A DNA stretch of 64,000 nt from an uncultured Bacteroidota bacterium (GTDB lineage: Bacteria; Bacteroidota; Bacteroidia; Flavobacteriales; Flavobacteriaceae): the NCBI GenBank assembly GCA_902514615.1, contig CABXRG010000004.1, positions 1-64,000 on the forward strand, written 5' to 3'. Position 1 is the first letter of the stretch; each line of letters begins with the position of its first letter. Position numbers and translations under genes: made by a program. Below, in pieces: positions 1 to 64,000 of this stretch. The notes beneath the pieces were generated by a model that searched no databases, was not told where the DNA came from, and saw only the letters and a list, made by a program, of their open reading frames with translations.

Positions 1-465
1 ATCCTCTGAACCATTATTTGAAGTTAGTGCTAGTAAGAACACGAACTTATTATCAAAAGTTAGAAAAGGTTCAACAGAATCTGAACCCATGTAGGGAGAA
101 ACTGTAATTGAATCAAAATCTAACTCTTTTAAAAATGCACTTGCATACATTTTAGATGTATTTCCTATATCTCCTCTTTTAGCATCTGCGATTGTGAAAA
201 TATCCGGATAATTATTTTTTAAGTAATTAGAAATTTTTTCGAGAGATCTATAACCTTGAATTCCATGAGCTTCAAAAAAAGCAATATTAGGTTTGTAAGC
301 AACAGCATACTGATTAGTAGAATCTATAATTTGTTTTGCAAATTCGAATATTGGGTCGTCACAAATAAGTAAAGATTTTGGAATTCTGTTTATATCAATA
401 TCTAAGCCAATACATAGGAAAGACTTTTTTTTAATGATTTGATTATTAATTTTATTATTTAACAT
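1..465 (-). CDS. pyrF: Orotidine 5'-phosphate decarboxylase, partial (C-terminus outside window)
   Basis: Decarboxylates OMP to UMP, the last step of pyrimidine synthesis, in the cytoplasm. The 155 visible codons begin at ATG 465 and run off the left edge. They contain the lysine-rich IADAKRGDIGNTS segment that carries the catalytic Asp-Lys-Asp centre, a preceding CIGLDIDINRIP phosphate-side segment and the later TVSPYMGSDS strand. The long insertions fit the type 2 PyrF of about 270 residues found in Bacteroidota. The start ATG overlaps the prfA stop codon (TAATG), so the gene is translationally coupled to prfA and purM upstream on the same strand. Confidence 0.93.
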   Translation of the reverse strand, partial: MLNNKINNQIIKKKSFLCIGLDIDINRIPKSLLICDDPIFEFAKQIIDSTNQYAVAYKPNIAFFEAHGIQGYRSLEKISNYLKNNYPDIFTIADAKRGDIGNTSKMYASAFLKELDFDSITVSPYMGSDSVEPFLTFDNKFVFLLALTSNNGSED

Positions 466-1541
466 TATACCTCACCCGCTTCTTTAAGTCTTTCAGTATT
501 TATATAAAGTTGAATTTCATCAATTAGTTTTGATACATCTCCATCTAATATTTTTGGCAAGTCATATAACGAAAGACCTATTCTATGATCAGTTACCCTT
601 CCTTGTGGGTAATTATATGTCCTAATTTTAGCAGATCTATCACCAGATTTAACTAGCTCATTTCTTTTTTTAGAATCAGACTCCATTCTTTTATTTAACT
701 CAATCTCATATACTCTTGATCTTAACACCTTCAAAGCCTTTTCCTTATTTTTATGTTGAGATTTTTGATCCTGACATTGAGCAACAACACCTGTAGGTTC
801 ATGCGTTAATCTCACAGCAGATAGCGTAGTATTTACTGATTGGCCTCCAGGTCCTGAAGAACAAAAGTAATCTACTCTAACCTCATTCATATTAATCTCT
901 ACATCAAATTCTTCAGCCTCAGGCAGAACCATTACTGTTGCTGCAGAAGTATGAACTCTTCCTTGAGTCTCTGTTTGAGGTACTCTTTGAACTCTATGGA
1001 CACCTGATTCATACTTAAGAACACCATAAACATCTTGTCCAGATATTTCAAAAATTACCTCTTTAAATCCACCATCATTTCCCTCACTTGTATCAACAAC
1101 ACTAACTTTCCATTTTCTATCTTGTGCAAATTTTGTATACATTCTATATAAATCTCCTGCAAAAATACTAGCCTCATCACCACCAGTTCCAGCCCTTATT
1201 TCAACAACTACATTTTTAGAGTCTTCAGGATCTTTAGGTATTAATAAAATTTTTATTTCTTCATCAAGATTATTAATATCCTCTTTAGATTTATCTAGTT
1301 GCTCTTTAGCCATTGCAATCATGTCTTCATCATCGGATGAATTCAAGTATTCCTCTGCCTCTAATTTTTGACTTACAGCATCTTTATAGAGTTTACCTGT
1401 CTCTACAAGTTTGCTAAGTTCTTTTAATTCCTTATTTAATTGAATATATTTCTTTTGATCAGCAATAATCTCAGGATTACTAATCATTTGATATATCTCA
1501 TCATATCTTTTTTCAACTATTTCAATTTTTTCTAATAGCAT
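465..1541 (-). CDS. prfA: Peptide chain release factor 1
   Basis: Recognises UAA and UAG stop codons and triggers peptide release on the ribosome. The 358-residue protein has the normal family length. The GGQ peptidyl-transfer motif is at residues 232-234 within [12 protein letters not shown], and the codon-reading tripeptide is PQT at 188-190, the PxT form that marks RF1 rather than RF2. The N-terminal third is the coiled helical domain. The gene follows purM by 11 bases and its stop codon overlaps the pyrF start, forming a purM-prfA-pyrF operon. Both motifs are intact and nothing is unusual. Confidence 0.98.
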
Positions 1542-1552
1542 ATTATGACTGT

Positions 1553-2719
1553 CTAATATTCAAAATTACCTAATTCTGATTGAATTGTTAATTTCTTATG
1601 ATCTGATTCAAACACTTCTCCAATAATTTTAGCATTTATACCAACTGATTCTGAAATTTTTATTATTTCGGATGCATATTCAGGATTCGTATACACCTCC
1701 ATTCTATGCCCCATATTAAAAACCTTATACATTTCTTTTGAATCTGTATTTGACTCTTCCTGAATAAGTTTGAAAATTGGTGGAATTTCAAAGAGATTAT
1801 CTTTTTTAATATGAAGATTATCAATAAAATGAAGAATTTTTGTTTGTCCTCCTCCTGTACAATGAATTATTCCATCTATTTTGTTTCTACCTATATTGTC
1901 AAAAATCATTTTTAAAAGAGGTGCATAAGATCTAGTTGGTGATAAAAGCATCTTACCAATATTAAGGTCAAAATTTTCAAGTTTATCAGTTATTTTTTTT
2001 GAACCACAGTAAGATAAATCATCTGGAACTTCAGGATCAAATGACTCAGGATATAAATCCTTAACATATTTAGACAATACATCATGTCTGGCAGATGTTA
2101 AACCATTACTACCAATTCCAGAGTTATATTCTTTGTCATATGCAGAAAGTCCTGTTGAAGAAAGTCCAATAATAACATTACCTGGTTTAATATTAGAATT
2201 ATCTATTATTTCATCCTTTTTTATTCTCACTGTCAAGCACGAATCAACAATAATAGTTCTTACTAAATCACCAACATCAGCAGTTTCACCACCTCCACTG
2301 TGAATATTAATACCATGATCTCTGTAATAAGAAAGCAATTCGTTTGTACCAGAAATGATTGCAGATATAACCTCTCCAGGTATTTTATTTTTATTTCTTC
2401 CTATAGTTGAAGAAAGTACCATATTATCAATAGCACCTACACAAGCAACATCATCAAGATTCATAACAATTGAATCTTGAGCAATTCCCTTCCAAACAGA
2501 TAAGTCTCCAGTTTCTTTCCAATAAATGTATGCAAGAGAAGACTTTGTTCCAGCCCCATCTGAATGTATGACTAAAGCGTGTTCTTTAGATTCTGAAATC
2601 AAATCAGGAAGAATCTTACAAAAAGCTTTTGGATAGAGGCCTTTATCTTGATTCTTAATAGCATTATGAACATCTTCCTTGTCTGAAGAAACTCCTCTTA
2701 ATTTGTATCTATTTGACAT
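1553..2719 (-). CDS. purM: Phosphoribosylformylglycinamidine cyclo-ligase (AIR synthetase)
   Basis: Makes aminoimidazole ribotide from FGAM with ATP in purine synthesis. The 388-residue protein carries the PurM hallmarks: [11 protein letters not shown] near residue 50, [15 protein letters not shown] near 85, and [15 protein letters not shown] near 140, with the C-terminal GHRMEVYTN segment. It is longer than the enterobacterial enzyme (about 345), which I take as the Bacteroidota form. It is the first gene of the purM-prfA-pyrF operon. No clear TAnnTTTG element is visible immediately upstream on the minus strand. Confidence 0.95.
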
Positions 2720-2994
2720 TTTTCAGGGTAAAGTTATCAAAAAAAAATCTTAATAAGTTTTTAATAAAATTCATTTATCAAATGGCTCAAAATTTTCATT
2801 TTAATCTAATTTAGAAATGTAGAAATATTACAGTTAAAGCATCTGAATTTTTCTCAATTAATTAATTCATTTAATATGAAATTGATAATTTTCAAAGCTT
2901 TAAATGTCAGATTAATAAAAGTAGATTTAAATCAGCTTTTCAATAATCAAAATTTTTATAAAAAAATTAAATTACGTTCGTAAAAAAAAACAAA
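2720..2994. other. Intergenic region between divergent purM and glutamine synthetase genes
   Basis: These 275 bases hold no credible open frame. The segment is very AT-rich and must contain the start signals of both flanking genes. A TACGTTCG near 2973-2980, just before the glutamine synthetase gene, resembles the Bacteroidota -7 element TAnnTTTG with one mismatch, but I see no matching TTTG 19 bases upstream. No strong hairpin is visible. Confidence 0.5.
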
Positions 2995-3999
2995 ATGAGC
3001 AAATCTAAATTAGAATATATATGGCTTGATGGTTACACCCCAACTGCTAATATGAGAAGTAAAACTAAAGTAGTAAATAACTTTAGTGGTAAAATTGAAG
3101 ACTGTCCAGAGTGGAGCTTTGATGGCTCTTCAACACAACAAGCAGAAGGTAATTCATCTGACTGTATATTAAAACCTGTTTCTATTTATCCTGATCCCAC
3201 TAGAGAAAATGGGTATTTAGTAATGACTGAGGTATTAAACCCTGATGGAACAGCACATTTATCAAACTCTAGATCAACTATTGATGATGATGATAATGAT
3301 TTTTGGTTTGGTTTTGAACAAGAGTACTTTATAATGGACACTGAAACACAACTCCCACTAGGATTTCCAATGGGAGGTTACCCCGGCCCTCAAGGAATGT
3401 ATTATTGTTCAGTAGGTGGAAAAAACACTCATGGAAGAGAGCTTGTAGAAGTTCACTCAGATTTATGTCTTGAAGCTGGATTAAACTTTGAGGGTATTAA
3501 CCAAGAAGTAGCATCAGGTCAATGGGAATTTCAAATCTTTGCTAAAGGTGCAAAAAATGCTGGTGATCAAATATGGGTAGCTAGATATCTGCTTGATAGA
3601 TTAACTGAAGATTACGGTTTCTATATCGAGTATCATCCAAAACCAATTAAGGGTGACTGGAATGGATCAGGTATGCATGCAAACTTTTCAAATAACACAT
3701 TAAGAACCTGTGGTGATAAAGCTACATATGAAAAAATCTGTGAAGCGTTTAGACCGTTAACTAAAGAACATATTGAAGTTTATGGTGAATTTAATGAAGA
3801 AAGACTAACAGGTTTACATGAAACACAATCAATTCACGAATTTAGTTTTGGTATTTCCGACAGAGGGGCTTCAATAAGGATTCCAATTGGAACAGTAGAA
3901 AGCGGATGGAAAGGCTGGTTAGAAGATCGTAGACCAGCTTCAAATGCTGACCCATATAAAGTTGCAGCCAGAATTATAAAAACTGTCAAAAGCGTATAA
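2995..3999 (+). CDS. Glutamine synthetase, type II (eukaryotic-like)
   Basis: Condenses ammonia with glutamate using ATP; a main route of ammonium assimilation. At 334 residues it is the short GSII type, not the ~470-residue GSI or ~730-residue GSIII. The beta-grasp segment contains PEWSFDGSSTQQA near residues 38-50. Metal and substrate motifs FWFGFEQEYF (about 103-112), EVASGQWEFQIF (171-182) and GDWNGSGMHANFS (220-232) are all present, as is RGASIRIPIGT near the C-terminus. It stands alone, divergent from purM and convergent with the antiporter 7 bases downstream. Type II enzymes are common in Flavobacteriia. Confidence 0.94.
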   Translation: MSKSKLEYIWLDGYTPTANMRSKTKVVNNFSGKIEDCPEWSFDGSSTQQAEGNSSDCILKPVSIYPDPTRENGYLVMTEVLNPDGTAHLSNSRSTIDDDDNDFWFGFEQEYFIMDTETQLPLGFPMGGYPGPQGMYYCSVGGKNTHGRELVEVHSDLCLEAGLNFEGINQEVASGQWEFQIFAKGAKNAGDQIWVARYLLDRLTEDYGFYIEYHPKPIKGDWNGSGMHANFSNNTLRTCGDKATYEKICEAFRPLTKEHIEVYGEFNEERLTGLHETQSIHEFSFGISDRGASIRIPIGTVESGWKGWLEDRRPASNADPYKVAARIIKTVKSV

Positions 4000-4006
4000 A
4001 TTTTAA

Positions 4007-4951
4007 CTACACTAACAAAGGGATTATGAATATTAGATATAACACTAATAACATAATTCCTTTTTTTCTTGTTAGAACATTTCTCCTACCTATATAAGCA
4101 AGTGGCAGAATAATTGCCGAGAATAGAACAACCCATAACATATCGTTAAAAATAGTACTACTTTCAATTCCGTATATTGGTGAGATTGAAGAAGTAATTC
4201 CAATAACCACTAATAAATTAAAGATATTAGAACCAATTAAATTACCAATTGATAAGTCATTTTGTTTTTTAAATGATGCTACAACAGAAGCTGCTAGCTC
4301 TGGAATACTCGTCCCGATAGCTACCATTGTAATACTAATCACTCTTTGTGAAATATCAAATTTATTAGCAACTGAAATTGCTGATTTAATAAGGGTTTCA
4401 GATCCTAACCACAATAAAAAACCACTAAAGATTATGTATAAAAATGATTTAGAAATTGAAATTTTAGTTCTATCATAATTTTCTGAAAATTCTGATATAC
4501 TTTTCTTTTGATAAATAAAAAGATAGGATAATATAGCTGTAATAGAAATAAGTAGTATAAAACCTTCAGTACTGGAAATCTGATTACCAGTATAAATAAT
4601 AAAGTAAAATAAACAGGTCGAAATCATAAGTAATGGAAAATCAGAAGTATAAAATCTCTGTTTAAGTGTTATAGGATAAATAATAGTAATGATACCTAGC
4701 ACTAGACCTATATTAGCAATATTAGACCCTAAAACATTTCCAATTGCAAAATTTGGGAACCCATCAAGAGTAGCATTTAAGCTTACTATTAATTCTGGAG
4801 CTGATGTTGCGAATGAAACTATAGTCATTCCAATAATAATTTTTGGAACAGAAAACTTCAAAGAAATATCAACTGATGACTTTGTAAGCAAGTCACCACC
4901 ATGAGATAATAATATTATTCCAAATAAAATTCCTAAAAAATCCAAATTCAA
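4007..4951 (-). CDS. Calcium/sodium antiporter, CaCA family (YrbG-like)
   Basis: Inner-membrane cation exchanger that probably extrudes Ca2+ or K+ against Na+ or H+. The 314 residues form about ten hydrophobic segments. The two CaCA alpha repeats are plain: GMTIVSFATSAPELIVS with GNVLGSN (residues 41-77) and ITMVAIGTSIPELAAS with GNLIGSN (207-242), including the conserved glutamates in APEL and IPEL. The start is taken as TTG at 4951, because family members begin at this point and no in-frame ATG is near. That TTG lies only 8 bases beyond the 3' end of tRNA-Arg on the same strand, so the two are probably one transcript. Confidence 0.9.
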   Translation of the reverse strand: MNLDFLGILFGIILLSHGGDLLTKSSVDISLKFSVPKIIIGMTIVSFATSAPELIVSLNATLDGFPNFAIGNVLGSNIANIGLVLGIITIIYPITLKQRFYTSDFPLLMISTCLFYFIIYTGNQISSTEGFILLISITAILSYLFIYQKKSISEFSENYDRTKISISKSFLYIIFSGFLLWLGSETLIKSAISVANKFDISQRVISITMVAIGTSIPELAASVVASFKKQNDLSIGNLIGSNIFNLLVVIGITSSISPIYGIESSTIFNDMLWVVLFSAIILPLAYIGRRNVLTRKKGIMLLVLYLIFIIPLLV

Positions 4952-4958
4952 AAATTTG

Positions 4959-5031
4959 AGGGCAATGGAGGACTCAAACCCCCATCTGAAGAGCCGTAAT
5001 CTTCTGTTCTATTCAGTTGAACTAATTGCCC
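4959..5031 (-). tRNA. tRNA-Arg (anticodon ACG)
   Basis: A full cloverleaf folds on the minus strand: acceptor GGGCAAT/ATTGCCC, D stem GTTC/GAAC, anticodon stem GAAGA/TCTTC with loop TTACGGC (anticodon ACG), a 4-base variable loop, and T stem GGGGG/CCTCC. CCA is not encoded. Two core positions are unusual: the D loop has G18-A19 instead of GG and the T loop TTTGAGT has U56 instead of C56, so the usual G19-C56 pair becomes A19-U56. The base in the discriminator position is U. A TATTTTTG promoter element lies 9 bases upstream. Confidence 0.9.
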
Positions 5032-5040
5032 GAGATAATG

Positions 5041-5048
5041 CAAAAATA
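5041..5048 (-). promoter_or_regulatory. -7 promoter element for tRNA-Arg and antiporter
   Basis: On the minus strand this reads TATTTTTG, a perfect match to the Bacteroidota -7 element TAnnTTTG, ending 9 bases before the tRNA 5' end. I do not see TTTG at the expected -33 position, only AT-rich sequence. Confidence 0.5.
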
Positions 5049-5075
5049 TATATATAATTTATAATTTAGACTTTA

Positions 5076-5435
5076 ATGAATATATTTCTGGCCTGTTTGT
5101 TAAATGGTTTGTATAAAGATCATAAATGGCTCTATAAAGAGTATAAGATAAATTGTAGTAATCCAAAAAAATATACAGAACTCTCTCCTAAAGAAATAAC
5201 AATAATAATCAACTACTATCAAGATAAATTTAGCAGTGGTTCTTCAAAAAAACTTATTTTTAAAAATGTCCAAAAAGTTCAAAATATAATTGATAAAAGA
5301 TTAAAAAAATATCAATTTCAGACTTATGATGAATTTAACAGATTTGGAAATTTGAAAGAATATAGATTCTATCAATTTGTTGTTGCTTATAAAAAAGCAC
5401 TAGAAAGTTATTATAAAAGTATTATCCTAGATTAA
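5076..5435 (+). CDS. Hypothetical protein, 119 residues
   Basis: I do not recognise this protein. It is lysine- and tyrosine-rich, predicted mostly helical, without a signal peptide or obvious membrane span beyond a short hydrophobic start (MNIFLACLLNGLY). The N-terminal ten codons could be a weak signal anchor. It stands alone, divergent from tRNA-Arg with 44 bases between, and is followed 31 bases later by the Cys-rich micropeptide. Codon use matches its AT-rich surroundings. It may be a small nucleic-acid-binding or accessory protein, but nothing in the sequence shows this. Confidence 0.6.
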   Translation: MNIFLACLLNGLYKDHKWLYKEYKINCSNPKKYTELSPKEITIIINYYQDKFSSGSSKKLIFKNVQKVQNIIDKRLKKYQFQTYDEFNRFGNLKEYRFYQFVVAYKKALESYYKSIILD

Positions 5436-5441
5436 CATTCT

Positions 5442-5449
5442 TATATTTA
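5442..5449 (+). promoter_or_regulatory. Possible -7 promoter element for the Cys-rich micropeptide
   Basis: TATATTTA differs from the consensus TAnnTTTG only in the last base, and the same octamer occurs at the predicted lysA promoter in this window. It ends 17 bases before the micropeptide ATG, implying a leader of about ten bases. No TTTG is seen 19 bases upstream. Confidence 0.35.
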
Positions 5450-5466
5450 TTAGATAAATTAAAATC

Positions 5467-5532
5467 ATGTATTGTAATTGTAAAGACTGTAATTGTACAA
5501 AATCATGTGATTGCGCATGTTGTAATTGCTAA
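5467..5532 (+). CDS. Cysteine-rich 21-residue micropeptide, metallothionein-like
   Basis: A 22-codon frame (ATG to TAA) encodes a peptide with nine cysteines in 21 residues, at positions 3, 5, 8, 10, 14, 16, 18, 19 and 21. They form CxC, CxxC and CC spacings, and the rest is Asn, Asp, Lys, Ser, Thr, Ala and Tyr, with no aromatic residue except Tyr2. This is the composition of a metal-thiolate cluster peptide. Cysteine codons (seven TGT, two TGC) are too frequent for chance in DNA this AT-rich. It has its own -7-like element and no overlap with another gene. An alternative is a cysteine-sensing leader peptide for the RNA downstream. Function is inferred from composition only. Confidence 0.6.
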   Translation: MYCNCKDCNCTKSCDCACCNC

Positions 5533-5596
5533 TTTTTATCATAAATTATTGATTTTCAGTGATTTGATAAAAGTTATTAACAATTTAAAGTAAAAA

Positions 5597-5627
5597 TTTG
5601 TTTTTGTAAAATAGATTTATACTTTTA
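5597..5627 (+). promoter_or_regulatory. Promoter for candidate structured RNA
   Basis: TTTG at 5597-5600 is followed by exactly 19 bases and TACTTTTA at 5620-5627. This matches the Bacteroidota -33/-7 layout, with one mismatch in the last base of the -7 element. The same TTTG-19-TAnnTTTA form precedes lysA in this window. Transcription would begin near 5633. Confidence 0.5.
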
Positions 5628-5632
5628 TAAAA

Positions 5633-5800
5633 CAATTAGAAAAGGAAACCTAATTAACTTCCACTTTAAACGCAAGTTTGAATATAAATTGTAAACTCTT
5701 TAAGAATGACAAAAGCAGTAAAATTAACTGCTCATTGAAATAAAATTCAATCAATCTTAAAGAATTAGAAAGCCTGATTCACTTGTGAGTCAGGCTTTCT
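5633..5800 (+). ncRNA. Candidate structured small RNA, about 170 nt
   Basis: This stretch has no open frame, its own promoter-like sequence, and ends in a strong hairpin. By eye it folds as: AATTAG (5634-5639) with CTAATT (5650-5655); a 7-bp hairpin TTTAAAC/GTTTGAA (5665-5682) closed by a GCAA tetraloop; an 8-bp stem CTTTAAGA (5698-5705) with TCTTAAAG (5755-5762) that encloses two 6-bp hairpins, AGCAGT/ACTGCT (5714-5732) and ATTGAA/TTCAAT (5734-5751); then the terminator. A stem enclosing two hairpins is a three-way junction. I do not recognise it as 6S, SRP, tmRNA or RNase P RNA. It could instead be a 5' leader of the lipoprotein gene downstream. Confidence 0.45.
5767..5800 (+). terminator. 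Strong hairpin terminator
   Basis: AGAAAGCCTGATTCA (5767-5781) pairs with TGAGTCAGGCTTTCT (5786-5800) around a CTTG loop: 15 pairs with one G-U. No protein gene ends nearby on either strand except the micropeptide 234 bases upstream, so it most likely ends the candidate RNA. The T-tract after it is short (TTAATT). Confidence 0.7.
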
Positions 5801-5826
5801 TAATTATAAACCTTATCTAAATAATT

Positions 5827-6252
5827 ATGAAAAATATTTTTTATGTAATATCGATGTCTCTTTTAATTTCTGGATGCTCTTTTACAGGTACATCTGACGT
5901 AATCAACAATGGCTCTGTAAATGAGATAATTACTCTAAAAGTGCCGTCTGAACCTGATACTATATCTGATGATAAACAATATGCCAATTTCGAAATAGAA
6001 GTTCCACAAATCACCCAGGATGTATATGATTATGGCTCTATAAATGCTTACATTGAAAGAACATACGAAGATGAAAGACCTGATAGATGGAGTCAACTAC
6101 CTCAAGTATTTATAAACTCAGAGAATAGCACATCTGCTTATATTAGCTTTGGAGTAGGATTTATTAGAGTTTCTATGCAATCCAAAGGAACAGTTGAAGA
6201 ATTATTTGAAATGCTCAAAGAAAGAAATTTAAAAGTAGTTATAGTCAATTGA
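5827..6252 (+). CDS. Small secreted lipoprotein, 141 residues, function unknown
   Basis: The N-terminus is a lipoprotein signal (hydrophobic 4-14) ending in LISGC with the lipidated Cys at 17. The mature part contains a WSQLPQVFINSE segment and alternating beta-strand patterns, reminiscent of small secreted Bacteroidota proteins of unknown role, but I cannot name the family. It follows the terminator at 5800 by 26 bases and converges with the pirin gene, their last 8 bases overlapping. No promoter is obvious between the terminator and the ATG. Confidence 0.75.
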   Translation: MKNIFYVISMSLLISGCSFTGTSDVINNGSVNEIITLKVPSEPDTISDDKQYANFEIEVPQITQDVYDYGSINAYIERTYEDERPDRWSQLPQVFINSENSTSAYISFGVGFIRVSMQSKGTVEELFEMLKERNLKVVIVN

Positions 6253-7003
6253 TCCTGTGAACCTCAGAATATGTTTTATAAGGGGGTATAATTGGTGAAA
6301 TAATTTCAAAAACTTTACAATTATTCTTTGTGTCTAACTGTAAGGTTTTTTCTTTATCAATAATTATAAAGTCCCCTTTTTCAGATAATTTATCACCAAT
6401 ACTTAAATTTCCCGATAAAATAAAAATAGAATGATAACAATCTTCATGTATTACATGATTATTTTTACCATCGTCAAAGGATAATTCAAATATTTGAATA
6501 CCATAAGAGTCTAACTCAATTTGGTTGTTACTATCTGAAATAATTTTTCTTTCAACACCATTAGTTGATACTGTAGCAAAATCTTTAGATTTAAAATCAT
6601 TATAACTAGCCTCAACATACAGAGACTCTTGTATATTAGGATCAAACCAAATTTGAAATATTTCAGATCCAGATTTTAGTTTTTCAGAATGAGAAATACC
6701 TTTTCCTGCTTTAATAACCTGTACATCTCCTTCATTTAAAGTAATCCATTTATCAAGTAGAGTATCATAATGCTCAATCTCACCCTTAATTATAAAACTA
6801 CAAATTTCAAATCCTCTATGTGGGTGAAGACCAATAGTGCTATCAATACCTGGAGCCCATGCATGAGCCCAGTAAAAAAGATTAGAATAAGGCCTTAATT
6901 GTCCCCCATCATGTGGAAAGCCAATTGGTTTTTTCTCTAAAATTCCTCCATAATTGAAGTTACCATTAGCCTGATTATCCTTTGAAAATATTTGTATAGA
7001 CAT
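6245..7003 (-). CDS. Pirin family protein
   Basis: Bicupin protein; family members bind Fe and some have quercetinase activity or bind regulators. The 252 residues include the metal-binding set of the N-terminal cupin: His60 and His62 in LHPHRGFE, and His105 and Glu107 in KAGKGISHSEK. The C-terminal cupin is present but lacks a clear metal set, as is usual. It is a single gene, preceded by a TAATTTTG promoter element and overlapping the convergent lipoprotein gene by 8 bases. The physiological substrate cannot be read from sequence. Confidence 0.93.
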   Translation of the reverse strand: MSIQIFSKDNQANGNFNYGGILEKKPIGFPHDGGQLRPYSNLFYWAHAWAPGIDSTIGLHPHRGFEICSFIIKGEIEHYDTLLDKWITLNEGDVQVIKAGKGISHSEKLKSGSEIFQIWFDPNIQESLYVEASYNDFKSKDFATVSTNGVERKIISDSNNQIELDSYGIQIFELSFDDGKNNHVIHEDCYHSIFILSGNLSIGDKLSEKGDFIIIDKEKTLQLDTKNNCKVFEIISPIIPPYKTYSEVHRIN

Positions 7004-7019
7004 TTAATAATTATAATTC

Positions 7020-7027
7020 CAAAATTA
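7020..7027 (-). promoter_or_regulatory. -7 promoter element for pirin gene
   Basis: Reads TAATTTTG on the minus strand, a perfect TAnnTTTG, 16 bases before the pirin ATG. No -33 TTTG seen. Confidence 0.4.
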
Positions 7028-7097
7028 AAAAATTTGGGCTTAATTTAATCTAGATACGTTATGATATTTAAAAATAGCAGAAACTATAAAGTAACAA

Positions 7098-7472
7098 TTA
7101 TTTCTTTTTAGTAGGAAAGTTTACATTTTGACTTTCCCAATAAATTACTTTATCTCCTACCAAACGAAACTTGACATATTTAGCTGAAACCTTAATTCTA
7201 AATTGAGGAAGAAATTCATTTTCAATTTCACTTACTTTTGGCTGAGCAGTAACTGTTGATATTTGGGGATCAAAATAATTAACTCTTTCTTCAAAAACTC
7301 CAAAATCATAATAATATTCATCATAATCTTTTGTCTTTGTAATCTCTGTTGGATCACCAAATTTTTCAACAACTAGTTCTTTTGATATTAGCATAGACAT
7401 TGTATCATCATGATTATATAAAATGTCGGAGCATGAGACTAAAAAGAGAAAAAAGAAGATAAATTTATACAT
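7098..7472 (-). CDS. Small lipoprotein, function unknown
   Basis: The protein starts best at ATG 7472 (MYKFIFFF); a GTG two codons upstream is also open. A hydrophobic signal ends in LVSC with the lipidated Cys at 14. The mature part has a VEKFGDPTEI segment like the first helix of BamE/SmpA-type lipoproteins, in which a small domain tracks outer-membrane assembly, but the rest does not clearly fit and the match may be superficial. It is the last gene of a five-gene minus-strand run from msrA, 12 bases after the 60-residue gene. Confidence 0.7.
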   Translation of the reverse strand: MYKFIFFFLFLVSCSDILYNHDDTMSMLISKELVVEKFGDPTEITKTKDYDEYYYDFGVFEERVNYFDPQISTVTAQPKVSEIENEFLPQFRIKVSAKYVKFRLVGDKVIYWESQNVNFPTKKK

Positions 7473-7484
7473 ACACACATAAAG

Positions 7485-7667
7485 TTAACTTAGTTTCTGT
7501 AAAATTTCTACAAAGTCATGGTCAACTTTAAAATAATACCCATTTTCTTCATGAATGCTGTTGTCTGGCTTGCCATTGAGCGTATGGTAATCTATAATAT
7601 GTTTTTTGAAATTATCTAAGTCAGATATTAGATATTTTTTTCCATATATATCTTTAATACTAACCAT
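7485..7667 (-). CDS. Hypothetical protein, 60 residues
   Basis: A short acidic soluble protein that I do not recognise. It overlaps the preceding gene by 8 bases and is followed 12 bases later by a lipoprotein gene, so it sits inside the msrA operon, which is the main reason to accept it. It has a plausible ATG start and no signal peptide or membrane segment. The pattern of a loop rich in Gly, Lys and Asp followed by YYFKVDHDFVEIL suggests a small alpha/beta fold. Confidence 0.6.
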   Translation of the reverse strand: MVSIKDIYGKKYLISDLDNFKKHIIDYHTLNGKPDNSIHEENGYYFKVDHDFVEILQKLS

Positions 7668-8199
7668 GCATCATAGCTCCTCCTCCACTGTTAGCAGCGG
7701 CTTCTTGCTGTTGAATTATTCTCATCAGGTATAAAGAATAAACTGATAGCTCTGGAGAACCTTCTTGAATATCAATAATGTCAACAGAAATTTGCTCCGT
7801 GTATTTTCTCCATGAATGCTTTTTCCAATTATAATTAATTTTTAAAACTTCATTTTCGTTATTCATTAATGTAAACACTCTAGCATATCCAAAAATAGTT
7901 TTTGTAGTAGAAATCATAGAATATTCATTTTTGACTGAATTATTTTCATAAACCTGAATAAAGTTTCCTCTTGGTTTTTTAATGCTTCTAGTTAATATAG
8001 TACCAACTTTTTTACCACTTGCAGTTATTTCGTATTCACTTTTCCAGAAATTTTTCTTTTTTATCTGATAAGTTTTATTATTGAAGAAGAATGATATCAA
8101 GCTTGAATACCACTTGGGTCTAGTGCCTTTAATTATAGGTAAATTATTTTCTAAAATTTGAAAATCTTTATTTTTTTGAATTCTAACCTGATAATTCAT
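7660..8199 (-). CDS. Conserved hypothetical protein, 179 residues
   Basis: No signal peptide. The body is a run of short beta strands with basic and aromatic residues (YQIKKKNFWKSEYEITASGKKVGTI and later), a layout that recalls the tubby-like or LURP-one-related fold, although I cannot confirm this. The tail is a glutamine/alanine helix ending in a glycine-methionine rich stretch (SGGGAMMHG). It overlaps the DUF6174 gene by 4 bases and the 60-residue gene by 8, so all are co-translated. Role unknown. Confidence 0.72.
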   Translation of the reverse strand: MNYQVRIQKNKDFQILENNLPIIKGTRPKWYSSLISFFFNNKTYQIKKKNFWKSEYEITASGKKVGTILTRSIKKPRGNFIQVYENNSVKNEYSMISTTKTIFGYARVFTLMNNENEVLKINYNWKKHSWRKYTEQISVDIIDIQEGSPELSVYSLYLMRIIQQQEAAANSGGGAMMHG

Positions 8200-8621
8200 T
8201 TTGTTATTTTAAATTCTGTTATATAATAACTAATTTCTTCATCTGCTATCATTTTGGACATGTCAAAAAAAAGATAGTTTGGAAATCCATATTCACTATT
8301 ATATTCAATATCGTGAAATTCAGGTTTATCTTCAAGTTTTGATTCTATAAACTTAAAAATTTGATCAACTGTGTAAAAAGACTCGTATCCAAGTGTTTGA
8401 TTAGGACTTAGACCGTTTATTGTTTTAATTTGTTTGTTTTCTACCACGATAGATTTGGGCAATATATACTCTCCAAAACAATAGCAAGATATTTGCTGTG
8501 TCATCTCATAGTTTGAAATATTTAAAGATTCCCATAAATTTTTTCCAGTTAAAACTTCATCTTTAGAGCATGAATTGAACAATATAAAAATTGAAATAAT
8601 TATAAGTTTTCTAATGATCAT
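8196..8621 (-). CDS. DUF6174-like lipoprotein
   Basis: A lipoprotein signal ends in LFNSC with Cys18. The mature protein has the DUF6174 pattern: a Trp followed by NYEMTQQISCYC near residues 37-48, a strand pair with VVENKQIKTING, then TVDQIFKFIESKL, and a closing YGFPNYLFFDMSKMIADEEISYYI. Function of the family is not known to me. It overlaps msrA by 11 bases and the next gene by 4, within the msrA operon. Confidence 0.8.
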   Translation of the reverse strand: MIIRKLIIISIFILFNSCSKDEVLTGKNLWESLNISNYEMTQQISCYCFGEYILPKSIVVENKQIKTINGLSPNQTLGYESFYTVDQIFKFIESKLEDKPEFHDIEYNSEYGFPNYLFFDMSKMIADEEISYYITEFKITK

Positions 8622-9270
8622 CTTTAACCTTTATGTAATTGGAAGCTTTTTGTTTGAAACGATTAAATCTTGGAATTGAAACATTTTGGACATATGGATT
8701 GTTAGGATTTTTCTTTTCATAGTCTTGATGATATTCCTCAGCATAATAAAATTGATCAATTTCTTTTATTTCTGTTATAATTTTCTTTCCAAAGATTGAA
8801 CTTGTTGATAGAAAATTAATATAGTTTTTAATCTTATTTTGCTCATCTTCATCGCTGTAGAAAGCAATCGATCTATACTGAGTACCATAATCTGGGCCCT
8901 GCCTATTTGGAGTTGTAGGATTATGAGAATCAAAAAATACTTTTAAAAGAGTATCAAAAGAAACTTTATTACTATCATAAATAATTTCAATAGCTTCTGC
9001 ATGGCCTGTTTTACCGGACATAACCTGATAATAATTAGGATTTACAGTTGTACCACCTGCATAACCTGAATAGACTTCTTTCACACCATCTAAACTTTCA
9101 TATATAGTTTCTACACACCAAAAGCATCCAGATGCAAAATATGCCTTACTCATGTTTTTATAATCTTGATTGTCTACTGAAAATACTGGATCTGGATTAT
9201 TTATCGGTTTAGATGAAGAAATATCACAGGATAAAGAAAAGATTAAAAATGATAAAAAATATTTTTTCAT
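8611..9270 (-). CDS. msrA: Peptide-methionine (S)-S-oxide reductase, lipoprotein form
   Basis: Reduces methionine-S-sulfoxide in proteins. The catalytic motif GCFWC gives the nucleophile Cys49 with Cys52; GHAEAIEI and YGTQYRSIAFY follow, and AEEYHQDYE is the conserved C-terminal stretch. A 40-residue N-terminal extension starts with a signal ending in FSLSC, so the enzyme should be a lipoprotein acting outside the cytoplasm. The usual C-terminal resolving cysteines are absent. It leads an operon of four small genes, with a TATATTTG element 19 bases upstream. Confidence 0.95.
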   Translation of the reverse strand: MKKYFLSFLIFSLSCDISSSKPINNPDPVFSVDNQDYKNMSKAYFASGCFWCVETIYESLDGVKEVYSGYAGGTTVNPNYYQVMSGKTGHAEAIEIIYDSNKVSFDTLLKVFFDSHNPTTPNRQGPDYGTQYRSIAFYSDEDEQNKIKNYINFLSTSSIFGKKIITEIKEIDQFYYAEEYHQDYEKKNPNNPYVQNVSIPRFNRFKQKASNYIKVKDDH

Positions 9271-9289
9271 AATTATAGAATTTGCCTAG

Positions 9290-9297
9290 CAAATATA
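9290..9297 (-). promoter_or_regulatory. -7 promoter element for msrA operon
   Basis: Reads TATATTTG on the minus strand, 19 bases before the msrA start; perfect -7 consensus, -33 not seen. Confidence 0.4.
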
Positions 9298-9336
9298 ATA
9301 CTTAGAGAATTTTAGGGTTAGTTTTGAAAGTTAATT

Positions 9337-10161
9337 TTAATTTAAAAATTTATTGATTTTTTCTAAATCATCCTTAAATGTCAAGTCAGGTACATGCTCG
9401 CAAAGTGGAAAAGCAATTACTGATTTTTTATTATCTAATATCATATTTTGAAGAGCAGTAGCAATTTCTTTCTCTCCTCGTTTTATATTTATTGGACAAT
9501 CTTTTAAGTACTTATATATTTCACTTCCTTTGAAGGAAAAAATATTCATACTTACATATTTTTTTCGATAGTGATTTCTGATTAATTCCAAATCGGGTTT
9601 TTCTATGATTTCAGAAAGAAAATTGTTTTCAATATTTAACAATGAAAAAGAAGACAATCTTTCATCTAAAAATTCTAAACATTCAAAATCATATGCTATC
9701 ATTGAGTTATAATTAGATTCATCTAATAGAAGTTTGATTGCTTTTACTGAATATAAATTATCACAATTACAAACTAAAAATCTAGTTTTTGTTAACTCCT
9801 CATGTTGATTCATTGTCTGAAAAATTGCATCTGAAGTACCTAATGGTTTTGAATTTCCATAAAAATCTTGAATTGCAAAATTTATAGTTATACCTAATCT
9901 ATTCTCTAAAGATTTTAGATATTCTTGAAAATCTTTAGAATCATTAGACACTATGATATAAAATTCTTTAACACCGGCATTTAATGAATTTTTTATAAGA
10001 TAAAATATAAGAGGTTCCTTCGCGTCACTTACTTGAATAAAACCTTTCACTCTTGAATTAGACTGATTAATTTGATTCTGCGTCATATCCTTAGTTATAG
10101 ATGATTTTTTCATTCTTGATGAAACGCCTGCCGCCATTATTATTAAAGGAATACTATTCAT
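9337..10161 (-). CDS. Sugar-phosphate nucleotidyltransferase family protein
   Basis: Probably joins a sugar-1-phosphate to a nucleotide. The N-terminus IIMAAGVSSRMKKS is the nucleotide-binding loop of the NTP_transferase (GT-A like) fold, FLVCNCDNLYS near residues 148-158 holds the metal-binding Asp, and SEIIEKPDLE is the conserved sugar-binding strand. At 274 residues it is a single-domain enzyme. It overlaps the GHMP kinase gene by 8 bases, and that pairing suggests it uses the kinase product. The sugar and the nucleotide cannot be fixed from sequence. Confidence 0.85.
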   Translation of the reverse strand: MNSIPLIIMAAGVSSRMKKSSITKDMTQNQINQSNSRVKGFIQVSDAKEPLIFYLIKNSLNAGVKEFYIIVSNDSKDFQEYLKSLENRLGITINFAIQDFYGNSKPLGTSDAIFQTMNQHEELTKTRFLVCNCDNLYSVKAIKLLLDESNYNSMIAYDFECLEFLDERLSSFSLLNIENNFLSEIIEKPDLELIRNHYRKKYVSMNIFSFKGSEIYKYLKDCPINIKRGEKEIATALQNMILDNKKSVIAFPLCEHVPDLTFKDDLEKINKFLN

Positions 10162-11236
10162 TTATAAAGATTTTAGGACCGGATCCTCTTTTTGCAATAA
10201 AAGCTTCCTTAACTCCAATTTTATTAAATTCATTTAGTATTTTCATTGAAGTATTTTTATTGTTAGATAAACATACAATTGATCCACCTCCACCAGAGCC
10301 AACAATTTTAGAAGCTAATGATCCATTTTGTTTAGCTATACCAATCATATGATCAATTTCAGGTGTAGTAATTTTTAAATCATTTTTTAAAAAACTATGA
10401 TGATCGCTCATTAGTTTTGAAATATTTTCAATATTTAAAAATGACTTGTTAAATTCATTTTGAGCATTTAATGTAATCTTATAATTACCTAAAGCAGCTT
10501 TTAAGTATGGTCTAAGTTCTTCATCTAACTCTATTAAAAAATTTTCTAAATCATAACTTAAAGGGTTATATATATCAAATTTTGGAAACTTTTTCTTAAC
10601 TAAACTAATTGAAATTAAAGCATTAGTCTTTAATTTTTTTAATAGCCCCTCAGTATCTTTTTCTTGATTTGAAACACCAATTATCATATCGCAAAGATCA
10701 TGATCGTATGGAGTAACTTTATCATTTAATGTATCTAAAAAAATAGTTTTTCCATATGAAATGGTGTATTGATCCATCTTTCCACCTGAATTACCCATCT
10801 CTATAACTTCTATTCGATAAGAAATCTCTGCTAGTAACTCTGCACTTACTTTTCGAGTTGAGAAGGTATTCAAAAGAAAGTTTATCCAAGCTATTATTAG
10901 AGCTGAAGAACTTGAAAGACCTGAATTAATTGGAATACTACTAGATATTATAATATCATAACCTTTATCTGGAATACAATTATAATCTCTAAGAACTCGT
11001 ATTGCTATCTTTAAGAAATCCGTTTCGTTTTGATCTATTTCATTGTCTATATTTATATCATCATACTCTCCTAAATCCTTTTTAAATATCTTAAAATATC
11101 TAGAGTTATTTCTAGTTGCATTGACTTCAATACTTCTATTTATAGTTGTTGCTATTATTGGTAGACTAAGATAGTCTTGATGATCACCAAACAAACAGAC
11201 TCTTCCAGGAGCTCGTGAAACAATTTTATCTATCAT
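10154..11236 (-). CDS. GHMP family sugar kinase, galactokinase-like
   Basis: Phosphorylates a sugar at C1. Galactokinase-like motif 1 is GRVCLFGDHQDY (11-22), where galactokinases have GEHxDY; the ATP loop is PINSGLSSSSA (102-112); the catalytic Asp is 155 in GGKMDQY; and the C-terminal GSGGGGSIV loop is near 316. The Glu to Asp change in motif 1 argues that the substrate is not plain galactose. The gene starts on the last base of the GH109 stop (TAATG) and overlaps the nucleotidyltransferase gene by 8 bases. Candidates are an N-acetylhexosamine, a uronic acid or a deoxysugar. Confidence 0.88.
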   Translation of the reverse strand: MIDKIVSRAPGRVCLFGDHQDYLSLPIIATTINRSIEVNATRNNSRYFKIFKKDLGEYDDINIDNEIDQNETDFLKIAIRVLRDYNCIPDKGYDIIISSSIPINSGLSSSSALIIAWINFLLNTFSTRKVSAELLAEISYRIEVIEMGNSGGKMDQYTISYGKTIFLDTLNDKVTPYDHDLCDMIIGVSNQEKDTEGLLKKLKTNALISISLVKKKFPKFDIYNPLSYDLENFLIELDEELRPYLKAALGNYKITLNAQNEFNKSFLNIENISKLMSDHHSFLKNDLKITTPEIDHMIGIAKQNGSLASKIVGSGGGGSIVCLSNNKNTSMKILNEFNKIGVKEAFIAKRGSGPKIFINE

Positions 11237-12612
11237 TAAGAGATAATATCAAAAGGTTTGGTACTAACCCAATTTCCTCTCGTAAAATCAGGGAATTCTT
11301 GAGGCTCACCATTATTGTTAACAGAATTTGAGGTTAGCTCTATTAATGCACTCCAAGAACATCCCTCATATAAATTTTGGTCTAATGGAGTTCCATTTTG
11401 AAGACATTCAACTATTCTATACATCATTATTCCATCCATACCTCCATGACCAGAATCTTTAGTTTTATTATTTAATCTTTTATAAAGAGGATGATCATAT
11501 TTTTCGTAGAGTCTTTTAATTCCATCATCTTTTATCCATTGATGAGATCCATCTGTAAAATTTTCAAACCCACTATCAAAGGCTGCTCTAGTTGGTCCTC
11601 CTGCTAATATTCCTTTCGTTCCTTGAATTAGATTTAGTCTTGTATAAGGTCTTGGGCTGGTTTCATCCCACTGAACCATAATAGTTCTTCCAAGGTGTGT
11701 TTTAATTATAGATGTATTTAGATCTCCATTTTGATAATTTAGTTCATTCCATTTATGATTCTCTGAAAAATTTTCATTTGCAAATTTTTTACGACCCATA
11801 GCTGGAGTTGAAAAAGAAACAATTGTTTTAAAATTATCTTCAGATCTTAAAAGATTCATGTACTGTGAGACCGGACCTAATCCATGTGTGGGATAAAGAT
11901 TACCCTTTTTCTTTTCATATTGCAATGTTCTCCATGAACCTGTTCCTCTTTCTTCTTCAAACATTTGAAATCTAAGATCATGAATATATGCAGCCTCAGC
12001 ATGAAGAAGATCACCTAAATGTCCATTTCTTATAATGTTTAAGAACATCAGCTCTTCTCTACCGTAATTAACATTCTCCATCATCATACAATGCTTGTTA
12101 TATTTTTCTGATGTATTAACTATTTCCCATAATTCATTGATAGAAAGCGCAAGAGGAACTTCGACAAAAGCATGAGCATTATTTTTCATAGTCTCAACAG
12201 CCATTACTCCATGATTTTTCCAATTGGTAGAAATGAAAACTAAGTCGGGTTTAACTTCTTTTAACATAGTTTTCCATTTATTTTCTCCACCCCAATATGT
12301 TTTTATTTTTTCAACTGGTTTATTTAAATCTGTTAGAATTTTTAAAGATTTTTCAATATTTTCTTCATATAAATCAGAAATTGCAACAACTTCAGTTCCT
12401 GAAAGTGAAGCAAATAACTTAAGATGTCCTTTTCCTCTATAACCAACACCAATAAATGCAGCTTTAATGTTTTTTAATTTAGGAGCGGCAAAATCACCCA
12501 TATATTTTTGACCAGATACTCTTGAATTAGATGAGTATAAACTAGTGGTTGAAGCGAAAGCTGCTGATAATGAAGTAGTTTTAATAAATTTTCTACGATC
12601 GAACTTTGACAT
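11236..12612 (-). CDS. Glycoside hydrolase family 109 protein (NAD-dependent, alpha-N-acetylgalactosaminidase-like)
   Basis: GH109 enzymes cleave alpha-GalNAc ends by an NAD-dependent redox mechanism on a Gfo/Idh/MocA fold. The protein starts with a Tat signal (DRRKFIKTT), then the NAD loop GVGYRGKGH (56-63). The GH109-specific segment NLYPTHGLGP contains Tyr240 and His243, matching the catalytic Tyr and His of the Elizabethkingia enzyme. The C-terminal GHGGMDGIMMYRIVECLQNG and PDFTRGNW stretches are also family-typical. It leads the operon with the sugar kinase and nucleotidyltransferase. Substrate is inferred from family. Confidence 0.9.
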   Translation of the reverse strand: MSKFDRRKFIKTTSLSAAFASTTSLYSSNSRVSGQKYMGDFAAPKLKNIKAAFIGVGYRGKGHLKLFASLSGTEVVAISDLYEENIEKSLKILTDLNKPVEKIKTYWGGENKWKTMLKEVKPDLVFISTNWKNHGVMAVETMKNNAHAFVEVPLALSINELWEIVNTSEKYNKHCMMMENVNYGREELMFLNIIRNGHLGDLLHAEAAYIHDLRFQMFEEERGTGSWRTLQYEKKKGNLYPTHGLGPVSQYMNLLRSEDNFKTIVSFSTPAMGRKKFANENFSENHKWNELNYQNGDLNTSIIKTHLGRTIMVQWDETSPRPYTRLNLIQGTKGILAGGPTRAAFDSGFENFTDGSHQWIKDDGIKRLYEKYDHPLYKRLNNKTKDSGHGGMDGIMMYRIVECLQNGTPLDQNLYEGCSWSALIELTSNSVNNNGEPQEFPDFTRGNWVSTKPFDIIS

Positions 12613-12688
12613 TTGATAAAATTTAGACTATTAATTTACATGATTTTTTTATCTTTAAGTGAACTGTAACACGAATTAAATAAATGGA

Positions 12689-13636
12689 ATGATAGATAAT
12701 CAACACAAAGAGATTCCAGGTAATCCATCTACTGCAAAAAGTAGTGTCTACAAACTTAGAACTCAAGCATCCGCAGACTCACTTAGAGTTTTAACAATGG
12801 ATCAATGGAATTTTTGGATTGAAAATGGTTATGTAATAATTAAAAATGCAGTATCTCAAGAACAAGCAAACAAAACTGCAAAATTTATTTGGGAATTTGA
12901 TGATAAAATACCAAATGAACCTTCTACATGGTATTCAGAAGCAAGAGCTGAAATGGAAATGAAAGAATTAGCAGGAACGGGAATGGTTGAAGTTTATAAT
13001 AACCAGCACTTATGGAATAATCGTCAAACACAAAGGATTTATGATTCGTTTGTTGATATTTGGGGTACTGAAAAACTATGGACAACAATAGATAGAGCCA
13101 ATTTAAATTTTCCTATGAGACCCGGGTTTGACTACAAAGGATTTATTCATTGGGATTATGATCCTGAGACAAAACCTCAAAATGTTCAAGGTGTTTTAGC
13201 TTTATCTGATCAAACTGAACAAGATATGGGTGGTTTTCAGTGTATTCCATGGCTATACAGGAACTATGATACTTGGAAACTATCTCAACCTGAAGATAGA
13301 GATAGGTTTCAACCTAACACTAAAGGATTAGAGGACAAGATAATTAAAGTCTCTCTTGAAGCGGGAGATCTTTTAATTTTTAACAGCACCCAACCACATG
13401 GTATAAGACCAAATAACTCAAAAGACAAAGTTAGAATTGCTCAATATATATCAATGATGCCTGCACAAGAGGATAATAAAGATTTAGTTAATTGGAGAGT
13501 TAATTCATGGAGAAATAGAATTGCACCTGAAGGATACGCATTTCCTGGTGATCCAAGAAATTGGGAGCAAACAAAATATAAAACTGCAGATCTATCGCCA
13601 CTTGGTAAGAAAATCCTAGGGTTGGAAAAATGGTAA
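12689..13636 (+). CDS. Phytanoyl-CoA dioxygenase (PhyH) family protein
   Basis: Fe(II)/2-oxoglutarate-dependent oxygenase fold. FIHWDYD (about 151-157) supplies the His and Asp iron ligands; the distal His is in QPHGIRPNN near residue 237, followed by the Arg in KDKVRIAQ that should hold 2-oxoglutarate. The 315-residue length fits. The N-terminus lacks a signal peptide, so the protein is cytoplasmic. It diverges from the GH109 gene and is followed after 12 bases by an SDR gene, suggesting a two-step oxidation. The substrate is unknown; members act on lipids, ectoine and natural products. Confidence 0.88.
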   Translation: MIDNQHKEIPGNPSTAKSSVYKLRTQASADSLRVLTMDQWNFWIENGYVIIKNAVSQEQANKTAKFIWEFDDKIPNEPSTWYSEARAEMEMKELAGTGMVEVYNNQHLWNNRQTQRIYDSFVDIWGTEKLWTTIDRANLNFPMRPGFDYKGFIHWDYDPETKPQNVQGVLALSDQTEQDMGGFQCIPWLYRNYDTWKLSQPEDRDRFQPNTKGLEDKIIKVSLEAGDLLIFNSTQPHGIRPNNSKDKVRIAQYISMMPAQEDNKDLVNWRVNSWRNRIAPEGYAFPGDPRNWEQTKYKTADLSPLGKKILGLEKW

Positions 13637-13648
13637 AAATTAATATAA

Positions 13649-14434
13649 ATGAATTTAGGTTTAAAAGATAAGAAAGTCTTTATATCTGGATCTACTAAAG
13701 GAATCGGTTTTGAAACAGCAAGACTTTTTCTCGAAGAAGGCTCTACTGTCATAATAAATGGAAGAACTTCAGAAAGTGTTAAATATGCTATTGATAAGCT
13801 AGACAACAAAAATGTTAGCGGAATAGTTGCAGACTTTCTTAATGATGATCAAATAGATGATCTAATTAATAGAATTCCTAATGACATAGATATCATAATT
13901 AATAACGTAGGTATTTTTAAAGGTCAAGATTTTCAAAGTGAAACAATTAAAGATTGGGATGATCACTTTAAAGTTAATTTAATGAGCGGTGTTAGATTAT
14001 CCAAACACTTTCTTCCGATGATGTTAAAAAAAAACTGGGGTAGGATTTTATTTATTTCATCTGAGTGCTCTAGCCTTGTTCCGGGAGATTTGCTTAGCTA
14101 CAGTGTGTCAAAAGCCTCTGTTAACGTTTTCTCAAGTGGACTAGCTAAACTTACAAAAGGTTCCAATGTAACAGTTAATACTATAACTCCCGGTTCGACC
14201 CTTTCCGAAGGATCAAAAATTTTCCTTCAAGAAACAGCTAAAAGAGAAAGTAAAACTTCCAGAGAAATAGAACAAAGCTTTTTTAAAGAAGTAAGAAACA
14301 CTTCTTTAATACAGAGATTTTTAGATGTTAAAGAGGTAGCTACCACTATAGTCTATTTTGCTAGTCCACTTTCATCGGGGACAAATGGAGCATCAATTAG
14401 AGTTGATGGAGGAAGCATGGGTTGCATTAATTAA
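13649..14434 (+). CDS. Short-chain dehydrogenase/reductase family oxidoreductase
   Basis: NAD(P)-dependent classical SDR. The nucleotide motif is SGSTKGIGF (9-17), NNVG follows at about 87-90, the catalytic Ser lies in LFISSECSS near 133-138, and YSVSKAS gives the Tyr-x-x-x-Lys pair at about 152-156. The C-terminus ends GTNGASIRVDGGSMG, normal for the family. It is cotranscribed with the PhyH gene upstream. A hairpin right after its stop (14435-14466) probably ends both this operon and the opposing gene. Substrate unknown. Confidence 0.92.
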   Translation: MNLGLKDKKVFISGSTKGIGFETARLFLEEGSTVIINGRTSESVKYAIDKLDNKNVSGIVADFLNDDQIDDLINRIPNDIDIIINNVGIFKGQDFQSETIKDWDDHFKVNLMSGVRLSKHFLPMMLKKNWGRILFISSECSSLVPGDLLSYSVSKASVNVFSSGLAKLTKGSNVTVNTITPGSTLSEGSKIFLQETAKRESKTSREIEQSFFKEVRNTSLIQRFLDVKEVATTIVYFASPLSSGTNGASIRVDGGSMGCIN

Positions 14435-14466
14435 AAAACCTTTCCACATTTCTATGAAAAGGTTTT
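14435..14466. terminator. Bidirectional terminator between SDR and SnoaL-like genes
   Basis: AAAACCTTTCCA pairs with TGAAAAGGTTTT around an 8-base loop, with one mismatch. A-tract and T-tract flank the stem on both strands, so it can act on the SDR transcript and on the minus-strand lipoprotein transcript. It is nearly identical to the hairpin at 15007-15040. Confidence 0.7.
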
Positions 14467-14487
14467 ATTAATTGTTAAATAATTTAA

Positions 14488-14970
14488 TTATTCTTGATCT
14501 GGAGCAACTGCCATCATCATACCAGTAGCATCAAAAAAGTCACCAGTACTAATAATTTTACCGTCCTCAAACTCAAACCAGTGATAAGCTAATACAGAGA
14601 ACTCTTTGCCTGTATCATTACTAACACCTGACCATGTTCCGTATATTCTTACCCCTCCATTAGGAATTAAAGTTTCATTATCAACTCCAGGTAAAAAAAC
14701 AGGATCACTAAATGTTACATCTGAAAAGTTACCAGTATAGAATTTACCAGTTTCCATGTAACCATCATAACCTACTTGACCTTGACCATAAATTGGAGAT
14801 GTTGCATCAACTTCAGTTGATGTTATTTGTGTAAGCAAATCAAAGTTTTGTGTTTCAAAGACTTCAATCCATTGCTTTGTTAATTCAACATTGGCAGCGT
14901 AATCTGGGTGCTGAACATTTGAACAAGATATCATTAGTCCAAAAATTGCAATTAGTATAAATTTTTTCAT
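14488..14970 (-). CDS. SnoaL/NTF2-like lipoprotein, copy 1
   Basis: A lipoprotein signal ends in LMISC (Cys16), followed by SNVQHPDYAANVE. The mature part is an NTF2-like cone: helix WIEVFETQNFDLL, then strands including GVRIYGTWSGV, FSVLAYHWFEFEDGKI and GDFFDATGM. NTF2-like secreted proteins bind small ligands or act as polyketide-cyclase-like enzymes; no catalytic set is certain here. It is a tandem paralogue of the next gene, with a matching terminator downstream. It lies 37 bases past the hairpin that follows copy 2. Confidence 0.85.
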   Translation of the reverse strand: MKKFILIAIFGLMISCSNVQHPDYAANVELTKQWIEVFETQNFDLLTQITSTEVDATSPIYGQGQVGYDGYMETGKFYTGNFSDVTFSDPVFLPGVDNETLIPNGGVRIYGTWSGVSNDTGKEFSVLAYHWFEFEDGKIISTGDFFDATGMMMAVAPDQE

Positions 14971-15006
14971 GATTTTAATTTAAATTGATTTAAGCAATGA
15001 AGATAA

Positions 15007-15040
15007 AAAAACCTTTTCACATTTCTATGAAAAGGTTTTT
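15007..15040 (-). terminator. Terminator after SnoaL-like copy 2
   Basis: AAAAACCTTTTCA pairs perfectly over 13 bases with TGAAAAGGTTTTT around the loop CATTTCTA. It lies 22 bases beyond the stop of the 15063-15554 gene in its direction of transcription, and its stem and loop match the hairpin at 14435-14466. Confidence 0.75.
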
Positions 15041-15062
15041 ATTATAATCTTAAAAGATTTAA

Positions 15063-15554
15063 TTATTCAGTTGATTCGTCAGATTCAAGAGAAGCTAGCA
15101 ATCCGCCAGCATCAAAATAGTCTCCACCTGAAATAATTAGTCCATCCTTAAAATCCCATGTATGGTAACTAATTAGCTCCCAGCTTTTACCTGTTGCGGT
15201 ATGAACACCTGACCATTTTCCATAAGATCTAACACTGCCATCAGGAAGTCCTGTATCTGCTAACACACCAGGCAACCAGTTTACGGGAGTATAAACCACA
15301 TTTTCCATAGCATCATGCCATCCTTTTAAGTATTCACCAAAGGCTTCTTTACCTATTTGCGGAGAACCGTGAAAGGCAGGTTGCCATTGTAAATCTTCAT
15401 GAACTAAGTCAAGTTGAGCCTGAAGATCAGCCTCTGTACCCTGAAGTTCTAATAAAGTTTTTGCTGATTCTACATTAGCTGCAAAATCAGGATGTTGAAC
15501 ATTTGAACATGAAAGAATCAATCCAAATAGCCCAATTAATAAAATTTTCTTCAT
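15063..15554 (-). CDS. SnoaL/NTF2-like lipoprotein, copy 2
   Basis: Paralogue of copy 1: the same lipoprotein start ending in LILSC and SNVQHPDFAANVE, the same LPGV turn, and the strands VRSYGKWSGV, ELISYHTWDFKDGLI and GDYFDAGGL. The middle section differs, with a Gln- and Asp-rich helix and a HEDLQWQPAFHGS segment holding two His. The copies therefore probably bind different ligands. It starts 29 bases downstream of the recombinase-like gene on the same strand and may share its transcript. Confidence 0.85.
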   Translation of the reverse strand: MKKILLIGLFGLILSCSNVQHPDFAANVESAKTLLELQGTEADLQAQLDLVHEDLQWQPAFHGSPQIGKEAFGEYLKGWHDAMENVVYTPVNWLPGVLADTGLPDGSVRSYGKWSGVHTATGKSWELISYHTWDFKDGLIISGGDYFDAGGLLASLESDESTE

Positions 15555-15583
15555 AATAATTATTTTGTTTACATAAAGCTACT

Positions 15584-16189
15584 TTAATTTTCCAACTTAT
15601 TATGGTCTAATGCCCATCTTTTAACTTTTTGAACTAATCCAGGAGAAGACCCTACTAATTTAGCGGTACGTCTAATACTTTCACCACGTTTAAGATGTCT
15701 GAGGATATTAATATTTTTAGGTTTATCAAAAAACTCTTCAATAGAATCTAATTGTCTACCTCCTACACCTTTATATCGTCCAAGATCTTTAGCTTGCTGT
15801 ATACCATATCGATGAGATTCTGTACGATTATTATATTCCATATTTGCAAGAGATCTAAATAGATTCAAAAATAAAATGGTATCAGGTTTCACTCTACCAT
15901 ACTCATCCATAGTCTCTAATCTTTCATCTTGAGAAAACAATGACACATCATTGTTAATAAGAAAATCAATAGTATTCAAAACATCAATTTGATTTCTACC
16001 GAGTACTGATATATTTGGAACTATAACCTTAGTGATTTTTTTTTGATTAATTAAAGCTAAAATTAAAGACCCCTTATCACGCTTGTTAAAAGGAATAACA
16101 CTTGAACAAAAGTCCAAATAAAAATTTTCCTTATCGATGAACTTTTGAGCTTTTAAATTATCAGATGTTTGATAATAAGAAATAATCAT
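15584..16189 (-). CDS. Serine recombinase (resolvase)-like protein
   Basis: The N-terminal 140 residues follow the resolvase fold: YYQTSDN places Ser9 where resolvases have the nucleophile in YARVST, VPNISVLGRNQIDVL matches the DRLGRS helix, SLFSQDERLETMDEYGRV follows, and QQAKDLGRYKGVGGR is the end of the catalytic domain. Residues 169-193 form a helix-turn-helix like the resolvase DNA-binding tail. Two catalytic arginines are changed (Arg to Gln in motif 1, Arg68-equivalent to Val), while Arg65 is kept. It may be a slow or retired recombinase acting as a DNA binder. No transposon ends flank it. Confidence 0.75.
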   Translation of the reverse strand: MIISYYQTSDNLKAQKFIDKENFYLDFCSSVIPFNKRDKGSLILALINQKKITKVIVPNISVLGRNQIDVLNTIDFLINNDVSLFSQDERLETMDEYGRVKPDTILFLNLFRSLANMEYNNRTESHRYGIQQAKDLGRYKGVGGRQLDSIEEFFDKPKNINILRHLKRGESIRRTAKLVGSSPGLVQKVKRWALDHNKLEN

Positions 16190-16190
16190 G

Positions 16191-16370
16191 TACTAAATAA
16201 TTATGTATCAAATATACGTATTATAATCTTTATAAAACACAATTAATGATCTAATATTTAATAATTATAAAAAAAATACTTATTATAAAGAGTAAAATAA
16301 GAATTTATTTTTTTATATTTTACTAAAAATTAGTACACTTAGTAAATGATACAATTAAATTAAATACTAA
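16191..16370. repeat. Cluster of TACTAA / TTAGTA motifs upstream of the recombinase-like gene
   Basis: The hexamer TACTAA or its complement occurs at 16191, 16321, 16330 (reverse), 16339 (reverse) and 16365. The copies at 16321 and 16330 form a perfect palindrome TACTAA-AAA-TTAGTA. Placement directly before the recombinase ATG (16189) suggests operator or crossover sites for that protein. The rest of the 214-base gap to 16403 is AT-rich and carries no gene. Confidence 0.4.
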
Positions 16371-16403
16371 TAATAAAAAAGTATTAAATTTGAAATAAAA
16401 ATT

Positions 16404-16490
16404 ATGGGTGTAGGAGCTATATTTATTGGAACATTAGCATTAATATTAGCAATTGTTATTATAATGGAGATAAAGGAAAGATTTCTCTAG
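16404..16490 (+). CDS. Possible 28-residue membrane micropeptide
   Basis: An ATG frame of 28 codons encodes a peptide with about 20 consecutive hydrophobic residues (GVGAIFIGTLALILAIVIIM) followed by a charged EIKERF tail, the layout of a single-span small membrane protein. It has no visible ribosome binding site beyond an A-rich leader. Its stop overlaps the end of the opposite-strand oxidoreductase gene by four bases. AT-rich DNA yields hydrophobic frames by chance, so support is modest. Confidence 0.35.
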   Translation: MGVGAIFIGTLALILAIVIIMEIKERFL

Positions 16491-17563
16491 TCTAATTTGA
16501 TTGTAGAAGAAGTCTTAACCGCTTGGTCACATGCTAAAGCAATTTGTAAACTTTTATAGGCATCTTCCATATGTGATTTCAAATCAATATCATCAATAAT
16601 TGATTTATAAAAATATTCCTGTTCATAATCACACAAATCTTGATGAGAGGGATCCTCATCATATACAATTTTTCTATTAGGGGAAATAAATCTTTTATTT
16701 TCATCTAGCTCTGAGCTATGAATCTTCAAACAATTATTTTTAGTATGATTCTCAAGATTATCAGAATCCTTTTTAAAAGTATCATCATCTGAAACAATTG
16801 AAACAGAACCATTCGGACCGATAACATCTTTAACAAAAAAAGCAGTCTCACTAATCATAGGACCCCATCCTGCTTCATACCATCCAACAGACCCATCCTC
16901 AAATCTTATCTGGAGTTGACCATAATTGTAGTTGTCATTTGGTATTTCATCAGACAATCTAACCCCTATAGCAGATACACTTGATGGTTTTGATTGGGTA
17001 ATTTGACACATGACATCTAAATAATGAACACCACAATCAACTATAGGACTTAAAGAGGCCAATAAGTTTTTATGAACATCCCATGTTTCACCAGAACTTT
17101 GCTGATTTAGATTCATTCTCATAGCAACAGGTTTTCCTAGTTTTTTTGCTTCTTTAATAAACTCTTTCCATATAGGATGATGCCTAAGTATGTAGCCAAC
17201 TACAAGTTTCTTACTAGTTTCTTCAGCTTTAGTAATAATTTTTCTAGAACCATTTAAGTCAGCTGCAATTGGTTTTTCAAGAAAAATATGACAATTATTC
17301 TCTAGAGCAAATAAAGAAATCTCTTCATGTGTATCTGGATAAGTTGAGACACAAACTGCATCTGGATTTGTTTCTTGTATAGCCTCCTTATAATTTTCAA
17401 ATAACTTATAATTTGATTTTAGAGATTCATTTAACTCTTCCTTACTTTTACCCCTAGACACAAGACCACATATTTCAAAACCATCATGGTTATGATAGGC
17501 AGTTGCATGTGATGCGCCCATATTACCACAACCAATTACTAGAACAGATATTTTTTTACTCAT
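16487..17563 (-). CDS. Gfo/Idh/MocA family oxidoreductase
   Basis: NAD(P)-dependent sugar or polyol dehydrogenase fold. The start is placed at ATG 17563 (MSKKISVLVIGCGNMG), because the dinucleotide loop GCGNMGASHATA begins there and the upstream extension needs a TTG. The catalytic Lys is in FLEKPIAAD, and CGVHYLDVM supplies the His/Asp region. No signal peptide, so cytoplasmic, unlike the other two family members in this window. It diverges from the OmpA gene. Substrate unknown; inositol-like or glycoside oxidation are family activities. Confidence 0.88.
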   Translation of the reverse strand: MSKKISVLVIGCGNMGASHATAYHNHDGFEICGLVSRGKSKEELNESLKSNYKLFENYKEAIQETNPDAVCVSTYPDTHEEISLFALENNCHIFLEKPIAADLNGSRKIITKAEETSKKLVVGYILRHHPIWKEFIKEAKKLGKPVAMRMNLNQQSSGETWDVHKNLLASLSPIVDCGVHYLDVMCQITQSKPSSVSAIGVRLSDEIPNDNYNYGQLQIRFEDGSVGWYEAGWGPMISETAFFVKDVIGPNGSVSIVSDDDTFKKDSDNLENHTKNNCLKIHSSELDENKRFISPNRKIVYDEDPSHQDLCDYEQEYFYKSIIDDIDLKSHMEDAYKSLQIALACDQAVKTSSTIKLD

Positions 17564-17631
17564 CTTTAATTTTTCATAATTATAATTCAAACTTATGTAT
17601 TAACAAAATTTTTTCATATTTTAATACTAAC

Positions 17632-18945
17632 ATGAAAAACCACATCATTTCCTTAGCCATATTTTTATGTTTTTCTGGATCAGTTTATAGTCAGAATGAG
17701 GAAAATCCATGGTTATTTGGAGTTGGAATAAATTCCATAAATCCTGATGATTCTGAGAAGAGTGGTTATAAGCTTCCATCACTAAGTTTATCAAGGTATA
17801 TTTTTAATAATTTTTCGGTAGGAATTAATTATTCTAATAATGATGTTGAAATATCAAATGAAGATCTATATTATTATTCGTTAGATGGAATAATAAAATA
17901 TAGTATCCCTGTAGATTCTAAAATTCTAGGTGTAAAAGCTGATCCTTATATTTCGGCTGGATATGGTCTAGTTAATTTTGGAGAAGGAGATGTTAGTTTT
18001 GGTTCAAAAAATACTTCCTATGGGCCATCTTTTGGAGCAGGAATTGATTTTCAAATTTCTAAAAATATTGCTCTTAATACAGGCATAAGTTATAAGTCTT
18101 TAGATGAAAAAAATGCATATAGTAATCTTCAGCATGTAGTTGGCGTAAAGTTTAATTTTGGAAAAGGTGATTCAGATGGTGATGGTGTACCTGACAAGAA
18201 AGATCACTGTCCTGACCATCCTGGTTTAGTTGAATTAAACGGGTGTCCCGACTCAGATGGTGATGGAATTCCAGATGAAAAAGATCAATGCCCTAATATA
18301 TCAGGCTCTATTTCAATGAATGGATGTCCCGACTCAGATGGTGACGGAATCTCGGATATTCAGGATCCTTGCCCTCAAAAAGCTGGAATAAATGGACAAC
18401 CTTGCCCTGATTCAGATGGTGATGGCTTAAATGATAATGTTGATAATTGTCCAAATGAAGCCGGACCAAAATCTAATGGCGGTTGCAAATTAGCTGATTT
18501 AGATAACGATGGTATCCCGAATATTGATGACAGATGTCCAAATGAAGCCGGATCAAAAGAATATAATGGATGTCCAAAACTTCCTAGTTCCCTGTCAACA
18601 TTTTTAAATGATTATTCAGAATTTTTCTTTGATTTTGATAGCTACCAATTAGATGAAAGTCAAAAATTAACTATTACTAATCTTAGTAAGATTCTTACTA
18701 AATATGAGCACGTTAAAATTAATATTGATGGTCATGCTTCATCAGAGGGAGAATCTGATTATAATCTAGCTCTCTCAGATAAAAGATCAAATGCTGTTAA
18801 AAACAAACTAACTGAGGATGGCATTAGCGAATCAAGACTTGAACTTAAGGCATATGGAGAGGAAAAACCTAATTATGCAAACATTCCACTAAGTGAAAGA
18901 AAGAAAAACAGAAGAGTTATTATTTCTATAAATATGGATCTTTAA
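17632..18945 (+). CDS. OmpA family outer-membrane protein with thrombospondin type 3 repeats
   Basis: Anchors the outer membrane to peptidoglycan. Start chosen at ATG 17632, giving a signal peptide of 21 residues ending in VYSQ; the upstream extension overlaps the divergent gene. Residues 22-178 form an eight-strand-like barrel. Five calcium-binding repeats of DSDGDG or DLDNDG type begin near 181, 208, 235, 262 and 289, each followed by CPxx. The OmpA domain spans about 325-437, with FDFDSYQL, the IDGHAS segment and KNRRV that bind diaminopimelate. It converges with the next gene, 4 bases overlapping. Confidence 0.95.
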   Translation: MKNHIISLAIFLCFSGSVYSQNEENPWLFGVGINSINPDDSEKSGYKLPSLSLSRYIFNNFSVGINYSNNDVEISNEDLYYYSLDGIIKYSIPVDSKILGVKADPYISAGYGLVNFGEGDVSFGSKNTSYGPSFGAGIDFQISKNIALNTGISYKSLDEKNAYSNLQHVVGVKFNFGKGDSDGDGVPDKKDHCPDHPGLVELNGCPDSDGDGIPDEKDQCPNISGSISMNGCPDSDGDGISDIQDPCPQKAGINGQPCPDSDGDGLNDNVDNCPNEAGPKSNGGCKLADLDNDGIPNIDDRCPNEAGSKEYNGCPKLPSSLSTFLNDYSEFFFDFDSYQLDESQKLTITNLSKILTKYEHVKINIDGHASSEGESDYNLALSDKRSNAVKNKLTEDGISESRLELKAYGEEKPNYANIPLSERKKNRRVIISINMDL

Positions 18946-20378
18946 GAAAGTTCCCAACCTTCTCTATATTCTCTTGTTAAAAATTGATTTGCTTGATCGA
19001 GATTAGTGATTATCATTTTATTGCTATCGTACATCAATTGTTTTTTACCAATAAAGACATTGCTTCTTGGAGATCTTTTAAGAAGACTGCTTCTAATTGC
19101 TACATTTCCAAGTAAAACTACTTCAGATAAAGGTCCTGCAAAATCAAAGTTTGAAGTAAGATTGTTATGTTTATCACTACCATATCCATCTTTTATCGCA
19201 TCAATCCAATAACTTTGATGGCCAAATTCAACTGAGTTAATCTCAGAAATTTTTCCTTGATCAACAACACCATCCTGTCCATTAATGTAAAGTCTAGCAT
19301 TAATTCCATAGTTATCACTCCAAATTAAACCATTTTCTCCTATCATTAATACTCCATTATCACCAATGTCATCTTTATCTGTTATTAATTCTGGATGAGA
19401 AGGACGAATACCACCATCCATCCATATCATTTTAACTTCTGAATCATTTATGTCTGATGGTCTAAACTTATATGTAACATATGAACTAGATGGACAAGCT
19501 TCTTCAATTAAAGGTGAAGGAGTAAATGCTTTAGCGTAAGGTAAATTAGAAACACTTGCCTCAATACTAAATGGCTCAAAAAGACCCAAGGCTTTTACTG
19601 GAACATCCATAATATGACATCCCATGTCTCCTAAAGCTCCAGTTCCATAATCCCAAAAACCTCTCCAATCAAAAGCATGAAGACCAGGAGTGTAACCATT
19701 GTTTTTAGCAGGTCCAATCCATAAGTCCCAATTCATACCCTCTGGTTTTTGAGAAGGGTCAGGGACTTGCATTGCAACACCTTGAGGCCACACTGGTCTA
19801 TTAGTCCATGTGTAAACTTTAGATACCTTACCAATTCTTCCATCTTTAATCCACTTTTGAATCATTACTTGTTCTGGGTTGGAAGCACCTTGGTTACCCA
19901 TCTGAGTAACTATTTTATGTTTTCTTGCTAATTCTGTAAGCATTCTTGCTTCTTTAACATTATGGGTAAGAGGTTTTTGCACGTATACATGTATACCTTT
20001 TTCCATTGCAACTTTAGTAATATTAGCATGGGTATGATCTGGAGTAGAAATTGTAACTCCATCAAGATTTTCTTTCTCCAACATTTCTCTGAAATCCGTA
20101 TAAAATTTTGCTTTTGGAAACTTTTCTGCAGCAACTTGAGCTCCATAAGCATTCTGGTGTACATCACACAGAGCTACAACATTCTCTCTTCCACCGACAC
20201 TAGCATGTAATATATCAGAGTTACCTTTTCCATGCAAACCAATTCCTGCAATATTTAACCTATCACTTGGGGCTGTAAAACCTGTTCCCCCTAGGACATG
20301 TCTAGGTACTATAAACAATGATGATACTAATGCTGAGTTTTTAATAAATTTTCTTCTGGATTTATTTGCTGAGGACAT
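18942..20378 (-). CDS. Tat-exported Gfo/Idh/MocA family oxidoreductase
   Basis: A twin-arginine signal (SRRKFIKNS) precedes the NAD-binding fold, starting GIGLHGKGN near residue 46. The usual EKP is here VQKPLTHN, keeping the catalytic Lys (about 135). ALGDMGCHIMDV follows, and the long C-terminal part with PSHPEL is typical of the 430-480 residue secreted Bacteroidota subgroup. These proteins fold with cofactor in the cytoplasm and act in the periplasm, where some have glycosidase-type activity. It is a single gene. I see no GH109 THGLGP motif, so it is not of that family. Confidence 0.88.
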   Translation of the reverse strand: MSSANKSRRKFIKNSALVSSLFIVPRHVLGGTGFTAPSDRLNIAGIGLHGKGNSDILHASVGGRENVVALCDVHQNAYGAQVAAEKFPKAKFYTDFREMLEKENLDGVTISTPDHTHANITKVAMEKGIHVYVQKPLTHNVKEARMLTELARKHKIVTQMGNQGASNPEQVMIQKWIKDGRIGKVSKVYTWTNRPVWPQGVAMQVPDPSQKPEGMNWDLWIGPAKNNGYTPGLHAFDWRGFWDYGTGALGDMGCHIMDVPVKALGLFEPFSIEASVSNLPYAKAFTPSPLIEEACPSSSYVTYKFRPSDINDSEVKMIWMDGGIRPSHPELITDKDDIGDNGVLMIGENGLIWSDNYGINARLYINGQDGVVDQGKISEINSVEFGHQSYWIDAIKDGYGSDKHNNLTSNFDFAGPLSEVVLLGNVAIRSSLLKRSPRSNVFIGKKQLMYDSNKMIITNLDQANQFLTREYREGWELS

Positions 20379-20433
20379 AATTAGAATTTTATAAAATTGA
20401 AGTTAATAAAAAATTAATAATATAAATAAGGTA

Positions 20434-21453
20434 TTAATTGTTTTTCTTAAACCAATTCTTCACTCTAAGCTGAGCATTTTCCCTGATGTCTACCCAAAAT
20501 AAATTAATATCTGCAAAATGATAACTTCTAACAGTTTTTAAAAGTATTTTACCTGGTACGTCTGGAAGTGAAGACCATACTATTCCGTCAATAAGTTTTA
20601 TATCAATGTTTTGTGAAAATATTTTTAAATCTCTAAAAAGTAAACCTTTGTGTAAATCTTTTTTTGTCTCTTTTGAATCATCCCAAGTTATTGGATTTGT
20701 CGTCACACCTCCCTTAAACCAATTTTCATAATTATCTTTTCTTGGATATTTATTAAACTTAAAAGTATTCCATGTCACAAATCCACCTGTTTCATCTGGC
20801 GAATTCATTGGTTTAATATTTTTAAATTCGTCTTCAAATACTTTAATTCCAACTAGATAAGCTGCAATTAATTTTTCTTGCAATTTTTTACCATCAATAA
20901 ATTCTGAAATAAGTCTTTTAGCATGGACTGTTCCTTGACTGTGAGAAGCAATAATAAATGGTTTATCCTCATTAAAATTTTCTAAATAATAAGAAAAAGC
21001 TTCCTTGATATCATTATAAGCTAGATCCAGAGCTTTGTCTCCATCTTCTCTAAATTTTTCATTAAACACCCTAATGTGTGCTTGTCTATAGAATGGAACA
21101 TAGAGATTTCCTGCTTCTATCCATGCTGAAGCTTGATATTTAACAGGTCTATTTATTACATCCATTCTAATATCTTCATCCCATATATCAGAGTTCCATT
21201 CTCTTTGATTTTTACTGTCTATTAAAGTTGGATAAATAAAAAAGACATCAGCTTGTTTTTTCTTCTTGTCATTTTTAAATACCGAAATTTCTTCTGGGAT
21301 ATTTTCAGGTAAAACGGCCCAACTATTTTTATCACTATAATTTGGCTTGACAATTTCTGGACTTTTATCAAAATCATAGGTATTGTATGAAATTTTACAG
21401 CCAGTTACAAACCATAATAAAACATATACTTTTAATAAATTTCTTTTAAACAT
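20434..21453 (-). CDS. DUF3089 alpha/beta-hydrolase-like lipoprotein
   Basis: Secreted protein of 339 residues. A signal ends in FVTGC (Cys19), so it should be lipid-anchored. The family pattern is clear: ADVFFIYPT (about 69-77), then AGNLYVPFYRQAHI and the nucleophile elbow ASHSQGTVHAKRL near residues 168-180, where the Ser in SHSQG is the expected catalytic residue; SYHFADINLFW near the end carries the His. Probably an esterase or lipase of unknown substrate. It is divergent from sodC with only 21 bases between the two start codons. Confidence 0.88.
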   Translation of the reverse strand: MFKRNLLKVYVLLWFVTGCKISYNTYDFDKSPEIVKPNYSDKNSWAVLPENIPEEISVFKNDKKKKQADVFFIYPTLIDSKNQREWNSDIWDEDIRMDVINRPVKYQASAWIEAGNLYVPFYRQAHIRVFNEKFREDGDKALDLAYNDIKEAFSYYLENFNEDKPFIIASHSQGTVHAKRLISEFIDGKKLQEKLIAAYLVGIKVFEDEFKNIKPMNSPDETGGFVTWNTFKFNKYPRKDNYENWFKGGVTTNPITWDDSKETKKDLHKGLLFRDLKIFSQNIDIKLIDGIVWSSLPDVPGKILLKTVRSYHFADINLFWVDIRENAQLRVKNWFKKNN

Positions 21454-21462
21454 AATTAATTT

Positions 21463-21470
21463 TAAATTTG
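21463..21470 (+). promoter_or_regulatory. -7 promoter element for sodC, near-leaderless
   Basis: TAAATTTG is a perfect -7 element and ends only 4 bases before the sodC ATG. A TTTC lies about 19 bases upstream in place of TTTG. Transcription would begin at or beside the start codon. Confidence 0.45.
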
Positions 21471-21474
21471 CCGG

Positions 21475-21993
21475 ATGAATTCATCTTATACAAAATTAAT
21501 TATAATTTCATTATTATTTATTTCATTAGGCTGTAATAACGAAGAAGTTATAACAATTAAGAAAACAATTGTACCTATAAACAATTCAAATATATCTGGA
21601 ACAATTACATTCACTCAACAAAATGACTCAGTTTATTTGGAAGCTCATATGTTTGGATTAGAAGCAGGTACTAAGGCTCTTCATATTCATGAATATGGGG
21701 ACTGTTCATCAGAAGATGGACTAAGTGCAGGTGGTCATTGGAATCCAACTAATCAGAAACATGGAGAATGGGGAGAATCTTTAGGCTTTCATCTTGGAGA
21801 TGTCGGAAACTTTGAAATAGATGAAATTGGACATGGTATGTTAAAATTTAGCACTGACCTTTGGTGTATAAAGTGTGAAGGTGAAAATGACATTTTAAAC
21901 AAAGCCGTAATAATTCACAATGGGAGCGATGATCTAATTTCACAACCATCAGGAGCTGCTGGAATGAGATTAGGGTGTTATGAAATTAATTAA
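21475..21993 (+). CDS. sodC: Cu-Zn superoxide dismutase, lipoprotein
   Basis: Disproportionates superoxide outside the cytoplasm. A lipoprotein signal ends in ISLGC (Cys20). Copper ligands His70 and His72 (LHIHEYGDC), His88 and the bound-copper His148 (VIIHNG), zinc ligands His96, His106 and Asp109 (HLGDVG), the Cys77-Cys168 disulfide and the active-site Arg165 (GMRLGC) are all present. A WCIKC pair at 130-134 is extra. The OxyR gene lies under 1 kb away. Divergent from the DUF3089 gene and convergent with the acyltransferase gene. Confidence 0.95.
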   Translation: MNSSYTKLIIISLLFISLGCNNEEVITIKKTIVPINNSNISGTITFTQQNDSVYLEAHMFGLEAGTKALHIHEYGDCSSEDGLSAGGHWNPTNQKHGEWGESLGFHLGDVGNFEIDEIGHGMLKFSTDLWCIKCEGENDILNKAVIIHNGSDDLISQPSGAAGMRLGCYEIN

Positions 21994-22693
21994 TAATATT
22001 TTCTAAATCACTAGTTATTTCATCAACAGATTTTTTATAAACACCATCACTAAGGGGTTTACAAATCTCCATAGAAAATGGTTTTTTTCTGTTTAAAACT
22101 TTTAATCCTTTTCTTTGAAAAACCTCATTAAACCCTGACAGTTTCACTGGGACAACAATAGGTGCATTATTTTTAATAATATGTGCACTTCCTTTTCTTA
22201 CAGGTTTAGCACTATCAGTAGTTCCTCTTGGAAAAGTTATAACCCAACCATCAAGGAGAGCAAGTTTTATATTGTTAGGATCCTGAGATCTTACCTCTCT
22301 TTCAACAGATTCACCAGAATCTCTCCAGCTTCTTTGGATTAAAATTGCTCCCGCATAAGCAAGAACTTTTGAAAGTAAAGAATCTTTCATTGTCTCTACA
22401 GCAGCAATAAAATAAACATTAGTTTTTGGATTAAACAGATATTTAGGCCTCTTAACAGAGTCAATTTTTCCTTTGACAGATGAATTAAAAACATGAAGCA
22501 TAGCTATTACATCATAAAAATAAGTTTGATGATTACTTACAAATAGAACATTATTATCAGGAAGTTTAATAAGATTCTCAGAACCTATTATTTCAAATTT
22601 CTTGCTTCTGAAGGCTCTGTGAGTTAAAAGTCCAACACAAGCTATTGTAATTCTCTTTAGAAATATAGACTGGTTAAGAATGTTTTTTTTCAA
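21986..22693 (-). CDS. Lysophospholipid acyltransferase family protein (PlsC-like)
   Basis: Transfers acyl chains to lysophospholipid or another acceptor at the inner membrane. The acyltransferase motif is NHQTYFYD (55-62), with five instead of the usual four residues between His and Asp, a spacing I associate with a Bacteroidota subgroup (NHQTYFAD). The second motif is FPRGTTDSAKPVRKG near residues 153-167, in place of FPEGTR, and PIVVPV follows. Start is TTG at 22693, since ATG nearby is out of frame. 3' end overlaps sodC by 8 bases. Confidence 0.85.
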   Translation of the reverse strand: MKKNILNQSIFLKRITIACVGLLTHRAFRSKKFEIIGSENLIKLPDNNVLFVSNHQTYFYDVIAMLHVFNSSVKGKIDSVKRPKYLFNPKTNVYFIAAVETMKDSLLSKVLAYAGAILIQRSWRDSGESVEREVRSQDPNNIKLALLDGWVITFPRGTTDSAKPVRKGSAHIIKNNAPIVVPVKLSGFNEVFQRKGLKVLNRKKPFSMEICKPLSDGVYKKSVDEITSDLENIIN

Positions 22694-22709
22694 ACCATAA
22701 AATTATAAT

Positions 22710-22717
22710 CAAATATA
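22710..22717 (-). promoter_or_regulatory. -7 promoter element for acyltransferase gene
   Basis: Reads TATATTTG on the minus strand, a perfect match, 16 bases before the TTG start. No -33 element is apparent. Confidence 0.4.
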
Positions 22718-22777
22718 AATACATATGATCTATTTGTATTTAACATTTTATTTAATTTTACATAACAATATTTTATT

Positions 22778-22785
22778 TAGTTTTG
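22778..22785 (+). promoter_or_regulatory. -7 promoter element for oxyR
   Basis: TAGTTTTG, a perfect TAnnTTTG, ends 20 bases before the oxyR ATG. The -33 position reads ATTT rather than TTTG. Confidence 0.4.
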
Positions 22786-22805
22786 GTAAATAATAAAAAA
22801 AACTT

Positions 22806-23735
22806 ATGACTATAACTCAATTAAAATACACATTAGCTGTAGCAGAACATGGTAATTTTACTACTGCTTCTGATAAATGTTTTGTCACCCAACCTACGCT
22901 TAGCATGCAAGTTCAGAAGCTTGAAGAAGAACTTGGAGTTTTAATTTTTAATAGGTCAACAAAACCATTACAAGTAACAGAGATTGGTAATAAGGTTTTA
23001 ATACAAGCAAAGAAAATTGTTGAAGAATCTTCAAGAATGAGTGATGTTATTTCTGAAGAAAAAGGTATAATAGGTGGTACACTCAAGGTTGGTATTATTC
23101 CAACTGTAAGTCCTACTCTGCTTCCTCTATTTTTAAATATTTTTACAAAAAAACATAAGAACGTAGAGTTAAAAATAGAAGAACTTAATACTGAAACAAT
23201 AAATAAAAAAATAGAAGATAATTCTATCGACTGCGCAATAGCTGCTACACCACTAGATAATAATAATATAATTGAAAGACCCCTATATTATGAACCATTT
23301 GTAGCATATGTTCCAGATCATCACTTCTTATCTGGTAACAAAATGTTAGAATTAAGTGATTTATCAAATAGTGATTTACTTATTCTTCAGGATGGACATT
23401 GCTTTAGAAATCAGGTTTTAAATTTATGTTCTATTGAAGACATAAATAAACAATACGAGTTGAAAAGCGGAAGCTTTGAAACATTGATAAATTTATCAAA
23501 TAATGGTCCTTGGATGACAATTATTCCTTATTTACATTCCAATAATTTATCTCAAAAAAACTTAGAAAACATAATACCATTTGAGGATCCTTCTCCAGCT
23601 AGGGAAATAAGTATGATATATTCGAAAAGTCAACTAAAACTTCCTGTGATTAATGCATTAATGACTACTATATCATCTGTTATCAGAGGTCAAATAAAAT
23701 ATAATGATATTAAAATTATGTCACCAGTCAGCTAA
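22806..23735 (+). CDS. oxyR: Hydrogen peroxide-sensing LysR-type regulator OxyR
   Basis: Transcription factor activated by disulfide formation. The N-terminal winged helix starts MTITQLKYTLAVAEHGNF with FVTQPTLSMQVQKLEEELG. The effector domain has Cys199 and Cys208 in GHCFRNQVLNLC, the same numbers and spacing as the redox pair of the E. coli protein. The 309-residue length fits. A tRNA-Pro gene lies just downstream. Its place near sodC, and the presence of msrA in the window, fit an oxidative-stress role. It reads alone, divergent from the acyltransferase gene. Confidence 0.95.
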   Translation: MTITQLKYTLAVAEHGNFTTASDKCFVTQPTLSMQVQKLEEELGVLIFNRSTKPLQVTEIGNKVLIQAKKIVEESSRMSDVISEEKGIIGGTLKVGIIPTVSPTLLPLFLNIFTKKHKNVELKIEELNTETINKKIEDNSIDCAIAATPLDNNNIIERPLYYEPFVAYVPDHHFLSGNKMLELSDLSNSDLLILQDGHCFRNQVLNLCSIEDINKQYELKSGSFETLINLSNNGPWMTIIPYLHSNNLSQKNLENIIPFEDPSPAREISMIYSKSQLKLPVINALMTTISSVIRGQIKYNDIKIMSPVS

Positions 23736-23761
23736 GAGTGATTTCATATTAGCATAAAATA

Positions 23762-23792
23762 TTTGGCTAAAAATTAATTAAGCTTATATTTG
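23762..23792 (+). promoter_or_regulatory. Consensus Bacteroidota promoter for tRNA-Pro
   Basis: TTTG at 23762-23765, exactly 19 bases, then TATATTTG at 23785-23792: a perfect -33/-7 pair for the primary Bacteroidota sigma factor. The mature tRNA begins 13 bases later. It is the strongest promoter match in the window. Confidence 0.85.
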
Positions 23793-23804
23793 CAACTCAT
23801 TTTT

Positions 23805-23879
23805 CGGGGTGTAGCGTAGCCCGGTTATCGCGCCGCGTTTGGGACGCGGAGGTCGCAGGTTCGAATCCTGCCACCCCGA
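23805..23879 (+). tRNA. tRNA-Pro (anticodon TGG)
   Basis: The acceptor stem CGGGGTG/CACCCCG, anticodon stem CCGCG/CGCGG with loop TTTGGGA (anticodon TGG), and T arm GCAGG-TTCGAAT-CCTGC are all canonical, ending in discriminator A. CCA is not encoded. It has a perfect promoter upstream and a terminator immediately after, so it is an independent transcription unit between oxyR and the kinase-like gene. Confidence 0.97.
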
Positions 23880-23886
23880 CATAATT

Positions 23887-23925
23887 AAACCAATTAATTG
23901 TATTTCAATTAATTGGTTTTTTTTA
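23887..23925 (+). terminator. Intrinsic terminator after tRNA-Pro
   Basis: AAACCAATTAATTG pairs perfectly with CAATTAATTGGTTT around TATTT, followed directly by a run of T. Starts 8 bases after the tRNA. Confidence 0.85.
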
Positions 23926-23981
23926 TTAAGAACGCTTAAACAAGGAATTATAATTTTTAAGGTTTATTGTATCTTTAGATA

Positions 23982-25049
23982 ATGTCAATTGAAAAAAAAT
24001 TAATTTCAAAGAAAAAGCCTTTTTATCTGATTTCTAAAAAACTTGAACATTTTTTAAGACAACATGATAGATGGATAGACGACGTTATTTCTTATGATGA
24101 TTTATTAAGATATTCTGATTCAATAAATATTTATGATAAAAATAATAAGGATACATTATGGGTAAGATTATTGTATAATGAAAGTGAAAGAAATGAAATT
24201 GATAAAAATCTTAAAATAATATATACCCTTCTTCACTCTGATGGAAATTCATCATCTATTCCATACTTAAATATAGATTCAGTAGATTATTGCACTTTTG
24301 GAAACTCAAAACCCTTCAGAGTAAAAATTAGAAATATTGTTAACGATAACTTCACATATTTTTATGTAAAAAAAACTGATGCTTCAAGAGTATATGGAAT
24401 TGAATTTGAGCATATGCTTTCTCCAAGAAATCTAAACTTTTTAGTAAACAACTCATCTTTAATTGAAGAACATATAGCAGGAATACCAGGAGATATTTTC
24501 ATTAAAGATTATTTACCAAAATGCTCTGAATATCAAAAATCTCAAATAGCAAAAGAATATGTAAAATTTAATGAGAGGTGCATGATTAGACTTCTTGGTG
24601 ACATGAGATCATATAATTATGTTGTAATTCCAATTCATGACTTTGATCAGGTAATTTATAAAATAAGAGCAATTGATTTTGATCAACAATCATATGAAGG
24701 TAAATTATCTGTTTATAGACCTCAATTTTTTAAAGAGAATAAACCAATGATGGACTTAGTAAAAGATAAATTAAAAACAGACTCCATTATTCAATATAAG
24801 ATTGAAGAAAGATCTACAATTTCAAGAAGATTAATAATTTCAGACGATAGAATGAAACACCTTATTAATATAATGAAAGAAGACACCATTAGCACAGTTG
24901 ATAAGGTAGAGAATCTAAAAAAAGAAATATTTAAATTCACTAATGAAAATTCCTTTATTAGATGTAAATCTATGGGAGAATTAATGGAGGAAACCCTTGA
25001 TTATCTTAAAAGAAACTATCAAAATGTAAGTTTAATTGAGTTGATTTAA
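23982..25049 (+). CDS. Unknown protein with kinase-like catalytic motifs, 355 residues
   Basis: I do not recognise a named family. No signal peptide. Residues 203-214 read RLLGDMRSYNYV, which has the D-x4-N spacing (Asp207, Asn212) of the APH/HipA-type kinase catalytic loop, and 230-234 read AIDFD, like the metal-binding IDFD that follows in that fold. YFYVKKTD near 126-133 could supply the ATP-binding Lys. The N-terminal helix pair and a C-terminal helical tail flank this core. It stands alone after the tRNA-Pro terminator. A degenerate kinase or a scaffold is also possible. Confidence 0.7.
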   Translation: MSIEKKLISKKKPFYLISKKLEHFLRQHDRWIDDVISYDDLLRYSDSINIYDKNNKDTLWVRLLYNESERNEIDKNLKIIYTLLHSDGNSSSIPYLNIDSVDYCTFGNSKPFRVKIRNIVNDNFTYFYVKKTDASRVYGIEFEHMLSPRNLNFLVNNSSLIEEHIAGIPGDIFIKDYLPKCSEYQKSQIAKEYVKFNERCMIRLLGDMRSYNYVVIPIHDFDQVIYKIRAIDFDQQSYEGKLSVYRPQFFKENKPMMDLVKDKLKTDSIIQYKIEERSTISRRLIISDDRMKHLINIMKEDTISTVDKVENLKKEIFKFTNENSFIRCKSMGELMEETLDYLKRNYQNVSLIELI

Positions 25050-25095
25050 GAAAAACTTCATTGAGTGATTAATTTATTTTAAATTCGAGTTAATT

Positions 25096-26238
25096 ATGAA
25101 AAAAACTTATCTAATATATACGCTAGTTTTATTAAATGTCTCATTGGCTTGTTCTCAAAAAGTAAACTACCCGCCAATTGAAGATTTTAATAAGGATTTA
25201 TACAGTCTTGAAAAAATTGTTGATGGTATTGATATTCCTTGGGGGATGACCTTTACAAGTAATAATTCTTTTTTAGTAACTGATAAAAAAGGAGTTTTAT
25301 ATCATGTATCTAACGGTGAGAAAATTGTTGTAGAGGGAACTCCTGAAGTTATCGTTACAAGACAAGGAGGTCTTTTTGATGTTGCTATTGACTCTGATTT
25401 TAAAAATAATAATAAAATTTATATTACAGCAAATATAAGTTCATCAGAAAATGGATCAAATACAGCACTTTATTCTGCAATTTTTTTAGATAATAAATTA
25501 TCTAAATTAAAACTACTTTATAATGCCTCACCAGACTCAACCGAAGAAAGGCATTATGGTGGAAGTATTTTAGTAACTAAGGATTATTTGTTTTTTACAA
25601 TTGGTGATAGAGGAAATAGAGATATTAATCCCCAGAATGTATCATTAGATGGAGGTAAAATATATAGATTAAATTTAGATGGATCTATACCTAACTCTAA
25701 CCCATTTTATAATGTTGATAGTTCCAAAAAAGCTATATGGAGTTATGGGCACCGAAATCCACAAGGAATTATAAAAGGTTTAAACGAGGGTGAAATTTGG
25801 ATTCATGAACATGGACCTAGAGGGGGTGATGAGATAAATATTATAAATAAACCTAGACCTAATGAAGACCCCTTAAAATATAGAAACTATGGTTGGCCAA
25901 AGGCTACATATGGAATAAATTATAGCGGAAGCGAAATCACAAAAAACAAAAAATTAGAAGGGGTTATTGATCCATTTTATTATTGGATACCATCAATTGC
26001 ACCCTCAGGAATGGCAATAATTAATTCTGATAAATACCCTAATTGGAATGAAAGTTTACTTGTTGGATCCTTAAGCTTAAGATATCTTGAAAGATTAGAG
26101 TTTAATGAAGATGGTATAACTAAAAGAGAGAAATTATTTCCAAGGATTGGAAGAGTAAGAGATGTTAATATTAGTCCTGATGGTTTTGTAATTATAAGTG
26201 TTGAGGGTGAAGGAATTTTTAAGATAGTACCTAATTAA
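25096..26238 (+). CDS. PQQ-dependent sugar dehydrogenase family lipoprotein
   Basis: Six-bladed propeller of the soluble glucose/sorbosone dehydrogenase family, acting in the periplasm. A signal ends in VSLAC (Cys19). IPWGMTF (about 47-53) starts the propeller, GGLFDVAIDSDF (91-102) holds the expected catalytic-His neighbourhood, though the usual EGGLLG-type His is not obvious, and later RHYGGSILV, SYGHRNPQGI and IHEHGPRGGDEIN match the PQQ and calcium-binding strands. Ordinary 380-residue length. It precedes the DivIC-like and parAB genes. Substrate unknown. Confidence 0.88.
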   Translation: MKKTYLIYTLVLLNVSLACSQKVNYPPIEDFNKDLYSLEKIVDGIDIPWGMTFTSNNSFLVTDKKGVLYHVSNGEKIVVEGTPEVIVTRQGGLFDVAIDSDFKNNNKIYITANISSSENGSNTALYSAIFLDNKLSKLKLLYNASPDSTEERHYGGSILVTKDYLFFTIGDRGNRDINPQNVSLDGGKIYRLNLDGSIPNSNPFYNVDSSKKAIWSYGHRNPQGIIKGLNEGEIWIHEHGPRGGDEINIINKPRPNEDPLKYRNYGWPKATYGINYSGSEITKNKKLEGVIDPFYYWIPSIAPSGMAIINSDKYPNWNESLLVGSLSLRYLERLEFNEDGITKREKLFPRIGRVRDVNISPDGFVIISVEGEGIFKIVPN

Positions 26239-26245
26239 TATTTAA

Positions 26246-26563
26246 ATGAAAGAGTTTATCAAGAAATTAATTTCCTTATTTAATAAAAGCTATTTCAAGT
26301 ATTTACTTATTTTAGGTGCTTTTATATTTTGGATGACCTTTCTTGACACTAACTCAATCTTGATTCACGCTGAATTAAATAGGGAAATAAAGAAACTCAA
26401 AAAGAGAAAAGATGCTCTTACTGAAGAAATCAATAAAGATCAAATACTTATTAGTAAGCTGGAAGATATTGATAGCTTAGAACATTATGGAAGAGAAAAA
26501 TATAATTTAAAAAAAGATAATGAAGACATATTCATAATTGAATATGAATCTGACAAGGAATAA
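26246..26563 (+). CDS. Septum formation initiator, FtsB/DivIC family
   Basis: Small bitopic division protein expected to bind FtsL and FtsQ at the septum. One membrane span lies at about residues 18-34 (FKYLLILGAFIFWMTFL), preceded by a basic cytoplasmic end. A coiled coil of Lys- and Glu-rich heptads covers about 45-78, and the closing LEHYGREKYNLKKDNEDIFII matches the conserved FtsB/DivIC end motif. It begins 8 bases after the sugar dehydrogenase gene and 4 before parA. Confidence 0.88.
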   Translation: MKEFIKKLISLFNKSYFKYLLILGAFIFWMTFLDTNSILIHAELNREIKKLKKRKDALTEEINKDQILISKLEDIDSLEHYGREKYNLKKDNEDIFIIEYESDKE

Positions 26564-26566
26564 TTA

Positions 26567-27337
26567 ATGGGTAAAGTAATTTCAATAGCTAATCAAAAAG
26601 GAGGAGTCGGTAAAACCACTACATCTGTAAATCTTGCTGCTTCTCTTGGAGTACTTGAAAAAAAAGTTTTACTTATTGATGCTGATCCTCAAGCAAATGC
26701 TTCATCAGGTTTAGGATTTGACCCAAATGATAAAGAATTTTCATTATATCAAGTTCTTTCAGGTTTAATGGAAATTTCTGAAGTAATTAAAAAAACAGAA
26801 TCTCCAAACTTGGATATAATACAATCTAGTATTGATTTAGTTGGAGTTGAAATTGAACTAGTTGAAGAAAAGAACAGAGAGTATAAATTAAAGGAAAAGA
26901 TTAAAGAAGTTGAAAGTCTTTATGATTTTATACTCATTGATTGTGCTCCCTCCTTAGGACTAATTACTCTTAATGCACTTACAAGTTCTGACTCTGTTAT
27001 AATTCCTATTCAATGTGAATATTTTGCATTAGAAGGACTTGGTAAATTGCTAAACACAATAAAGAGCGTCCAAAAGATACATAATGAAGACCTTGATATA
27101 GAAGGTATTTTACTGACTATGTTTGATTCTAGACTTAGACTTTCTAATCAAGTTGTTGAAGAAGTGAAAAAACACTTTGGTGATATTGTCTTTAACACAA
27201 TTATTCAACGAAATATTAAATTAGGTGAAGCTCCTGGATTTGGAAAAGATATTATAACTTATGATGTAACATCAAAAGGGACAAAAAATTATCTTTCCTT
27301 AGCAAATGAGGTAATTAAAAAAAATATAAATGTCTAA
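26567..27337 (+). CDS. parA: Chromosome partition ATPase ParA (Soj)
   Basis: Deviant Walker A motif KGGVGKTTTS at residues 10-19, DADPQANASSG (about 39-49) and the Walker B strand FILIDCAPSLG (about 119-129) define a ParA ATPase of standard length (256). It binds nonspecific DNA as an ATP dimer and moves ParB-bound origins. The start is directly behind the DivIC-like gene and it overlaps parB by 8 bases. I found no parS palindrome in the window. Confidence 0.97.
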   Translation: MGKVISIANQKGGVGKTTTSVNLAASLGVLEKKVLLIDADPQANASSGLGFDPNDKEFSLYQVLSGLMEISEVIKKTESPNLDIIQSSIDLVGVEIELVEEKNREYKLKEKIKEVESLYDFILIDCAPSLGLITLNALTSSDSVIIPIQCEYFALEGLGKLLNTIKSVQKIHNEDLDIEGILLTMFDSRLRLSNQVVEEVKKHFGDIVFNTIIQRNIKLGEAPGFGKDIITYDVTSKGTKNYLSLANEVIKKNINV

Positions 27338-28208
27338 TAAAAAACAAAAAAGAGTTCTTGGAAGGGGATTAGATGCTTTATTAAACAGTTCAGATGATAA
27401 CCAGTATCAAAATGATATACAGAGAATTAGTAATTCACTGGAAATTGATATTGATAATATTCAAGTTAACCCTAATCAGCCAAGAACAAATTTTGATACT
27501 AGTGAAATAGATAATCTCACAATGTCTATTAAAGATCTTGGAATAATTCAGCCTATTACAGTCAGAAAAATCGATTCAGGTAATTATGAAATAATTTCTG
27601 GTGAAAGAAGATTTCGTGCGTCAAAAAAAGCTGGATTAAGATCCATACCATGCTATATTAAGGGAGTAGACAATGATACAGATATTTTAAAAATGTCTTT
27701 AGTTGAAAATGTTCAAAGGGTAGATCTTGATCCAATTGAAATAGGGCTAACATACGAGAGATTAATTAATGATTACAATTTGAATATTGATTCTATTTCA
27801 AGACTTGTTGGAAAAAACCGATCAACAATTACAAATTATATAAGACTTTTAAAACTTGATCCAATAATTCAGTCTGGTATTAGAGATGGATTTCTTTCAA
27901 TGGGTCACGGAAGAGCATTAATTAATATTGATGACAAAAAATTACAACTAGATATTTACAAGCAAATAATTTCATCTAAACTTTCAGTTAGACAAACTGA
28001 AAATATTGTTCGAAGTAATAAGAAATCAAATATTTCAAATGGTAGTTCTGATGTCTCAAAAATCTATATTGATGTCACAAATAAATTCGAAAAACTTTTT
28101 GAATCTAAAGTGAAATTAAAAGAAAATTCAGAAGGTAAAGTTTCACTTTCAACTACTTTTAAGAATATAAATGAGTTATACTCTATATTAAAAAAATTAT
28201 CAAATTGA
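27330..28208 (+). CDS. parB: Chromosome partition protein ParB
   Basis: CTPase and parS-binding clamp. GRGLDALL near residue 11 is the ParA-stimulating tail; VNPNQPRTNFD, then ISGERRFRASKKAG (about 90-103), ENVQRVDLDPIEI and the helix-turn-helix LVGKNRSTITNYIRLL are all canonical. MGHGRALI follows. 292 residues. Overlaps parA upstream and the DUF5683 gene downstream (whose TTG lies within the parB end). Confidence 0.97.
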   Translation: MSNKKQKRVLGRGLDALLNSSDDNQYQNDIQRISNSLEIDIDNIQVNPNQPRTNFDTSEIDNLTMSIKDLGIIQPITVRKIDSGNYEIISGERRFRASKKAGLRSIPCYIKGVDNDTDILKMSLVENVQRVDLDPIEIGLTYERLINDYNLNIDSISRLVGKNRSTITNYIRLLKLDPIIQSGIRDGFLSMGHGRALINIDDKKLQLDIYKQIISSKLSVRQTENIVRSNKKSNISNGSSDVSKIYIDVTNKFEKLFESKVKLKENSEGKVSLSTTFKNINELYSILKKLSN

Positions 28209-28762
28209 AAAACTTAGCTTTTTTAATAATAATTTGTTTCTCGCTTAACACATATGCTCAAATTGAAACTGATTCATTATATATTAGCCTTAGAAAACAG
28301 AGGTTAATAGATGATCCATTAACTCCTTCAAAAGCAGCTTTTTATTCATCGGTGATTCCAGGTTTAGGCCAGGTTTACACTAGGAGATACTGGATGGTAC
28401 CTATTATATATGGTGGACTAGGCGCTTCTGCCTATTATTATAACTTTAATAATAAAGAGATGAACAAATACAGGACAGCCTATAAAAGAAGACTTTCTGG
28501 GTATTTTGATGATGAGTACATTGATATAATACCAGAAACTGAAAAATTACTAGAAGGGATGAAATTTCATAGAAGATATAAGGATTTTTCATTTATGTTC
28601 TTAATTGGAACTTATGTTCTTAATATTATTGATGCTAATGTTGGAGCACACTTACTCCAATTTAATGTAAGCGAAGATCTTTCTTTTAGCCCATATATCG
28701 AAAGTGATTATTTCGATTATTCACAAAGTGCAGGAATTAAATTTAAAATTAAACTAGATTGA
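28205..28762 (+). CDS. DUF5683 domain-containing protein
   Basis: Conserved Bacteroidota envelope protein that sits after parB. A signal peptide (about 1-19, ending TYAQ) leads to PSKAAFYSSVIPGLGQVYTRRYW (about 42-64) and a hydrophobic segment with IIYGGLGASAYYYNFNN, followed by a second span near residues 118-136. Start is a TTG that overlaps the last codons of parB. Normally dapB follows in Flavobacteriia; here lepB follows after one base. Function unknown. Confidence 0.82.
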   Translation: MKNLAFLIIICFSLNTYAQIETDSLYISLRKQRLIDDPLTPSKAAFYSSVIPGLGQVYTRRYWMVPIIYGGLGASAYYYNFNNKEMNKYRTAYKRRLSGYFDDEYIDIIPETEKLLEGMKFHRRYKDFSFMFLIGTYVLNIIDANVGAHLLQFNVSEDLSFSPYIESDYFDYSQSAGIKFKIKLD

Positions 28763-28763
28763 T

Positions 28764-30452
28764 ATGAATTTAAACGAATGGTTAATATTATTTCTATCAT
28801 CCAACTTAATAATATTTGGTGGATCATTTAAACTATTCAATCTAGCCAAAGTTTCAGGATGGAAAGCATTGATTCCAATTTATAATATTATAAAATGTCT
28901 TGACATAATTAATAGACCTAGATGGTGGACTATCCTTGTCTTCATTCCTGTCATTAATCTACTTATGATTCCTGTAATATGGATAGAGTTTATTAAAATG
29001 TTTAATCATAAGTCTAAACTTGATAGAATTTTAGTAGTAGCTACACTTGGTTTATATGTGTATTACATTAGCTATGTAAGTAAAAAGACAAAGTATTTAG
29101 GTGAAATTTCTTTTTCAAGTTTTGAGAGATCTTTTGGGTCAATAATTTGGGCTGTTGTATTTGCAACAATTGTTCATAATTATATAATACAGCCATTTGT
29201 AATTCCAACAGGATCATTGGAAAAAACATTAAGAGTTGGTGATTTTTTATTAGTTAGCAAGTTTCATTACGGTGCACGGATTCCATCCACAGTAATTTCT
29301 TTTCCAATGGTTCATGATACAATTCCAATAATTAAATCTAAATCATATCTAAAAAATCCACAGCTTCCTTACATTAGAATTCCAGGGTTCCAAGAAATAA
29401 AAAATAATGATATTGTAGTTTTTAATTGGCCTGCAGATACTGTAAGAAAATTTTTTGTAAAGGAAAAAGGAGTAATTAAGCCAAGAGATAAAAAATCTAA
29501 TTATGTTAAAAGGGCCATTGGTATTCCAGGAGACACTTTAGAAATAAAAAATGGTATCGTTTATTTAAATGGTAAAAAAAATACTTTACCAGATAGAGCA
29601 AAACCACTATTTACATATTTGATTAAATCAGACCAAGGTGTTTCGTCAAGTAAATTAATCAACCTTCAAATTGATGGTTTTATAAGAAAATTCATAATAA
29701 AAAATCTATCAAATGAAACTTATACAGAGATATCAAAATTTATTTTAAATATTTCTAATACTAGTGAAAATGAATATCTAATTTATACTAATGACAAGGG
29801 TATCCCTATAAATTTAGTCAGTAAGCTAGGTCTTGATATAAGAGAAATAATTGATAAGGAGAAAGAATTAAGTTTAACTCATACAGATGCAATAAAAATT
29901 AAAAATTCTAAACAATTTGACACTATTTATAGAGCAATAGAAAGAAAAGCAGTTTTGAATTCAAATTTTTTTCCAAATAACAGAAGATTTAATTGGAATA
30001 ATGATCAACTAGGGCCTATTTATATTCCAAAGACTGGTGAAAAAATAGAATTAAATATTAATACACTCCCCTTATATAAAAAGGTTATTACTGACTATGA
30101 ATTTAATGAATTAGCGGTTGAAGGAGAAGATATTTTAATTAATGGCAAAATCAAAAAAGAATATATCTTTAAGCAAGACTACTATTGGATGATGGGAGAC
30201 AATAGATATAATTCTGAAGATTCAAGAGTTTGGGGATTTGTTCCCTTTGATCATGTTCTAGGTAAACCTGTTTTTATATGGATGAGTATAGAAGGGTTAT
30301 TCAACGGTATTGAAAACTGGAATTTTAGATGGGATAGAGTTTTTACTACAATTGGATTTAACGGTAAACCTAGATCGTATTTACCTCATTTTTTAATCTT
30401 TATAGTAATTTGGCAACTATTTCAATTTGTTAAAAGAAGAAGGGATAATTAA
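28764..30452 (+). CDS. lepB: Signal peptidase I, Bacteroidota long form
   Basis: Cleaves signal peptides at the outer face of the inner membrane. The 562 residues are longer than typical. Residues 1-110 carry hydrophobic spans of a DUF5684-like domain. The Ser-Lys dyad is Ser151 (IPTGSLEKTL, in place of SMEPTL) and Lys249 (YVKRAIGIPGDT). A large insertion of about 200 residues precedes the conserved MGDNRYNSEDSRVWGFV near 470. A final hydrophobic segment lies near the C-terminus. One base after the DUF5683 gene; ends convergent with a rhomboid gene. Confidence 0.95.
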   Translation: MNLNEWLILFLSSNLIIFGGSFKLFNLAKVSGWKALIPIYNIIKCLDIINRPRWWTILVFIPVINLLMIPVIWIEFIKMFNHKSKLDRILVVATLGLYVYYISYVSKKTKYLGEISFSSFERSFGSIIWAVVFATIVHNYIIQPFVIPTGSLEKTLRVGDFLLVSKFHYGARIPSTVISFPMVHDTIPIIKSKSYLKNPQLPYIRIPGFQEIKNNDIVVFNWPADTVRKFFVKEKGVIKPRDKKSNYVKRAIGIPGDTLEIKNGIVYLNGKKNTLPDRAKPLFTYLIKSDQGVSSSKLINLQIDGFIRKFIIKNLSNETYTEISKFILNISNTSENEYLIYTNDKGIPINLVSKLGLDIREIIDKEKELSLTHTDAIKIKNSKQFDTIYRAIERKAVLNSNFFPNNRRFNWNNDQLGPIYIPKTGEKIELNINTLPLYKKVITDYEFNELAVEGEDILINGKIKKEYIFKQDYYWMMGDNRYNSEDSRVWGFVPFDHVLGKPVFIWMSIEGLFNGIENWNFRWDRVFTTIGFNGKPRSYLPHFLIFIVIWQLFQFVKRRRDN

Positions 30453-31249
30453 CTCTTATTTGAGTTTCTAAAAAGTAATTCTTTCTCATTCTTAGTTAAG
30501 CTTTCGTAACCTGATTTACTAATTTTATCAAGTATACCATCAATTATTTTTTGATCATCTTTTTTATTATTTGTTTTTGATAAAAACTTATCAAAATAAT
30601 TTGCTACTAAATCAAAAACTGAATTTGATGAATTAAAATTAATAGAGTAATAGAAGCCATACAATGCTCCTCCTAGGTGAGCAATATTACCTCCTGCATT
30701 ACTGAAAGGAATTTGAATTAAACTCAATAAAACGTAAAACAAACCGATATACTTAAGCTTAGCAGTTAGAAAAAATAAATTAACAGAAGTATTTGAGAAA
30801 TATGAACAAACAAATATTAATAAAGAGTAAACAGCAGCTGATGATCCAACCAATGGTGTGAATGAATTTTCAAAAACAGGGAATATATTATAAGAACAAA
30901 TAAATAAAAGACCACCAGCAATAGCTCCATAAAAATATATTTGAAGAAATTGATTTGTTCTAAGAAAAGATAAAAAATAGTCAGATACTACATATAAAAT
31001 AATCATATTCCATAAAATGTGAAAAAAATCAATATGAAAGAAGGAATAGGATATTAAGGTCCAAGGACTCATTAAAATCTTACTAAATTCTGGATGTAGA
31101 TCAAAGAATGGCAGTAAGCTTACCTGACTAAGACCAAATAAAAAAAGAAAAGTATTCGAAACAAGTGGTAATAAAAAGATTATAATATTTATAATTATAA
31201 TCTTTTTAAATACTGGTTGATTCAAAAAGTATTTGTAGCCTAATTCCAT
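30449..31249 (-). CDS. Rhomboid family intramembrane serine protease, first of a pair
   Basis: Polytopic protease of 266 residues. The catalytic Ser lies in LVGSSAAVYSLL (GxSx with Ala in place of the usual Gly) and the catalytic His in IAHLGGALYGFYY. SFFHIDFFHILWNM matches the first-loop HxxxHxxxNM region. The C-terminal 60 residues form a soluble tail, with a motif KDDQKIIDGILDKISKSGYESLTKNEKELL seen in other Bacteroidota rhomboids. It overlaps the second rhomboid gene by 10 bases and converges with lepB. Confidence 0.9.
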   Translation of the reverse strand: MELGYKYFLNQPVFKKIIIINIIIFLLPLVSNTFLFLFGLSQVSLLPFFDLHPEFSKILMSPWTLISYSFFHIDFFHILWNMIILYVVSDYFLSFLRTNQFLQIYFYGAIAGGLLFICSYNIFPVFENSFTPLVGSSAAVYSLLIFVCSYFSNTSVNLFFLTAKLKYIGLFYVLLSLIQIPFSNAGGNIAHLGGALYGFYYSINFNSSNSVFDLVANYFDKFLSKTNNKKDDQKIIDGILDKISKSGYESLTKNEKELLFRNSNKS

Positions 31250-31977
31250 CTTTTGTCATTAAACTGATTTTTTTTCCAATACCACATCATTAGAAATCCA
31301 GTAATTGCTCCACCAATATGAGCAAAGTGAGCAATAGGGCCTACTGAATATGAAGTAAATCCAAAAAATAAATCAAATAGAATTAAAAGTGGAACAAGAT
31401 ATTTAGCTTTGATTGGAATAGGAGGAAAAAGTAACATTAACTGAACATTAGGAAACAACATTGCAAAGCCAACTAAAATTCCATATAATGCACCTGAAGC
31501 ACCAACCATCACAGCTTTAAAGGACTGAATACCAGAATATAGTCTTTCTTCTCCAACTGATTGAATAATACTAGTGTTAAGTCTTCCCGATTTATAAAAG
31601 GTATTAACATCAGTATTAGTCAAACCATTATCTATTAAAATCTGTGTAACAGACATAACATCATAATGATAAACTAAGGTCTGAACTAAAACTGCACCAA
31701 ATCCAGCAGATAAATAAAAGAAAATAAATTTTTGTTTACCCCACATTTGTTCCAATGGAGTTCCAAACATCCAAAGGCCAAACATATTAAAAAGAATATG
31801 GGTAATGTCACCATGCATAAACATATGAGTTATTGGTTGCCATACAATGAAATCAGAATTTCCAGGATAATGCATTGCAAATAAATCATACATTAATTCA
31901 CCAAAAACAATAGATGCAATAAAGAATATAACATTTATAATTATTAAATGTTTAACAATTTCACTTAGTCTACTCAT
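31240..31977 (-). CDS. Rhomboid family intramembrane serine protease, second of a pair
   Basis: The catalytic Ser is in GASGALYG and the His in HFAHIGGAITG, both canonical; THMFMHGDITHILFNMFGLWMFG matches the HxxxHxxxN motif of active rhomboids. 245 residues with a long extramembrane loop (VQTLVYHYDV to GIQSF) between spans. Its stop overlaps the start of the tandem rhomboid gene by 10 bases and its start overlaps the mutL stop by one base. The pair may cleave different substrates. Confidence 0.93.
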   Translation of the reverse strand: MSRLSEIVKHLIIINVIFFIASIVFGELMYDLFAMHYPGNSDFIVWQPITHMFMHGDITHILFNMFGLWMFGTPLEQMWGKQKFIFFYLSAGFGAVLVQTLVYHYDVMSVTQILIDNGLTNTDVNTFYKSGRLNTSIIQSVGEERLYSGIQSFKAVMVGASGALYGILVGFAMLFPNVQLMLLFPPIPIKAKYLVPLLILFDLFFGFTSYSVGPIAHFAHIGGAITGFLMMWYWKKNQFNDKRWN

Positions 31978-33725
31978 TAGAATCTATTTTCTATATCGTT
32001 TTTATTTAAAGTAATAAATATTTGTTTATTATCAGGAGATAAATTTGGCTCTTTACATGAAAAGAGTTGGTTTACAAGGAATTCTTGTTCATCTGAATTT
32101 AAATTTTTACCAGTTTTAATTGAAGAGCTTTTTGAAAGTTTTTTTGCAAAAAAATCTGAATAACTAAGGTTTTTTGACTTATCAAAGATGTCTTCATCAT
32201 CAAGAATATCATCAATTATTTCTTCAATTGAGTTGTTTTCTAATTGGACTGGAACTGAAGTAATAATTAATAAAGAATTAGACAATTCATATACAAAACC
32301 TAAAGAGTCAAACTCTGTTTCAATTTTATTAAATAAAACTAATTGAGCATTTGTCAACGATATTTCAATTGGAAAAACTAGTTTTTGTGATTCAGAAGAG
32401 CCTTCAAAAATTGATTTTAAAAAATCTTCATAAAGAATTCTTTGATGAGCTAAATTCTGATTAATTATAATTAGCGATGAAGTACTAGTGCTTACTATAT
32501 ATTTATTAAATATTTGAAATATTTTTGAGGATATATCATTTTCCTCAAATATATTAGATTGGTTAATAGATGATGAAATATCAGAATTTTTTTTTACAAA
32601 ATTTTCATCATTAAATATTTTAAAAGGATTAAACTCTGAATCAACTTCAATACTAGGTGTTTTTGGATCTGTATTAATCTGGGTATAAGATATATCCATG
32701 GATGGGTCTTTATCAAAGTCAAGTACAGGACTAATTTGATACATACCCAGGCAATGCTTAACAGATGAGTTTATTATAGAATAAAGACTCTGGTCATCAT
32801 CAAATTTAATTTCTGTTTTATTTGGATGGACATTAACATCAATTTTTAAAGGATCCATATTTATAAATAAAAAATACCCAGGATAATAACCATCTCTTAA
32901 TAGCCCATCAAAAGAAGAGGATATTGAATGATTAATAAACTGACTTTTAATAGATCTATTGTTTACAAAAATAAATTGATTTGATCTAGATTTTTTAGCA
33001 TACTCAGGTTTTAAGATAAAACCATTTAAATTTGCTATCTGAGTATTTTCATTAATTGGAATTAGATGTTCTCTAATTTTTTCTCCAAAAATTGAAATTA
33101 TTCTTTTTTTTAGAGATTCTGTCTTCAGATAATAAATCTCTTCATCATTATTTATAAATGAAAATTCAATCTCATTGTGAGAAATAGCTACATTATGAAA
33201 AACATTCATTATGTGTCTTAGTTCGACAAAATCAGATTTTAAAAAATTTCTTCTAGCTGGAACATTAAAAAAAATATTTTTTACTTTAATTGAAGTACCC
33301 TTCTCTACATTAGATTCCTTTTCATTAATTATTTTACCACCATTAATCTCAATAAAATAACCATCATTATCTAGCTCTTTATTTGATGTCATCTCTATCA
33401 TAGAGACTGAAGAAATAGCAGCCAGAGCTTCTCCCCTAAATCCCATAGAGGATATTGAAAAAACGTCTTCTATTTTATTAATTTTAGAGGTAGCATGTTT
33501 TGTAAAAGACAAATGCATGTCATTAATTGACATACCATCGCCGTCATCAATTACTTGAATTAAATTTTTTCCTGCATTTTTTATAATGATTTTAATTTTA
33601 CTAGAATTTGCATCTATAGAATTTTCTAATAATTCCTTTAGAACTGACGAAGGTCTCTGAACTACTTCTCCAGCAGCAATTTTATTTGATACTTCAACGG
33701 GTAAAATTTTAACTATATCAGACAT
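31977..33725 (-). CDS. mutL: DNA mismatch repair protein MutL
   Basis: GHKL ATPase of mismatch repair. The N-terminal EVSNKIAAGEVVQRPSSVLKELLENSIDA (about 6-34), DDGDGMS, and KHATSKI then GFRGEALAAISS match the ATP-lid motifs exactly. The C-terminal dimer domain has INQNLAHQRILYEDF, in which the DQHA(X)2E(X)4E endonuclease motif is lost (Asp to Asn, His to Asn, Glu to Gln). It is thus predicted to lack endonuclease activity at this site. 582 residues, with a Ser-rich linker in the middle. Start and stop each abut the neighbouring genes by one base. Confidence 0.95.
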   Translation of the reverse strand: MSDIVKILPVEVSNKIAAGEVVQRPSSVLKELLENSIDANSSKIKIIIKNAGKNLIQVIDDGDGMSINDMHLSFTKHATSKINKIEDVFSISSMGFRGEALAAISSVSMIEMTSNKELDNDGYFIEINGGKIINEKESNVEKGTSIKVKNIFFNVPARRNFLKSDFVELRHIMNVFHNVAISHNEIEFSFINNDEEIYYLKTESLKKRIISIFGEKIREHLIPINENTQIANLNGFILKPEYAKKSRSNQFIFVNNRSIKSQFINHSISSSFDGLLRDGYYPGYFLFINMDPLKIDVNVHPNKTEIKFDDDQSLYSIINSSVKHCLGMYQISPVLDFDKDPSMDISYTQINTDPKTPSIEVDSEFNPFKIFNDENFVKKNSDISSSINQSNIFEENDISSKIFQIFNKYIVSTSTSSLIIINQNLAHQRILYEDFLKSIFEGSSESQKLVFPIEISLTNAQLVLFNKIETEFDSLGFVYELSNSLLIITSVPVQLENNSIEEIIDDILDDEDIFDKSKNLSYSDFFAKKLSKSSSIKTGKNLNSDEQEFLVNQLFSCKEPNLSPDNKQIFITLNKNDIENRF

Positions 33726-34000
33726 TAATTGGAGTAGAAAATTGTTAAATCAAAATCAATGATAAATAAAAATACCAAAATTAAAAAAAGGACAATTAGA
33801 ATCAGTGTAAGATTAATGCCTCTATTTCGAGTATTACGCATTTTATCTCTTTGATCACTCCAATTCATTCCCATATCAATAGAGTTATAAGAATCTCTAT
33901 ATTTAGAAAATTTTGATTCAAAGTTTACTGAAACATCCTCTTTTCCTTTAAAAAATCTAGGTGTATAATTGAATCTTCTGTTTTTATTTAACTTAAACAA
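33725..34000 (-). CDS. Small membrane protein between ribH and mutL
   Basis: 91 residues: a basic, soluble N-terminal part rich in Arg, Lys and Asn, then one membrane span (about 65-86, NLTLILIVLFLILVFLFIIDF). It occupies a position conserved in Flavobacteriia next to ribH, and is often labelled riboflavin synthase beta-like there because of this neighbour; I see no sequence reason for that name. The single span fits a small anchored scaffold. Stop overlaps the mutL start. Confidence 0.75.
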   Translation of the reverse strand: MFKLNKNRRFNYTPRFFKGKEDVSVNFESKFSKYRDSYNSIDMGMNWSDQRDKMRNTRNRGINLTLILIVLFLILVFLFIIDFDLTIFYSN

Positions 34001-34007
34001 TTAAATA

Positions 34008-34490
34008 TTATTTTGAATTAATTAAAATCATTTTTAATGCTGCTTCTGCAGAATCTGAGCCTTTATTTCCCATTTTACCACCACTCCTGTCAATTGATTG
34101 CTGAATATTATCATCAGTTGAAACACATAAAATTATAGGAATAGTTGATTTGATATTTAGATCTTTGATACCATTTACAACAGCAGCAGATATAAAGTCA
34201 AAATGTTTTGTTTCACCTTTAATTATACAACCCATGGAGATAATTGCATCATAATCTTTATTAATTAAATTATTTGTTGCAAAAATTAATTCAAAAGCAC
34301 CTGGCACATATATTTTTTCAATGTTTTTTTCTAAAACCCCTAATTGCTTAAATTTAGCTAGCGCTCCTTCATAGAAGCTTTCAGTAATTTCGCTATGCCA
34401 CTCAGAGACTACACAGGCTATCTTAATTTCGGTAGGTTTATTAATTATGATAGATCTGGATTCAAATTTTCCAGTCTTTTTGGTTGTCAT
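34008..34490 (-). CDS. ribH: 6,7-dimethyl-8-ribityllumazine synthase
   Basis: Condenses the ribitylaminouracil with the butanone phosphate in riboflavin synthesis. The motif VSEWHSEITESFYEGA (about 28-43) with the substrate strand, YVPGAFELIFAT, and GCIIKGETKHFDFIS, containing the catalytic His, are all present, as is the closing GNKGSDSAEAALKMI. 160 residues, one subunit of the icosahedral or pentameric enzyme. One base after the TPR gene and 7 before the small membrane protein gene. Confidence 0.97.
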   Translation of the reverse strand: MTTKKTGKFESRSIIINKPTEIKIACVVSEWHSEITESFYEGALAKFKQLGVLEKNIEKIYVPGAFELIFATNNLINKDYDAIISMGCIIKGETKHFDFISAAVVNGIKDLNIKSTIPIILCVSTDDNIQQSIDRSGGKMGNKGSDSAEAALKMILINSK

Positions 34491-34491
34491 A

Positions 34492-35253
34492 TTAATTATT
34501 TAAATTTTCAATTCTACCAAGTTGAACCTCAACTAAAGAAGATTCATAAGAGTCTGGAAACTCATCTTTAATTCTATTTAGAAAATTAATCGCAGGTTTA
34601 TATTTACCTATCTCCGAACCAATTAAAGCAGCCTTAAATAAATATTTTGGTGTAGTATAAATATTTTCATTATGCTTAAAAGCTTTTTGATAATACTCAA
34701 ATGCTTCAGCAGGTTGGTTTAATTCAGAAAAACAATCACCAATAGTTCCTAACGATATTGATTTAAGAAGAATATCATCAGATTTAAATTTTTCTAAATA
34801 TATTATAGCATTATCATACTCTTTCAGATTTAAGTAAGACATTCCAATTGAATAATTCGCTAAATTAGAAGCTTTTGTTCCTGAATATTCATCAACAATA
34901 TCTAAAAAACCATATTTCCCTTCTCCACCATTTAATGCAAGTTTAAACAACGAATCTGACTCATTAGAAACTAACGCAAGCTCAAAGAAGTATTGTGCTT
35001 GATTAAGCTCACTAATTGCTTCTTGTTCTTTAGGTTCAGAAATTAGTCTCTCGTATCCTAAGTATGAAAGAACTGAAATAGATATTACTGCAATAAAAGC
35101 AAAAATCATATTTTGATTTTTTAGTATCCATTGTTCTGATTTATTTGCAGTCGAGTCTAGTGACTCAAAAACTTCAGCAGTTTGACTCTTTTCACCCTTT
35201 TGAGTTTGATTACTTTTACTCTTTTTATATCCTCTTCTGTTAAATGTTGCCAT
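34492..35253 (-). CDS. Membrane-anchored tetratricopeptide protein, YfgM-like
   Basis: A basic, Ser- and Thr-rich N-terminal tail (about 1-45) is followed by one membrane span (about 48-67, IFAFIAVISISVLSYLGY) and a periplasmic helical repeat region with three to four TPR units. The order, tail then span then TPR, matches YfgM/Tol-Pal-linked tetratricopeptide proteins. It is the first gene of the TPR-ribH-mutL-rhomboid run and diverges from recF. Confidence 0.82.
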   Translation of the reverse strand: MATFNRRGYKKSKSNQTQKGEKSQTAEVFESLDSTANKSEQWILKNQNMIFAFIAVISISVLSYLGYERLISEPKEQEAISELNQAQYFFELALVSNESDSLFKLALNGGEGKYGFLDIVDEYSGTKASNLANYSIGMSYLNLKEYDNAIIYLEKFKSDDILLKSISLGTIGDCFSELNQPAEAFEYYQKAFKHNENIYTTPKYLFKAALIGSEIGKYKPAINFLNRIKDEFPDSYESSLVEVQLGRIENLNN

Positions 35254-35270
35254 AATAATTTTTTGAATCC

Positions 35271-35278
35271 CAAAATTA
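35271..35278 (-). promoter_or_regulatory. -7 promoter element for TPR-ribH-mutL operon
   Basis: Reads TAATTTTG on the minus strand, a perfect -7 match, 17 bases before the TPR gene ATG; -33 not seen. Confidence 0.4.
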
Positions 35279-35301
35279 ATGTTTTATTTTGAATACTTAT
35301 T

Positions 35302-36402
35302 ATGTTTTTACATTCACTGAAAATTGATAATTATAAAAATCTTGAAAAGTTCAAGCTAAGTTTTAATAAAAAGATCAATTGTTTTATAGGAAAAAATGGA
35401 ATTGGAAAGACCAATATAGTAGATTCTATCTATCATCTTGCATTTACAAAAAGTTATTTTAACCCATCAACATCACAAAACGTAAAAACTGGATCTGATT
35501 TTTTTTCCATTAGCGGAGATTTTGAAATTGATGACAGAAATGAAAATATACATTGTTATTATAAAATTGGTGAAAAAAAAGTAATAAAAAGAAATAGTAA
35601 AGTATACAAAAGAATTTCAGACCATATTGGGTTAATAAATTTAATTATTATATCTCCACATGACAGAAATCTAATTACTGAGGGAAGTGAAATGAGAAGG
35701 AAATTTATTGACTCAGTAATAGGTCAAATAGATAAAGTGTACCTCCAGCGGGTGATTGATTACAACAAGGTAATAACTCAAAGAAACTCTCTTTTAAAGT
35801 ACTTTTTTATTAATAGGAAATTTGATAAAGACACAATAGAATCGTATGATCAACAACTAATTAGTATTGGAACTCCAATCTATAAGGAGAGATCTAAATT
35901 TATGACAGAATTTATTCCAATTTTTAAGAAATACTACTTAGATATTAGTTCAGGAAATGAATTAGTAGATATAAATTATAAAAGTGATTTAAATTCTGGG
36001 AGTTTTTCTGAAATTCTAAATGGAAGCTTATCTAAAGATAGGTTTTTACAATACACTTCAAAGGGTATTCATCGTGATGACCTTAATTTTACCATTGATA
36101 ATAATAAAATAAAAAATTTTGGAAGTCAGGGTCAACAAAAATCATTTCTAATTGCATTAAAGCTTGCGCAATTTGATTACTACAAAACAAAATTTGGAAA
36201 TTCTCCAATAGTACTATTGGATGATATTTTTGATAAATTAGATCAAGAAAGAGTAAGACAAATAGTTCAAATTCTAGAAAAGAAGGATTTTAGTCAAATT
36301 TTTATCACAGACACACACATTGATAGAGTTAAAGATGCTCTTTCTAAATCTAAGAATAAAGAAGAAATATTTGATCTTGAAAAAATAAAGAATAATGAGT
36401 AA
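35302..36402 (+). CDS. recF: DNA replication and repair protein RecF
   Basis: ABC-type ATPase that helps load RecA at gaps. Walker A is GKNGIGKTNI (about 30-39), the signature region is FGSQGQQKSF (about 273-282), and Walker B is PIVLLDDIFDKLD (about 306-318). 366 residues, standard. It overlaps the DUF721 gene by 8 bases. Unlike in many bacteria, dnaN and gyrB do not flank it here. Divergent from the TPR-ribH operon. Confidence 0.96.
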   Translation: MFLHSLKIDNYKNLEKFKLSFNKKINCFIGKNGIGKTNIVDSIYHLAFTKSYFNPSTSQNVKTGSDFFSISGDFEIDDRNENIHCYYKIGEKKVIKRNSKVYKRISDHIGLINLIIISPHDRNLITEGSEMRRKFIDSVIGQIDKVYLQRVIDYNKVITQRNSLLKYFFINRKFDKDTIESYDQQLISIGTPIYKERSKFMTEFIPIFKKYYLDISSGNELVDINYKSDLNSGSFSEILNGSLSKDRFLQYTSKGIHRDDLNFTIDNNKIKNFGSQGQQKSFLIALKLAQFDYYKTKFGNSPIVLLDDIFDKLDQERVRQIVQILEKKDFSQIFITDTHIDRVKDALSKSKNKEEIFDLEKIKNNE

Positions 36403-36688
36403 AAGAGGAGAAATTAAAAATCTTTCAAAAGCAATAGAAGATGTTTTTTCTCAAAAACATTTCAGGATTGGAATTGATAATGTTAAAGTCCAAGATGCAT
36501 GGGTTAAAACCATGGGTAAAAATATTCAAAAATATACATTCAAGGTCTACTATAAGAAGGGTACGCTTTATGTTAAATTAAAATCTTCTGTTTTAAAAGA
36601 GGAACTAACTTTTGAAAAAACAAAGGTTATTAATCTAATAAATCAAGAACTAGGTAAAGAGTATATAAAAGAATTAGAGCTTAGTTAA
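36395..36688 (+). CDS. DUF721 (DciA-like) protein
   Basis: 97-residue protein with the DUF721 pattern: a helical start with EVFSQ-type residues, [17 protein letters not shown], then the strand pair [31 protein letters not shown]. DciA proteins load the replicative helicase in bacteria lacking DnaC or DnaI, so such a role is possible. Overlaps recF upstream and the ndk gene by 8 bases at its 3' end. Confidence 0.85.
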
Positions 36689-37103
36689 AAATTTCATTTG
36701 AATTAAAATGAAAATCAATTTCAATAGATGCATTTTCATTGCTATCTGATCCATGTACAGCATTTTCACCTTTAGACTTTGCAAATTTCTTTCTTATTGT
36801 TCCATCCATAGCTTCATTAGGATCAGTTGATCCAATAAGTTGTCTAAATTCCTCAACAGCATTATCTTTTTCTAAAGCAGCAGCAATTATAGGACCACGA
36901 GTCATAAAACCTACAAGATCATCAAAGAAGGGTTTATCTGAATGAATTGAATAAAATTTTTCAGCTTCTTCTTTATTCATTCTTTTATATTTAAGTGCAA
37001 TAATTTTAAAACCTGCATCTTGAATCATATTTAATATTGGAAGCATATTTCCCTGCTCTATTGAGTCAGGCTTAAGCATTGTAAATGTTCTGTTTGAGTT
37101 CAT
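36681..37103 (-). CDS. ndk: Nucleoside diphosphate kinase
   Basis: Equalises nucleoside triphosphate pools by a phosphohistidine mechanism. TFTMLKPDS starts the protein, and the catalytic His is in [13 protein letters not shown] (about residue 117). 140 residues, standard. A TAAATTTG element ends 4 bases before the ATG, so its transcript is probably leaderless. Convergent with the DUF721 gene, divergent from nrnA. Confidence 0.97.
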
Positions 37104-37107
37104 GCGG

Positions 37108-37115
37108 CAAATTTA
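37108..37115 (-). promoter_or_regulatory. -7 promoter element for ndk, near-leaderless
   Basis: Reads TAAATTTG on the minus strand and ends 4 bases before ATG (TAAATTTGCCGCATG), the same layout as at sodC (TAAATTTGCCGGATG). Confidence 0.45.
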
Positions 37116-37191
37116 ACAATATCTATGATTATTCAAAGTTTTAAGAATTACTTTATTTTAATTTTCAATATAATATTATATTAGCCCACTT

Positions 37192-38202
37192 ATGGATGAA
37201 GAAATTTTAAATAATATCAATAATCTTTTATCAGAAAAGAAAAATATTGTATTGATCCCTCATAGTAGCCCAGATGCAGACGCGCTAGGAAGTTGTTTAG
37301 CTCTTTATCACTTCCTTAAGGATAAAAATGATGTTAGTGTAGTTTCACCCAATCAATACACAGAGATCTTAAATTTTCTTCCAGGATCAGAAGAAATTAT
37401 TGTTTATGAAAATGATAAAGTCAAGTCTGAAATTTTATTTAGAGATGCCGATCTAATTTTTACTCTTGATTTTAATAGTCTAGGGAGAGCTCGAAATTTA
37501 TCAAACTTAATAACTGGATCATCTGCTAAAATAATTATGATTGATCATCATGAAAATCCAGATGATTATGCAAATATTATGATTTCTAATTCAAATATGA
37601 GCTCAACATGTGAAATGGTCTATGATTTTATTTATGAGTTTGATAATAAAAAAATAAATAATAAAATTGCAACTTGTCTATATACAGGAATAGTTGCAGA
37701 TACAGGATCTTTTAGATTTCCGTCAACAACTTCTAAAACATTAAAAATTGGATCAGAACTAATTAATCATGGCGTTAATGTAACAGAGATATTTGAAAAA
37801 CTTCATAATAACTTTCAGTTTAAAAGATTGAAACTCCTGGGATCTACAATTAGTAATTTTAAAAAAATAGATGAACTTCCAGTACTCTACTCATCAATCT
37901 CTGAAGATGACCAAATCATAAATGACTTTAAAAAAGGAGACAGCGAAGGGTTTGTTAACTTTGGATTAAGTGTTGAAGGCATATTTTGCTCTGTTCTTTT
38001 TATAGAGAAGAAAGATGAAGGAATAATAAAAATTTCATTTAGATCTAAAGGTGATTTTAAAGTTAATATATTTGCTTCAAGATATTTTAATGGAGGTGGT
38101 CATGAACATGCATCAGGTGGAGTATCTAAATTAAGTTTAATAGAAACTGAAAAAAAATTTATAGCTGATATTAAACAATACTTAAACGAAAATTATGAAT
38201 AA
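37192..38202 (+). CDS. DHH-family phosphoesterase, NrnA-like (nanoRNase/PAP phosphatase)
   Basis: Degrades short oligonucleotides and/or pAp. Metal motifs are [13 protein letters not shown] (about 22-34), FTLDFN near 96, the family DHH in [12 protein letters not shown] (about 117-128) and the DHHA1 signature [12 protein letters not shown] (about 300-311). 336 residues, standard for NrnA. It overlaps the PPIase gene by 8 bases and diverges from ndk. Confidence 0.92.
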
Positions 38203-39202
38203 GAATTTTTTAATCTTAATCTCAATACTAACTTTAAACTCTTGTAATATGAATAACTCTGATTTATCAGATGGATTGTACGCTGACATTGAAACATCAA
38301 AAGGAAATATAATTGTAGAATTATATTTTGAGCAAGTACCTACTACTGTATCAAATTTTGTTGCACTAGCTGAAGGAAACCACCCAGTAGTCGATGAAGA
38401 GCTATCTGGAAAACCATATTATGATGGCTTAAAATTTCATAGAGTAATTGAAAATTTTATGATTCAAGGTGGAGATCCATCTGGAACAGGATCTGGAGGA
38501 CCAGGATATCAATTTGATGATGAATTTAGTCCTGATCTTAAACATGATGGTCCAGGAATATTATCAATGGCTAACGCTGGTCCAGGAACAAATGGTAGTC
38601 AGTTTTTTATTACTCATGTTGAGACCCCTTGGTTAGATGGGAAACATTCCATTTTTGGAAAAGTAAATAAAGGACAAGAAGTTGTTGACGAGGTTGAACA
38701 AGATGATATTATTAACAACATAAAGATTATAAGAGTAGGTCAAAATGCAAAAAATTTTAATGCACCAAATATTTTTGAGAACTACATAACCAACAAAAGT
38801 GAAGCTGATATTTTAAAGGCTGAGTCTGAGTCTGAGTCAATCAAAGACCTAACAGAAGGGATGACTAAAACTGAAAGTGGTATAAAATATAAAATTTCTA
38901 AAAAAGGAACAGGGCCTAATGCCAAACCTAACGATTTACTATCAGTTCATTATTCATTAAAACTGGTTGATGGATCTGAAATTGACTCTTCTTTTACTCG
39001 TGGAGCGCCAATTGAATTTACATGTGGTGTCGGACAGGTCATAAGAGGATGGGATGAAGCAATGCAATTGCTTAATAAGGGTTCAAAAGCAACTTTAGTA
39101 ATTCCAAGTGAACTCGGATATGGTTCTGTAGGTGCTGGAAATGGTGTAATACCACCTAATGCTACATTAATTTTTGATGTAGAGTTAGTTGACATTAAGT
39201 AG
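38195..39202 (+). CDS. Lipoprotein with cyclophilin and FKBP peptidyl-prolyl isomerase domains
   Basis: Folding helper outside the cytoplasm. A signal ends in LNSC (Cys17). A cyclophilin domain spans about 28-190, with [20 protein letters not shown] and GSQFFITH, although it is shorter than eukaryotic forms. An acidic linker holds an ESESES run, coded by a DNA hexamer repeat at 38821-38838. An FKBP domain spans about 230-335, with [18 protein letters not shown] and [27 protein letters not shown]. The two different isomerase families are fused; FKBP-type lipoproteins exist in gliding Bacteroidota (GldI). Confidence 0.92.
38821..38838 (+). repeat. Hexamer tandem repeat TGAGTC x3 in the PPIase linker
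   Basis: Three uninterrupted TGAGTC copies encode alternating Glu and Ser between the two domains. Gain or loss of a unit keeps the frame, so linker length could vary among strains. Confidence 0.6.
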
Positions 39203-39208
39203 GTTTCA

Positions 39209-40210
39209 TTGAGAATTAGGATATTTATTGCTTTTTCATTAATACCTCAAATTTTAGCAGTCAACTATCTTAGAAATAATCCATCAATTATTGATGAATA
39301 CTATGTTGACTTTTTTTATAAAGGTATTTTTAAGGTTAATTCATTTATTTTTTCAGGTATAAATTTTCCAATAGGAGAAGTTTTATACATCTCTATTGTC
39401 CTATCATTTATTTATTTTATTTATAAAGCTTTTTCATTCAGATTTAATGACCTTATAAACTTAATTTCATTTATTTCTGTTACCTATTTTATCTTTTATT
39501 CATTTTGGGGTTTAAATTATTTTAGAACTTCAATTTCTGAAGAATTAAAAATTAAATCTGATTATGAATTTGTAGAGCTAGATTCTACAATTAAAAAAGT
39601 AATAAGTCAAATTGAAAAAGAGGTTTCCTTATTAGATATAGAAATAAATTCGTCAAATATTTATGAATTGACTAATACTTCAAATTCCAATATAAAAAAG
39701 TCGATTATTCCATATATTTATCTTTATCAAAGAGTTTCAGGGCACTATATACCTTTTACATCCGAAGCTGTATTTATTGGCGATATTCCTATTGTTGATA
39801 TTCCAGTTGTGATTTATCATGAACAGGCACATCAAAAAGGGTATGCAGATGAAGCTGAAGCTAGTTTCATAGCCTTTTCTAAAGCCATAAACAATCAAGA
39901 TCCATATATCAGGTATTCAGGATATTTTATGGCACTTACAAATTTATTACATGAGGTAAACATAAACCATCCAGAGGAAATTAATCTCTACATCCAAAAA
40001 CTAGATGAGAAAGTTAAAAATGATATGAATTTAAGATCAAAATTCTGGAATAGATATTCTAATAATATTTTTGATAAAATCACTAATTATATATATGATT
40101 TTTATTTAAAATCAAATGATCAAAAAGCTGGAATTATGTCCTATAATAAAGTTTCAAATTATATAATCGCATATTATCAAAATGAACAATTAAGCAAAAT
40201 ATTCAATTGA
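39209..40210 (+). CDS. DUF3810 membrane protein with HExxH motif
   Basis: Polytopic N-terminus with about three spans (roughly residues 1-20, 50-70, 85-105), then a soluble part. YHEQAHQKGYADEAEA places HEQAH at residues 204-208, the zinc-metallopeptidase HExxH pattern, with glutamates downstream in the EAEA segment that could be the third ligand. The family has no assigned substrate that I know. Start is TTG at 39209, 6 bases after the PPIase stop, so the two are probably co-transcribed. Confidence 0.8.
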   Translation: MRIRIFIAFSLIPQILAVNYLRNNPSIIDEYYVDFFYKGIFKVNSFIFSGINFPIGEVLYISIVLSFIYFIYKAFSFRFNDLINLISFISVTYFIFYSFWGLNYFRTSISEELKIKSDYEFVELDSTIKKVISQIEKEVSLLDIEINSSNIYELTNTSNSNIKKSIIPYIYLYQRVSGHYIPFTSEAVFIGDIPIVDIPVVIYHEQAHQKGYADEAEASFIAFSKAINNQDPYIRYSGYFMALTNLLHEVNINHPEEINLYIQKLDEKVKNDMNLRSKFWNRYSNNIFDKITNYIYDFYLKSNDQKAGIMSYNKVSNYIIAYYQNEQLSKIFN

Positions 40211-40270
40211 ATTATTATATTTAGTCAAACTTTCTTCAAAAGGAAAGGTCAAAATAAAAAAACTTACTAC

Positions 40271-43261
40271 ATGAAAAGACTTATTCTATTGTTCATTTTA
40301 TTTACAAGTGGACTATACAGTCAAGACTATTTTATTGTTAATGATGGCGTCAAAACAAAGAATTATGAATATAATGTATTAACCAATGCAAATATTTATT
40401 CGAGTGGTGGCATAATTAATAACGCATCACTAATAATTAAAAATGGAAAAATTTTAGAGATTGGACAAAATCTAGACTTACCAGAAAATAGTGTAATTCA
40501 TGATTTAAAAGGGCAATATATTTATCCATCTTTTATTGAAATTCACTCTTCATTTGGAATTAAAAAACCTCAAAGATCTTCATTTAGCAGAAGTTCTCAA
40601 TATGAACCCAAAAGAGATGGATATTATTGGAATGATCATATCTTAAGTGATTATAACAGTCTAGCTGACTACAATTATGATCAGAGAGAAGCTAAAGCAC
40701 TACGTAATATTGGTTTTGGAATTATAAACTCTCACAGTAGTGATGGAGTACACAGAGGCACTAGCTTTACATTAGGTTTAATTGATGAACAAAATGAATC
40801 TTACAGGATAATTTCAAAAAAAACTGCTGAACATTATTCTTTTTCTAGAAGTTTAAAATCAAATCAATCATACCCTAGTTCAACTATGGGAGCCATTGCA
40901 TTAATAAGACAATTACATTACGATGCAGATTGGTATTCTCAGGGAAATTCTGAAACAAAAGATTTAGCACTTGAAGCATTAATAGAAAATGTAAAACTTC
41001 CTAAGTTATTTGATGCTAATGATAAGCTAAATGTTTTAAGAGCAGCGAAATTATCAAATGAGTTTGATCTGAATTTTGCCATTAAAGGTTCTGGAAAAGA
41101 ATATGAAAATGTAAGAGAGTTAAAGCAATTTAATAATACACTTATAATCCCAGTAAATTTCCCAAAAGCATTTAATGTATCAAATTCTCAACTTAACAAG
41201 AAACTTACAATCAATCAACTTAGATATTGGACACAAGCTCCAGCTAACCTATCAATTCTTGAAAAGAATGGAATAAATTTTGTTATTACATCATCAGATC
41301 TTAAAAACAAAGGAGATTTTTTAAAAAACATTAGAAAAGCCATAAAATATGGCTTAAGTGAGAAGAAAGCAATCGAAGCATTAACAATAATTCCAGCAAA
41401 ATCTATTAATCTTGATACTGAAATTGGTAAACTAGATGAAGGATATTTAGCGAATTTATTAGTTACTTCAGGTCCATTATTTGATGACAAAACTGTTATC
41501 AATGAAAATTGGGTCAAAGGGCAAAGACATATTATAAAAAATACTAATAAAATTAATTTTGATGGCAGTTACACGGTTGAAATAAATAACAGTAAATATA
41601 TAATTGAAATTTCAAACAGCATTAGTAGTCCAAAGACAAAAATTAAAAAAGATTCCTTAGATATAAAATCAAAATCGACTTTAATTGATGACTGGTTTGA
41701 TGTTACTATTTTTGATAGTATCAATGGAAAATCGTCTTTTGCTCAACTCTCTTCTAAAATTATTTCTAGTAAAGAATTAAATGGAACCGGTTCTGATTTT
41801 AATAATTTAAAATTTTCATTTAAAACAACTAATGAAAATATTGATAATGAAAAAAAATCGAAAAAAAAGAATTACTCAAAATCTAAAGCATCTATAGTAT
41901 CAAATGTAACATATCCTAATGTTGGGTTTGGTATAAAAGAGCTTCCAGTAAGCAAATCAATTCATTTCAAAAATGCAACACTATGGACAAATGAAGAATT
42001 GGGGATTGCAAAAAATACTGATATTATAATTGATAAGGGTAAAATTATTTCTATAGGAAAAGGCCTTAAGACACCTGAAAATTTTGAAGTTATTGACGCT
42101 ACGGGTAAACATATTACATCTGGAATAATAGATGAACATTCACACATGGGAGCTTCAAGTATAAATGAGGGAGGTCACAATTCTTCTGCTGAAGTGTCAA
42201 TTATGGATGTTATTAATCCTGATGATATAAATATTTATAGAAACTTAGCGGGTGGTGTAACAACAGTACAAGTTCTTCATGGGTCAGCAAATCCTATTGG
42301 TGGTCAATCTGCTATTATCAAACTTCGTTGGGGGTCAGAAATAAATGATATGTTCTTTAGGGATGCCGATCCATTTATAAAATTTGCACTTGGAGAGAAT
42401 GTTAAACAATCTAATTGGAGTGGTTCAAGATTTCCTCAAACACGAATGGGAGTTGAACAAATTTTTGTTGATCATTTTGACAGAGCAAAAGAATATGCGG
42501 AAAAATGGACTAAATACAATGCACTAAATAAAAGGCAAAAAATTTCGACTGAAAAACCAAGATTTGATGAAGAGATGGAAACTCTTTGGGAGATAATGAG
42601 GGGAGATAGATTTGTATCTAGCCATTCATATATACAGAGTGAAATAAATATGTTGATGAAAGTAGCTGAAAAATTTGATTTTAGAATAAATACTTTCACT
42701 CATATATTAGAAGGATACAAAGTTGCAGACAAAATGGCTGAACATGGTGTTGGAGGATCAACTTTTTCAGACTGGTGGGGCTATAAATATGAAGTAAATG
42801 ATGCAATTCCTTACAACGCTGCTATTATGCATAATGCAGGAGTGACAGTTGCACTTAATTCTGATAGCTCAGAGCTTTCTAGAAGATTAAATCTGGAAGC
42901 TGCTAAAGCAGTTAAATATGGAGGAGTTTCTGAGGAAGATGCCTGGAAATTTGTAACTCTTAATCCTGCTAAACTACTTCATTTAGATGATAAAGTTGGA
43001 AGTCTTAAGGTTGGTAAACATGCTGATATTGTTGTCTGGAGTGGTCACCCAATGTCTCTATACACTAAGACTGAAAAAACGTTTGTAGATGGTGCTTTAT
43101 ATTTTGATCAAGATGAACATGAAAATAAGATAAATGATATTCGGAAAGAAAAAGCTGATTTAATTAAACTAATGTTTAATGAAAACTCACCGGGTGCTAA
43201 TTTAAAATACCCAAACCCTAGAGCTCAAAAAGAAGTTAATTGTGAAACAACAGAATTTTAA
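40271..43261 (+). CDS. Amidohydrolase family protein with two amidohydrolase-type domains
   Basis: A signal peptide (about 1-18, ending YSQ) exports the protein. Residues about 40-430 form one amidohydrolase barrel, but the expected HxH metal motif is IEIHSS (His92 only), so this half should be inactive. A linker with many Lys and Ser follows, then a second barrel (about 560-990) with DEHSHMG (His623, His625), later THILEGYK, and the closing GKHADIVVWSGHP. It is followed by the 443-residue partner gene with a 4-base gap. Known Bacteroidota relatives act as secreted peptidase/imidazolonepropionase-like enzymes; substrate unknown. Confidence 0.88.
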   Translation: MKRLILLFILFTSGLYSQDYFIVNDGVKTKNYEYNVLTNANIYSSGGIINNASLIIKNGKILEIGQNLDLPENSVIHDLKGQYIYPSFIEIHSSFGIKKPQRSSFSRSSQYEPKRDGYYWNDHILSDYNSLADYNYDQREAKALRNIGFGIINSHSSDGVHRGTSFTLGLIDEQNESYRIISKKTAEHYSFSRSLKSNQSYPSSTMGAIALIRQLHYDADWYSQGNSETKDLALEALIENVKLPKLFDANDKLNVLRAAKLSNEFDLNFAIKGSGKEYENVRELKQFNNTLIIPVNFPKAFNVSNSQLNKKLTINQLRYWTQAPANLSILEKNGINFVITSSDLKNKGDFLKNIRKAIKYGLSEKKAIEALTIIPAKSINLDTEIGKLDEGYLANLLVTSGPLFDDKTVINENWVKGQRHIIKNTNKINFDGSYTVEINNSKYIIEISNSISSPKTKIKKDSLDIKSKSTLIDDWFDVTIFDSINGKSSFAQLSSKIISSKELNGTGSDFNNLKFSFKTTNENIDNEKKSKKKNYSKSKASIVSNVTYPNVGFGIKELPVSKSIHFKNATLWTNEELGIAKNTDIIIDKGKIISIGKGLKTPENFEVIDATGKHITSGIIDEHSHMGASSINEGGHNSSAEVSIMDVINPDDINIYRNLAGGVTTVQVLHGSANPIGGQSAIIKLRWGSEINDMFFRDADPFIKFALGENVKQSNWSGSRFPQTRMGVEQIFVDHFDRAKEYAEKWTKYNALNKRQKISTEKPRFDEEMETLWEIMRGDRFVSSHSYIQSEINMLMKVAEKFDFRINTFTHILEGYKVADKMAEHGVGGSTFSDWWGYKYEVNDAIPYNAAIMHNAGVTVALNSDSSELSRRLNLEAAKAVKYGGVSEEDAWKFVTLNPAKLLHLDDKVGSLKVGKHADIVVWSGHPMSLYTKTEKTFVDGALYFDQDEHENKINDIRKEKADLIKLMFNENSPGANLKYPNPRAQKEVNCETTEF

Positions 43262-43265
43262 TATT

Positions 43266-44597
43266 ATGAAAAAAATTATTTTAATAAATATCCTATTTAT
43301 AAACCTTATTTTTTCACAGCAAACACCTGCCCCTGCTCAAGAGAAATCAATTTTAATATTTGGTGCAACTACTCACACTGGAACTGGAGAAGTATTAGAA
43401 AATAGTGTAATTGGATTCACAAATGGAAAAATTGACTTAATTGCTTCTACTGGGGGTGATTGGAATAAAGCAACCTTGGATCTATTTACTGATTCGAATA
43501 GTGAAAAATATGATACATTAATTAATGCAAAGGATCATCATGTATATCCAGGAATTATAGCAATGAATTCTAATTTAGGTTTAGTTGAAGTAGATGCTGT
43601 TAAAGCATCAGTAGATGATGACGAATCAGGCACATATCTTCCTAATATTAGATCAATTATTGCTTATAATGCAGAGTCAAAAGCTGTAGAGAGCATGAGA
43701 CCAAATGGAGTTCTTCTTGCTCAAATTGCTCCTAATGGTGGAGTAATTTCTGGAAGTTCATCTATAGTTCAGTTAGATGCTTGGAATTGGGAAGATGCAG
43801 TAGTAGATTATGATCAAGGTATTCATGTTAACTGGCCTAGCCCATACACATTTGGAAGATGGTGGTTAGGTGAAGACAGGGGACTGAAAGCTAATACTAA
43901 CTACAGCAAACAGGTTCAAAATTTAAAAGATTTTTTTGATAGTTCTAAAGCTAATTTTGATCTTACTAATTCAATGAATCTTAAAGCTAAAGCTATGAAA
44001 GGTATTTTTGAAGGATCCACAACAATCTACCTAAATGCTGATGACGAAAAAGAAATAGTAGATGGGATTACTTTCTTAAAAAAATACGGAATCGATAAAA
44101 TTGTTATTGTAGGAGGAACAGGCTCTCTAAATCAAGTTGATTTTATTAAAGAAAACAATGTTCCAGTAGTAGTTACTCAACCATATAGGTTACCTCAATC
44201 TACAGATGAGGATCCAAGGGAGACATTCAAACTAGCAAAAAAATTAATAGATAGTGGAATACTAGTAGCTATTGATCCAACTGGAACTACCCAGGATAGA
44301 GTTAGTACTAGAAATCTGCCTTTCTATGCAGGGAGTTTCTCAAGCTTTGGAATAGATAAAGAAGTAGCATTATCAATGATAACTCATAATCCTGCAAAAA
44401 TATTAGGAATTGATAATAAATTTGGAACACTAGAAGTTGGTAAAAGTGCTACACTATTTATATCAAAAGGTGATGCACTAGATATTATGTCAAATAATGT
44501 AACTCACGCTTTTATATCAGGAAGAAATCTTAGTCTAGAAACTCACCAAACTAGATTATGGAGAAGATATTCAAATAAATATTCAAATTCTCAATAA
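43266..44597 (+). CDS. Secreted amidohydrolase-like protein, partner of preceding gene
   Basis: The start is set at ATG 43266 (MKKIILINILF), giving a signal peptide that ends IFSQ; an upstream ATG within the previous gene lacks a signal. The fold matches amidohydrolases (ENSVIGFTNGKID, YPGIIAMN, GTLEVGKSATLFISKGDA) but no HxH metal motif is seen at the expected place after PGII, so it is probably not catalytic by itself. It may pair with the larger protein. Ends 59 bases before the RelA/SpoT gene. Confidence 0.85.
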   Translation: MKKIILINILFINLIFSQQTPAPAQEKSILIFGATTHTGTGEVLENSVIGFTNGKIDLIASTGGDWNKATLDLFTDSNSEKYDTLINAKDHHVYPGIIAMNSNLGLVEVDAVKASVDDDESGTYLPNIRSIIAYNAESKAVESMRPNGVLLAQIAPNGGVISGSSSIVQLDAWNWEDAVVDYDQGIHVNWPSPYTFGRWWLGEDRGLKANTNYSKQVQNLKDFFDSSKANFDLTNSMNLKAKAMKGIFEGSTTIYLNADDEKEIVDGITFLKKYGIDKIVIVGGTGSLNQVDFIKENNVPVVVTQPYRLPQSTDEDPRETFKLAKKLIDSGILVAIDPTGTTQDRVSTRNLPFYAGSFSSFGIDKEVALSMITHNPAKILGIDNKFGTLEVGKSATLFISKGDALDIMSNNVTHAFISGRNLSLETHQTRLWRRYSNKYSNSQ

Positions 44598-44628
44598 TAA
44601 TAACACTTTCAATCCATAATTATTATTT

Positions 44629-44654
44629 GTAAATTTATTTAACTTAAAATTTAC
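44629..44654 (+). promoter_or_regulatory. Hairpin just before the RelA/SpoT start
   Basis: GTAAATTT pairs perfectly with AAATTTAC across a 10-base loop, ending 2 bases before the GTG start codon at 44657. A stem here would cover the translation start. All pairs but two are A-T, so the structure is weak and may be chance. Confidence 0.3.
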
Positions 44655-44656
44655 GA

Positions 44657-46858
44657 GTGTTAGTTGAAAATCAAATATTACCAAAAGAAATATCCAATCT
44701 TTATGATGAGTTAATTGATTGTTCTTATCAAAAAATATTATCTAAAGAAAAAAAGATAATTTATCAATCATTGGTAATAGCTTACAATGCTCATGATGGA
44801 CAAAAAAGAAAATCTGGCGAACCTTATCTTTACCACCCTATTGCAGTAGCTAAAATTGTAGCAGAAGATATTGGACTAGATTATGTATCAATAGCATCAG
44901 CTATTCTTCACGATGTAGTTGAAGATACTGTCATAACTCTAGATGATTTAGATCACAGTGTTGGGAAAGAAATTTCAAAAATAGTTGATGGTCTAACAAA
45001 AATTTCCACCTTAAAAAAAAATGAAGATTATTCAGTTCAGGCTGAGAACTATCGCAAAATGCTTCTTACTCTACATAATGATATAAGAGTTATACTGATT
45101 AAGATCGCCGACAGACTTCATAATATGAGGACAATTGACTTTCTATCTAAGGCTAAACAAGATCAAATGGCCTCTGAATCAATTTATATATATGCTCCAT
45201 TGGCTCATCGCGTAGGATTATATAACATTAAAAATGAGCTTGAAGATATTAGTTTAAGGATTCTGGATAGTCAAAAGTATAATCTAATTAAAAATAAAAT
45301 TGACAAAGAATTTGTTAATCAAGAAAAATATGTTGATTCATTTAAAAGCTTAATTAGTAAAAATTTAGATGATCAAAAAATTAAATATTCAATTTTAGGG
45401 AGAAATAAATCTATCTATTCTATTCACAATAAAATTCAAAATAAAAATATTTCATTTGATGAGGTATATGACCGTTTTGCAATTAGAATTATTTATAAAT
45501 CATTACCAAAGAATGAAAAGTTTGTTGCATGGAAAATTTATTCAATTATAACTGATCATTTTACTCCAAACCCAACTAGATTAAGAGATTGGATAACGCT
45601 TCCTAAGACAAACGGATATGAAGCACTTCACTTAACTGTTGTTGGTCCAAAAAATAAATGGATAGAAATTCAGATTAGGTCAGAGAGAATGAACGAGATT
45701 GCAGAGAAAGGATATGCAGCTCATTTTGGATATAAACATAAAGAATCTAAAAAAAATGAAGTTGATCTTTGGTTAAATAAGCTTCAAGATGTATTAAATC
45801 ATGAAAATGATCATGCTGTGGACTTTGTAGAAGATTTTAAACTTAGCTTTTATTCTAAGGAAATATATGTCTTTACTCCAAATGGAGATTTAAAATCTTT
45901 AAAAAGTGGGTCAACTGCTCTAGATTTCGCATTTCATGTACATACAGATATTGGAATTAAGACCAGGGGGGCAAAAGTTAATGGTAAAATAGTTCCTTTA
46001 AGTAGAATACTTAAAAGTGGAGATCAAGTTGATATTATTACTTCTGAAAACGTAAAGCCTAATGTAAACTGGTTAGAATTTGTTGAAACTTCAAAAGCAA
46101 AATCAAAAATTAAATCCTCTTTAAATGAAGAAAAAAAGAGAATAGCTCTTGATGGAAAAGAAATGCTAGAAAGAAAGCTTAAGCAGTTAAAAATAAAACT
46201 TGATGATAAGGTTTCAGGCCAAATGATGAAATTTTTTAAAATCAATGCTAGTAATGATCTTTTTTATAAAATTGGAAATGGATCAATTGATAATAAACAA
46301 ATTAAAAGTTTTGCAAACGACTATAATAGCTATTTAGGATACTTCAGAAGAAGAATGGGATCTGATAATACTAGAATTGATAAAATAGCAGACTCAGTAG
46401 ATCTAATAAAGTTTGACAAATTAGTATTTGGAAAAGAGAGTGAGATGCTTAAATATTCAATGGCTAACTGTTGTAACCCTATTCCGGGAGATAAAGTTTT
46501 CGGTTTTGTCTCAGTTAAAGATGGAGTAAAAGTTCATAAGAAAGATTGTCCAAATTCAATTTCTTTAAGATCTAATTATGCATACAGAGTTATTTCAGCT
46601 AATTGGATTGATTCTGAAAATCATGAATTTAATGCAAAAATAGAACTTAGTGGAATTGACGCTTTAGGAGTTATGAATAATATTACATCTGTAATATCGA
46701 ACTCTATGAATTTTAATATGAGTAAAATATCATTTGAAACTCATGACGGAACATTTACTGGAATAATAAATTTAGAAGTAAAAAATAAAGTAATTTTAAA
46801 TAAATTATTAAAAAAACTTACTTCTATTGATGGAGTTGAAAAAGTATCCAGAAAATAA
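44657..46858 (+). CDS. Bifunctional (p)ppGpp synthetase/hydrolase, RelA/SpoT family
   Basis: Controls the stringent response. The HD hydrolase domain is intact: SGEPYLYHPIAVA with HDVVEDT (about 95-101) and RLHNMRT. The synthetase domain has YDRFAIRII and GYEALHLTVVGP, followed by EIQIRSERMNEIAEKGYAAHFGYK. TGS (EIYVFTPNGDLKSLKSGSTALDFAF) and C-terminal ACT domains follow. 733 residues, standard for bifunctional enzymes. The start is GTG at 44657, where a hairpin ends 2 bases upstream. Fur follows 5 bases later. Confidence 0.95.
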   Translation: MLVENQILPKEISNLYDELIDCSYQKILSKEKKIIYQSLVIAYNAHDGQKRKSGEPYLYHPIAVAKIVAEDIGLDYVSIASAILHDVVEDTVITLDDLDHSVGKEISKIVDGLTKISTLKKNEDYSVQAENYRKMLLTLHNDIRVILIKIADRLHNMRTIDFLSKAKQDQMASESIYIYAPLAHRVGLYNIKNELEDISLRILDSQKYNLIKNKIDKEFVNQEKYVDSFKSLISKNLDDQKIKYSILGRNKSIYSIHNKIQNKNISFDEVYDRFAIRIIYKSLPKNEKFVAWKIYSIITDHFTPNPTRLRDWITLPKTNGYEALHLTVVGPKNKWIEIQIRSERMNEIAEKGYAAHFGYKHKESKKNEVDLWLNKLQDVLNHENDHAVDFVEDFKLSFYSKEIYVFTPNGDLKSLKSGSTALDFAFHVHTDIGIKTRGAKVNGKIVPLSRILKSGDQVDIITSENVKPNVNWLEFVETSKAKSKIKSSLNEEKKRIALDGKEMLERKLKQLKIKLDDKVSGQMMKFFKINASNDLFYKIGNGSIDNKQIKSFANDYNSYLGYFRRRMGSDNTRIDKIADSVDLIKFDKLVFGKESEMLKYSMANCCNPIPGDKVFGFVSVKDGVKVHKKDCPNSISLRSNYAYRVISANWIDSENHEFNAKIELSGIDALGVMNNITSVISNSMNFNMSKISFETHDGTFTGIINLEVKNKVILNKLLKKLTSIDGVEKVSRK

Positions 46859-46863
46859 TTACG

Positions 46864-47316
46864 ATGATTTTTAAGAAGAAAAAAAATAATGATGAGGTCG
46901 TAGAAGTTTTTACAAAATTTCTTAATCACCATAATCATAGAAAAACTCCTGAAAGATTTAGTATACTAAATGAAGTCTACTCTATAGAAGGCCACTTTGA
47001 TATTGATTCGTTATATGAAAAAATGAACAAGAAAAACTACAGAGTTAGTAGAGCTACTCTTTATAATACAATTGAGCTCTTACTTGAAAGTGGTTTAGTG
47101 AGAAAACATCAATTTGGTGAATCTTTTTCTCAATATGAAAAATGCTATTTTAATAATCAACATGATCATATAATTATTACTGACACTGGTGAAGTTAAAG
47201 AATTCTGCGATCCCAGAATTCAATCCATTAAAAAAGATATTGAGGAAATTTTTAATGTTGATATTGAAGATCATTCACTATATTTATACGCTACAAGCAA
47301 GAAGAAAAAAAAATAG
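46864..47316 (+). CDS. Fur family transcriptional regulator
   Basis: Metal- or peroxide-sensing repressor. The winged helix spans RKTPERFSILNEVYSIEGHFDIDSLYEKM and SRATLYNTIELLLESGLV. NQHDHIIITDTGEVKEF carries the HDH ligand pair; the structural-zinc CxxC that usually follows His is missing, replaced by ITDTG, and FCDP holds one Cys. A Lys-rich C-terminal tail ends the protein. 150 residues. It follows the RelA/SpoT gene by 5 bases and precedes purA by 7, so its own target must lie elsewhere. Confidence 0.9.
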   Translation: MIFKKKKNNDEVVEVFTKFLNHHNHRKTPERFSILNEVYSIEGHFDIDSLYEKMNKKNYRVSRATLYNTIELLLESGLVRKHQFGESFSQYEKCYFNNQHDHIIITDTGEVKEFCDPRIQSIKKDIEEIFNVDIEDHSLYLYATSKKKKK

Positions 47317-47323
47317 ATAATTT

Positions 47324-48601
47324 ATGTCTTTAGATCTTTTATTAGGCCTTCAATGGGGAGATGAGGGAAAGGGTAAAATAGTTGATGCAATCACTTCAAA
47401 TTATGATATCATAGCTAGATTTCAAGGAGGTCCAAATGCTGGTCATACAATAGAATTTGATGGTCATAAACATGTTTTACATACAATTCCATCTGGTATT
47501 TTTAATAAGGATTCAATCAATGTAATTGGAAATGGGGTAGTAATAGATCCGGGTATTTTTCTTAAAGAAATTAACGGATTAAAAAAATTTAATATTGATC
47601 TAAAAAGTAAGTTATTCATATCAAAAAGAGCTCATATAATTTTGCCCACACATAAAATTATTGATGCTACATCAGAAGCATCTAAAGGAAAGAAAAAAAT
47701 TGGATCAACTCTTAAAGGTATAGGGCCTACTTACATGGATAAGACAGGAAGAAATGGTATAAGAGTTGGGGATATAATTGATGATAACTGGCAAAAAAAG
47801 TATAATAGTTTAAAAGAAAAACATCTTAATCTCATTTCAAATTTTAATGAAAAAGTTGATATAAGCCTTGATCAGCTAGAAGCAGAATTTTTTGAAGGGA
47901 TTAAATGTTTAAAATCTTTTAAACTAATTGAGAGTGAAAATTATTTAAATAAATCAATCAGTGAAGGAAAGAAAATTCTAGCTGAGGGTGCTCAAGGTTC
48001 TTTATTAGATATTGACTTTGGTACTTATCCATTTGTTACTTCCTCCAATACAACTTCAGCCGGTGCATGTTCAGGACTTGGTGTTCCTCCAAACAAAATA
48101 AGAAATATTAGAGGAATTTTTAAAGCATATACTACAAGAGTTGGTTCTGGCCCTTTTCCTACTGAACTATTTAACTCAACTGGTGAAAAAATAAGAAAGG
48201 TTGGACATGAATTTGGTGCTACAACTGGAAGGGACAGAAGATGTGGTTGGCTAGATCTTGTTGCACTTAAATACTCAATACAAATTAATGGTGTTACAGA
48301 GTTAAATATTATGAAATCTGATGTATTAAGTTCAATTGAAAAATTATTGGTTTGTACCTCTTATACAATAGATGAAGAGGAAGTGGATTTCTTCCCATAT
48401 GATATTAAATCAAAAGATATTACTCCAAATTATATTGAGTTCAATGGATGGAGCGAAGACATAACTGCTGTAACTAATGAAGATGACCTGCCCAATGAAC
48501 TTATTGACTATATTGATTATATAGAATCATTTGTTGATGTTCCTATTAATTTGATATCTGTAGGTCCTGATCGAACACAAACAATCTACAGAAATAGATG
48601 A
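47324..48601 (+). CDS. purA: Adenylosuccinate synthetase
   Basis: GTP-dependent first step from IMP to AMP. LQWGDEGKGKIVD (about 9-21) is the P-loop-like motif with the catalytic Asp, NAGHTIEFDGHKHVLHTIPSG follows, and GATTGRDRRCGW marks the IMP site near 285-296. 425 residues, standard. Its stop codon overlaps the next start (ATGA). Confidence 0.97.
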   Translation: MSLDLLLGLQWGDEGKGKIVDAITSNYDIIARFQGGPNAGHTIEFDGHKHVLHTIPSGIFNKDSINVIGNGVVIDPGIFLKEINGLKKFNIDLKSKLFISKRAHIILPTHKIIDATSEASKGKKKIGSTLKGIGPTYMDKTGRNGIRVGDIIDDNWQKKYNSLKEKHLNLISNFNEKVDISLDQLEAEFFEGIKCLKSFKLIESENYLNKSISEGKKILAEGAQGSLLDIDFGTYPFVTSSNTTSAGACSGLGVPPNKIRNIRGIFKAYTTRVGSGPFPTELFNSTGEKIRKVGHEFGATTGRDRRCGWLDLVALKYSIQINGVTELNIMKSDVLSSIEKLLVCTSYTIDEEEVDFFPYDIKSKDITPNYIEFNGWSEDITAVTNEDDLPNELIDYIDYIESFVDVPINLISVGPDRTQTIYRNR

Positions 48602-50205
48602 GTCATTTGAAGTTTCTTATAATCTTTTTTTTAACTGTAGCTTCAGTTAATGGACAAGAACAAAGAACTATTGAAATAATACAAGCAGGAAAATCTATTA
48701 GAAATTCCCAGGAATATCCCGGAGCGAATATTTTACAGAGAGATAATGATTTAAGAGTGATTTTATTTCACGATGGGGCTAGAATTGAATCTGACCTATC
48801 ATATTATTACTTTAACGAAAACTCATTTAAAGCTAATGGTCAGGTAAATTTTAATCAAGGAGATTCATTAGTCCTTACCTCAGATTTCCTAGAATATGAT
48901 GGTGTTTCAAAAAAAGCTTTTGCATATGGCAATGTTAAATTAACAAGGCCAGATATGAAACTTGAAACCGATACACTATACCTAGATAGAATAAAAAACA
49001 TTGCTTTTTATAATTCAAAAGGTAGAGTAATTGATAATGATAATGTATTGGAAAGCATATCTGGAACTTACTACATGGATCCAAAAAAATATATTTTTAA
49101 ATCAAATGTAGTAATCAATAATCCTGAGTACAATGTAAAATCCGAAGAATTGGAATATTACACTGAGACAAATCTTACATACTTTAATGATAAGACATTA
49201 ATAACCGGTACTGATTATACAATATTATGTAAAAATGGATTTTATGACACTAGTAATCAAAAAGGATATTTTAGAGATGATGCAATTATTAATTACGATG
49301 GAAAAATTATTAATGGAGACAGTATTTTCTTTGAAAATGAGAAATCATATGCATCTGCAAGCTATAATATAAAAATTAATGATACTATTAATAAATCTAT
49401 TATTACAGGTCATTATGGCGAAATTTTCAAAGAAAAAGATTCTGCGATTGTTACAAGAAATGCACTGGCTGTTAATATAATTAAAAATGATTCATTGTAT
49501 ATTCATTCTGATACAATAACAATCACCGGACCAGATGAAAACAAGATTTTAAAGGGATATTATGATGTAAGAATTTTAAAATCAGATGTAAGAGGTTTGT
49601 CTGATTCAATTCATTTTAATCAACAGACTGGGTTAATTAAATTATTAAAAAAACCTAAAAGCTCTAAGTTTACCAAGAGATTAACAGATGAAGAAAAGAA
49701 TAAACTTAATCCGGTCATATGGTTTGGTAAAAATCAAATAATAGGAGATAAAATTTTCTTAAAATCTAATATGATTTCAGAAGAACTTGATTCGCTAATT
49801 ATTAGAGGAAATGTTTTTATGAGTCAAAAAGATTCATTAGTTGATGGTAGATTCAATCAAATCAAAGGCGAAAAGCTTGATGGTTACTTTAATGATGGAA
49901 GTTTAGATAATGTATTAATTGTAAAAAACAGTACACTATTGTATTATATGTACTCTGATGATGCAGAATTCATTGGCATGAATAAGACTCTTGCAAGTTC
50001 AATTCTCATCAAATTTTCAAATAATGAAATTTCTGAGGTTTCTTTTTATAAAACACCCGATGGTAATGTTGTATCTGAGAATAATATAATTTTAAATGAG
50101 ATGAGGCTTCCTGGTTTCATTTGGAGAGAGGAAGAAAAACCAAATAATGTTAGAGATTTATTTAGCGAAGCAGATAAAAAATTGGAAATAGTTGAAATTG
50201 AATAA
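48598..50205 (+). CDS. OstA/LptA-like protein
   Basis: Periplasmic protein built from beta-jellyroll strands, here 535 residues, longer than classic LptA. A signal peptide ends VNGQ near 20. The repeated pattern of FNQGDSLVLTSDFLEYDG, AYGNVKLTRPDMKLETDTLYLDR and GYFRDDAIINYDGKIINGDSIFF is the LptA/OstA strand repeat. Such proteins carry lipopolysaccharide across the periplasm. The start ATG overlaps the purA stop. A long spacer of 88 bases follows. Confidence 0.85.
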   Translation: MSHLKFLIIFFLTVASVNGQEQRTIEIIQAGKSIRNSQEYPGANILQRDNDLRVILFHDGARIESDLSYYYFNENSFKANGQVNFNQGDSLVLTSDFLEYDGVSKKAFAYGNVKLTRPDMKLETDTLYLDRIKNIAFYNSKGRVIDNDNVLESISGTYYMDPKKYIFKSNVVINNPEYNVKSEELEYYTETNLTYFNDKTLITGTDYTILCKNGFYDTSNQKGYFRDDAIINYDGKIINGDSIFFENEKSYASASYNIKINDTINKSIITGHYGEIFKEKDSAIVTRNALAVNIIKNDSLYIHSDTITITGPDENKILKGYYDVRILKSDVRGLSDSIHFNQQTGLIKLLKKPKSSKFTKRLTDEEKNKLNPVIWFGKNQIIGDKIFLKSNMISEELDSLIIRGNVFMSQKDSLVDGRFNQIKGEKLDGYFNDGSLDNVLIVKNSTLLYYMYSDDAEFIGMNKTLASSILIKFSNNEISEVSFYKTPDGNVVSENNIILNEMRLPGFIWREEEKPNNVRDLFSEADKKLEIVEIE

Positions 50206-50293
50206 CCTAAGATGTTAACTACTTTGTTGAAAATAATTTTAATTCAGATAAATATGAGTTTATGAGATGAGTAATTTAGAATAAAAATTATTC

Positions 50294-51649
50294 TTGAGTA
50301 ACATAAGTAATTCGATAATAAAATTTGAGGAAATGTTGAAGACTAACACCGTCTTTTACTTTGATTCTTCTGACTTCATCAATATTTCTCATCATTATAT
50401 TGATCAAGCTAACTTTTCTCTCGCTGATAAAGCTATTAAAATGGGGCTAGATCAACATCCCAATAATATAGACTTAATGCTATTAAACTCTGAATTACTC
50501 ATTTTCAATTCTAATTATAAAGATGCATATAAAATACTAAACTTTGTTGAAGAGATTGATCCAGAGAATAGAGAAGTTTACTTACAAAAAGCAACTATTT
50601 ACTCTAAAAACAACTTAAGTGAAGAGGCTATTGATATTTTAAAAAGAGCTCTAACATTCATAGATGATAAATTAGAGATATGGAATATGATAGCAATGGA
50701 GTTTCTTCTATTAGAAGATTTTGAGTCTGCAATTCCATTTTTTAAAAAATGTCTAGACTATGATAACGAAGATTATCAGTCTTTGTATAATCTTATCTTT
50801 TGTTATGAGAATTTAGGAATGATAGAAGAGTCAATAAGTGAATTAAGTTCTGTATTGGAAAAAAGGCCTTATTCCAAAATTGCATGGCATCAAATTGGAA
50901 AAATATACAACAAACAAGAAAAGTTTAAAGAAGCTGTCTCAGCTTTTGATTTTGCAATTATATCTGATGATCAATTTGTTTCAGCATATATAGAAAAGGC
51001 AAAAGTATTAGAAAAGATTGGAAGGTTTAATGAAGCACTAGAAAATTTTAGACTGTCAATAGAATTAAGTGAACCAAATTCTTACATATACTTTAGAATA
51101 GCTAAATGTTATAGAAAAATAAATAATAAGAAATTATTTCTAGACTTTATTAAAAATGCAGTGAGAGAAGAGCCTGGAAATGAAAAAGCATGGATATATC
51201 TAATAAAATATTATATAAAAAATAAAAATCTGAGACAAGCTAAGTATCTGGCTTCAAAAGCACTTAATAATAATCACAATAGTATTAAGATAATAGAGTT
51301 AAACGCAATAATTGCCAGAGAAACAGATGATATAGGAGCAGCTGTAAAGTTCTATAAACAAATTCTAGATTTCAAAGAAAACTTACCATGGAAGGTATGG
51401 AAGGGTTTACTTAGATCTTTAATTGAAATTGAGGAATGGACAGAGCTTTTAAGATTAAGTTTAAGAGCTAAGAAACATTACCCAAACAAAGCTTTTTTAG
51501 ACTTCACAATTAGTGGTTGTTTATTAAAAAATGGAAAATTAAATGAAGCAATTTATTTTTATCAAAGTGGTAAAAAAACTTGTCAACTTCCAGAAAAATT
51601 AATCAAATCATTTCCAGAATTCACAGAAAACAAGACCTTATTAGTCTAA
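50294..51649 (+). CDS. Tetratricopeptide repeat protein, 451 residues
   Basis: Helical repeats run through the whole length, with units such as DLMLLNSELLIFNSNYKDAYKIL, AYIEKAKVLEKIGRFNEALENF and AWHQIGKIYNKQEKFKEAVSAF, about ten to twelve in all. No signal peptide. Start is a TTG at 50294. It stands between the LptA-like gene and the DUF368 gene, with 19 bases to the latter. A scaffold role is likely; the partner is unknown. Confidence 0.85.
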   Translation: MSNISNSIIKFEEMLKTNTVFYFDSSDFINISHHYIDQANFSLADKAIKMGLDQHPNNIDLMLLNSELLIFNSNYKDAYKILNFVEEIDPENREVYLQKATIYSKNNLSEEAIDILKRALTFIDDKLEIWNMIAMEFLLLEDFESAIPFFKKCLDYDNEDYQSLYNLIFCYENLGMIEESISELSSVLEKRPYSKIAWHQIGKIYNKQEKFKEAVSAFDFAIISDDQFVSAYIEKAKVLEKIGRFNEALENFRLSIELSEPNSYIYFRIAKCYRKINNKKLFLDFIKNAVREEPGNEKAWIYLIKYYIKNKNLRQAKYLASKALNNNHNSIKIIELNAIIARETDDIGAAVKFYKQILDFKENLPWKVWKGLLRSLIEIEEWTELLRLSLRAKKHYPNKAFLDFTISGCLLKNGKLNEAIYFYQSGKKTCQLPEKLIKSFPEFTENKTLLV

Positions 51650-51668
51650 TTTTTGTTAAATTAAAAAG

Positions 51669-52616
51669 ATGCTAAGTAATTATTTTTTACTTTTTCTTAA
51701 GGGCCTTGCTATGGGTGCTGTCAATAAAATTCCCGGAGTTTCTGGTGGGACTGTGGCTTTTATTACAGGAATATATGAGGACATTATAAACTCTATTAAA
51801 AAAATTAATTTTAATTCATTTAAAATTTTATTTACTAAAGGATTTAAATCTTTTTACTTAGAAATTAATGGCAAATTTTTGACTATTATTTTTTCAGGAG
51901 TAATAGCCAGTTTTTTTACGGTATCGCTAATCTTAGACAAACTAATTCAAGAATATGAGGTTAATGTTTTTGGAATGTTTTTCGGAATGATACTTGGATC
52001 ATTTTATGTGATTTATCATCAATTAGAAAAAATTAATATTAAAACTTTTACGGGAATAATTATTGGATTATTAATCGGTTTATTGATAAGTTTTGCAGAT
52101 AATATTCAATTGGCAGATTCAAATTTGATAATTTTCTTTTCGGGAGTAATTGCTATTTCGGGGATGATATTACCAGGACTATCTGGCTCATACCTCCTAC
52201 TTCTTATGGGAAATTACACTCTAATAATGGTAGATTCCGTTAATGCTCTTTACTTCACATTAATTGAGATAATTTCATTTAATTTTGAATTTATCAATGA
52301 TCCTGAAAGACTATATCTATTAAAAATTCTAATATTATTCACTACTGGATCTGTATTGGGATTGATCTTTTTTTCAAACATTTTAAGCAGTTTATTAAAA
52401 AACTTTAAATCTATTACAATATCAATTATAGTTGGTTTTATAGCTGGTTCACTTTTAGGTGTTTGGCCCTGGAAAAATGTGGATTTAAATGGTGAAACAT
52501 CTTTATTCTTTCCAGACTTAGCACTAAGCGAGACTTGGGTTACATTATTTTATCTTTTTATTGGTATTTTGTTTGTAGTTTTATTAGAAAGATTCGCTCG
52601 AAACATTGAAAAATAA
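51669..52616 (+). CDS. DUF368 membrane protein
   Basis: Polytopic protein with about eight hydrophobic segments. The opening LKGLAMGAVNKIPGVSGGTVAFITGIYEDII (about 9-40) is the family signature, repeated in a similar form by GMILPGLSGSYLLLLMGNY (about 166-184), which suggests an internal duplication. Members are now linked to undecaprenyl-phosphate/lipid carrier translocation, which I state as family knowledge only. It overlaps aroE by 11 bases. Confidence 0.9.
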   Translation: MLSNYFLLFLKGLAMGAVNKIPGVSGGTVAFITGIYEDIINSIKKINFNSFKILFTKGFKSFYLEINGKFLTIIFSGVIASFFTVSLILDKLIQEYEVNVFGMFFGMILGSFYVIYHQLEKINIKTFTGIIIGLLIGLLISFADNIQLADSNLIIFFSGVIAISGMILPGLSGSYLLLLMGNYTLIMVDSVNALYFTLIEIISFNFEFINDPERLYLLKILILFTTGSVLGLIFFSNILSSLLKNFKSITISIIVGFIAGSLLGVWPWKNVDLNGETSLFFPDLALSETWVTLFYLFIGILFVVLLERFARNIEK

Positions 52617-53355
52617 AAAACAGTTCGGTTTAATTGGAAAAAACATAGAGTATTCATTTTCCAGAAATTTTTTTTCAGAAAAATTTAATTCTAATCAAAA
52701 ATATTCTGATTATGATTACAAAAACTATGATATTAAATCTATTGATCAGGTTGAGAGTGTTTTTAATCAAAAAAATATTAGTGGATTAAATGTTACTATA
52801 CCCTACAAAGAGAATATTATTGAGTTTTTAGATAAAATATCAGAACAATCAAAAGAAATTGGTTCTGTAAATACTATCTGTTTTGAAAATGGAAAAAAAG
52901 TTGGCTACAATACAGATATATATGGTTTTGAGAAATCATTAAAGGAAAATAAAATAGAAAATATAGACAGTGTTATGATCCTTGGCACTGGTGGGTCAGC
53001 CAAAACAGTTGCTTACTTCTGTAAAAGAAATGGTATTGCTTATAATCATGTATCAAGACGGATATCAAAATCCAATCTTATATATCAAAATCTTATTGAA
53101 GATAATTTTTTAAATAAAGTATTGATTGTTAACTGTACACCTATTGGCACTTTTCCAAAAGTAAATGAGTCTCCTAAATTACCTTATGAATTAATTAATA
53201 ATGAATGTATATTTTTTGATTTAGTTTACAATCCATCTGAAACTCTTTTTTTGAGAAAAGGTAAAGAGATAGGCTGTAAAACTTTAAATGGCTCCAAAAT
53301 GCTAAGATTTCAAGCCGAGAAGTCATTTGAATTATGGACAAAAACATTCAAATAG
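52606..53355 (+). CDS. aroE: Shikimate dehydrogenase
   Basis: Reduces 3-dehydroshikimate in the aromatic pathway. FGLIGKNIEYSFSRNFF (about 7-23) is the shikimate-binding start (SxS), GLNVTIPYKENI holds the catalytic Lys (about 68), NTDIYGFEKSL follows, and MILGTGGSAKTVAYF (about 124-138) is the NADP loop. 249 residues, slightly short. Start is TTG at 52606, inside the DUF368 end. Confidence 0.94.
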   Translation: MKNKKQFGLIGKNIEYSFSRNFFSEKFNSNQKYSDYDYKNYDIKSIDQVESVFNQKNISGLNVTIPYKENIIEFLDKISEQSKEIGSVNTICFENGKKVGYNTDIYGFEKSLKENKIENIDSVMILGTGGSAKTVAYFCKRNGIAYNHVSRRISKSNLIYQNLIEDNFLNKVLIVNCTPIGTFPKVNESPKLPYELINNECIFFDLVYNPSETLFLRKGKEIGCKTLNGSKMLRFQAEKSFELWTKTFK

Positions 53356-53409
53356 GATTGCAATTTTTTTTTGTTAATTTTAGTAAATAATAATTTCAAA
53401 TAAAACTTA

Positions 53410-55362
53410 ATGAAAGACTCGAATAAAAAATCGAAAAAGTCTTCATCGGATTCTAAGGATCCAGTTAAAAAGATAATTCCTGAAATGCCAAAGGACAAAA
53501 GGACTAAGGCGTACAAGGATTGGGTGAAGCAATATGGTGATCAAGAAACAGATTCTAAAATTATACCTGAAATGCCAAAGGACAAAAGGACTAAGGCGTA
53601 CAAGGATTGGGTGAAGCAATATGGTGGTCAAGAATCTTCTTCAAAAAAGACATCTAAAAAAGTAAAAAAATCAAAAGTTGCTGAAGTAAAAAAGACAAAG
53701 AATAAAGCCAGCAAAACAAATCTGGGAGATTTGATCACTTCTTTTGTTGATTTTATAAATTCTGAAGAGTGGTTTCAAAAAAGAAAAGAAATTGAAGAGT
53801 TAAGGTCTAAAATAAATTTATCACTAAAAAAGACAGATTCTGAATCTGAAGAATCAAGATTACTCAAATCGACATTTTTTCAAACACTAAAAAATTACTC
53901 ACATAAAAAGAGAAAATATTTTAGCGAATTAAGTTCAAACCAACAGCAAAATCTTGTAATAAGACAAGAATTAATTGTTAAAATTAAAGAACTAATAGTT
54001 GTTGATAAAAATCCTAATAGTTTATATTCAAAATTTAAAATTCTTAAAGAACAGTGGCACAATACAGGCCAAGTTCCAATTATAGAAAGAAATAATATTT
54101 GGGAAACTTATAGACACCATGTTGGAAAATTCTATGACTTTCTTCATCTTAACCGTGATCTTAGAGATCTTGATTACAAACATAATTATGAAGAGAAATT
54201 AAAGATCATAGAAAGAGCTGAAAAATTAGATGAAATTGATGATATAATTAAAGCTTCAAGAGACCTTAATGACTTACATAGGCTTTGGAAGAATGAACTA
54301 GGTCCAGTAGCAAGAGAACATAGTGATGACTTATGGTCCAGATTTCAAACAGCCTCTCATAAAATTCATTCTAAAAGACAAGACTTTCAGAAAGAGATTT
54401 CAAGTGTTCAACAAGTAAATTTTGAAAAAAAACAGAATGTGATTGTTAAAATGAGAGAGCTTACCTCATCGATGCCAAGTTCCCATTCTGATTGGCAAAA
54501 TAGAATTAAAGATTTTGAAAAATTAAAAGTTGAATTTCAAAACATAAAAAATCTTCAAAAAAATAAGAATAAAAAGAGTTGGAATGACTTTAGAATAGCG
54601 ACTAAAGCTTTTAACACAGCCAAGAATGATTTTTATAAAAATCAGAAAAAAGAACTTAAGAAAAGCATAGATATAAAGAAAGCGCTTGTTGAAGAAGTTA
54701 AAAATATTATTGAAAAAAATAAAATTGCTGAAAACTCTGGTAGAGTTAAAATGATTCAAGAAGAGTGGAAAAAAGTAGGATATCTTCCACGTAAAATTTC
54801 TAATTCTTTATGGGATGAGTTTAAACCATTAGTTAACAGATACTATGATATTTTAAAATCAGGTGCAATTAATTTGAACGTTGATGAACAAAAGTTATAC
54901 GATAAAAAGTCTAAGTTTATTGATAAAATTAAGTTCACAAAAAAGAAATATACTGTTGAAGAAATTAAAGAAACATTTAACTTAATGATTTCAGAATGGA
55001 ATGAAATGGAGCAACTTAATAAGAATTCTTCAAATATTCTTAACAGTAATCTACTCAAGAAAATATCATCTACTATTAAATCATTAGAAATAGAACCAAA
55101 AGAAAAAAATAATTTAATTTTTGATTTTGAGCTTGAATTATCAAAATCTGATTCTGGGGAGCTAAATAAAAAAATTCAGTTTATTAAACGTAAAATATCA
55201 GATCTTGAAGATGAATCAAACCAATTTCAAAATAATTTAGAATTTTTCTCTAGCTCAAGTAGTGATAACCCATTGTTTAAGAATGTTTCAACTAAAATTG
55301 AGTCATTTAATGAGAAAATTGCATTCTGGAGAGGAAGGTTGAATCAAATTAACAAGGTTTAA
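53410..55362 (+). CDS. DUF349 domain-containing protein with N-terminal tandem repeats
   Basis: 650 residues, Lys-rich. The N-terminal 100 residues are low-complexity, with two copies of the IIPEMPKDKRTKAYKDW segment spaced 29 residues apart. From about 105 onward come repeats of the DUF349 pattern, each near 70 residues with a conserved Trp, as in LKEQWHNTGQVPIIERNNIWETYR, LHRLWKNELGPVAREHSDDLWSRF and IQEEWKKVGYLPRKISNSLWDEF. These form helical bundles; the family has no firm function. It ends just before the deformylase gene on the opposite strand. Confidence 0.88.
   Translation: MKDSNKKSKKSSSDSKDPVKKIIPEMPKDKRTKAYKDWVKQYGDQETDSKIIPEMPKDKRTKAYKDWVKQYGGQESSSKKTSKKVKKSKVAEVKKTKNKASKTNLGDLITSFVDFINSEEWFQKRKEIEELRSKINLSLKKTDSESEESRLLKSTFFQTLKNYSHKKRKYFSELSSNQQQNLVIRQELIVKIKELIVVDKNPNSLYSKFKILKEQWHNTGQVPIIERNNIWETYRHHVGKFYDFLHLNRDLRDLDYKHNYEEKLKIIERAEKLDEIDDIIKASRDLNDLHRLWKNELGPVAREHSDDLWSRFQTASHKIHSKRQDFQKEISSVQQVNFEKKQNVIVKMRELTSSMPSSHSDWQNRIKDFEKLKVEFQNIKNLQKNKNKKSWNDFRIATKAFNTAKNDFYKNQKKELKKSIDIKKALVEEVKNIIEKNKIAENSGRVKMIQEEWKKVGYLPRKISNSLWDEFKPLVNRYYDILKSGAINLNVDEQKLYDKKSKFIDKIKFTKKKYTVEEIKETFNLMISEWNEMEQLNKNSSNILNSNLLKKISSTIKSLEIEPKEKNNLIFDFELELSKSDSGELNKKIQFIKRKISDLEDESNQFQNNLEFFSSSSSDNPLFKNVSTKIESFNEKIAFWRGRLNQINKV
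53479..53634 (+). repeat. Near-perfect 69-base tandem repeat in the DUF349 gene
   Basis: The block at 53479-53547 recurs at 53566-53634 with a single A/G difference (Asp to Gly codon) and a period of 87 bases, 29 codons. Synonymous codon choices are identical, so the duplication is recent or kept uniform by recombination. Copy-number change would keep the reading frame. Confidence 0.85.
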
Positions 55363-55363
55363 T

Positions 55364-55939
55364 TTACTCTTTGTTAGGGAATCTCATTTTATATTTTACT
55401 TCAATATCTCCACTTGATATTAGATTAAGCTCCTGTTTAAGTAATTTTCTTTTTTTGTAGGAAAGCTTATCAGTAAAAAGTGTACCCTGAAGATGATCAT
55501 ACTCATGTTGAATAACCCTTGCTATTATACCAGAGCACTTCATTTGGTGAGGTTTTAAATTTTCATCTAAGAAATTAATTTTAAGTTTTTCTTTCCTCAC
55601 TACATTTTCTGATATATTAGGAATACTAAGGCAACCCTCTGGATAGACAAAATTAACACCTGTCTCACTTATAATTTTTGGATTAATAAATACTTGTTTC
55701 ATATTTATTAATTCTTGATCATTAAAATTTTCTTCATCTTTAAAATAAGAAAAATCAGCAACAAAAATTGCTTTTGAAATTCCTATTTGGGGAGCTGCAA
55801 TTCCGACTCCACTTGCATTATACATAGTTTCCCAAAGATCATCGATCAAGGGCTTTAAAATATTGAGCTCACTAGAGCTAAACTTACTTGCCTTTAGTTT
55901 AAGAATTGGATCTCCATATGCAACAATTGGGACAATCAT
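55364..55939 (-). CDS. def: Peptide deformylase
   Basis: Removes the formyl group from new proteins. The three motifs are present: GVGIAAPQIG (about 44-53), EGCLSIP with the metal Cys (about 101-107) and QHEYDHLQG with the HExxH His pair (about 147-155). 191 residues, standard. Overlaps the YqgF gene by 4 bases. Convergent with the DUF349 gene. Confidence 0.97.
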   Translation of the reverse strand: MIVPIVAYGDPILKLKASKFSSSELNILKPLIDDLWETMYNASGVGIAAPQIGISKAIFVADFSYFKDEENFNDQELINMKQVFINPKIISETGVNFVYPEGCLSIPNISENVVRKEKLKINFLDENLKPHQMKCSGIIARVIQHEYDHLQGTLFTDKLSYKKRKLLKQELNLISSGDIEVKYKMRFPNKE

Positions 55940-56367
55940 TTATTTGTTTTAATTAGATAAGACTCCAGAATCAAAGATGCACTAATTTTATCTATAATTG
56001 ATTTATTCATTCTGCTTTTTTGGTTAATGCCAGATTGTCTAACAATTAAATTAGATATTTTAGAAGTATATCTTTCATCAATCCTGTCAATTATAATATC
56101 AGGAAAGATAGATGTTAAAGATTTAATAAATAGGACTATGTCATCTTCCAGCTTATGTACTTGATTATTCAATTTTAGTGGCTTACCAATAATTACTCTT
56201 TCAATTTTCTCATTTGGAATTAACTCTTTTAAATAAATGATTAATTTATCTGTTTCAATTGTATCCAAGGGAAAAGAAATAATTTTATTATAATCAGATA
56301 TGGATATACCTGTTCTCTTTTTTCCGTAATCAATTCCAATGTATTTTGTATTCTGGTTATTTAACAA
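55936..56367 (-). CDS. Holliday junction resolvase-like protein YqgF (RuvX)
   Basis: RNase H-fold nuclease, 143 residues, linked to pre-16S rRNA processing. IGIDYGKKRTGISISD (about 11-26) gives the first catalytic Asp, IVIGKPL-like RVIIGKPLKLN the second strand, and DERYTSKISN and DKISASLILESYL close the active site. Overlaps def by 4 bases; shares its transcript. Divergent from tsaC. Confidence 0.93.
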   Translation of the reverse strand: MLNNQNTKYIGIDYGKKRTGISISDYNKIISFPLDTIETDKLIIYLKELIPNEKIERVIIGKPLKLNNQVHKLEDDIVLFIKSLTSIFPDIIIDRIDERYTSKISNLIVRQSGINQKSRMNKSIIDKISASLILESYLIKTNK

Positions 56368-56445
56368 GATTCTAACTTTTTGAATATTTTAATTAAAGGC
56401 CTTTAGAATTAAATTCAATACTTTTACGTGTAAAATTATCAAAAA

Positions 56446-57000
56446 TTGAATAACGAAATCATAAATGCATTAAATGTCCTAAAATTAGAAGGAACAATTT
56501 TATGTCCAACTGATACAATTTGGGGTATAAGTTGTGATGCATTATCTGATGTTGCTGTTGAAAAAATTTTTAAAATCAAGAAAAGAAACCCGAATAAACC
56601 CTTGATATGTTTAGCTTCAAGTTTTGAAATGATTGAAGAGTATGCTTCACTGGTTAAAGTTGATGAGCTTGAAGATATTTCCAAAGAATTGCCAACTACA
56701 TTTATTTTTGAAAATCCTAAGAAAATTTCAAAATATGTAACTGGTGAAATGAATTCAATTGCATTTAGAGTTCCTAACAATGATTTTTGCATTGATTTAA
56801 TAGACTCTTTTGGTAGACCTATCGTATCAACTTCAGCTAATATATCCAAGGATAAAATTCCTTCAAATTTTAGTGAAATAAATTCTAAAATAAAAAACAA
56901 AGTTGATTACATAGTTAAACATGAAAAAAATAAAAATTCTTTTGTTACATCAAGAATTTTAAGAATAAAAGAAGATGGAAGTTTTATAACATTAAGATGA
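56446..57000 (+). CDS. Threonylcarbamoyl-AMP synthase family protein (TsaC/YrdC)
   Basis: Makes the precursor of the t6A37 tRNA modification. ILCPTDTIWGISCDA (about 18-32) is the family motif, followed by KIKKRNPNKPLICLAS and the closing RPIVSTSANIS. 184 residues, so the short YrdC form without the Sua5 tail. Start is TTG at 56446. Its stop overlaps the next start by 4 bases. Confidence 0.94.
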   Translation: MNNEIINALNVLKLEGTILCPTDTIWGISCDALSDVAVEKIFKIKKRNPNKPLICLASSFEMIEEYASLVKVDELEDISKELPTTFIFENPKKISKYVTGEMNSIAFRVPNNDFCIDLIDSFGRPIVSTSANISKDKIPSNFSEINSKIKNKVDYIVKHEKNKNSFVTSRILRIKEDGSFITLR

Positions 57001-58436
57001 AATCATACTCAAAAAACATATTTAACTCTCTTGATCTTGATATTTTTAAGATTATATCTAATTCAGCTGATGAATTAAATATTGAAACATATGTAGTGGG
57101 AGGTTTTGTGAGAGATTTAGTTCTAAATAGATCAATAAAAAAAGATATTGATATTATGTGTGTTGGGTCAGGCATTGATTTAGCTAAATCTGTTCAAAAA
57201 AAAATCAATCCAAAAGGAAAAGTAAATATTTTTAAAAGATATGGTACAGCAATGATAATACATGGTGATTATCAAATTGAATTTGTTGGATCTAGAAAGG
57301 AATCATATTCAAAAGATAGCAGAAATCCTAGTGTTGAACCTGGTGACTTTATGGATGATATGTTAAGAAGGGATTTTACTATAAATACTTTAGCTATAAT
57401 TTTAAATAAGGGACAATATGGAGAGTTAGTTGATACCTTTAAAGGACTAAGTGATATAGAAAAAAAGGTTATCGTAACTCCAACAGAACCTAATAAAACT
57501 TTTTCTGATGATCCTCTAAGGATGCTTAGAGCAATTAGGTTTGCTTGTCAACTAAATTTTAAAATTGATCAGAATACTATAGATTCAATAATAGAAAACT
57601 CTTATAGACTAAACATACTTTCTCCAGAGAGAATTTCAGATGAAATCAATAAAATTTTAATGAGTGATAAACCTTCAATAGGATTTAAAAATCTTGAAAA
57701 AATGAAGCTTTTACAGGAAATAATTCCAGAGCTAATTGATTTAAAGGGTGTTGAAGAAGTTGAAGGACAGAAACACAAAGACAATTTTTATCATACGCTT
57801 GAAGTAGTTGATAATATATCAGAAAAAACAAATAATCTTTGGCTTAGATGGGCCGCACTTCTTCATGATGTTGGTAAAGCACCAACTAAAAAATTTGACA
57901 CCAAAATTGGATGGACTTTTCACGGTCACGAGTATATTGGATCAAAAATGGTGAAAACTATATTTAAAAGACTTAATCTTCCACTTAACGAAACCCTAAA
58001 ATATGTCCAAAAGATTGTTATGATGAGCTCTAGACCCATTGTAATTTCTGAAGATATAGCGACAGACTCAGCAGTCAGAAGATTAATTTATGATTCAGGA
58101 AATTCAATTGATGATTTACTTACTCTTTGTGAAGCAGATATAACCACCAAAAACATTAAAAAATCTGTAAAGTATCAAAATAACTTTAAGGTTGTTAGAA
58201 ATAAAATAAAAGACGTTGAGGAAAGAGATAGTATAAGAAATTTTCAACCTCCAATAACTGGAGAAATCATAATGAAAAATTTCAATATTGGACCATGTAA
58301 AGAAATAGGAATTATAAAGGAGAAAATCAAAAATGCTATTCTTGATGGTGACATTCTTAATGACTATGATGAGGCATTTGAATTAATGATCAAAATTGGA
58401 GAATTAATAGGATTAAAAAATGAAGAGAATATATAA
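56997..58436 (+). CDS. tRNA nucleotidyltransferase / poly(A) polymerase family with HD domain
   Basis: Adds CCA to tRNA, needed here because neither tRNA in the window encodes CCA. GGFVRDLVLNRSIKKDIDIMCVG (about 33-55) holds the catalytic DxD, RRDFTINTLAI follows, then DPLRMLRAIRFACQLN. The C-terminal part has HDVGKAP and HGHEYIG, an HD phosphohydrolase domain like the E. coli enzyme. 479 residues. Overlaps ctaA by 17 bases. Confidence 0.95.
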   Translation: MKSYSKNIFNSLDLDIFKIISNSADELNIETYVVGGFVRDLVLNRSIKKDIDIMCVGSGIDLAKSVQKKINPKGKVNIFKRYGTAMIIHGDYQIEFVGSRKESYSKDSRNPSVEPGDFMDDMLRRDFTINTLAIILNKGQYGELVDTFKGLSDIEKKVIVTPTEPNKTFSDDPLRMLRAIRFACQLNFKIDQNTIDSIIENSYRLNILSPERISDEINKILMSDKPSIGFKNLEKMKLLQEIIPELIDLKGVEEVEGQKHKDNFYHTLEVVDNISEKTNNLWLRWAALLHDVGKAPTKKFDTKIGWTFHGHEYIGSKMVKTIFKRLNLPLNETLKYVQKIVMMSSRPIVISEDIATDSAVRRLIYDSGNSIDDLLTLCEADITTKNIKKSVKYQNNFKVVRNKIKDVEERDSIRNFQPPITGEIIMKNFNIGPCKEIGIIKEKIKNAILDGDILNDYDEAFELMIKIGELIGLKNEENI

Positions 58437-59445
58437 TCTTACAACTATTTCTATAATAATAGTATATCTAGTTATTTTAGCTGGAGGTATTGTTAGGATG
58501 ACTGGGAGTGGAATGGGATGTCCTGATTGGCCTAAATGTTTTGGCTTTTTAATACCACCTACAGAAAGATCTCAATTAGATTGGAAGTCTAATTATGAAT
58601 ATAATAAGAATCAAATAATTATTCTAAATAAGAGTCTGTTTTATGCAGTTGATAACTTTAAATCTCAAAAAGAATTTAATAATCATAACTGGGAAAAATA
58701 TACAAAGCATAATTATTCAAAGTTTAATGTTTATCATACATGGATTGAATACATCAATAGATTGATTGGGGCATTAGCCGGATTATCTGTTCTAATATTA
58801 TTTATCAACTCATTGAAGTTCCTTAAAAGAAAAAAAATTATTACTTTTTTATCTTTTTTATCATTGATTGCCATTTTATTTCAAGCTTGGTTAGGCAAAA
58901 CGGTAGTTGACAGTAATTTAACTGCAAGTACTATTACAATCCATATGCTAATGGCTATAGTTCTTTTATTCATCCTATTTTTAATATTAGCGATATCAAA
59001 ACCATTAAAGCCACCTGTATTACCTAAAAACATTTCAATATTAATATTAATTTCAATAGTGTTATTAATTATCCAAACACTTACTGGAACTGAGGTTAGA
59101 AAATTTATTGATATACAAATGGAAGTGTTTAATTATAATCAAAACCATAGATGGATTGAAAATATTACTAGTACTTTTAATTTTCACAGAAGTTTCTCTT
59201 GGGCAATTCTAATTATAAATAGTATAATCTTTTTTAGAATCAAAAAAATTAATTTAAAATCAAATATTATTTATTTAATTAACGCATTAATTTTTCTTCA
59301 AATACTATCTGGCATAGTTATGTACTACTTCCATTTTCCATTCACATCTCAACCAATACACTTGTTAATCTCAACATTGATTATTGGATTACAGTTTTAT
59401 TTTTTATCACTATATAATACAAAAACAAATGCAACTAAAATTTAG
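58420..59445 (+). CDS. Heme A synthase (CtaA/COX15 family)
   Basis: Converts heme O to heme A for cytochrome oxidase, in the inner membrane. GGIVRMTGSGMGCPDWPKCFG (about 22-42), NRLIGALAGLSVL and FHRSFSWAILI (heme-binding His) are typical, with about eight spans. 341 residues. Starts inside the cca-like gene end. Implies an aa3-type or related terminal oxidase. Confidence 0.93.
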   Translation: MKRIYNLTTISIIIVYLVILAGGIVRMTGSGMGCPDWPKCFGFLIPPTERSQLDWKSNYEYNKNQIIILNKSLFYAVDNFKSQKEFNNHNWEKYTKHNYSKFNVYHTWIEYINRLIGALAGLSVLILFINSLKFLKRKKIITFLSFLSLIAILFQAWLGKTVVDSNLTASTITIHMLMAIVLLFILFLILAISKPLKPPVLPKNISILILISIVLLIIQTLTGTEVRKFIDIQMEVFNYNQNHRWIENITSTFNFHRSFSWAILIINSIIFFRIKKINLKSNIIYLINALIFLQILSGIVMYYFHFPFTSQPIHLLISTLIIGLQFYFLSLYNTKTNATKI

Positions 59446-59887
59446 AATAATATTAAATGTTAAGGAAGATGTTCTCAGAGATATAGTCACTGATTCTGAC
59501 ACGACACTTCTTGAGTTCAGTAAAATTATATCAAGTGAGTTCGGGTTTGATTCAACAGAGATTTCAACATTTCATCATTCAAATGAAAATTGGGAGCAAT
59601 TGGATGAAATTAAAATTTTTAAAATTGATGATAAAGATGAAATCATGGATAATACTCTTATTTCTAATTTTTTTATTACAAAGGGCGATAAGCTTATTTA
59701 TATCTATGACTTTTTAAATTATTGGACCTTTTTTATTGAATTATATAATCTTGATGAATCTGTTCAAATGGATAAATACAAATGTGTAAATTCTGTAGGA
59801 AAGGTTCCTAAAACTGCACCTTTGGATATTTATGGTTCTGATAAAACTAACCAAGATATTGATTACGATGATAACCTATTAGATTAA
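59429..59887 (+). CDS. pRiA4b ORF-3-like family protein
   Basis: The start is placed at ATG 59429 (MQLKFRIIL), because the family begins with this strand and the upstream frame is inside ctaA. It has LQFRIILNVKEDVLRD-type strand, TLLEFSKIISSEFGFD and a C-terminal YDFLNYWTFFIELYNLDES typical of the IS1096-passenger/plasmid pRiA4b ORF-3 family, about 150 residues. Despite the plasmid name it is a stable chromosomal gene in Flavobacteriia, here overlapping ctaA by 17 bases and touching uvrB. Confidence 0.82.
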   Translation: MQLKFRIILNVKEDVLRDIVTDSDTTLLEFSKIISSEFGFDSTEISTFHHSNENWEQLDEIKIFKIDDKDEIMDNTLISNFFITKGDKLIYIYDFLNYWTFFIELYNLDESVQMDKYKCVNSVGKVPKTAPLDIYGSDKTNQDIDYDDNLLD

Positions 59888-61867
59888 ATGAGTTTTTCAC
59901 TAACATCAGAATTTAAACCTACTGGAGACCAACCTAATGCAATAAAGAGTATTCTTGATTCATTTAATAGTAACCACAATCATTTGACTCTTCAGGGTGT
60001 AACTGGTTCTGGAAAGACATTTACTGTTGCAAATGTAATTCAAGAGTTGAAAAAACCAACACTTGTATTGGCTCACAATAAGACATTAGCTGCTCAACTA
60101 TACTCAGAATTTCAAAGTTTTTTTCCCAATAATGCTGTTGAGTATTTTGTTTCCTATTATGATTATTATCAGCCTGAGGCATATATTCCTTCATCCGGTT
60201 TATACATTGAAAAAGATTTATCAATTAATGAGCAAATTGAAAAATACAGACTAAGTGCAACTTCATCATTACTTTCAGGAAGGGATGATATTATTGTTGT
60301 AGCATCAGTTTCATGTATATATGGAATTGGAAATCCAAGTGAATTTAAAAAACATGTTATTCAGATATCTGTTAATGAAGAAATTCAAATCTCAAAACTT
60401 CTAACTTTATTTGTGAAGAGTCAATACTCAAGATCAATAAATGAGCTAAACAGGGGTAGTTTTTCTGTTAAAGGTGACGTAGTTGATATTTATCCAAGCT
60501 ATTCAGATATTTATTACAGAATTAATTTTTTTGGTGATACTATTGAAAGTATAGAATCAATTGATCCTTTAACTGGGAGTAAAATTGAAGATTTTGAAAA
60601 TCTAAGAATTTTTCCAGCTATGATATTTGTAACCTCTGAATCAAGTATTAAATCTGCTATTAATAGTATAGAATTTGATTTAGATGAACAAGTAAAGTAT
60701 TTTGATGAAATTGAAAAAGGTACAGAAGCTAAAAGAATAAAAGAAAGAACAGAATTTGATCTTGAAATGATCAAAGAACTTGGATATTGTTCTGGAATTG
60801 AAAATTACTCAAGATATTTAGATGGAAGAGAACCAGGTACTAGACCATTCTGTTTATTGGATTATTTTCCAGATGATTACTTAATGGTTATAGACGAGAG
60901 TCATGTAACTATTCCTCAAGTTCATGCGATGTATGGGGGAGATAGAAGTAGAAAAGAAAATCTAGTTGAATATGGTTTTAGACTTCCTGCTGCCCTAGAT
61001 AATAGACCTTTAAAATTTGAAGAATTTGAATATATTCAAAATAAGGTATTGTATGTAAGTGCTACACCTGCAGATTATGAACTAAAAAAATCTGAAGGTG
61101 TATTAGTTGAACAAATAATTAGACCTACTGGAGTTCTTGATCCAATAATAGAAATAAGAAAATCTGAAAATCAGATTGATGATTTAATTGAAGAAATACT
61201 TCAAAGAGTTGATAAAGATGAAAGAGTTATTGTAACTACTTTAACTAAAAGAATGGCTGAAGAATTGACAAAATTTCTTCATAAATCAAAAATTCGAGCT
61301 AACTATATCCACAGCGATATTGATACTCTTGACAGAGTTGAAATTATGCAAAATTTAAGAAAAGGAATTTTTGATGTTTTAGTTGGAGTAAATTTATTAA
61401 GAGAAGGATTAGATCTTCCTGAGGTATCTTTAGTAGCTATTCTAGATGCAGATAAAGAAGGCTTTTTAAGAAGTCATAGATCTTTAATTCAAACTGTTGG
61501 TAGAGCAGCTAGAAACATTAATGGAAAGTCAATAATGTATGCTGATGTAATAACAGATAGTATGAATAAAACTATCAAAGAAACTAAATACAGAAGAAAA
61601 AAACAGAAGGAGTATAATATTGAAAACAATATTGTTCCTAAACAAATGGAAAAAGCATTTAGTAATACTTTTGAGCAGTCCAAAGAAATTATAAGCACAA
61701 CTTTTGAAGATTTTGAAGAGGAAATCAAGAGCTATCACAGTAAAAATCAAATAGAAAGTAAAATAAAGGAACTTAGAAAAGAAATGGAATCTGTTGCAAA
61801 AAAGCTTGATTTTTTAAAAGCAGCTGATCTAAGAGATAAAATAGATTTCTTAAAAAAGAAACTATAA
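59888..61867 (+). CDS. uvrB: UvrABC excinuclease subunit B
   Basis: DNA damage verification and strand opening. Walker A GVTGSGKTFTVAN (about 38-50), PEAYIPSSGLYIEKD, the beta-hairpin, VIDESHVTIPQ with the Walker B pair and the LREGLDLPEVSLVAILDADKEGFLRS helicase motif are present. The C-terminal UVR motif is IKELRKEMESVAKKLDFLKAADLRD. 659 residues, standard. Directly after the pRiA4b-like gene. Confidence 0.98.
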   Translation: MSFSLTSEFKPTGDQPNAIKSILDSFNSNHNHLTLQGVTGSGKTFTVANVIQELKKPTLVLAHNKTLAAQLYSEFQSFFPNNAVEYFVSYYDYYQPEAYIPSSGLYIEKDLSINEQIEKYRLSATSSLLSGRDDIIVVASVSCIYGIGNPSEFKKHVIQISVNEEIQISKLLTLFVKSQYSRSINELNRGSFSVKGDVVDIYPSYSDIYYRINFFGDTIESIESIDPLTGSKIEDFENLRIFPAMIFVTSESSIKSAINSIEFDLDEQVKYFDEIEKGTEAKRIKERTEFDLEMIKELGYCSGIENYSRYLDGREPGTRPFCLLDYFPDDYLMVIDESHVTIPQVHAMYGGDRSRKENLVEYGFRLPAALDNRPLKFEEFEYIQNKVLYVSATPADYELKKSEGVLVEQIIRPTGVLDPIIEIRKSENQIDDLIEEILQRVDKDERVIVTTLTKRMAEELTKFLHKSKIRANYIHSDIDTLDRVEIMQNLRKGIFDVLVGVNLLREGLDLPEVSLVAILDADKEGFLRSHRSLIQTVGRAARNINGKSIMYADVITDSMNKTIKETKYRRKKQKEYNIENNIVPKQMEKAFSNTFEQSKEIISTTFEDFEEEIKSYHSKNQIESKIKELRKEMESVAKKLDFLKAADLRDKIDFLKKKL

Positions 61868-61868
61868 T

Positions 61869-61891
61869 AAAAAAGGTGCACATAGTGCACC
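61869..61891 (-). terminator. Intrinsic terminator for the hsp20 gene
   Basis: GGTGCAC and GTGCACC form a 7-bp stem around ATA, and on the minus strand a run of T follows it. It lies 28 bases past the hsp20 stop. On the plus strand it falls just after uvrB but lacks a T-tract there. Confidence 0.65.
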
Positions 61892-61918
61892 TAATCTACA
61901 GATTATTAACCTTAATGT

Positions 61919-62341
61919 TTATGCTATATCTATTACTCTGTTGGGTTTAGTGATACTATCCTTTTTCTTTGGTAATTTAATTTTTAAGATTCCGTTTTTA
62001 TAAATAGCCTTTATCTTATCAAGATCTACAGTATTTGGAACTCTAAATGATCTCTGAAAGGATGAATAATTAAATTCATTTAATCTTACATTATCATTTT
62101 CATTAGTATTTGCTTTCTCAGATGATATTATCAAAACTTTATCATTAAGTTCAATTGTAAAATCATCTTTTTTCATCCCTGGCACAGCTAAATCGATTTC
62201 AAAAGAATCATTATTTTCGATTGAATTAACTGATGGAACAGAATGATTTCTATTAATTGGATTCAACTCAAAATCATCATTAAAAAACTCCTTCATTAAT
62301 GAAGGAAAAACATTGTTGTTATTATATTTTACTATTCTCAT
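61919..62341 (-). CDS. Small heat shock protein, Hsp20 family
   Basis: Holds unfolding proteins in the cytoplasm. 140 residues with the alpha-crystallin domain about 40-130 (DLAVPGMKKDDFTIELND, FQRSFRVPNTVDLDKIKAIYKNGILKIKLPKKK) and a C-terminal NRVIDIA anchor. Stands alone, with a terminator downstream. A 11-base palindrome GTCA-AAA-TGAC upstream near 62419 could be an operator, but this is weak. Confidence 0.94.
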   Translation of the reverse strand: MRIVKYNNNNVFPSLMKEFFNDDFELNPINRNHSVPSVNSIENNDSFEIDLAVPGMKKDDFTIELNDKVLIISSEKANTNENDNVRLNEFNYSSFQRSFRVPNTVDLDKIKAIYKNGILKIKLPKKKDSITKPNRVIDIA

Positions 62342-62460
62342 AATTTTATTTTTTAGTTAAACAATTTGAATTATAAATTCATTAAATAATAGTCAAATAG
62401 AATACCATTCAATAAATTATGTCAAAATGACTGAAAAAATAAAAAAAAGGTGACTTTATG

Positions 62461-63651
62461 TCAGTTGATGGCAGATTGAACTTTATTTGCTGCCTCATCA
62501 AAAGCTGTAGCAGAAAGAACATTTAATCCAGAACTGTCAATTATGTCTTTTGCTTTATCTGCATTAGTTCCTTGAAGTCGAACAATGATAGGAACATTAA
62601 TATTATCTAAATTTTTATAAGCTGAAACGATACCCTCAGCTACACGGTCACACCTAACTATACCACCAAAGATATTGACTAATATTGCTTTAACATTAGT
62701 GTCTTGTAAAATCAACCTAAAGGCTTTTTCAACTCTTTCAGAATCAGCAGTTCCACCAACATCAAGAAAATTTGCAGGCTCTCCACCCGCAAGTTTGATT
62801 AAATCCATTGTAGCCATTGCAAGGCCTGCACCATTTACCATACATCCAACATTACCATCCAAGTCAACATAGTTTAGACCATTTTCTCTAGCCTCTACTT
62901 CAACAGGATTTTCTTCATTTAAGTCTCGCATTGATTCATATTCCTTATGTCTAAAAAGAGCATTTTCATCAATGGTAACTTTAGAATCGACAGCTATTAT
63001 TTTATCATCCGATGCTTTCAATACAGGATTTATTTCAAATAAAGATGCATCAGATTTTGCATATGCATCATATAGATTTGAAACAAACTTAGTCATATTT
63101 TTAAATGCCAATCCTTCCAAACCAAGGTTAAAAGCAATTTTTCTTGCTTGAAAAGGAAGAATTCCTAAACCTGGATCAATTTCCTCATTGAAAATTAAAT
63201 TTGGCGTATTCTCTGCCACAGCCTCAATATCAACACCACCTTCGGTTGAGTATACAATCATATTTTTAGATGTGGATCTATTTAGAAGAACAGAAATATA
63301 GAATTCTTTTCTTTCAGAAACTCCATCATAATATACATCTTCAGCAACAAGAACTTTTCTGACAAGCTTTCCTTCCTTAGAAGTTTGAGGAGTAATAAGA
63401 TTCATACCTATGATGTCTGAAGATATTCTCTTAACATCCTCAAGATTTTTCGCAATTTTTACACCACCCCCCTTACCTCTTCCACCTGCATGAATTTGAG
63501 CTTTAATTACAAAAATATTAGTTCCAGTTTCTTTTGAAAGTTTTTTTGCACACTCTACAGCTTCGTCAGGATTATTAGCAACATAGCCTCTTTGAATTGA
63601 TACATTAAAATTTTCTAGTAATTGTTTCCCTTGATATTCGTGTAAATTCAT
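62461..63651 (-). CDS. sucC: Succinyl-CoA ligase [ADP-forming] subunit beta
   Basis: TCA-cycle enzyme subunit, cytoplasmic. Start set at ATG 63651 (MNLHEYQGKQLLENF), since all SucC proteins begin there; an upstream frame exists but is not plausible. The ATP-grasp domain holds KAQIHAGGRGKGGGVKIA, and GVDIEAVA follows; the C-terminal part has CMVNGAGLAMATMDLIKLAGGEPANFLDVGG with the CoA-side loop, and the phosphohistidine partner belongs to SucD, which is not in the window. 396 residues. Divergent from lysA. Confidence 0.97.
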   Translation of the reverse strand: MNLHEYQGKQLLENFNVSIQRGYVANNPDEAVECAKKLSKETGTNIFVIKAQIHAGGRGKGGGVKIAKNLEDVKRISSDIIGMNLITPQTSKEGKLVRKVLVAEDVYYDGVSERKEFYISVLLNRSTSKNMIVYSTEGGVDIEAVAENTPNLIFNEEIDPGLGILPFQARKIAFNLGLEGLAFKNMTKFVSNLYDAYAKSDASLFEINPVLKASDDKIIAVDSKVTIDENALFRHKEYESMRDLNEENPVEVEARENGLNYVDLDGNVGCMVNGAGLAMATMDLIKLAGGEPANFLDVGGTADSERVEKAFRLILQDTNVKAILVNIFGGIVRCDRVAEGIVSAYKNLDNINVPIIVRLQGTNADKAKDIIDSSGLNVLSATAFDEAANKVQSAIN

Positions 63652-63656
63652 GGCGA

Positions 63657-63664
63657 CAAATATA
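63657..63664 (-). promoter_or_regulatory. -7 promoter element for sucC, near-leaderless
   Basis: Reads TATATTTG on the minus strand and ends 5 bases before the sucC ATG. No -33 TTTG at the expected position. Confidence 0.4.
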
Positions 63665-63682
63665 ACTACAAAACTTAAGAAA

Positions 63683-63713
63683 TTTGAATTATTTAAAATC
63701 AGATTTATATTTA
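63683..63713 (+). promoter_or_regulatory. Promoter for lysA
   Basis: TTTG at 63683-63686, 19 bases, then TATATTTA at 63706-63713; the -7 part has one mismatch in its last base, like the promoter at 5597-5627. It ends 16 bases before the lysA ATG. Confidence 0.55.
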
Positions 63714-63729
63714 GTGTTAAATTCATTTT

Positions 63730-64000
63730 ATGAATATCAAAAAACTTCAAGAGGCAGCTTCAAATTTTGGGACTCCAGTATATGTTTATGACTTATCAAT
63801 AATTGAAAGTCAATACAATAAACTTCAAAATGCATTTAAAAATATAGACAACTATAAAATTCATTTTGCATCTAAATCTTTATCAAATATTTCCATATTA
63901 AAGTTTATAAAAAATCTTGGATTAGGTCTTGACACTGTATCCATAGAGGAAATTAAAATTGGTATTAAATGCGGATTTTCCATAGATGAAATTCTTTACA
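63730..64000 (+). CDS. lysA: Diaminopimelate decarboxylase, partial (C-terminus outside window)
   Basis: PLP-dependent last step of lysine synthesis. The 90 visible codons begin ATG 63730 and carry the fold-type III start: GTPVYVYDLSIIESQYNKL, then IHFASKSLSNISIL, which has the PLP Lys in the usual AxKA context (here FASKS), and GLGLDTVSIEEI, matching the family GxGxDVVSxGE. It runs off the right edge. Divergent from sucC with a promoter in the gap. Confidence 0.93.
   Translation, partial: MNIKKLQEAASNFGTPVYVYDLSIIESQYNKLQNAFKNIDNYKIHFASKSLSNISILKFIKNLGLGLDTVSIEEIKIGIKCGFSIDEILY

Follow-up and report, generated by a model that had tools for sequence, protein, structure and literature searches.

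The nine cysteines of the animal metallothionein beta domain form an M3Cys9 cluster. This domain (PDB 1M0J, MT_nc, 28 residues) is a short chain of CxC units that makes up one part of a two-domain protein, and the copper metallothionein of Neurospora crassa (N. crassa; PDB 1T2Y), a single domain with CxC pairs, is 25 aa long, so metallothioneins can be about as small as the 21-residue peptide described here. The SmtA/BmtA proteins (PF02069) and the Pseudomonas metallothioneins are also Cys-rich and carry CxC motifs; members of the BmtA/SmtA family have at least ~50 residues with His ligands, and a Pseudomonas member is reported to bind Zn3 or Cd4 in a Cys9His cluster (PMC7387436). A search of open-access papers found no report of a phage metallothionein.

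We analyzed a 64,000-nt stretch of DNA (hereafter, the window; GC content of 28.8%) from an uncultured member of the Flavobacteriaceae. By translation, its (+) strand contains at positions 5467..5532 an ORF of 21 codons plus TAA (ATG at 5467–5469, stop codon at 5530–5532) that encodes MYCNCKDCNCTKSCDCACCNC, a peptide with one Tyr and nine Cys at positions 3, 5, 8, 10, 14, 16, 18, 19, and 21, i.e., with the framework CxCxxCxCxxxCxCxCCxC-stop. The first-pass annotation had pointed to a Cys-rich short frame here, and its coordinates, its length, and all nine Cys positions proved to be as described. This exact Cys pattern occurs only once in the window's genome, a partial assembly that is ~81% complete.

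Judged from its sequence, the minimal peptide looks metallothionein-like in design and appears to lie outside the BmtA/SmtA family. Specifically, it combines a low mass with a very high Cys content arranged in CxC and CC motifs and with few aromatic residues, which are features of the metallothionein class, and we take its opening CxCxxCxC to resemble the start of SmtA. However, it is less than half the length of the SmtA/BmtA and Pseudomonas metallothioneins, and neither it nor any of the 19 bacterial copies (see below) contains His. In addition, Pfam returned no PF02069 match for four of the peptides, none was found in 25 genomes of the window's genus (a control genome was positive), and no SmtB-type operon was seen; membership in the BmtA/SmtA family was therefore rejected for want of a PF02069 match, of His, and of sufficient length. 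The peptide is nearly equal in size to the N. crassa protein but has nine Cys rather than seven, differs in their spacing and from the Gly/Ser spacers of that protein, and showed no sequence relation to it, nor was a significant sequence relation found to the animal beta domain. A phmmer search of the PDB with a consensus-like peptide as the query gave no match, and no matching family was found in PHROGs, Pfam, or NCBIfam, with one phage peptide (see below) giving an insignificant match to Metallothio_2 (E-value of 2.4).

We searched 60 relatives at the DNA level, with no Cys pattern imposed, and recovered the locus in most genomes of the genus, together with one copy in a second genus (genome G028). 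All 19 orthologs (18 in the window's genus, including the window itself, plus the G028 copy) keep the nine Cys, their spacing, the peptide length, and the stop codon, and the reading frame is intact throughout; neither a loss of Cys positions nor a frame-shifting change, two of the findings that the first-pass annotation had named as fatal to its proposal, was observed. The comparison of synonymous and nonsynonymous change that it had recommended gave a pooled dN/dS of 0.079 over the ORF and of 0.51 at the non-Cys codons (pairwise counts were pooled, and the related genomes are not independent), while the Cys codons show only TGT/TGC exchanges (pN = 0). The spacer residues between the Cys vary, mostly among small polar or charged residues, and besides the Cys, Ser13 and Asn/Asp20 are mostly retained. 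Selection is directed at the thiol positions and their spacing, whereas the residues between them drift. One ortholog (G004) has ATA at the expected start codon and no ATG. In six genomes of the genus without the peptide, the flanking exchanger gene was also unmatched, and the segment is therefore probably missing from these assemblies; in G016, the contig starts just past the ORF. A pattern search of 349 genomes of the family found true matches only in G028 and the window's genus (of seven family-level matches, four were poly-TGT repeats and were discarded), and 148 genomes of the order plus 296 of the phylum gave no match besides the window. In bacteria, the peptide gene is lineage-restricted.

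Beyond bacteria, the same framework is common in marine T4-like phages. Since our first scans of genome and viral contigs were swamped by poly-Cys (TGY repeat) low-complexity sequence, we searched IMG/VR with a stricter pattern that demands [Asn/Asp]Cys (RAY for the first residue) and TAA at the end, and found the framework in at least 120 contigs; the two viral scans together yielded at least 124 simple copies with at least 91 distinct core sequences. Among the matches listed, these contigs are AT-rich (mostly 25–35% GC), with records of up to 210 kb. Genes neighboring the peptide include a T4-type portal (PF07230) and a terminase that is ~60% identical to that of its closest relative, Flavobacterium phage immuto, and the hosts of these T4-like phages are probably marine Flavobacteria. 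The first phage set had been chosen by pattern; we therefore re-sampled phage loci through two neighboring genes and found the exact framework in 51 of 52 Cys-rich sORFs, which, with the stricter pattern, counters the concern that the viral matches are a pattern artifact. The single exception, MKCDCKECNCGTTCEHTCCNC (locus L421, IMGVR_UViG_3300031519_006853), has His in place of Cys16. Many of the sampled loci lack a Cys-rich sORF in the vicinity, and the gene is accordingly variable among these phages; the full framework was not found in immuto or Mel-JY01, which are the nearest cultured phages, and a tblastn search of named phages with the 21-mer gave no match, although a query so short and biased may be filtered.

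The phage peptides, of which MKCNCKVCNCGTSCDCTCCNC is an example, are 20–23 residues long among the matches listed, except for one 36-residue form, MRNRQNCNCENCKCQKACNCMKCNCSKSCDCACCDC (locus L219, IMGVR_UViG_3300030102_006951, ~795–905 on the (−) strand), whose extra Cys-rich N-terminal part is possibly an internal duplication. Also among the matches listed, Cys accounts for 42.5% of residues, aromatic residues are present in no more than trace amounts, and the main phage set contains a single His. Phage and bacterial copies are similar at the DNA level only across the ORF and a few bases beside it (~78–85% identity; best E-value of 2e-16). The distribution of the gene, lineage-restricted in bacteria and common in these phages, would naturally be read as gene flow between phage and host, in either direction. 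In many phage loci (e.g., L285, L332, and L317), a pyridine-nucleotide-disulphide-type oxidoreductase gene lies ~185 nt downstream of the peptide; among named proteins, its product is closest to NAD(FAD) dehydrogenases from Campylobacter phages (~25% identity).

These features make it likely, in our judgment, that the ORF encodes a free-standing minimal single-cluster metallothionein, with metal binding as its predicted activity. The peptide would be translated as a free chain of 21 residues (20–23 in phages), and its nine Cys thiolates would wrap a small soft-metal cluster, either M(II)3Cys9 with Zn or Cd, as in the animal beta domain, or a Cu(I) cluster, so that the bound metal would be buffered or sequestered. 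T4-like phages presumably use the same gene to manage host metal (e.g., Zn or Cu) during infection, which is speculation. Conservation of Cys alone could also serve a redox or codon-sensing role; the replacement of Cys16 by His, the sole natural ligand change seen, points to metal binding, since His is a metal ligand. Phages often encode small regulatory proteins, and Ser13 and Asn/Asp20 are largely conserved beside the Cys, as might be expected if the product, instead of storing metal, were a small peptide for redox or thiol buffering, or one that binds zinc and interacts with proteins, for example as a phage or host regulator. However, with a dN/dS of ~0.5, the non-Cys codons offer a specific partner little conserved surface, and both the nine-thiol framework of CxC and CC motifs and the Cys-to-His change are more in keeping with metal ligands than with a redox pair, which renders this reading unlikely.

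The gene is independent of its neighbors. The order of the locus in the genus is fixed: prfA, purM, and glutamine synthetase (names that we assign by family knowledge from the protein sequences), a Na/Ca exchanger, tRNA-Arg, an optional 119-aa gene, the peptide, an optional lipoprotein gene, and pirin on the other strand. The 119-aa gene is uncalled in six peptide-bearing genomes (G004, G007, G011, G015, G018, and G019), and the lipoprotein gene is uncalled in seven (G005, G010, G012, G015, G019, G021, and G022), where pirin, on the other strand, comes next; the peptide gene is retained when either neighbor is lost. In G028, it occupies an unrelated core locus, upstream of tuf, tRNA-Trp, nusG, the genes for ribosomal proteins L1 and L10, and rpoB. 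Given that its neighbors are optional within the genus and that its chromosomal site differs in G028, the peptide is a free-standing gene. At the G028 site (locus L404, 154–459), it lies directly behind an apparent tRNA 3′ end, and its stop codon is immediately followed by the start of a Kazal-type lipoprotein gene. In G007 (locus L392, 5898–5970), the tRNA-Arg(acg) gene is reported to share its strand with the peptide, whereas the window (4958–5031) and the other relatives checked have it in the opposite orientation. No metal regulator or metal transporter was identified beside the gene, the nearby Na/Ca exchanger not being a soft-metal gene.

Bacteroidetes promoters have the form TTTG-N19-TAnnTTTA. 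Upstream of the ORF, a possible −7 box, TATATTTA (5442..5449, (+) strand), is TAnnTTTG-like and weakly kept in relatives; it ends 17 bases before the ATG, the very spacing given by the first-pass annotation, and TTTG is absent at the usual −33 distance, which leaves half a Bacteroidetes promoter. Just past the stop codon, an AT-rich hairpin is predicted at 5542..5566 ((+) strand); a similar small hairpin can be seen by eye in many relatives, although not all single-sequence folds form it. It is followed by a near-invariant block, AAAGTTATTAACAATTT (5570..5586, (+) strand), which has a single copy in the genome and which we take to resemble a DnaA box (presumably TTATNNACA) or a regulator site. 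Next on the (+) strand come a Bacteroidetes-type promoter-like element, TTTG-N19-TACTTTTA (5597..5627), a structured RNA (5627..5766) for which this element would serve, and a strong terminator-like hairpin (5767..5801) that would form the RNA's end in the window's clade. Among 13 sequences, 20 of 30 predicted pairs in the RNA show changes on both sides, and its helices covary among themselves. A covariance model located the RNA in 17 genomes of the genus, nine of which (one clade) carry a head-to-tail tandem pair, and gave one weak distant match. The RNA had no Rfam match and was absent both from the searched phage loci and from G028, where the peptide is present. Judged a unit separate from the peptide gene, the genus-restricted RNA at 5627–5766 (to 5801 with the end hairpin) is a candidate new non-coding RNA and is probably a neighbor that the peptide does not control.

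The proximity of this RNA bears on the proposal of the first-pass annotation that the ORF encodes either a minimal metal-binding peptide or a Cys-sensing leader. Amino-acid attenuator leaders are short ORFs that are rich in one codon and lie near an RNA structure, and the nine Cys codons of the 22-codon ORF (stop codon included) do adjoin a strongly structured RNA; ribosome stalling at these codons under Cys starvation would then control the following RNA or genes. The lipoprotein gene that directly follows the stop codon in G028 and the same-strand orientation of the next gene in most phage loci are in keeping with such a role. A leader should, however, have a conserved downstream target, whereas the seven genomes without the lipoprotein gene continue with pirin on the other strand, 9 of 115 phage loci among the matches listed have an oppositely oriented gene next, and the downstream genes in phage loci are of several kinds. 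Unlike an attenuator structure, the RNA is preceded by a promoter-like element of its own, and the peptide persists where the RNA is absent; the exact Cys spacing, without gain or loss of a codon, is also unexpected for a codon sensor. Synteny and the separability of peptide and RNA disfavor the leader, which we regard as improbable. The metal-binding half of the proposal is the one strongly favored by the sequence data, through the absolute constraint on Cys positions and length, the drift of the other residues, and the phage framework.

Finally, the ORF is very short and its product is missing from all family libraries searched, but there is next to no chance that it is a spurious frame or an annotation artifact, in light of the purifying selection, the orthologs, the phage homologs, and 100 first-order Markov copies of the window, in which ORFs of 15–61 codons with at least 20% Cys never approached its Cys content (maximum of six Cys in any comparable short ORF; 82 copies without any ORF of five or more Cys). 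The 21-residue frame is a real and strongly conserved gene.

On balance, we favor the view that these peptides constitute a new family of minimal (20–23 aa) single-cluster metallothioneins common to T4-like marine phages and Flavobacteriales, one that would include phage-encoded metallothioneins and rank among the smallest that are genetically encoded. A 21-codon frame, below the usual size limit of gene callers and found in none of Pfam, NCBIfam, and PHROGs, is a gene under strong selection in marine phages and bacteria alike. If the peptide binds metal, it would offer a model metallothionein of very small size, accessible by peptide synthesis, and phages would bring metal buffers of their own, which would connect the trace-metal chemistry of the ocean with infection.
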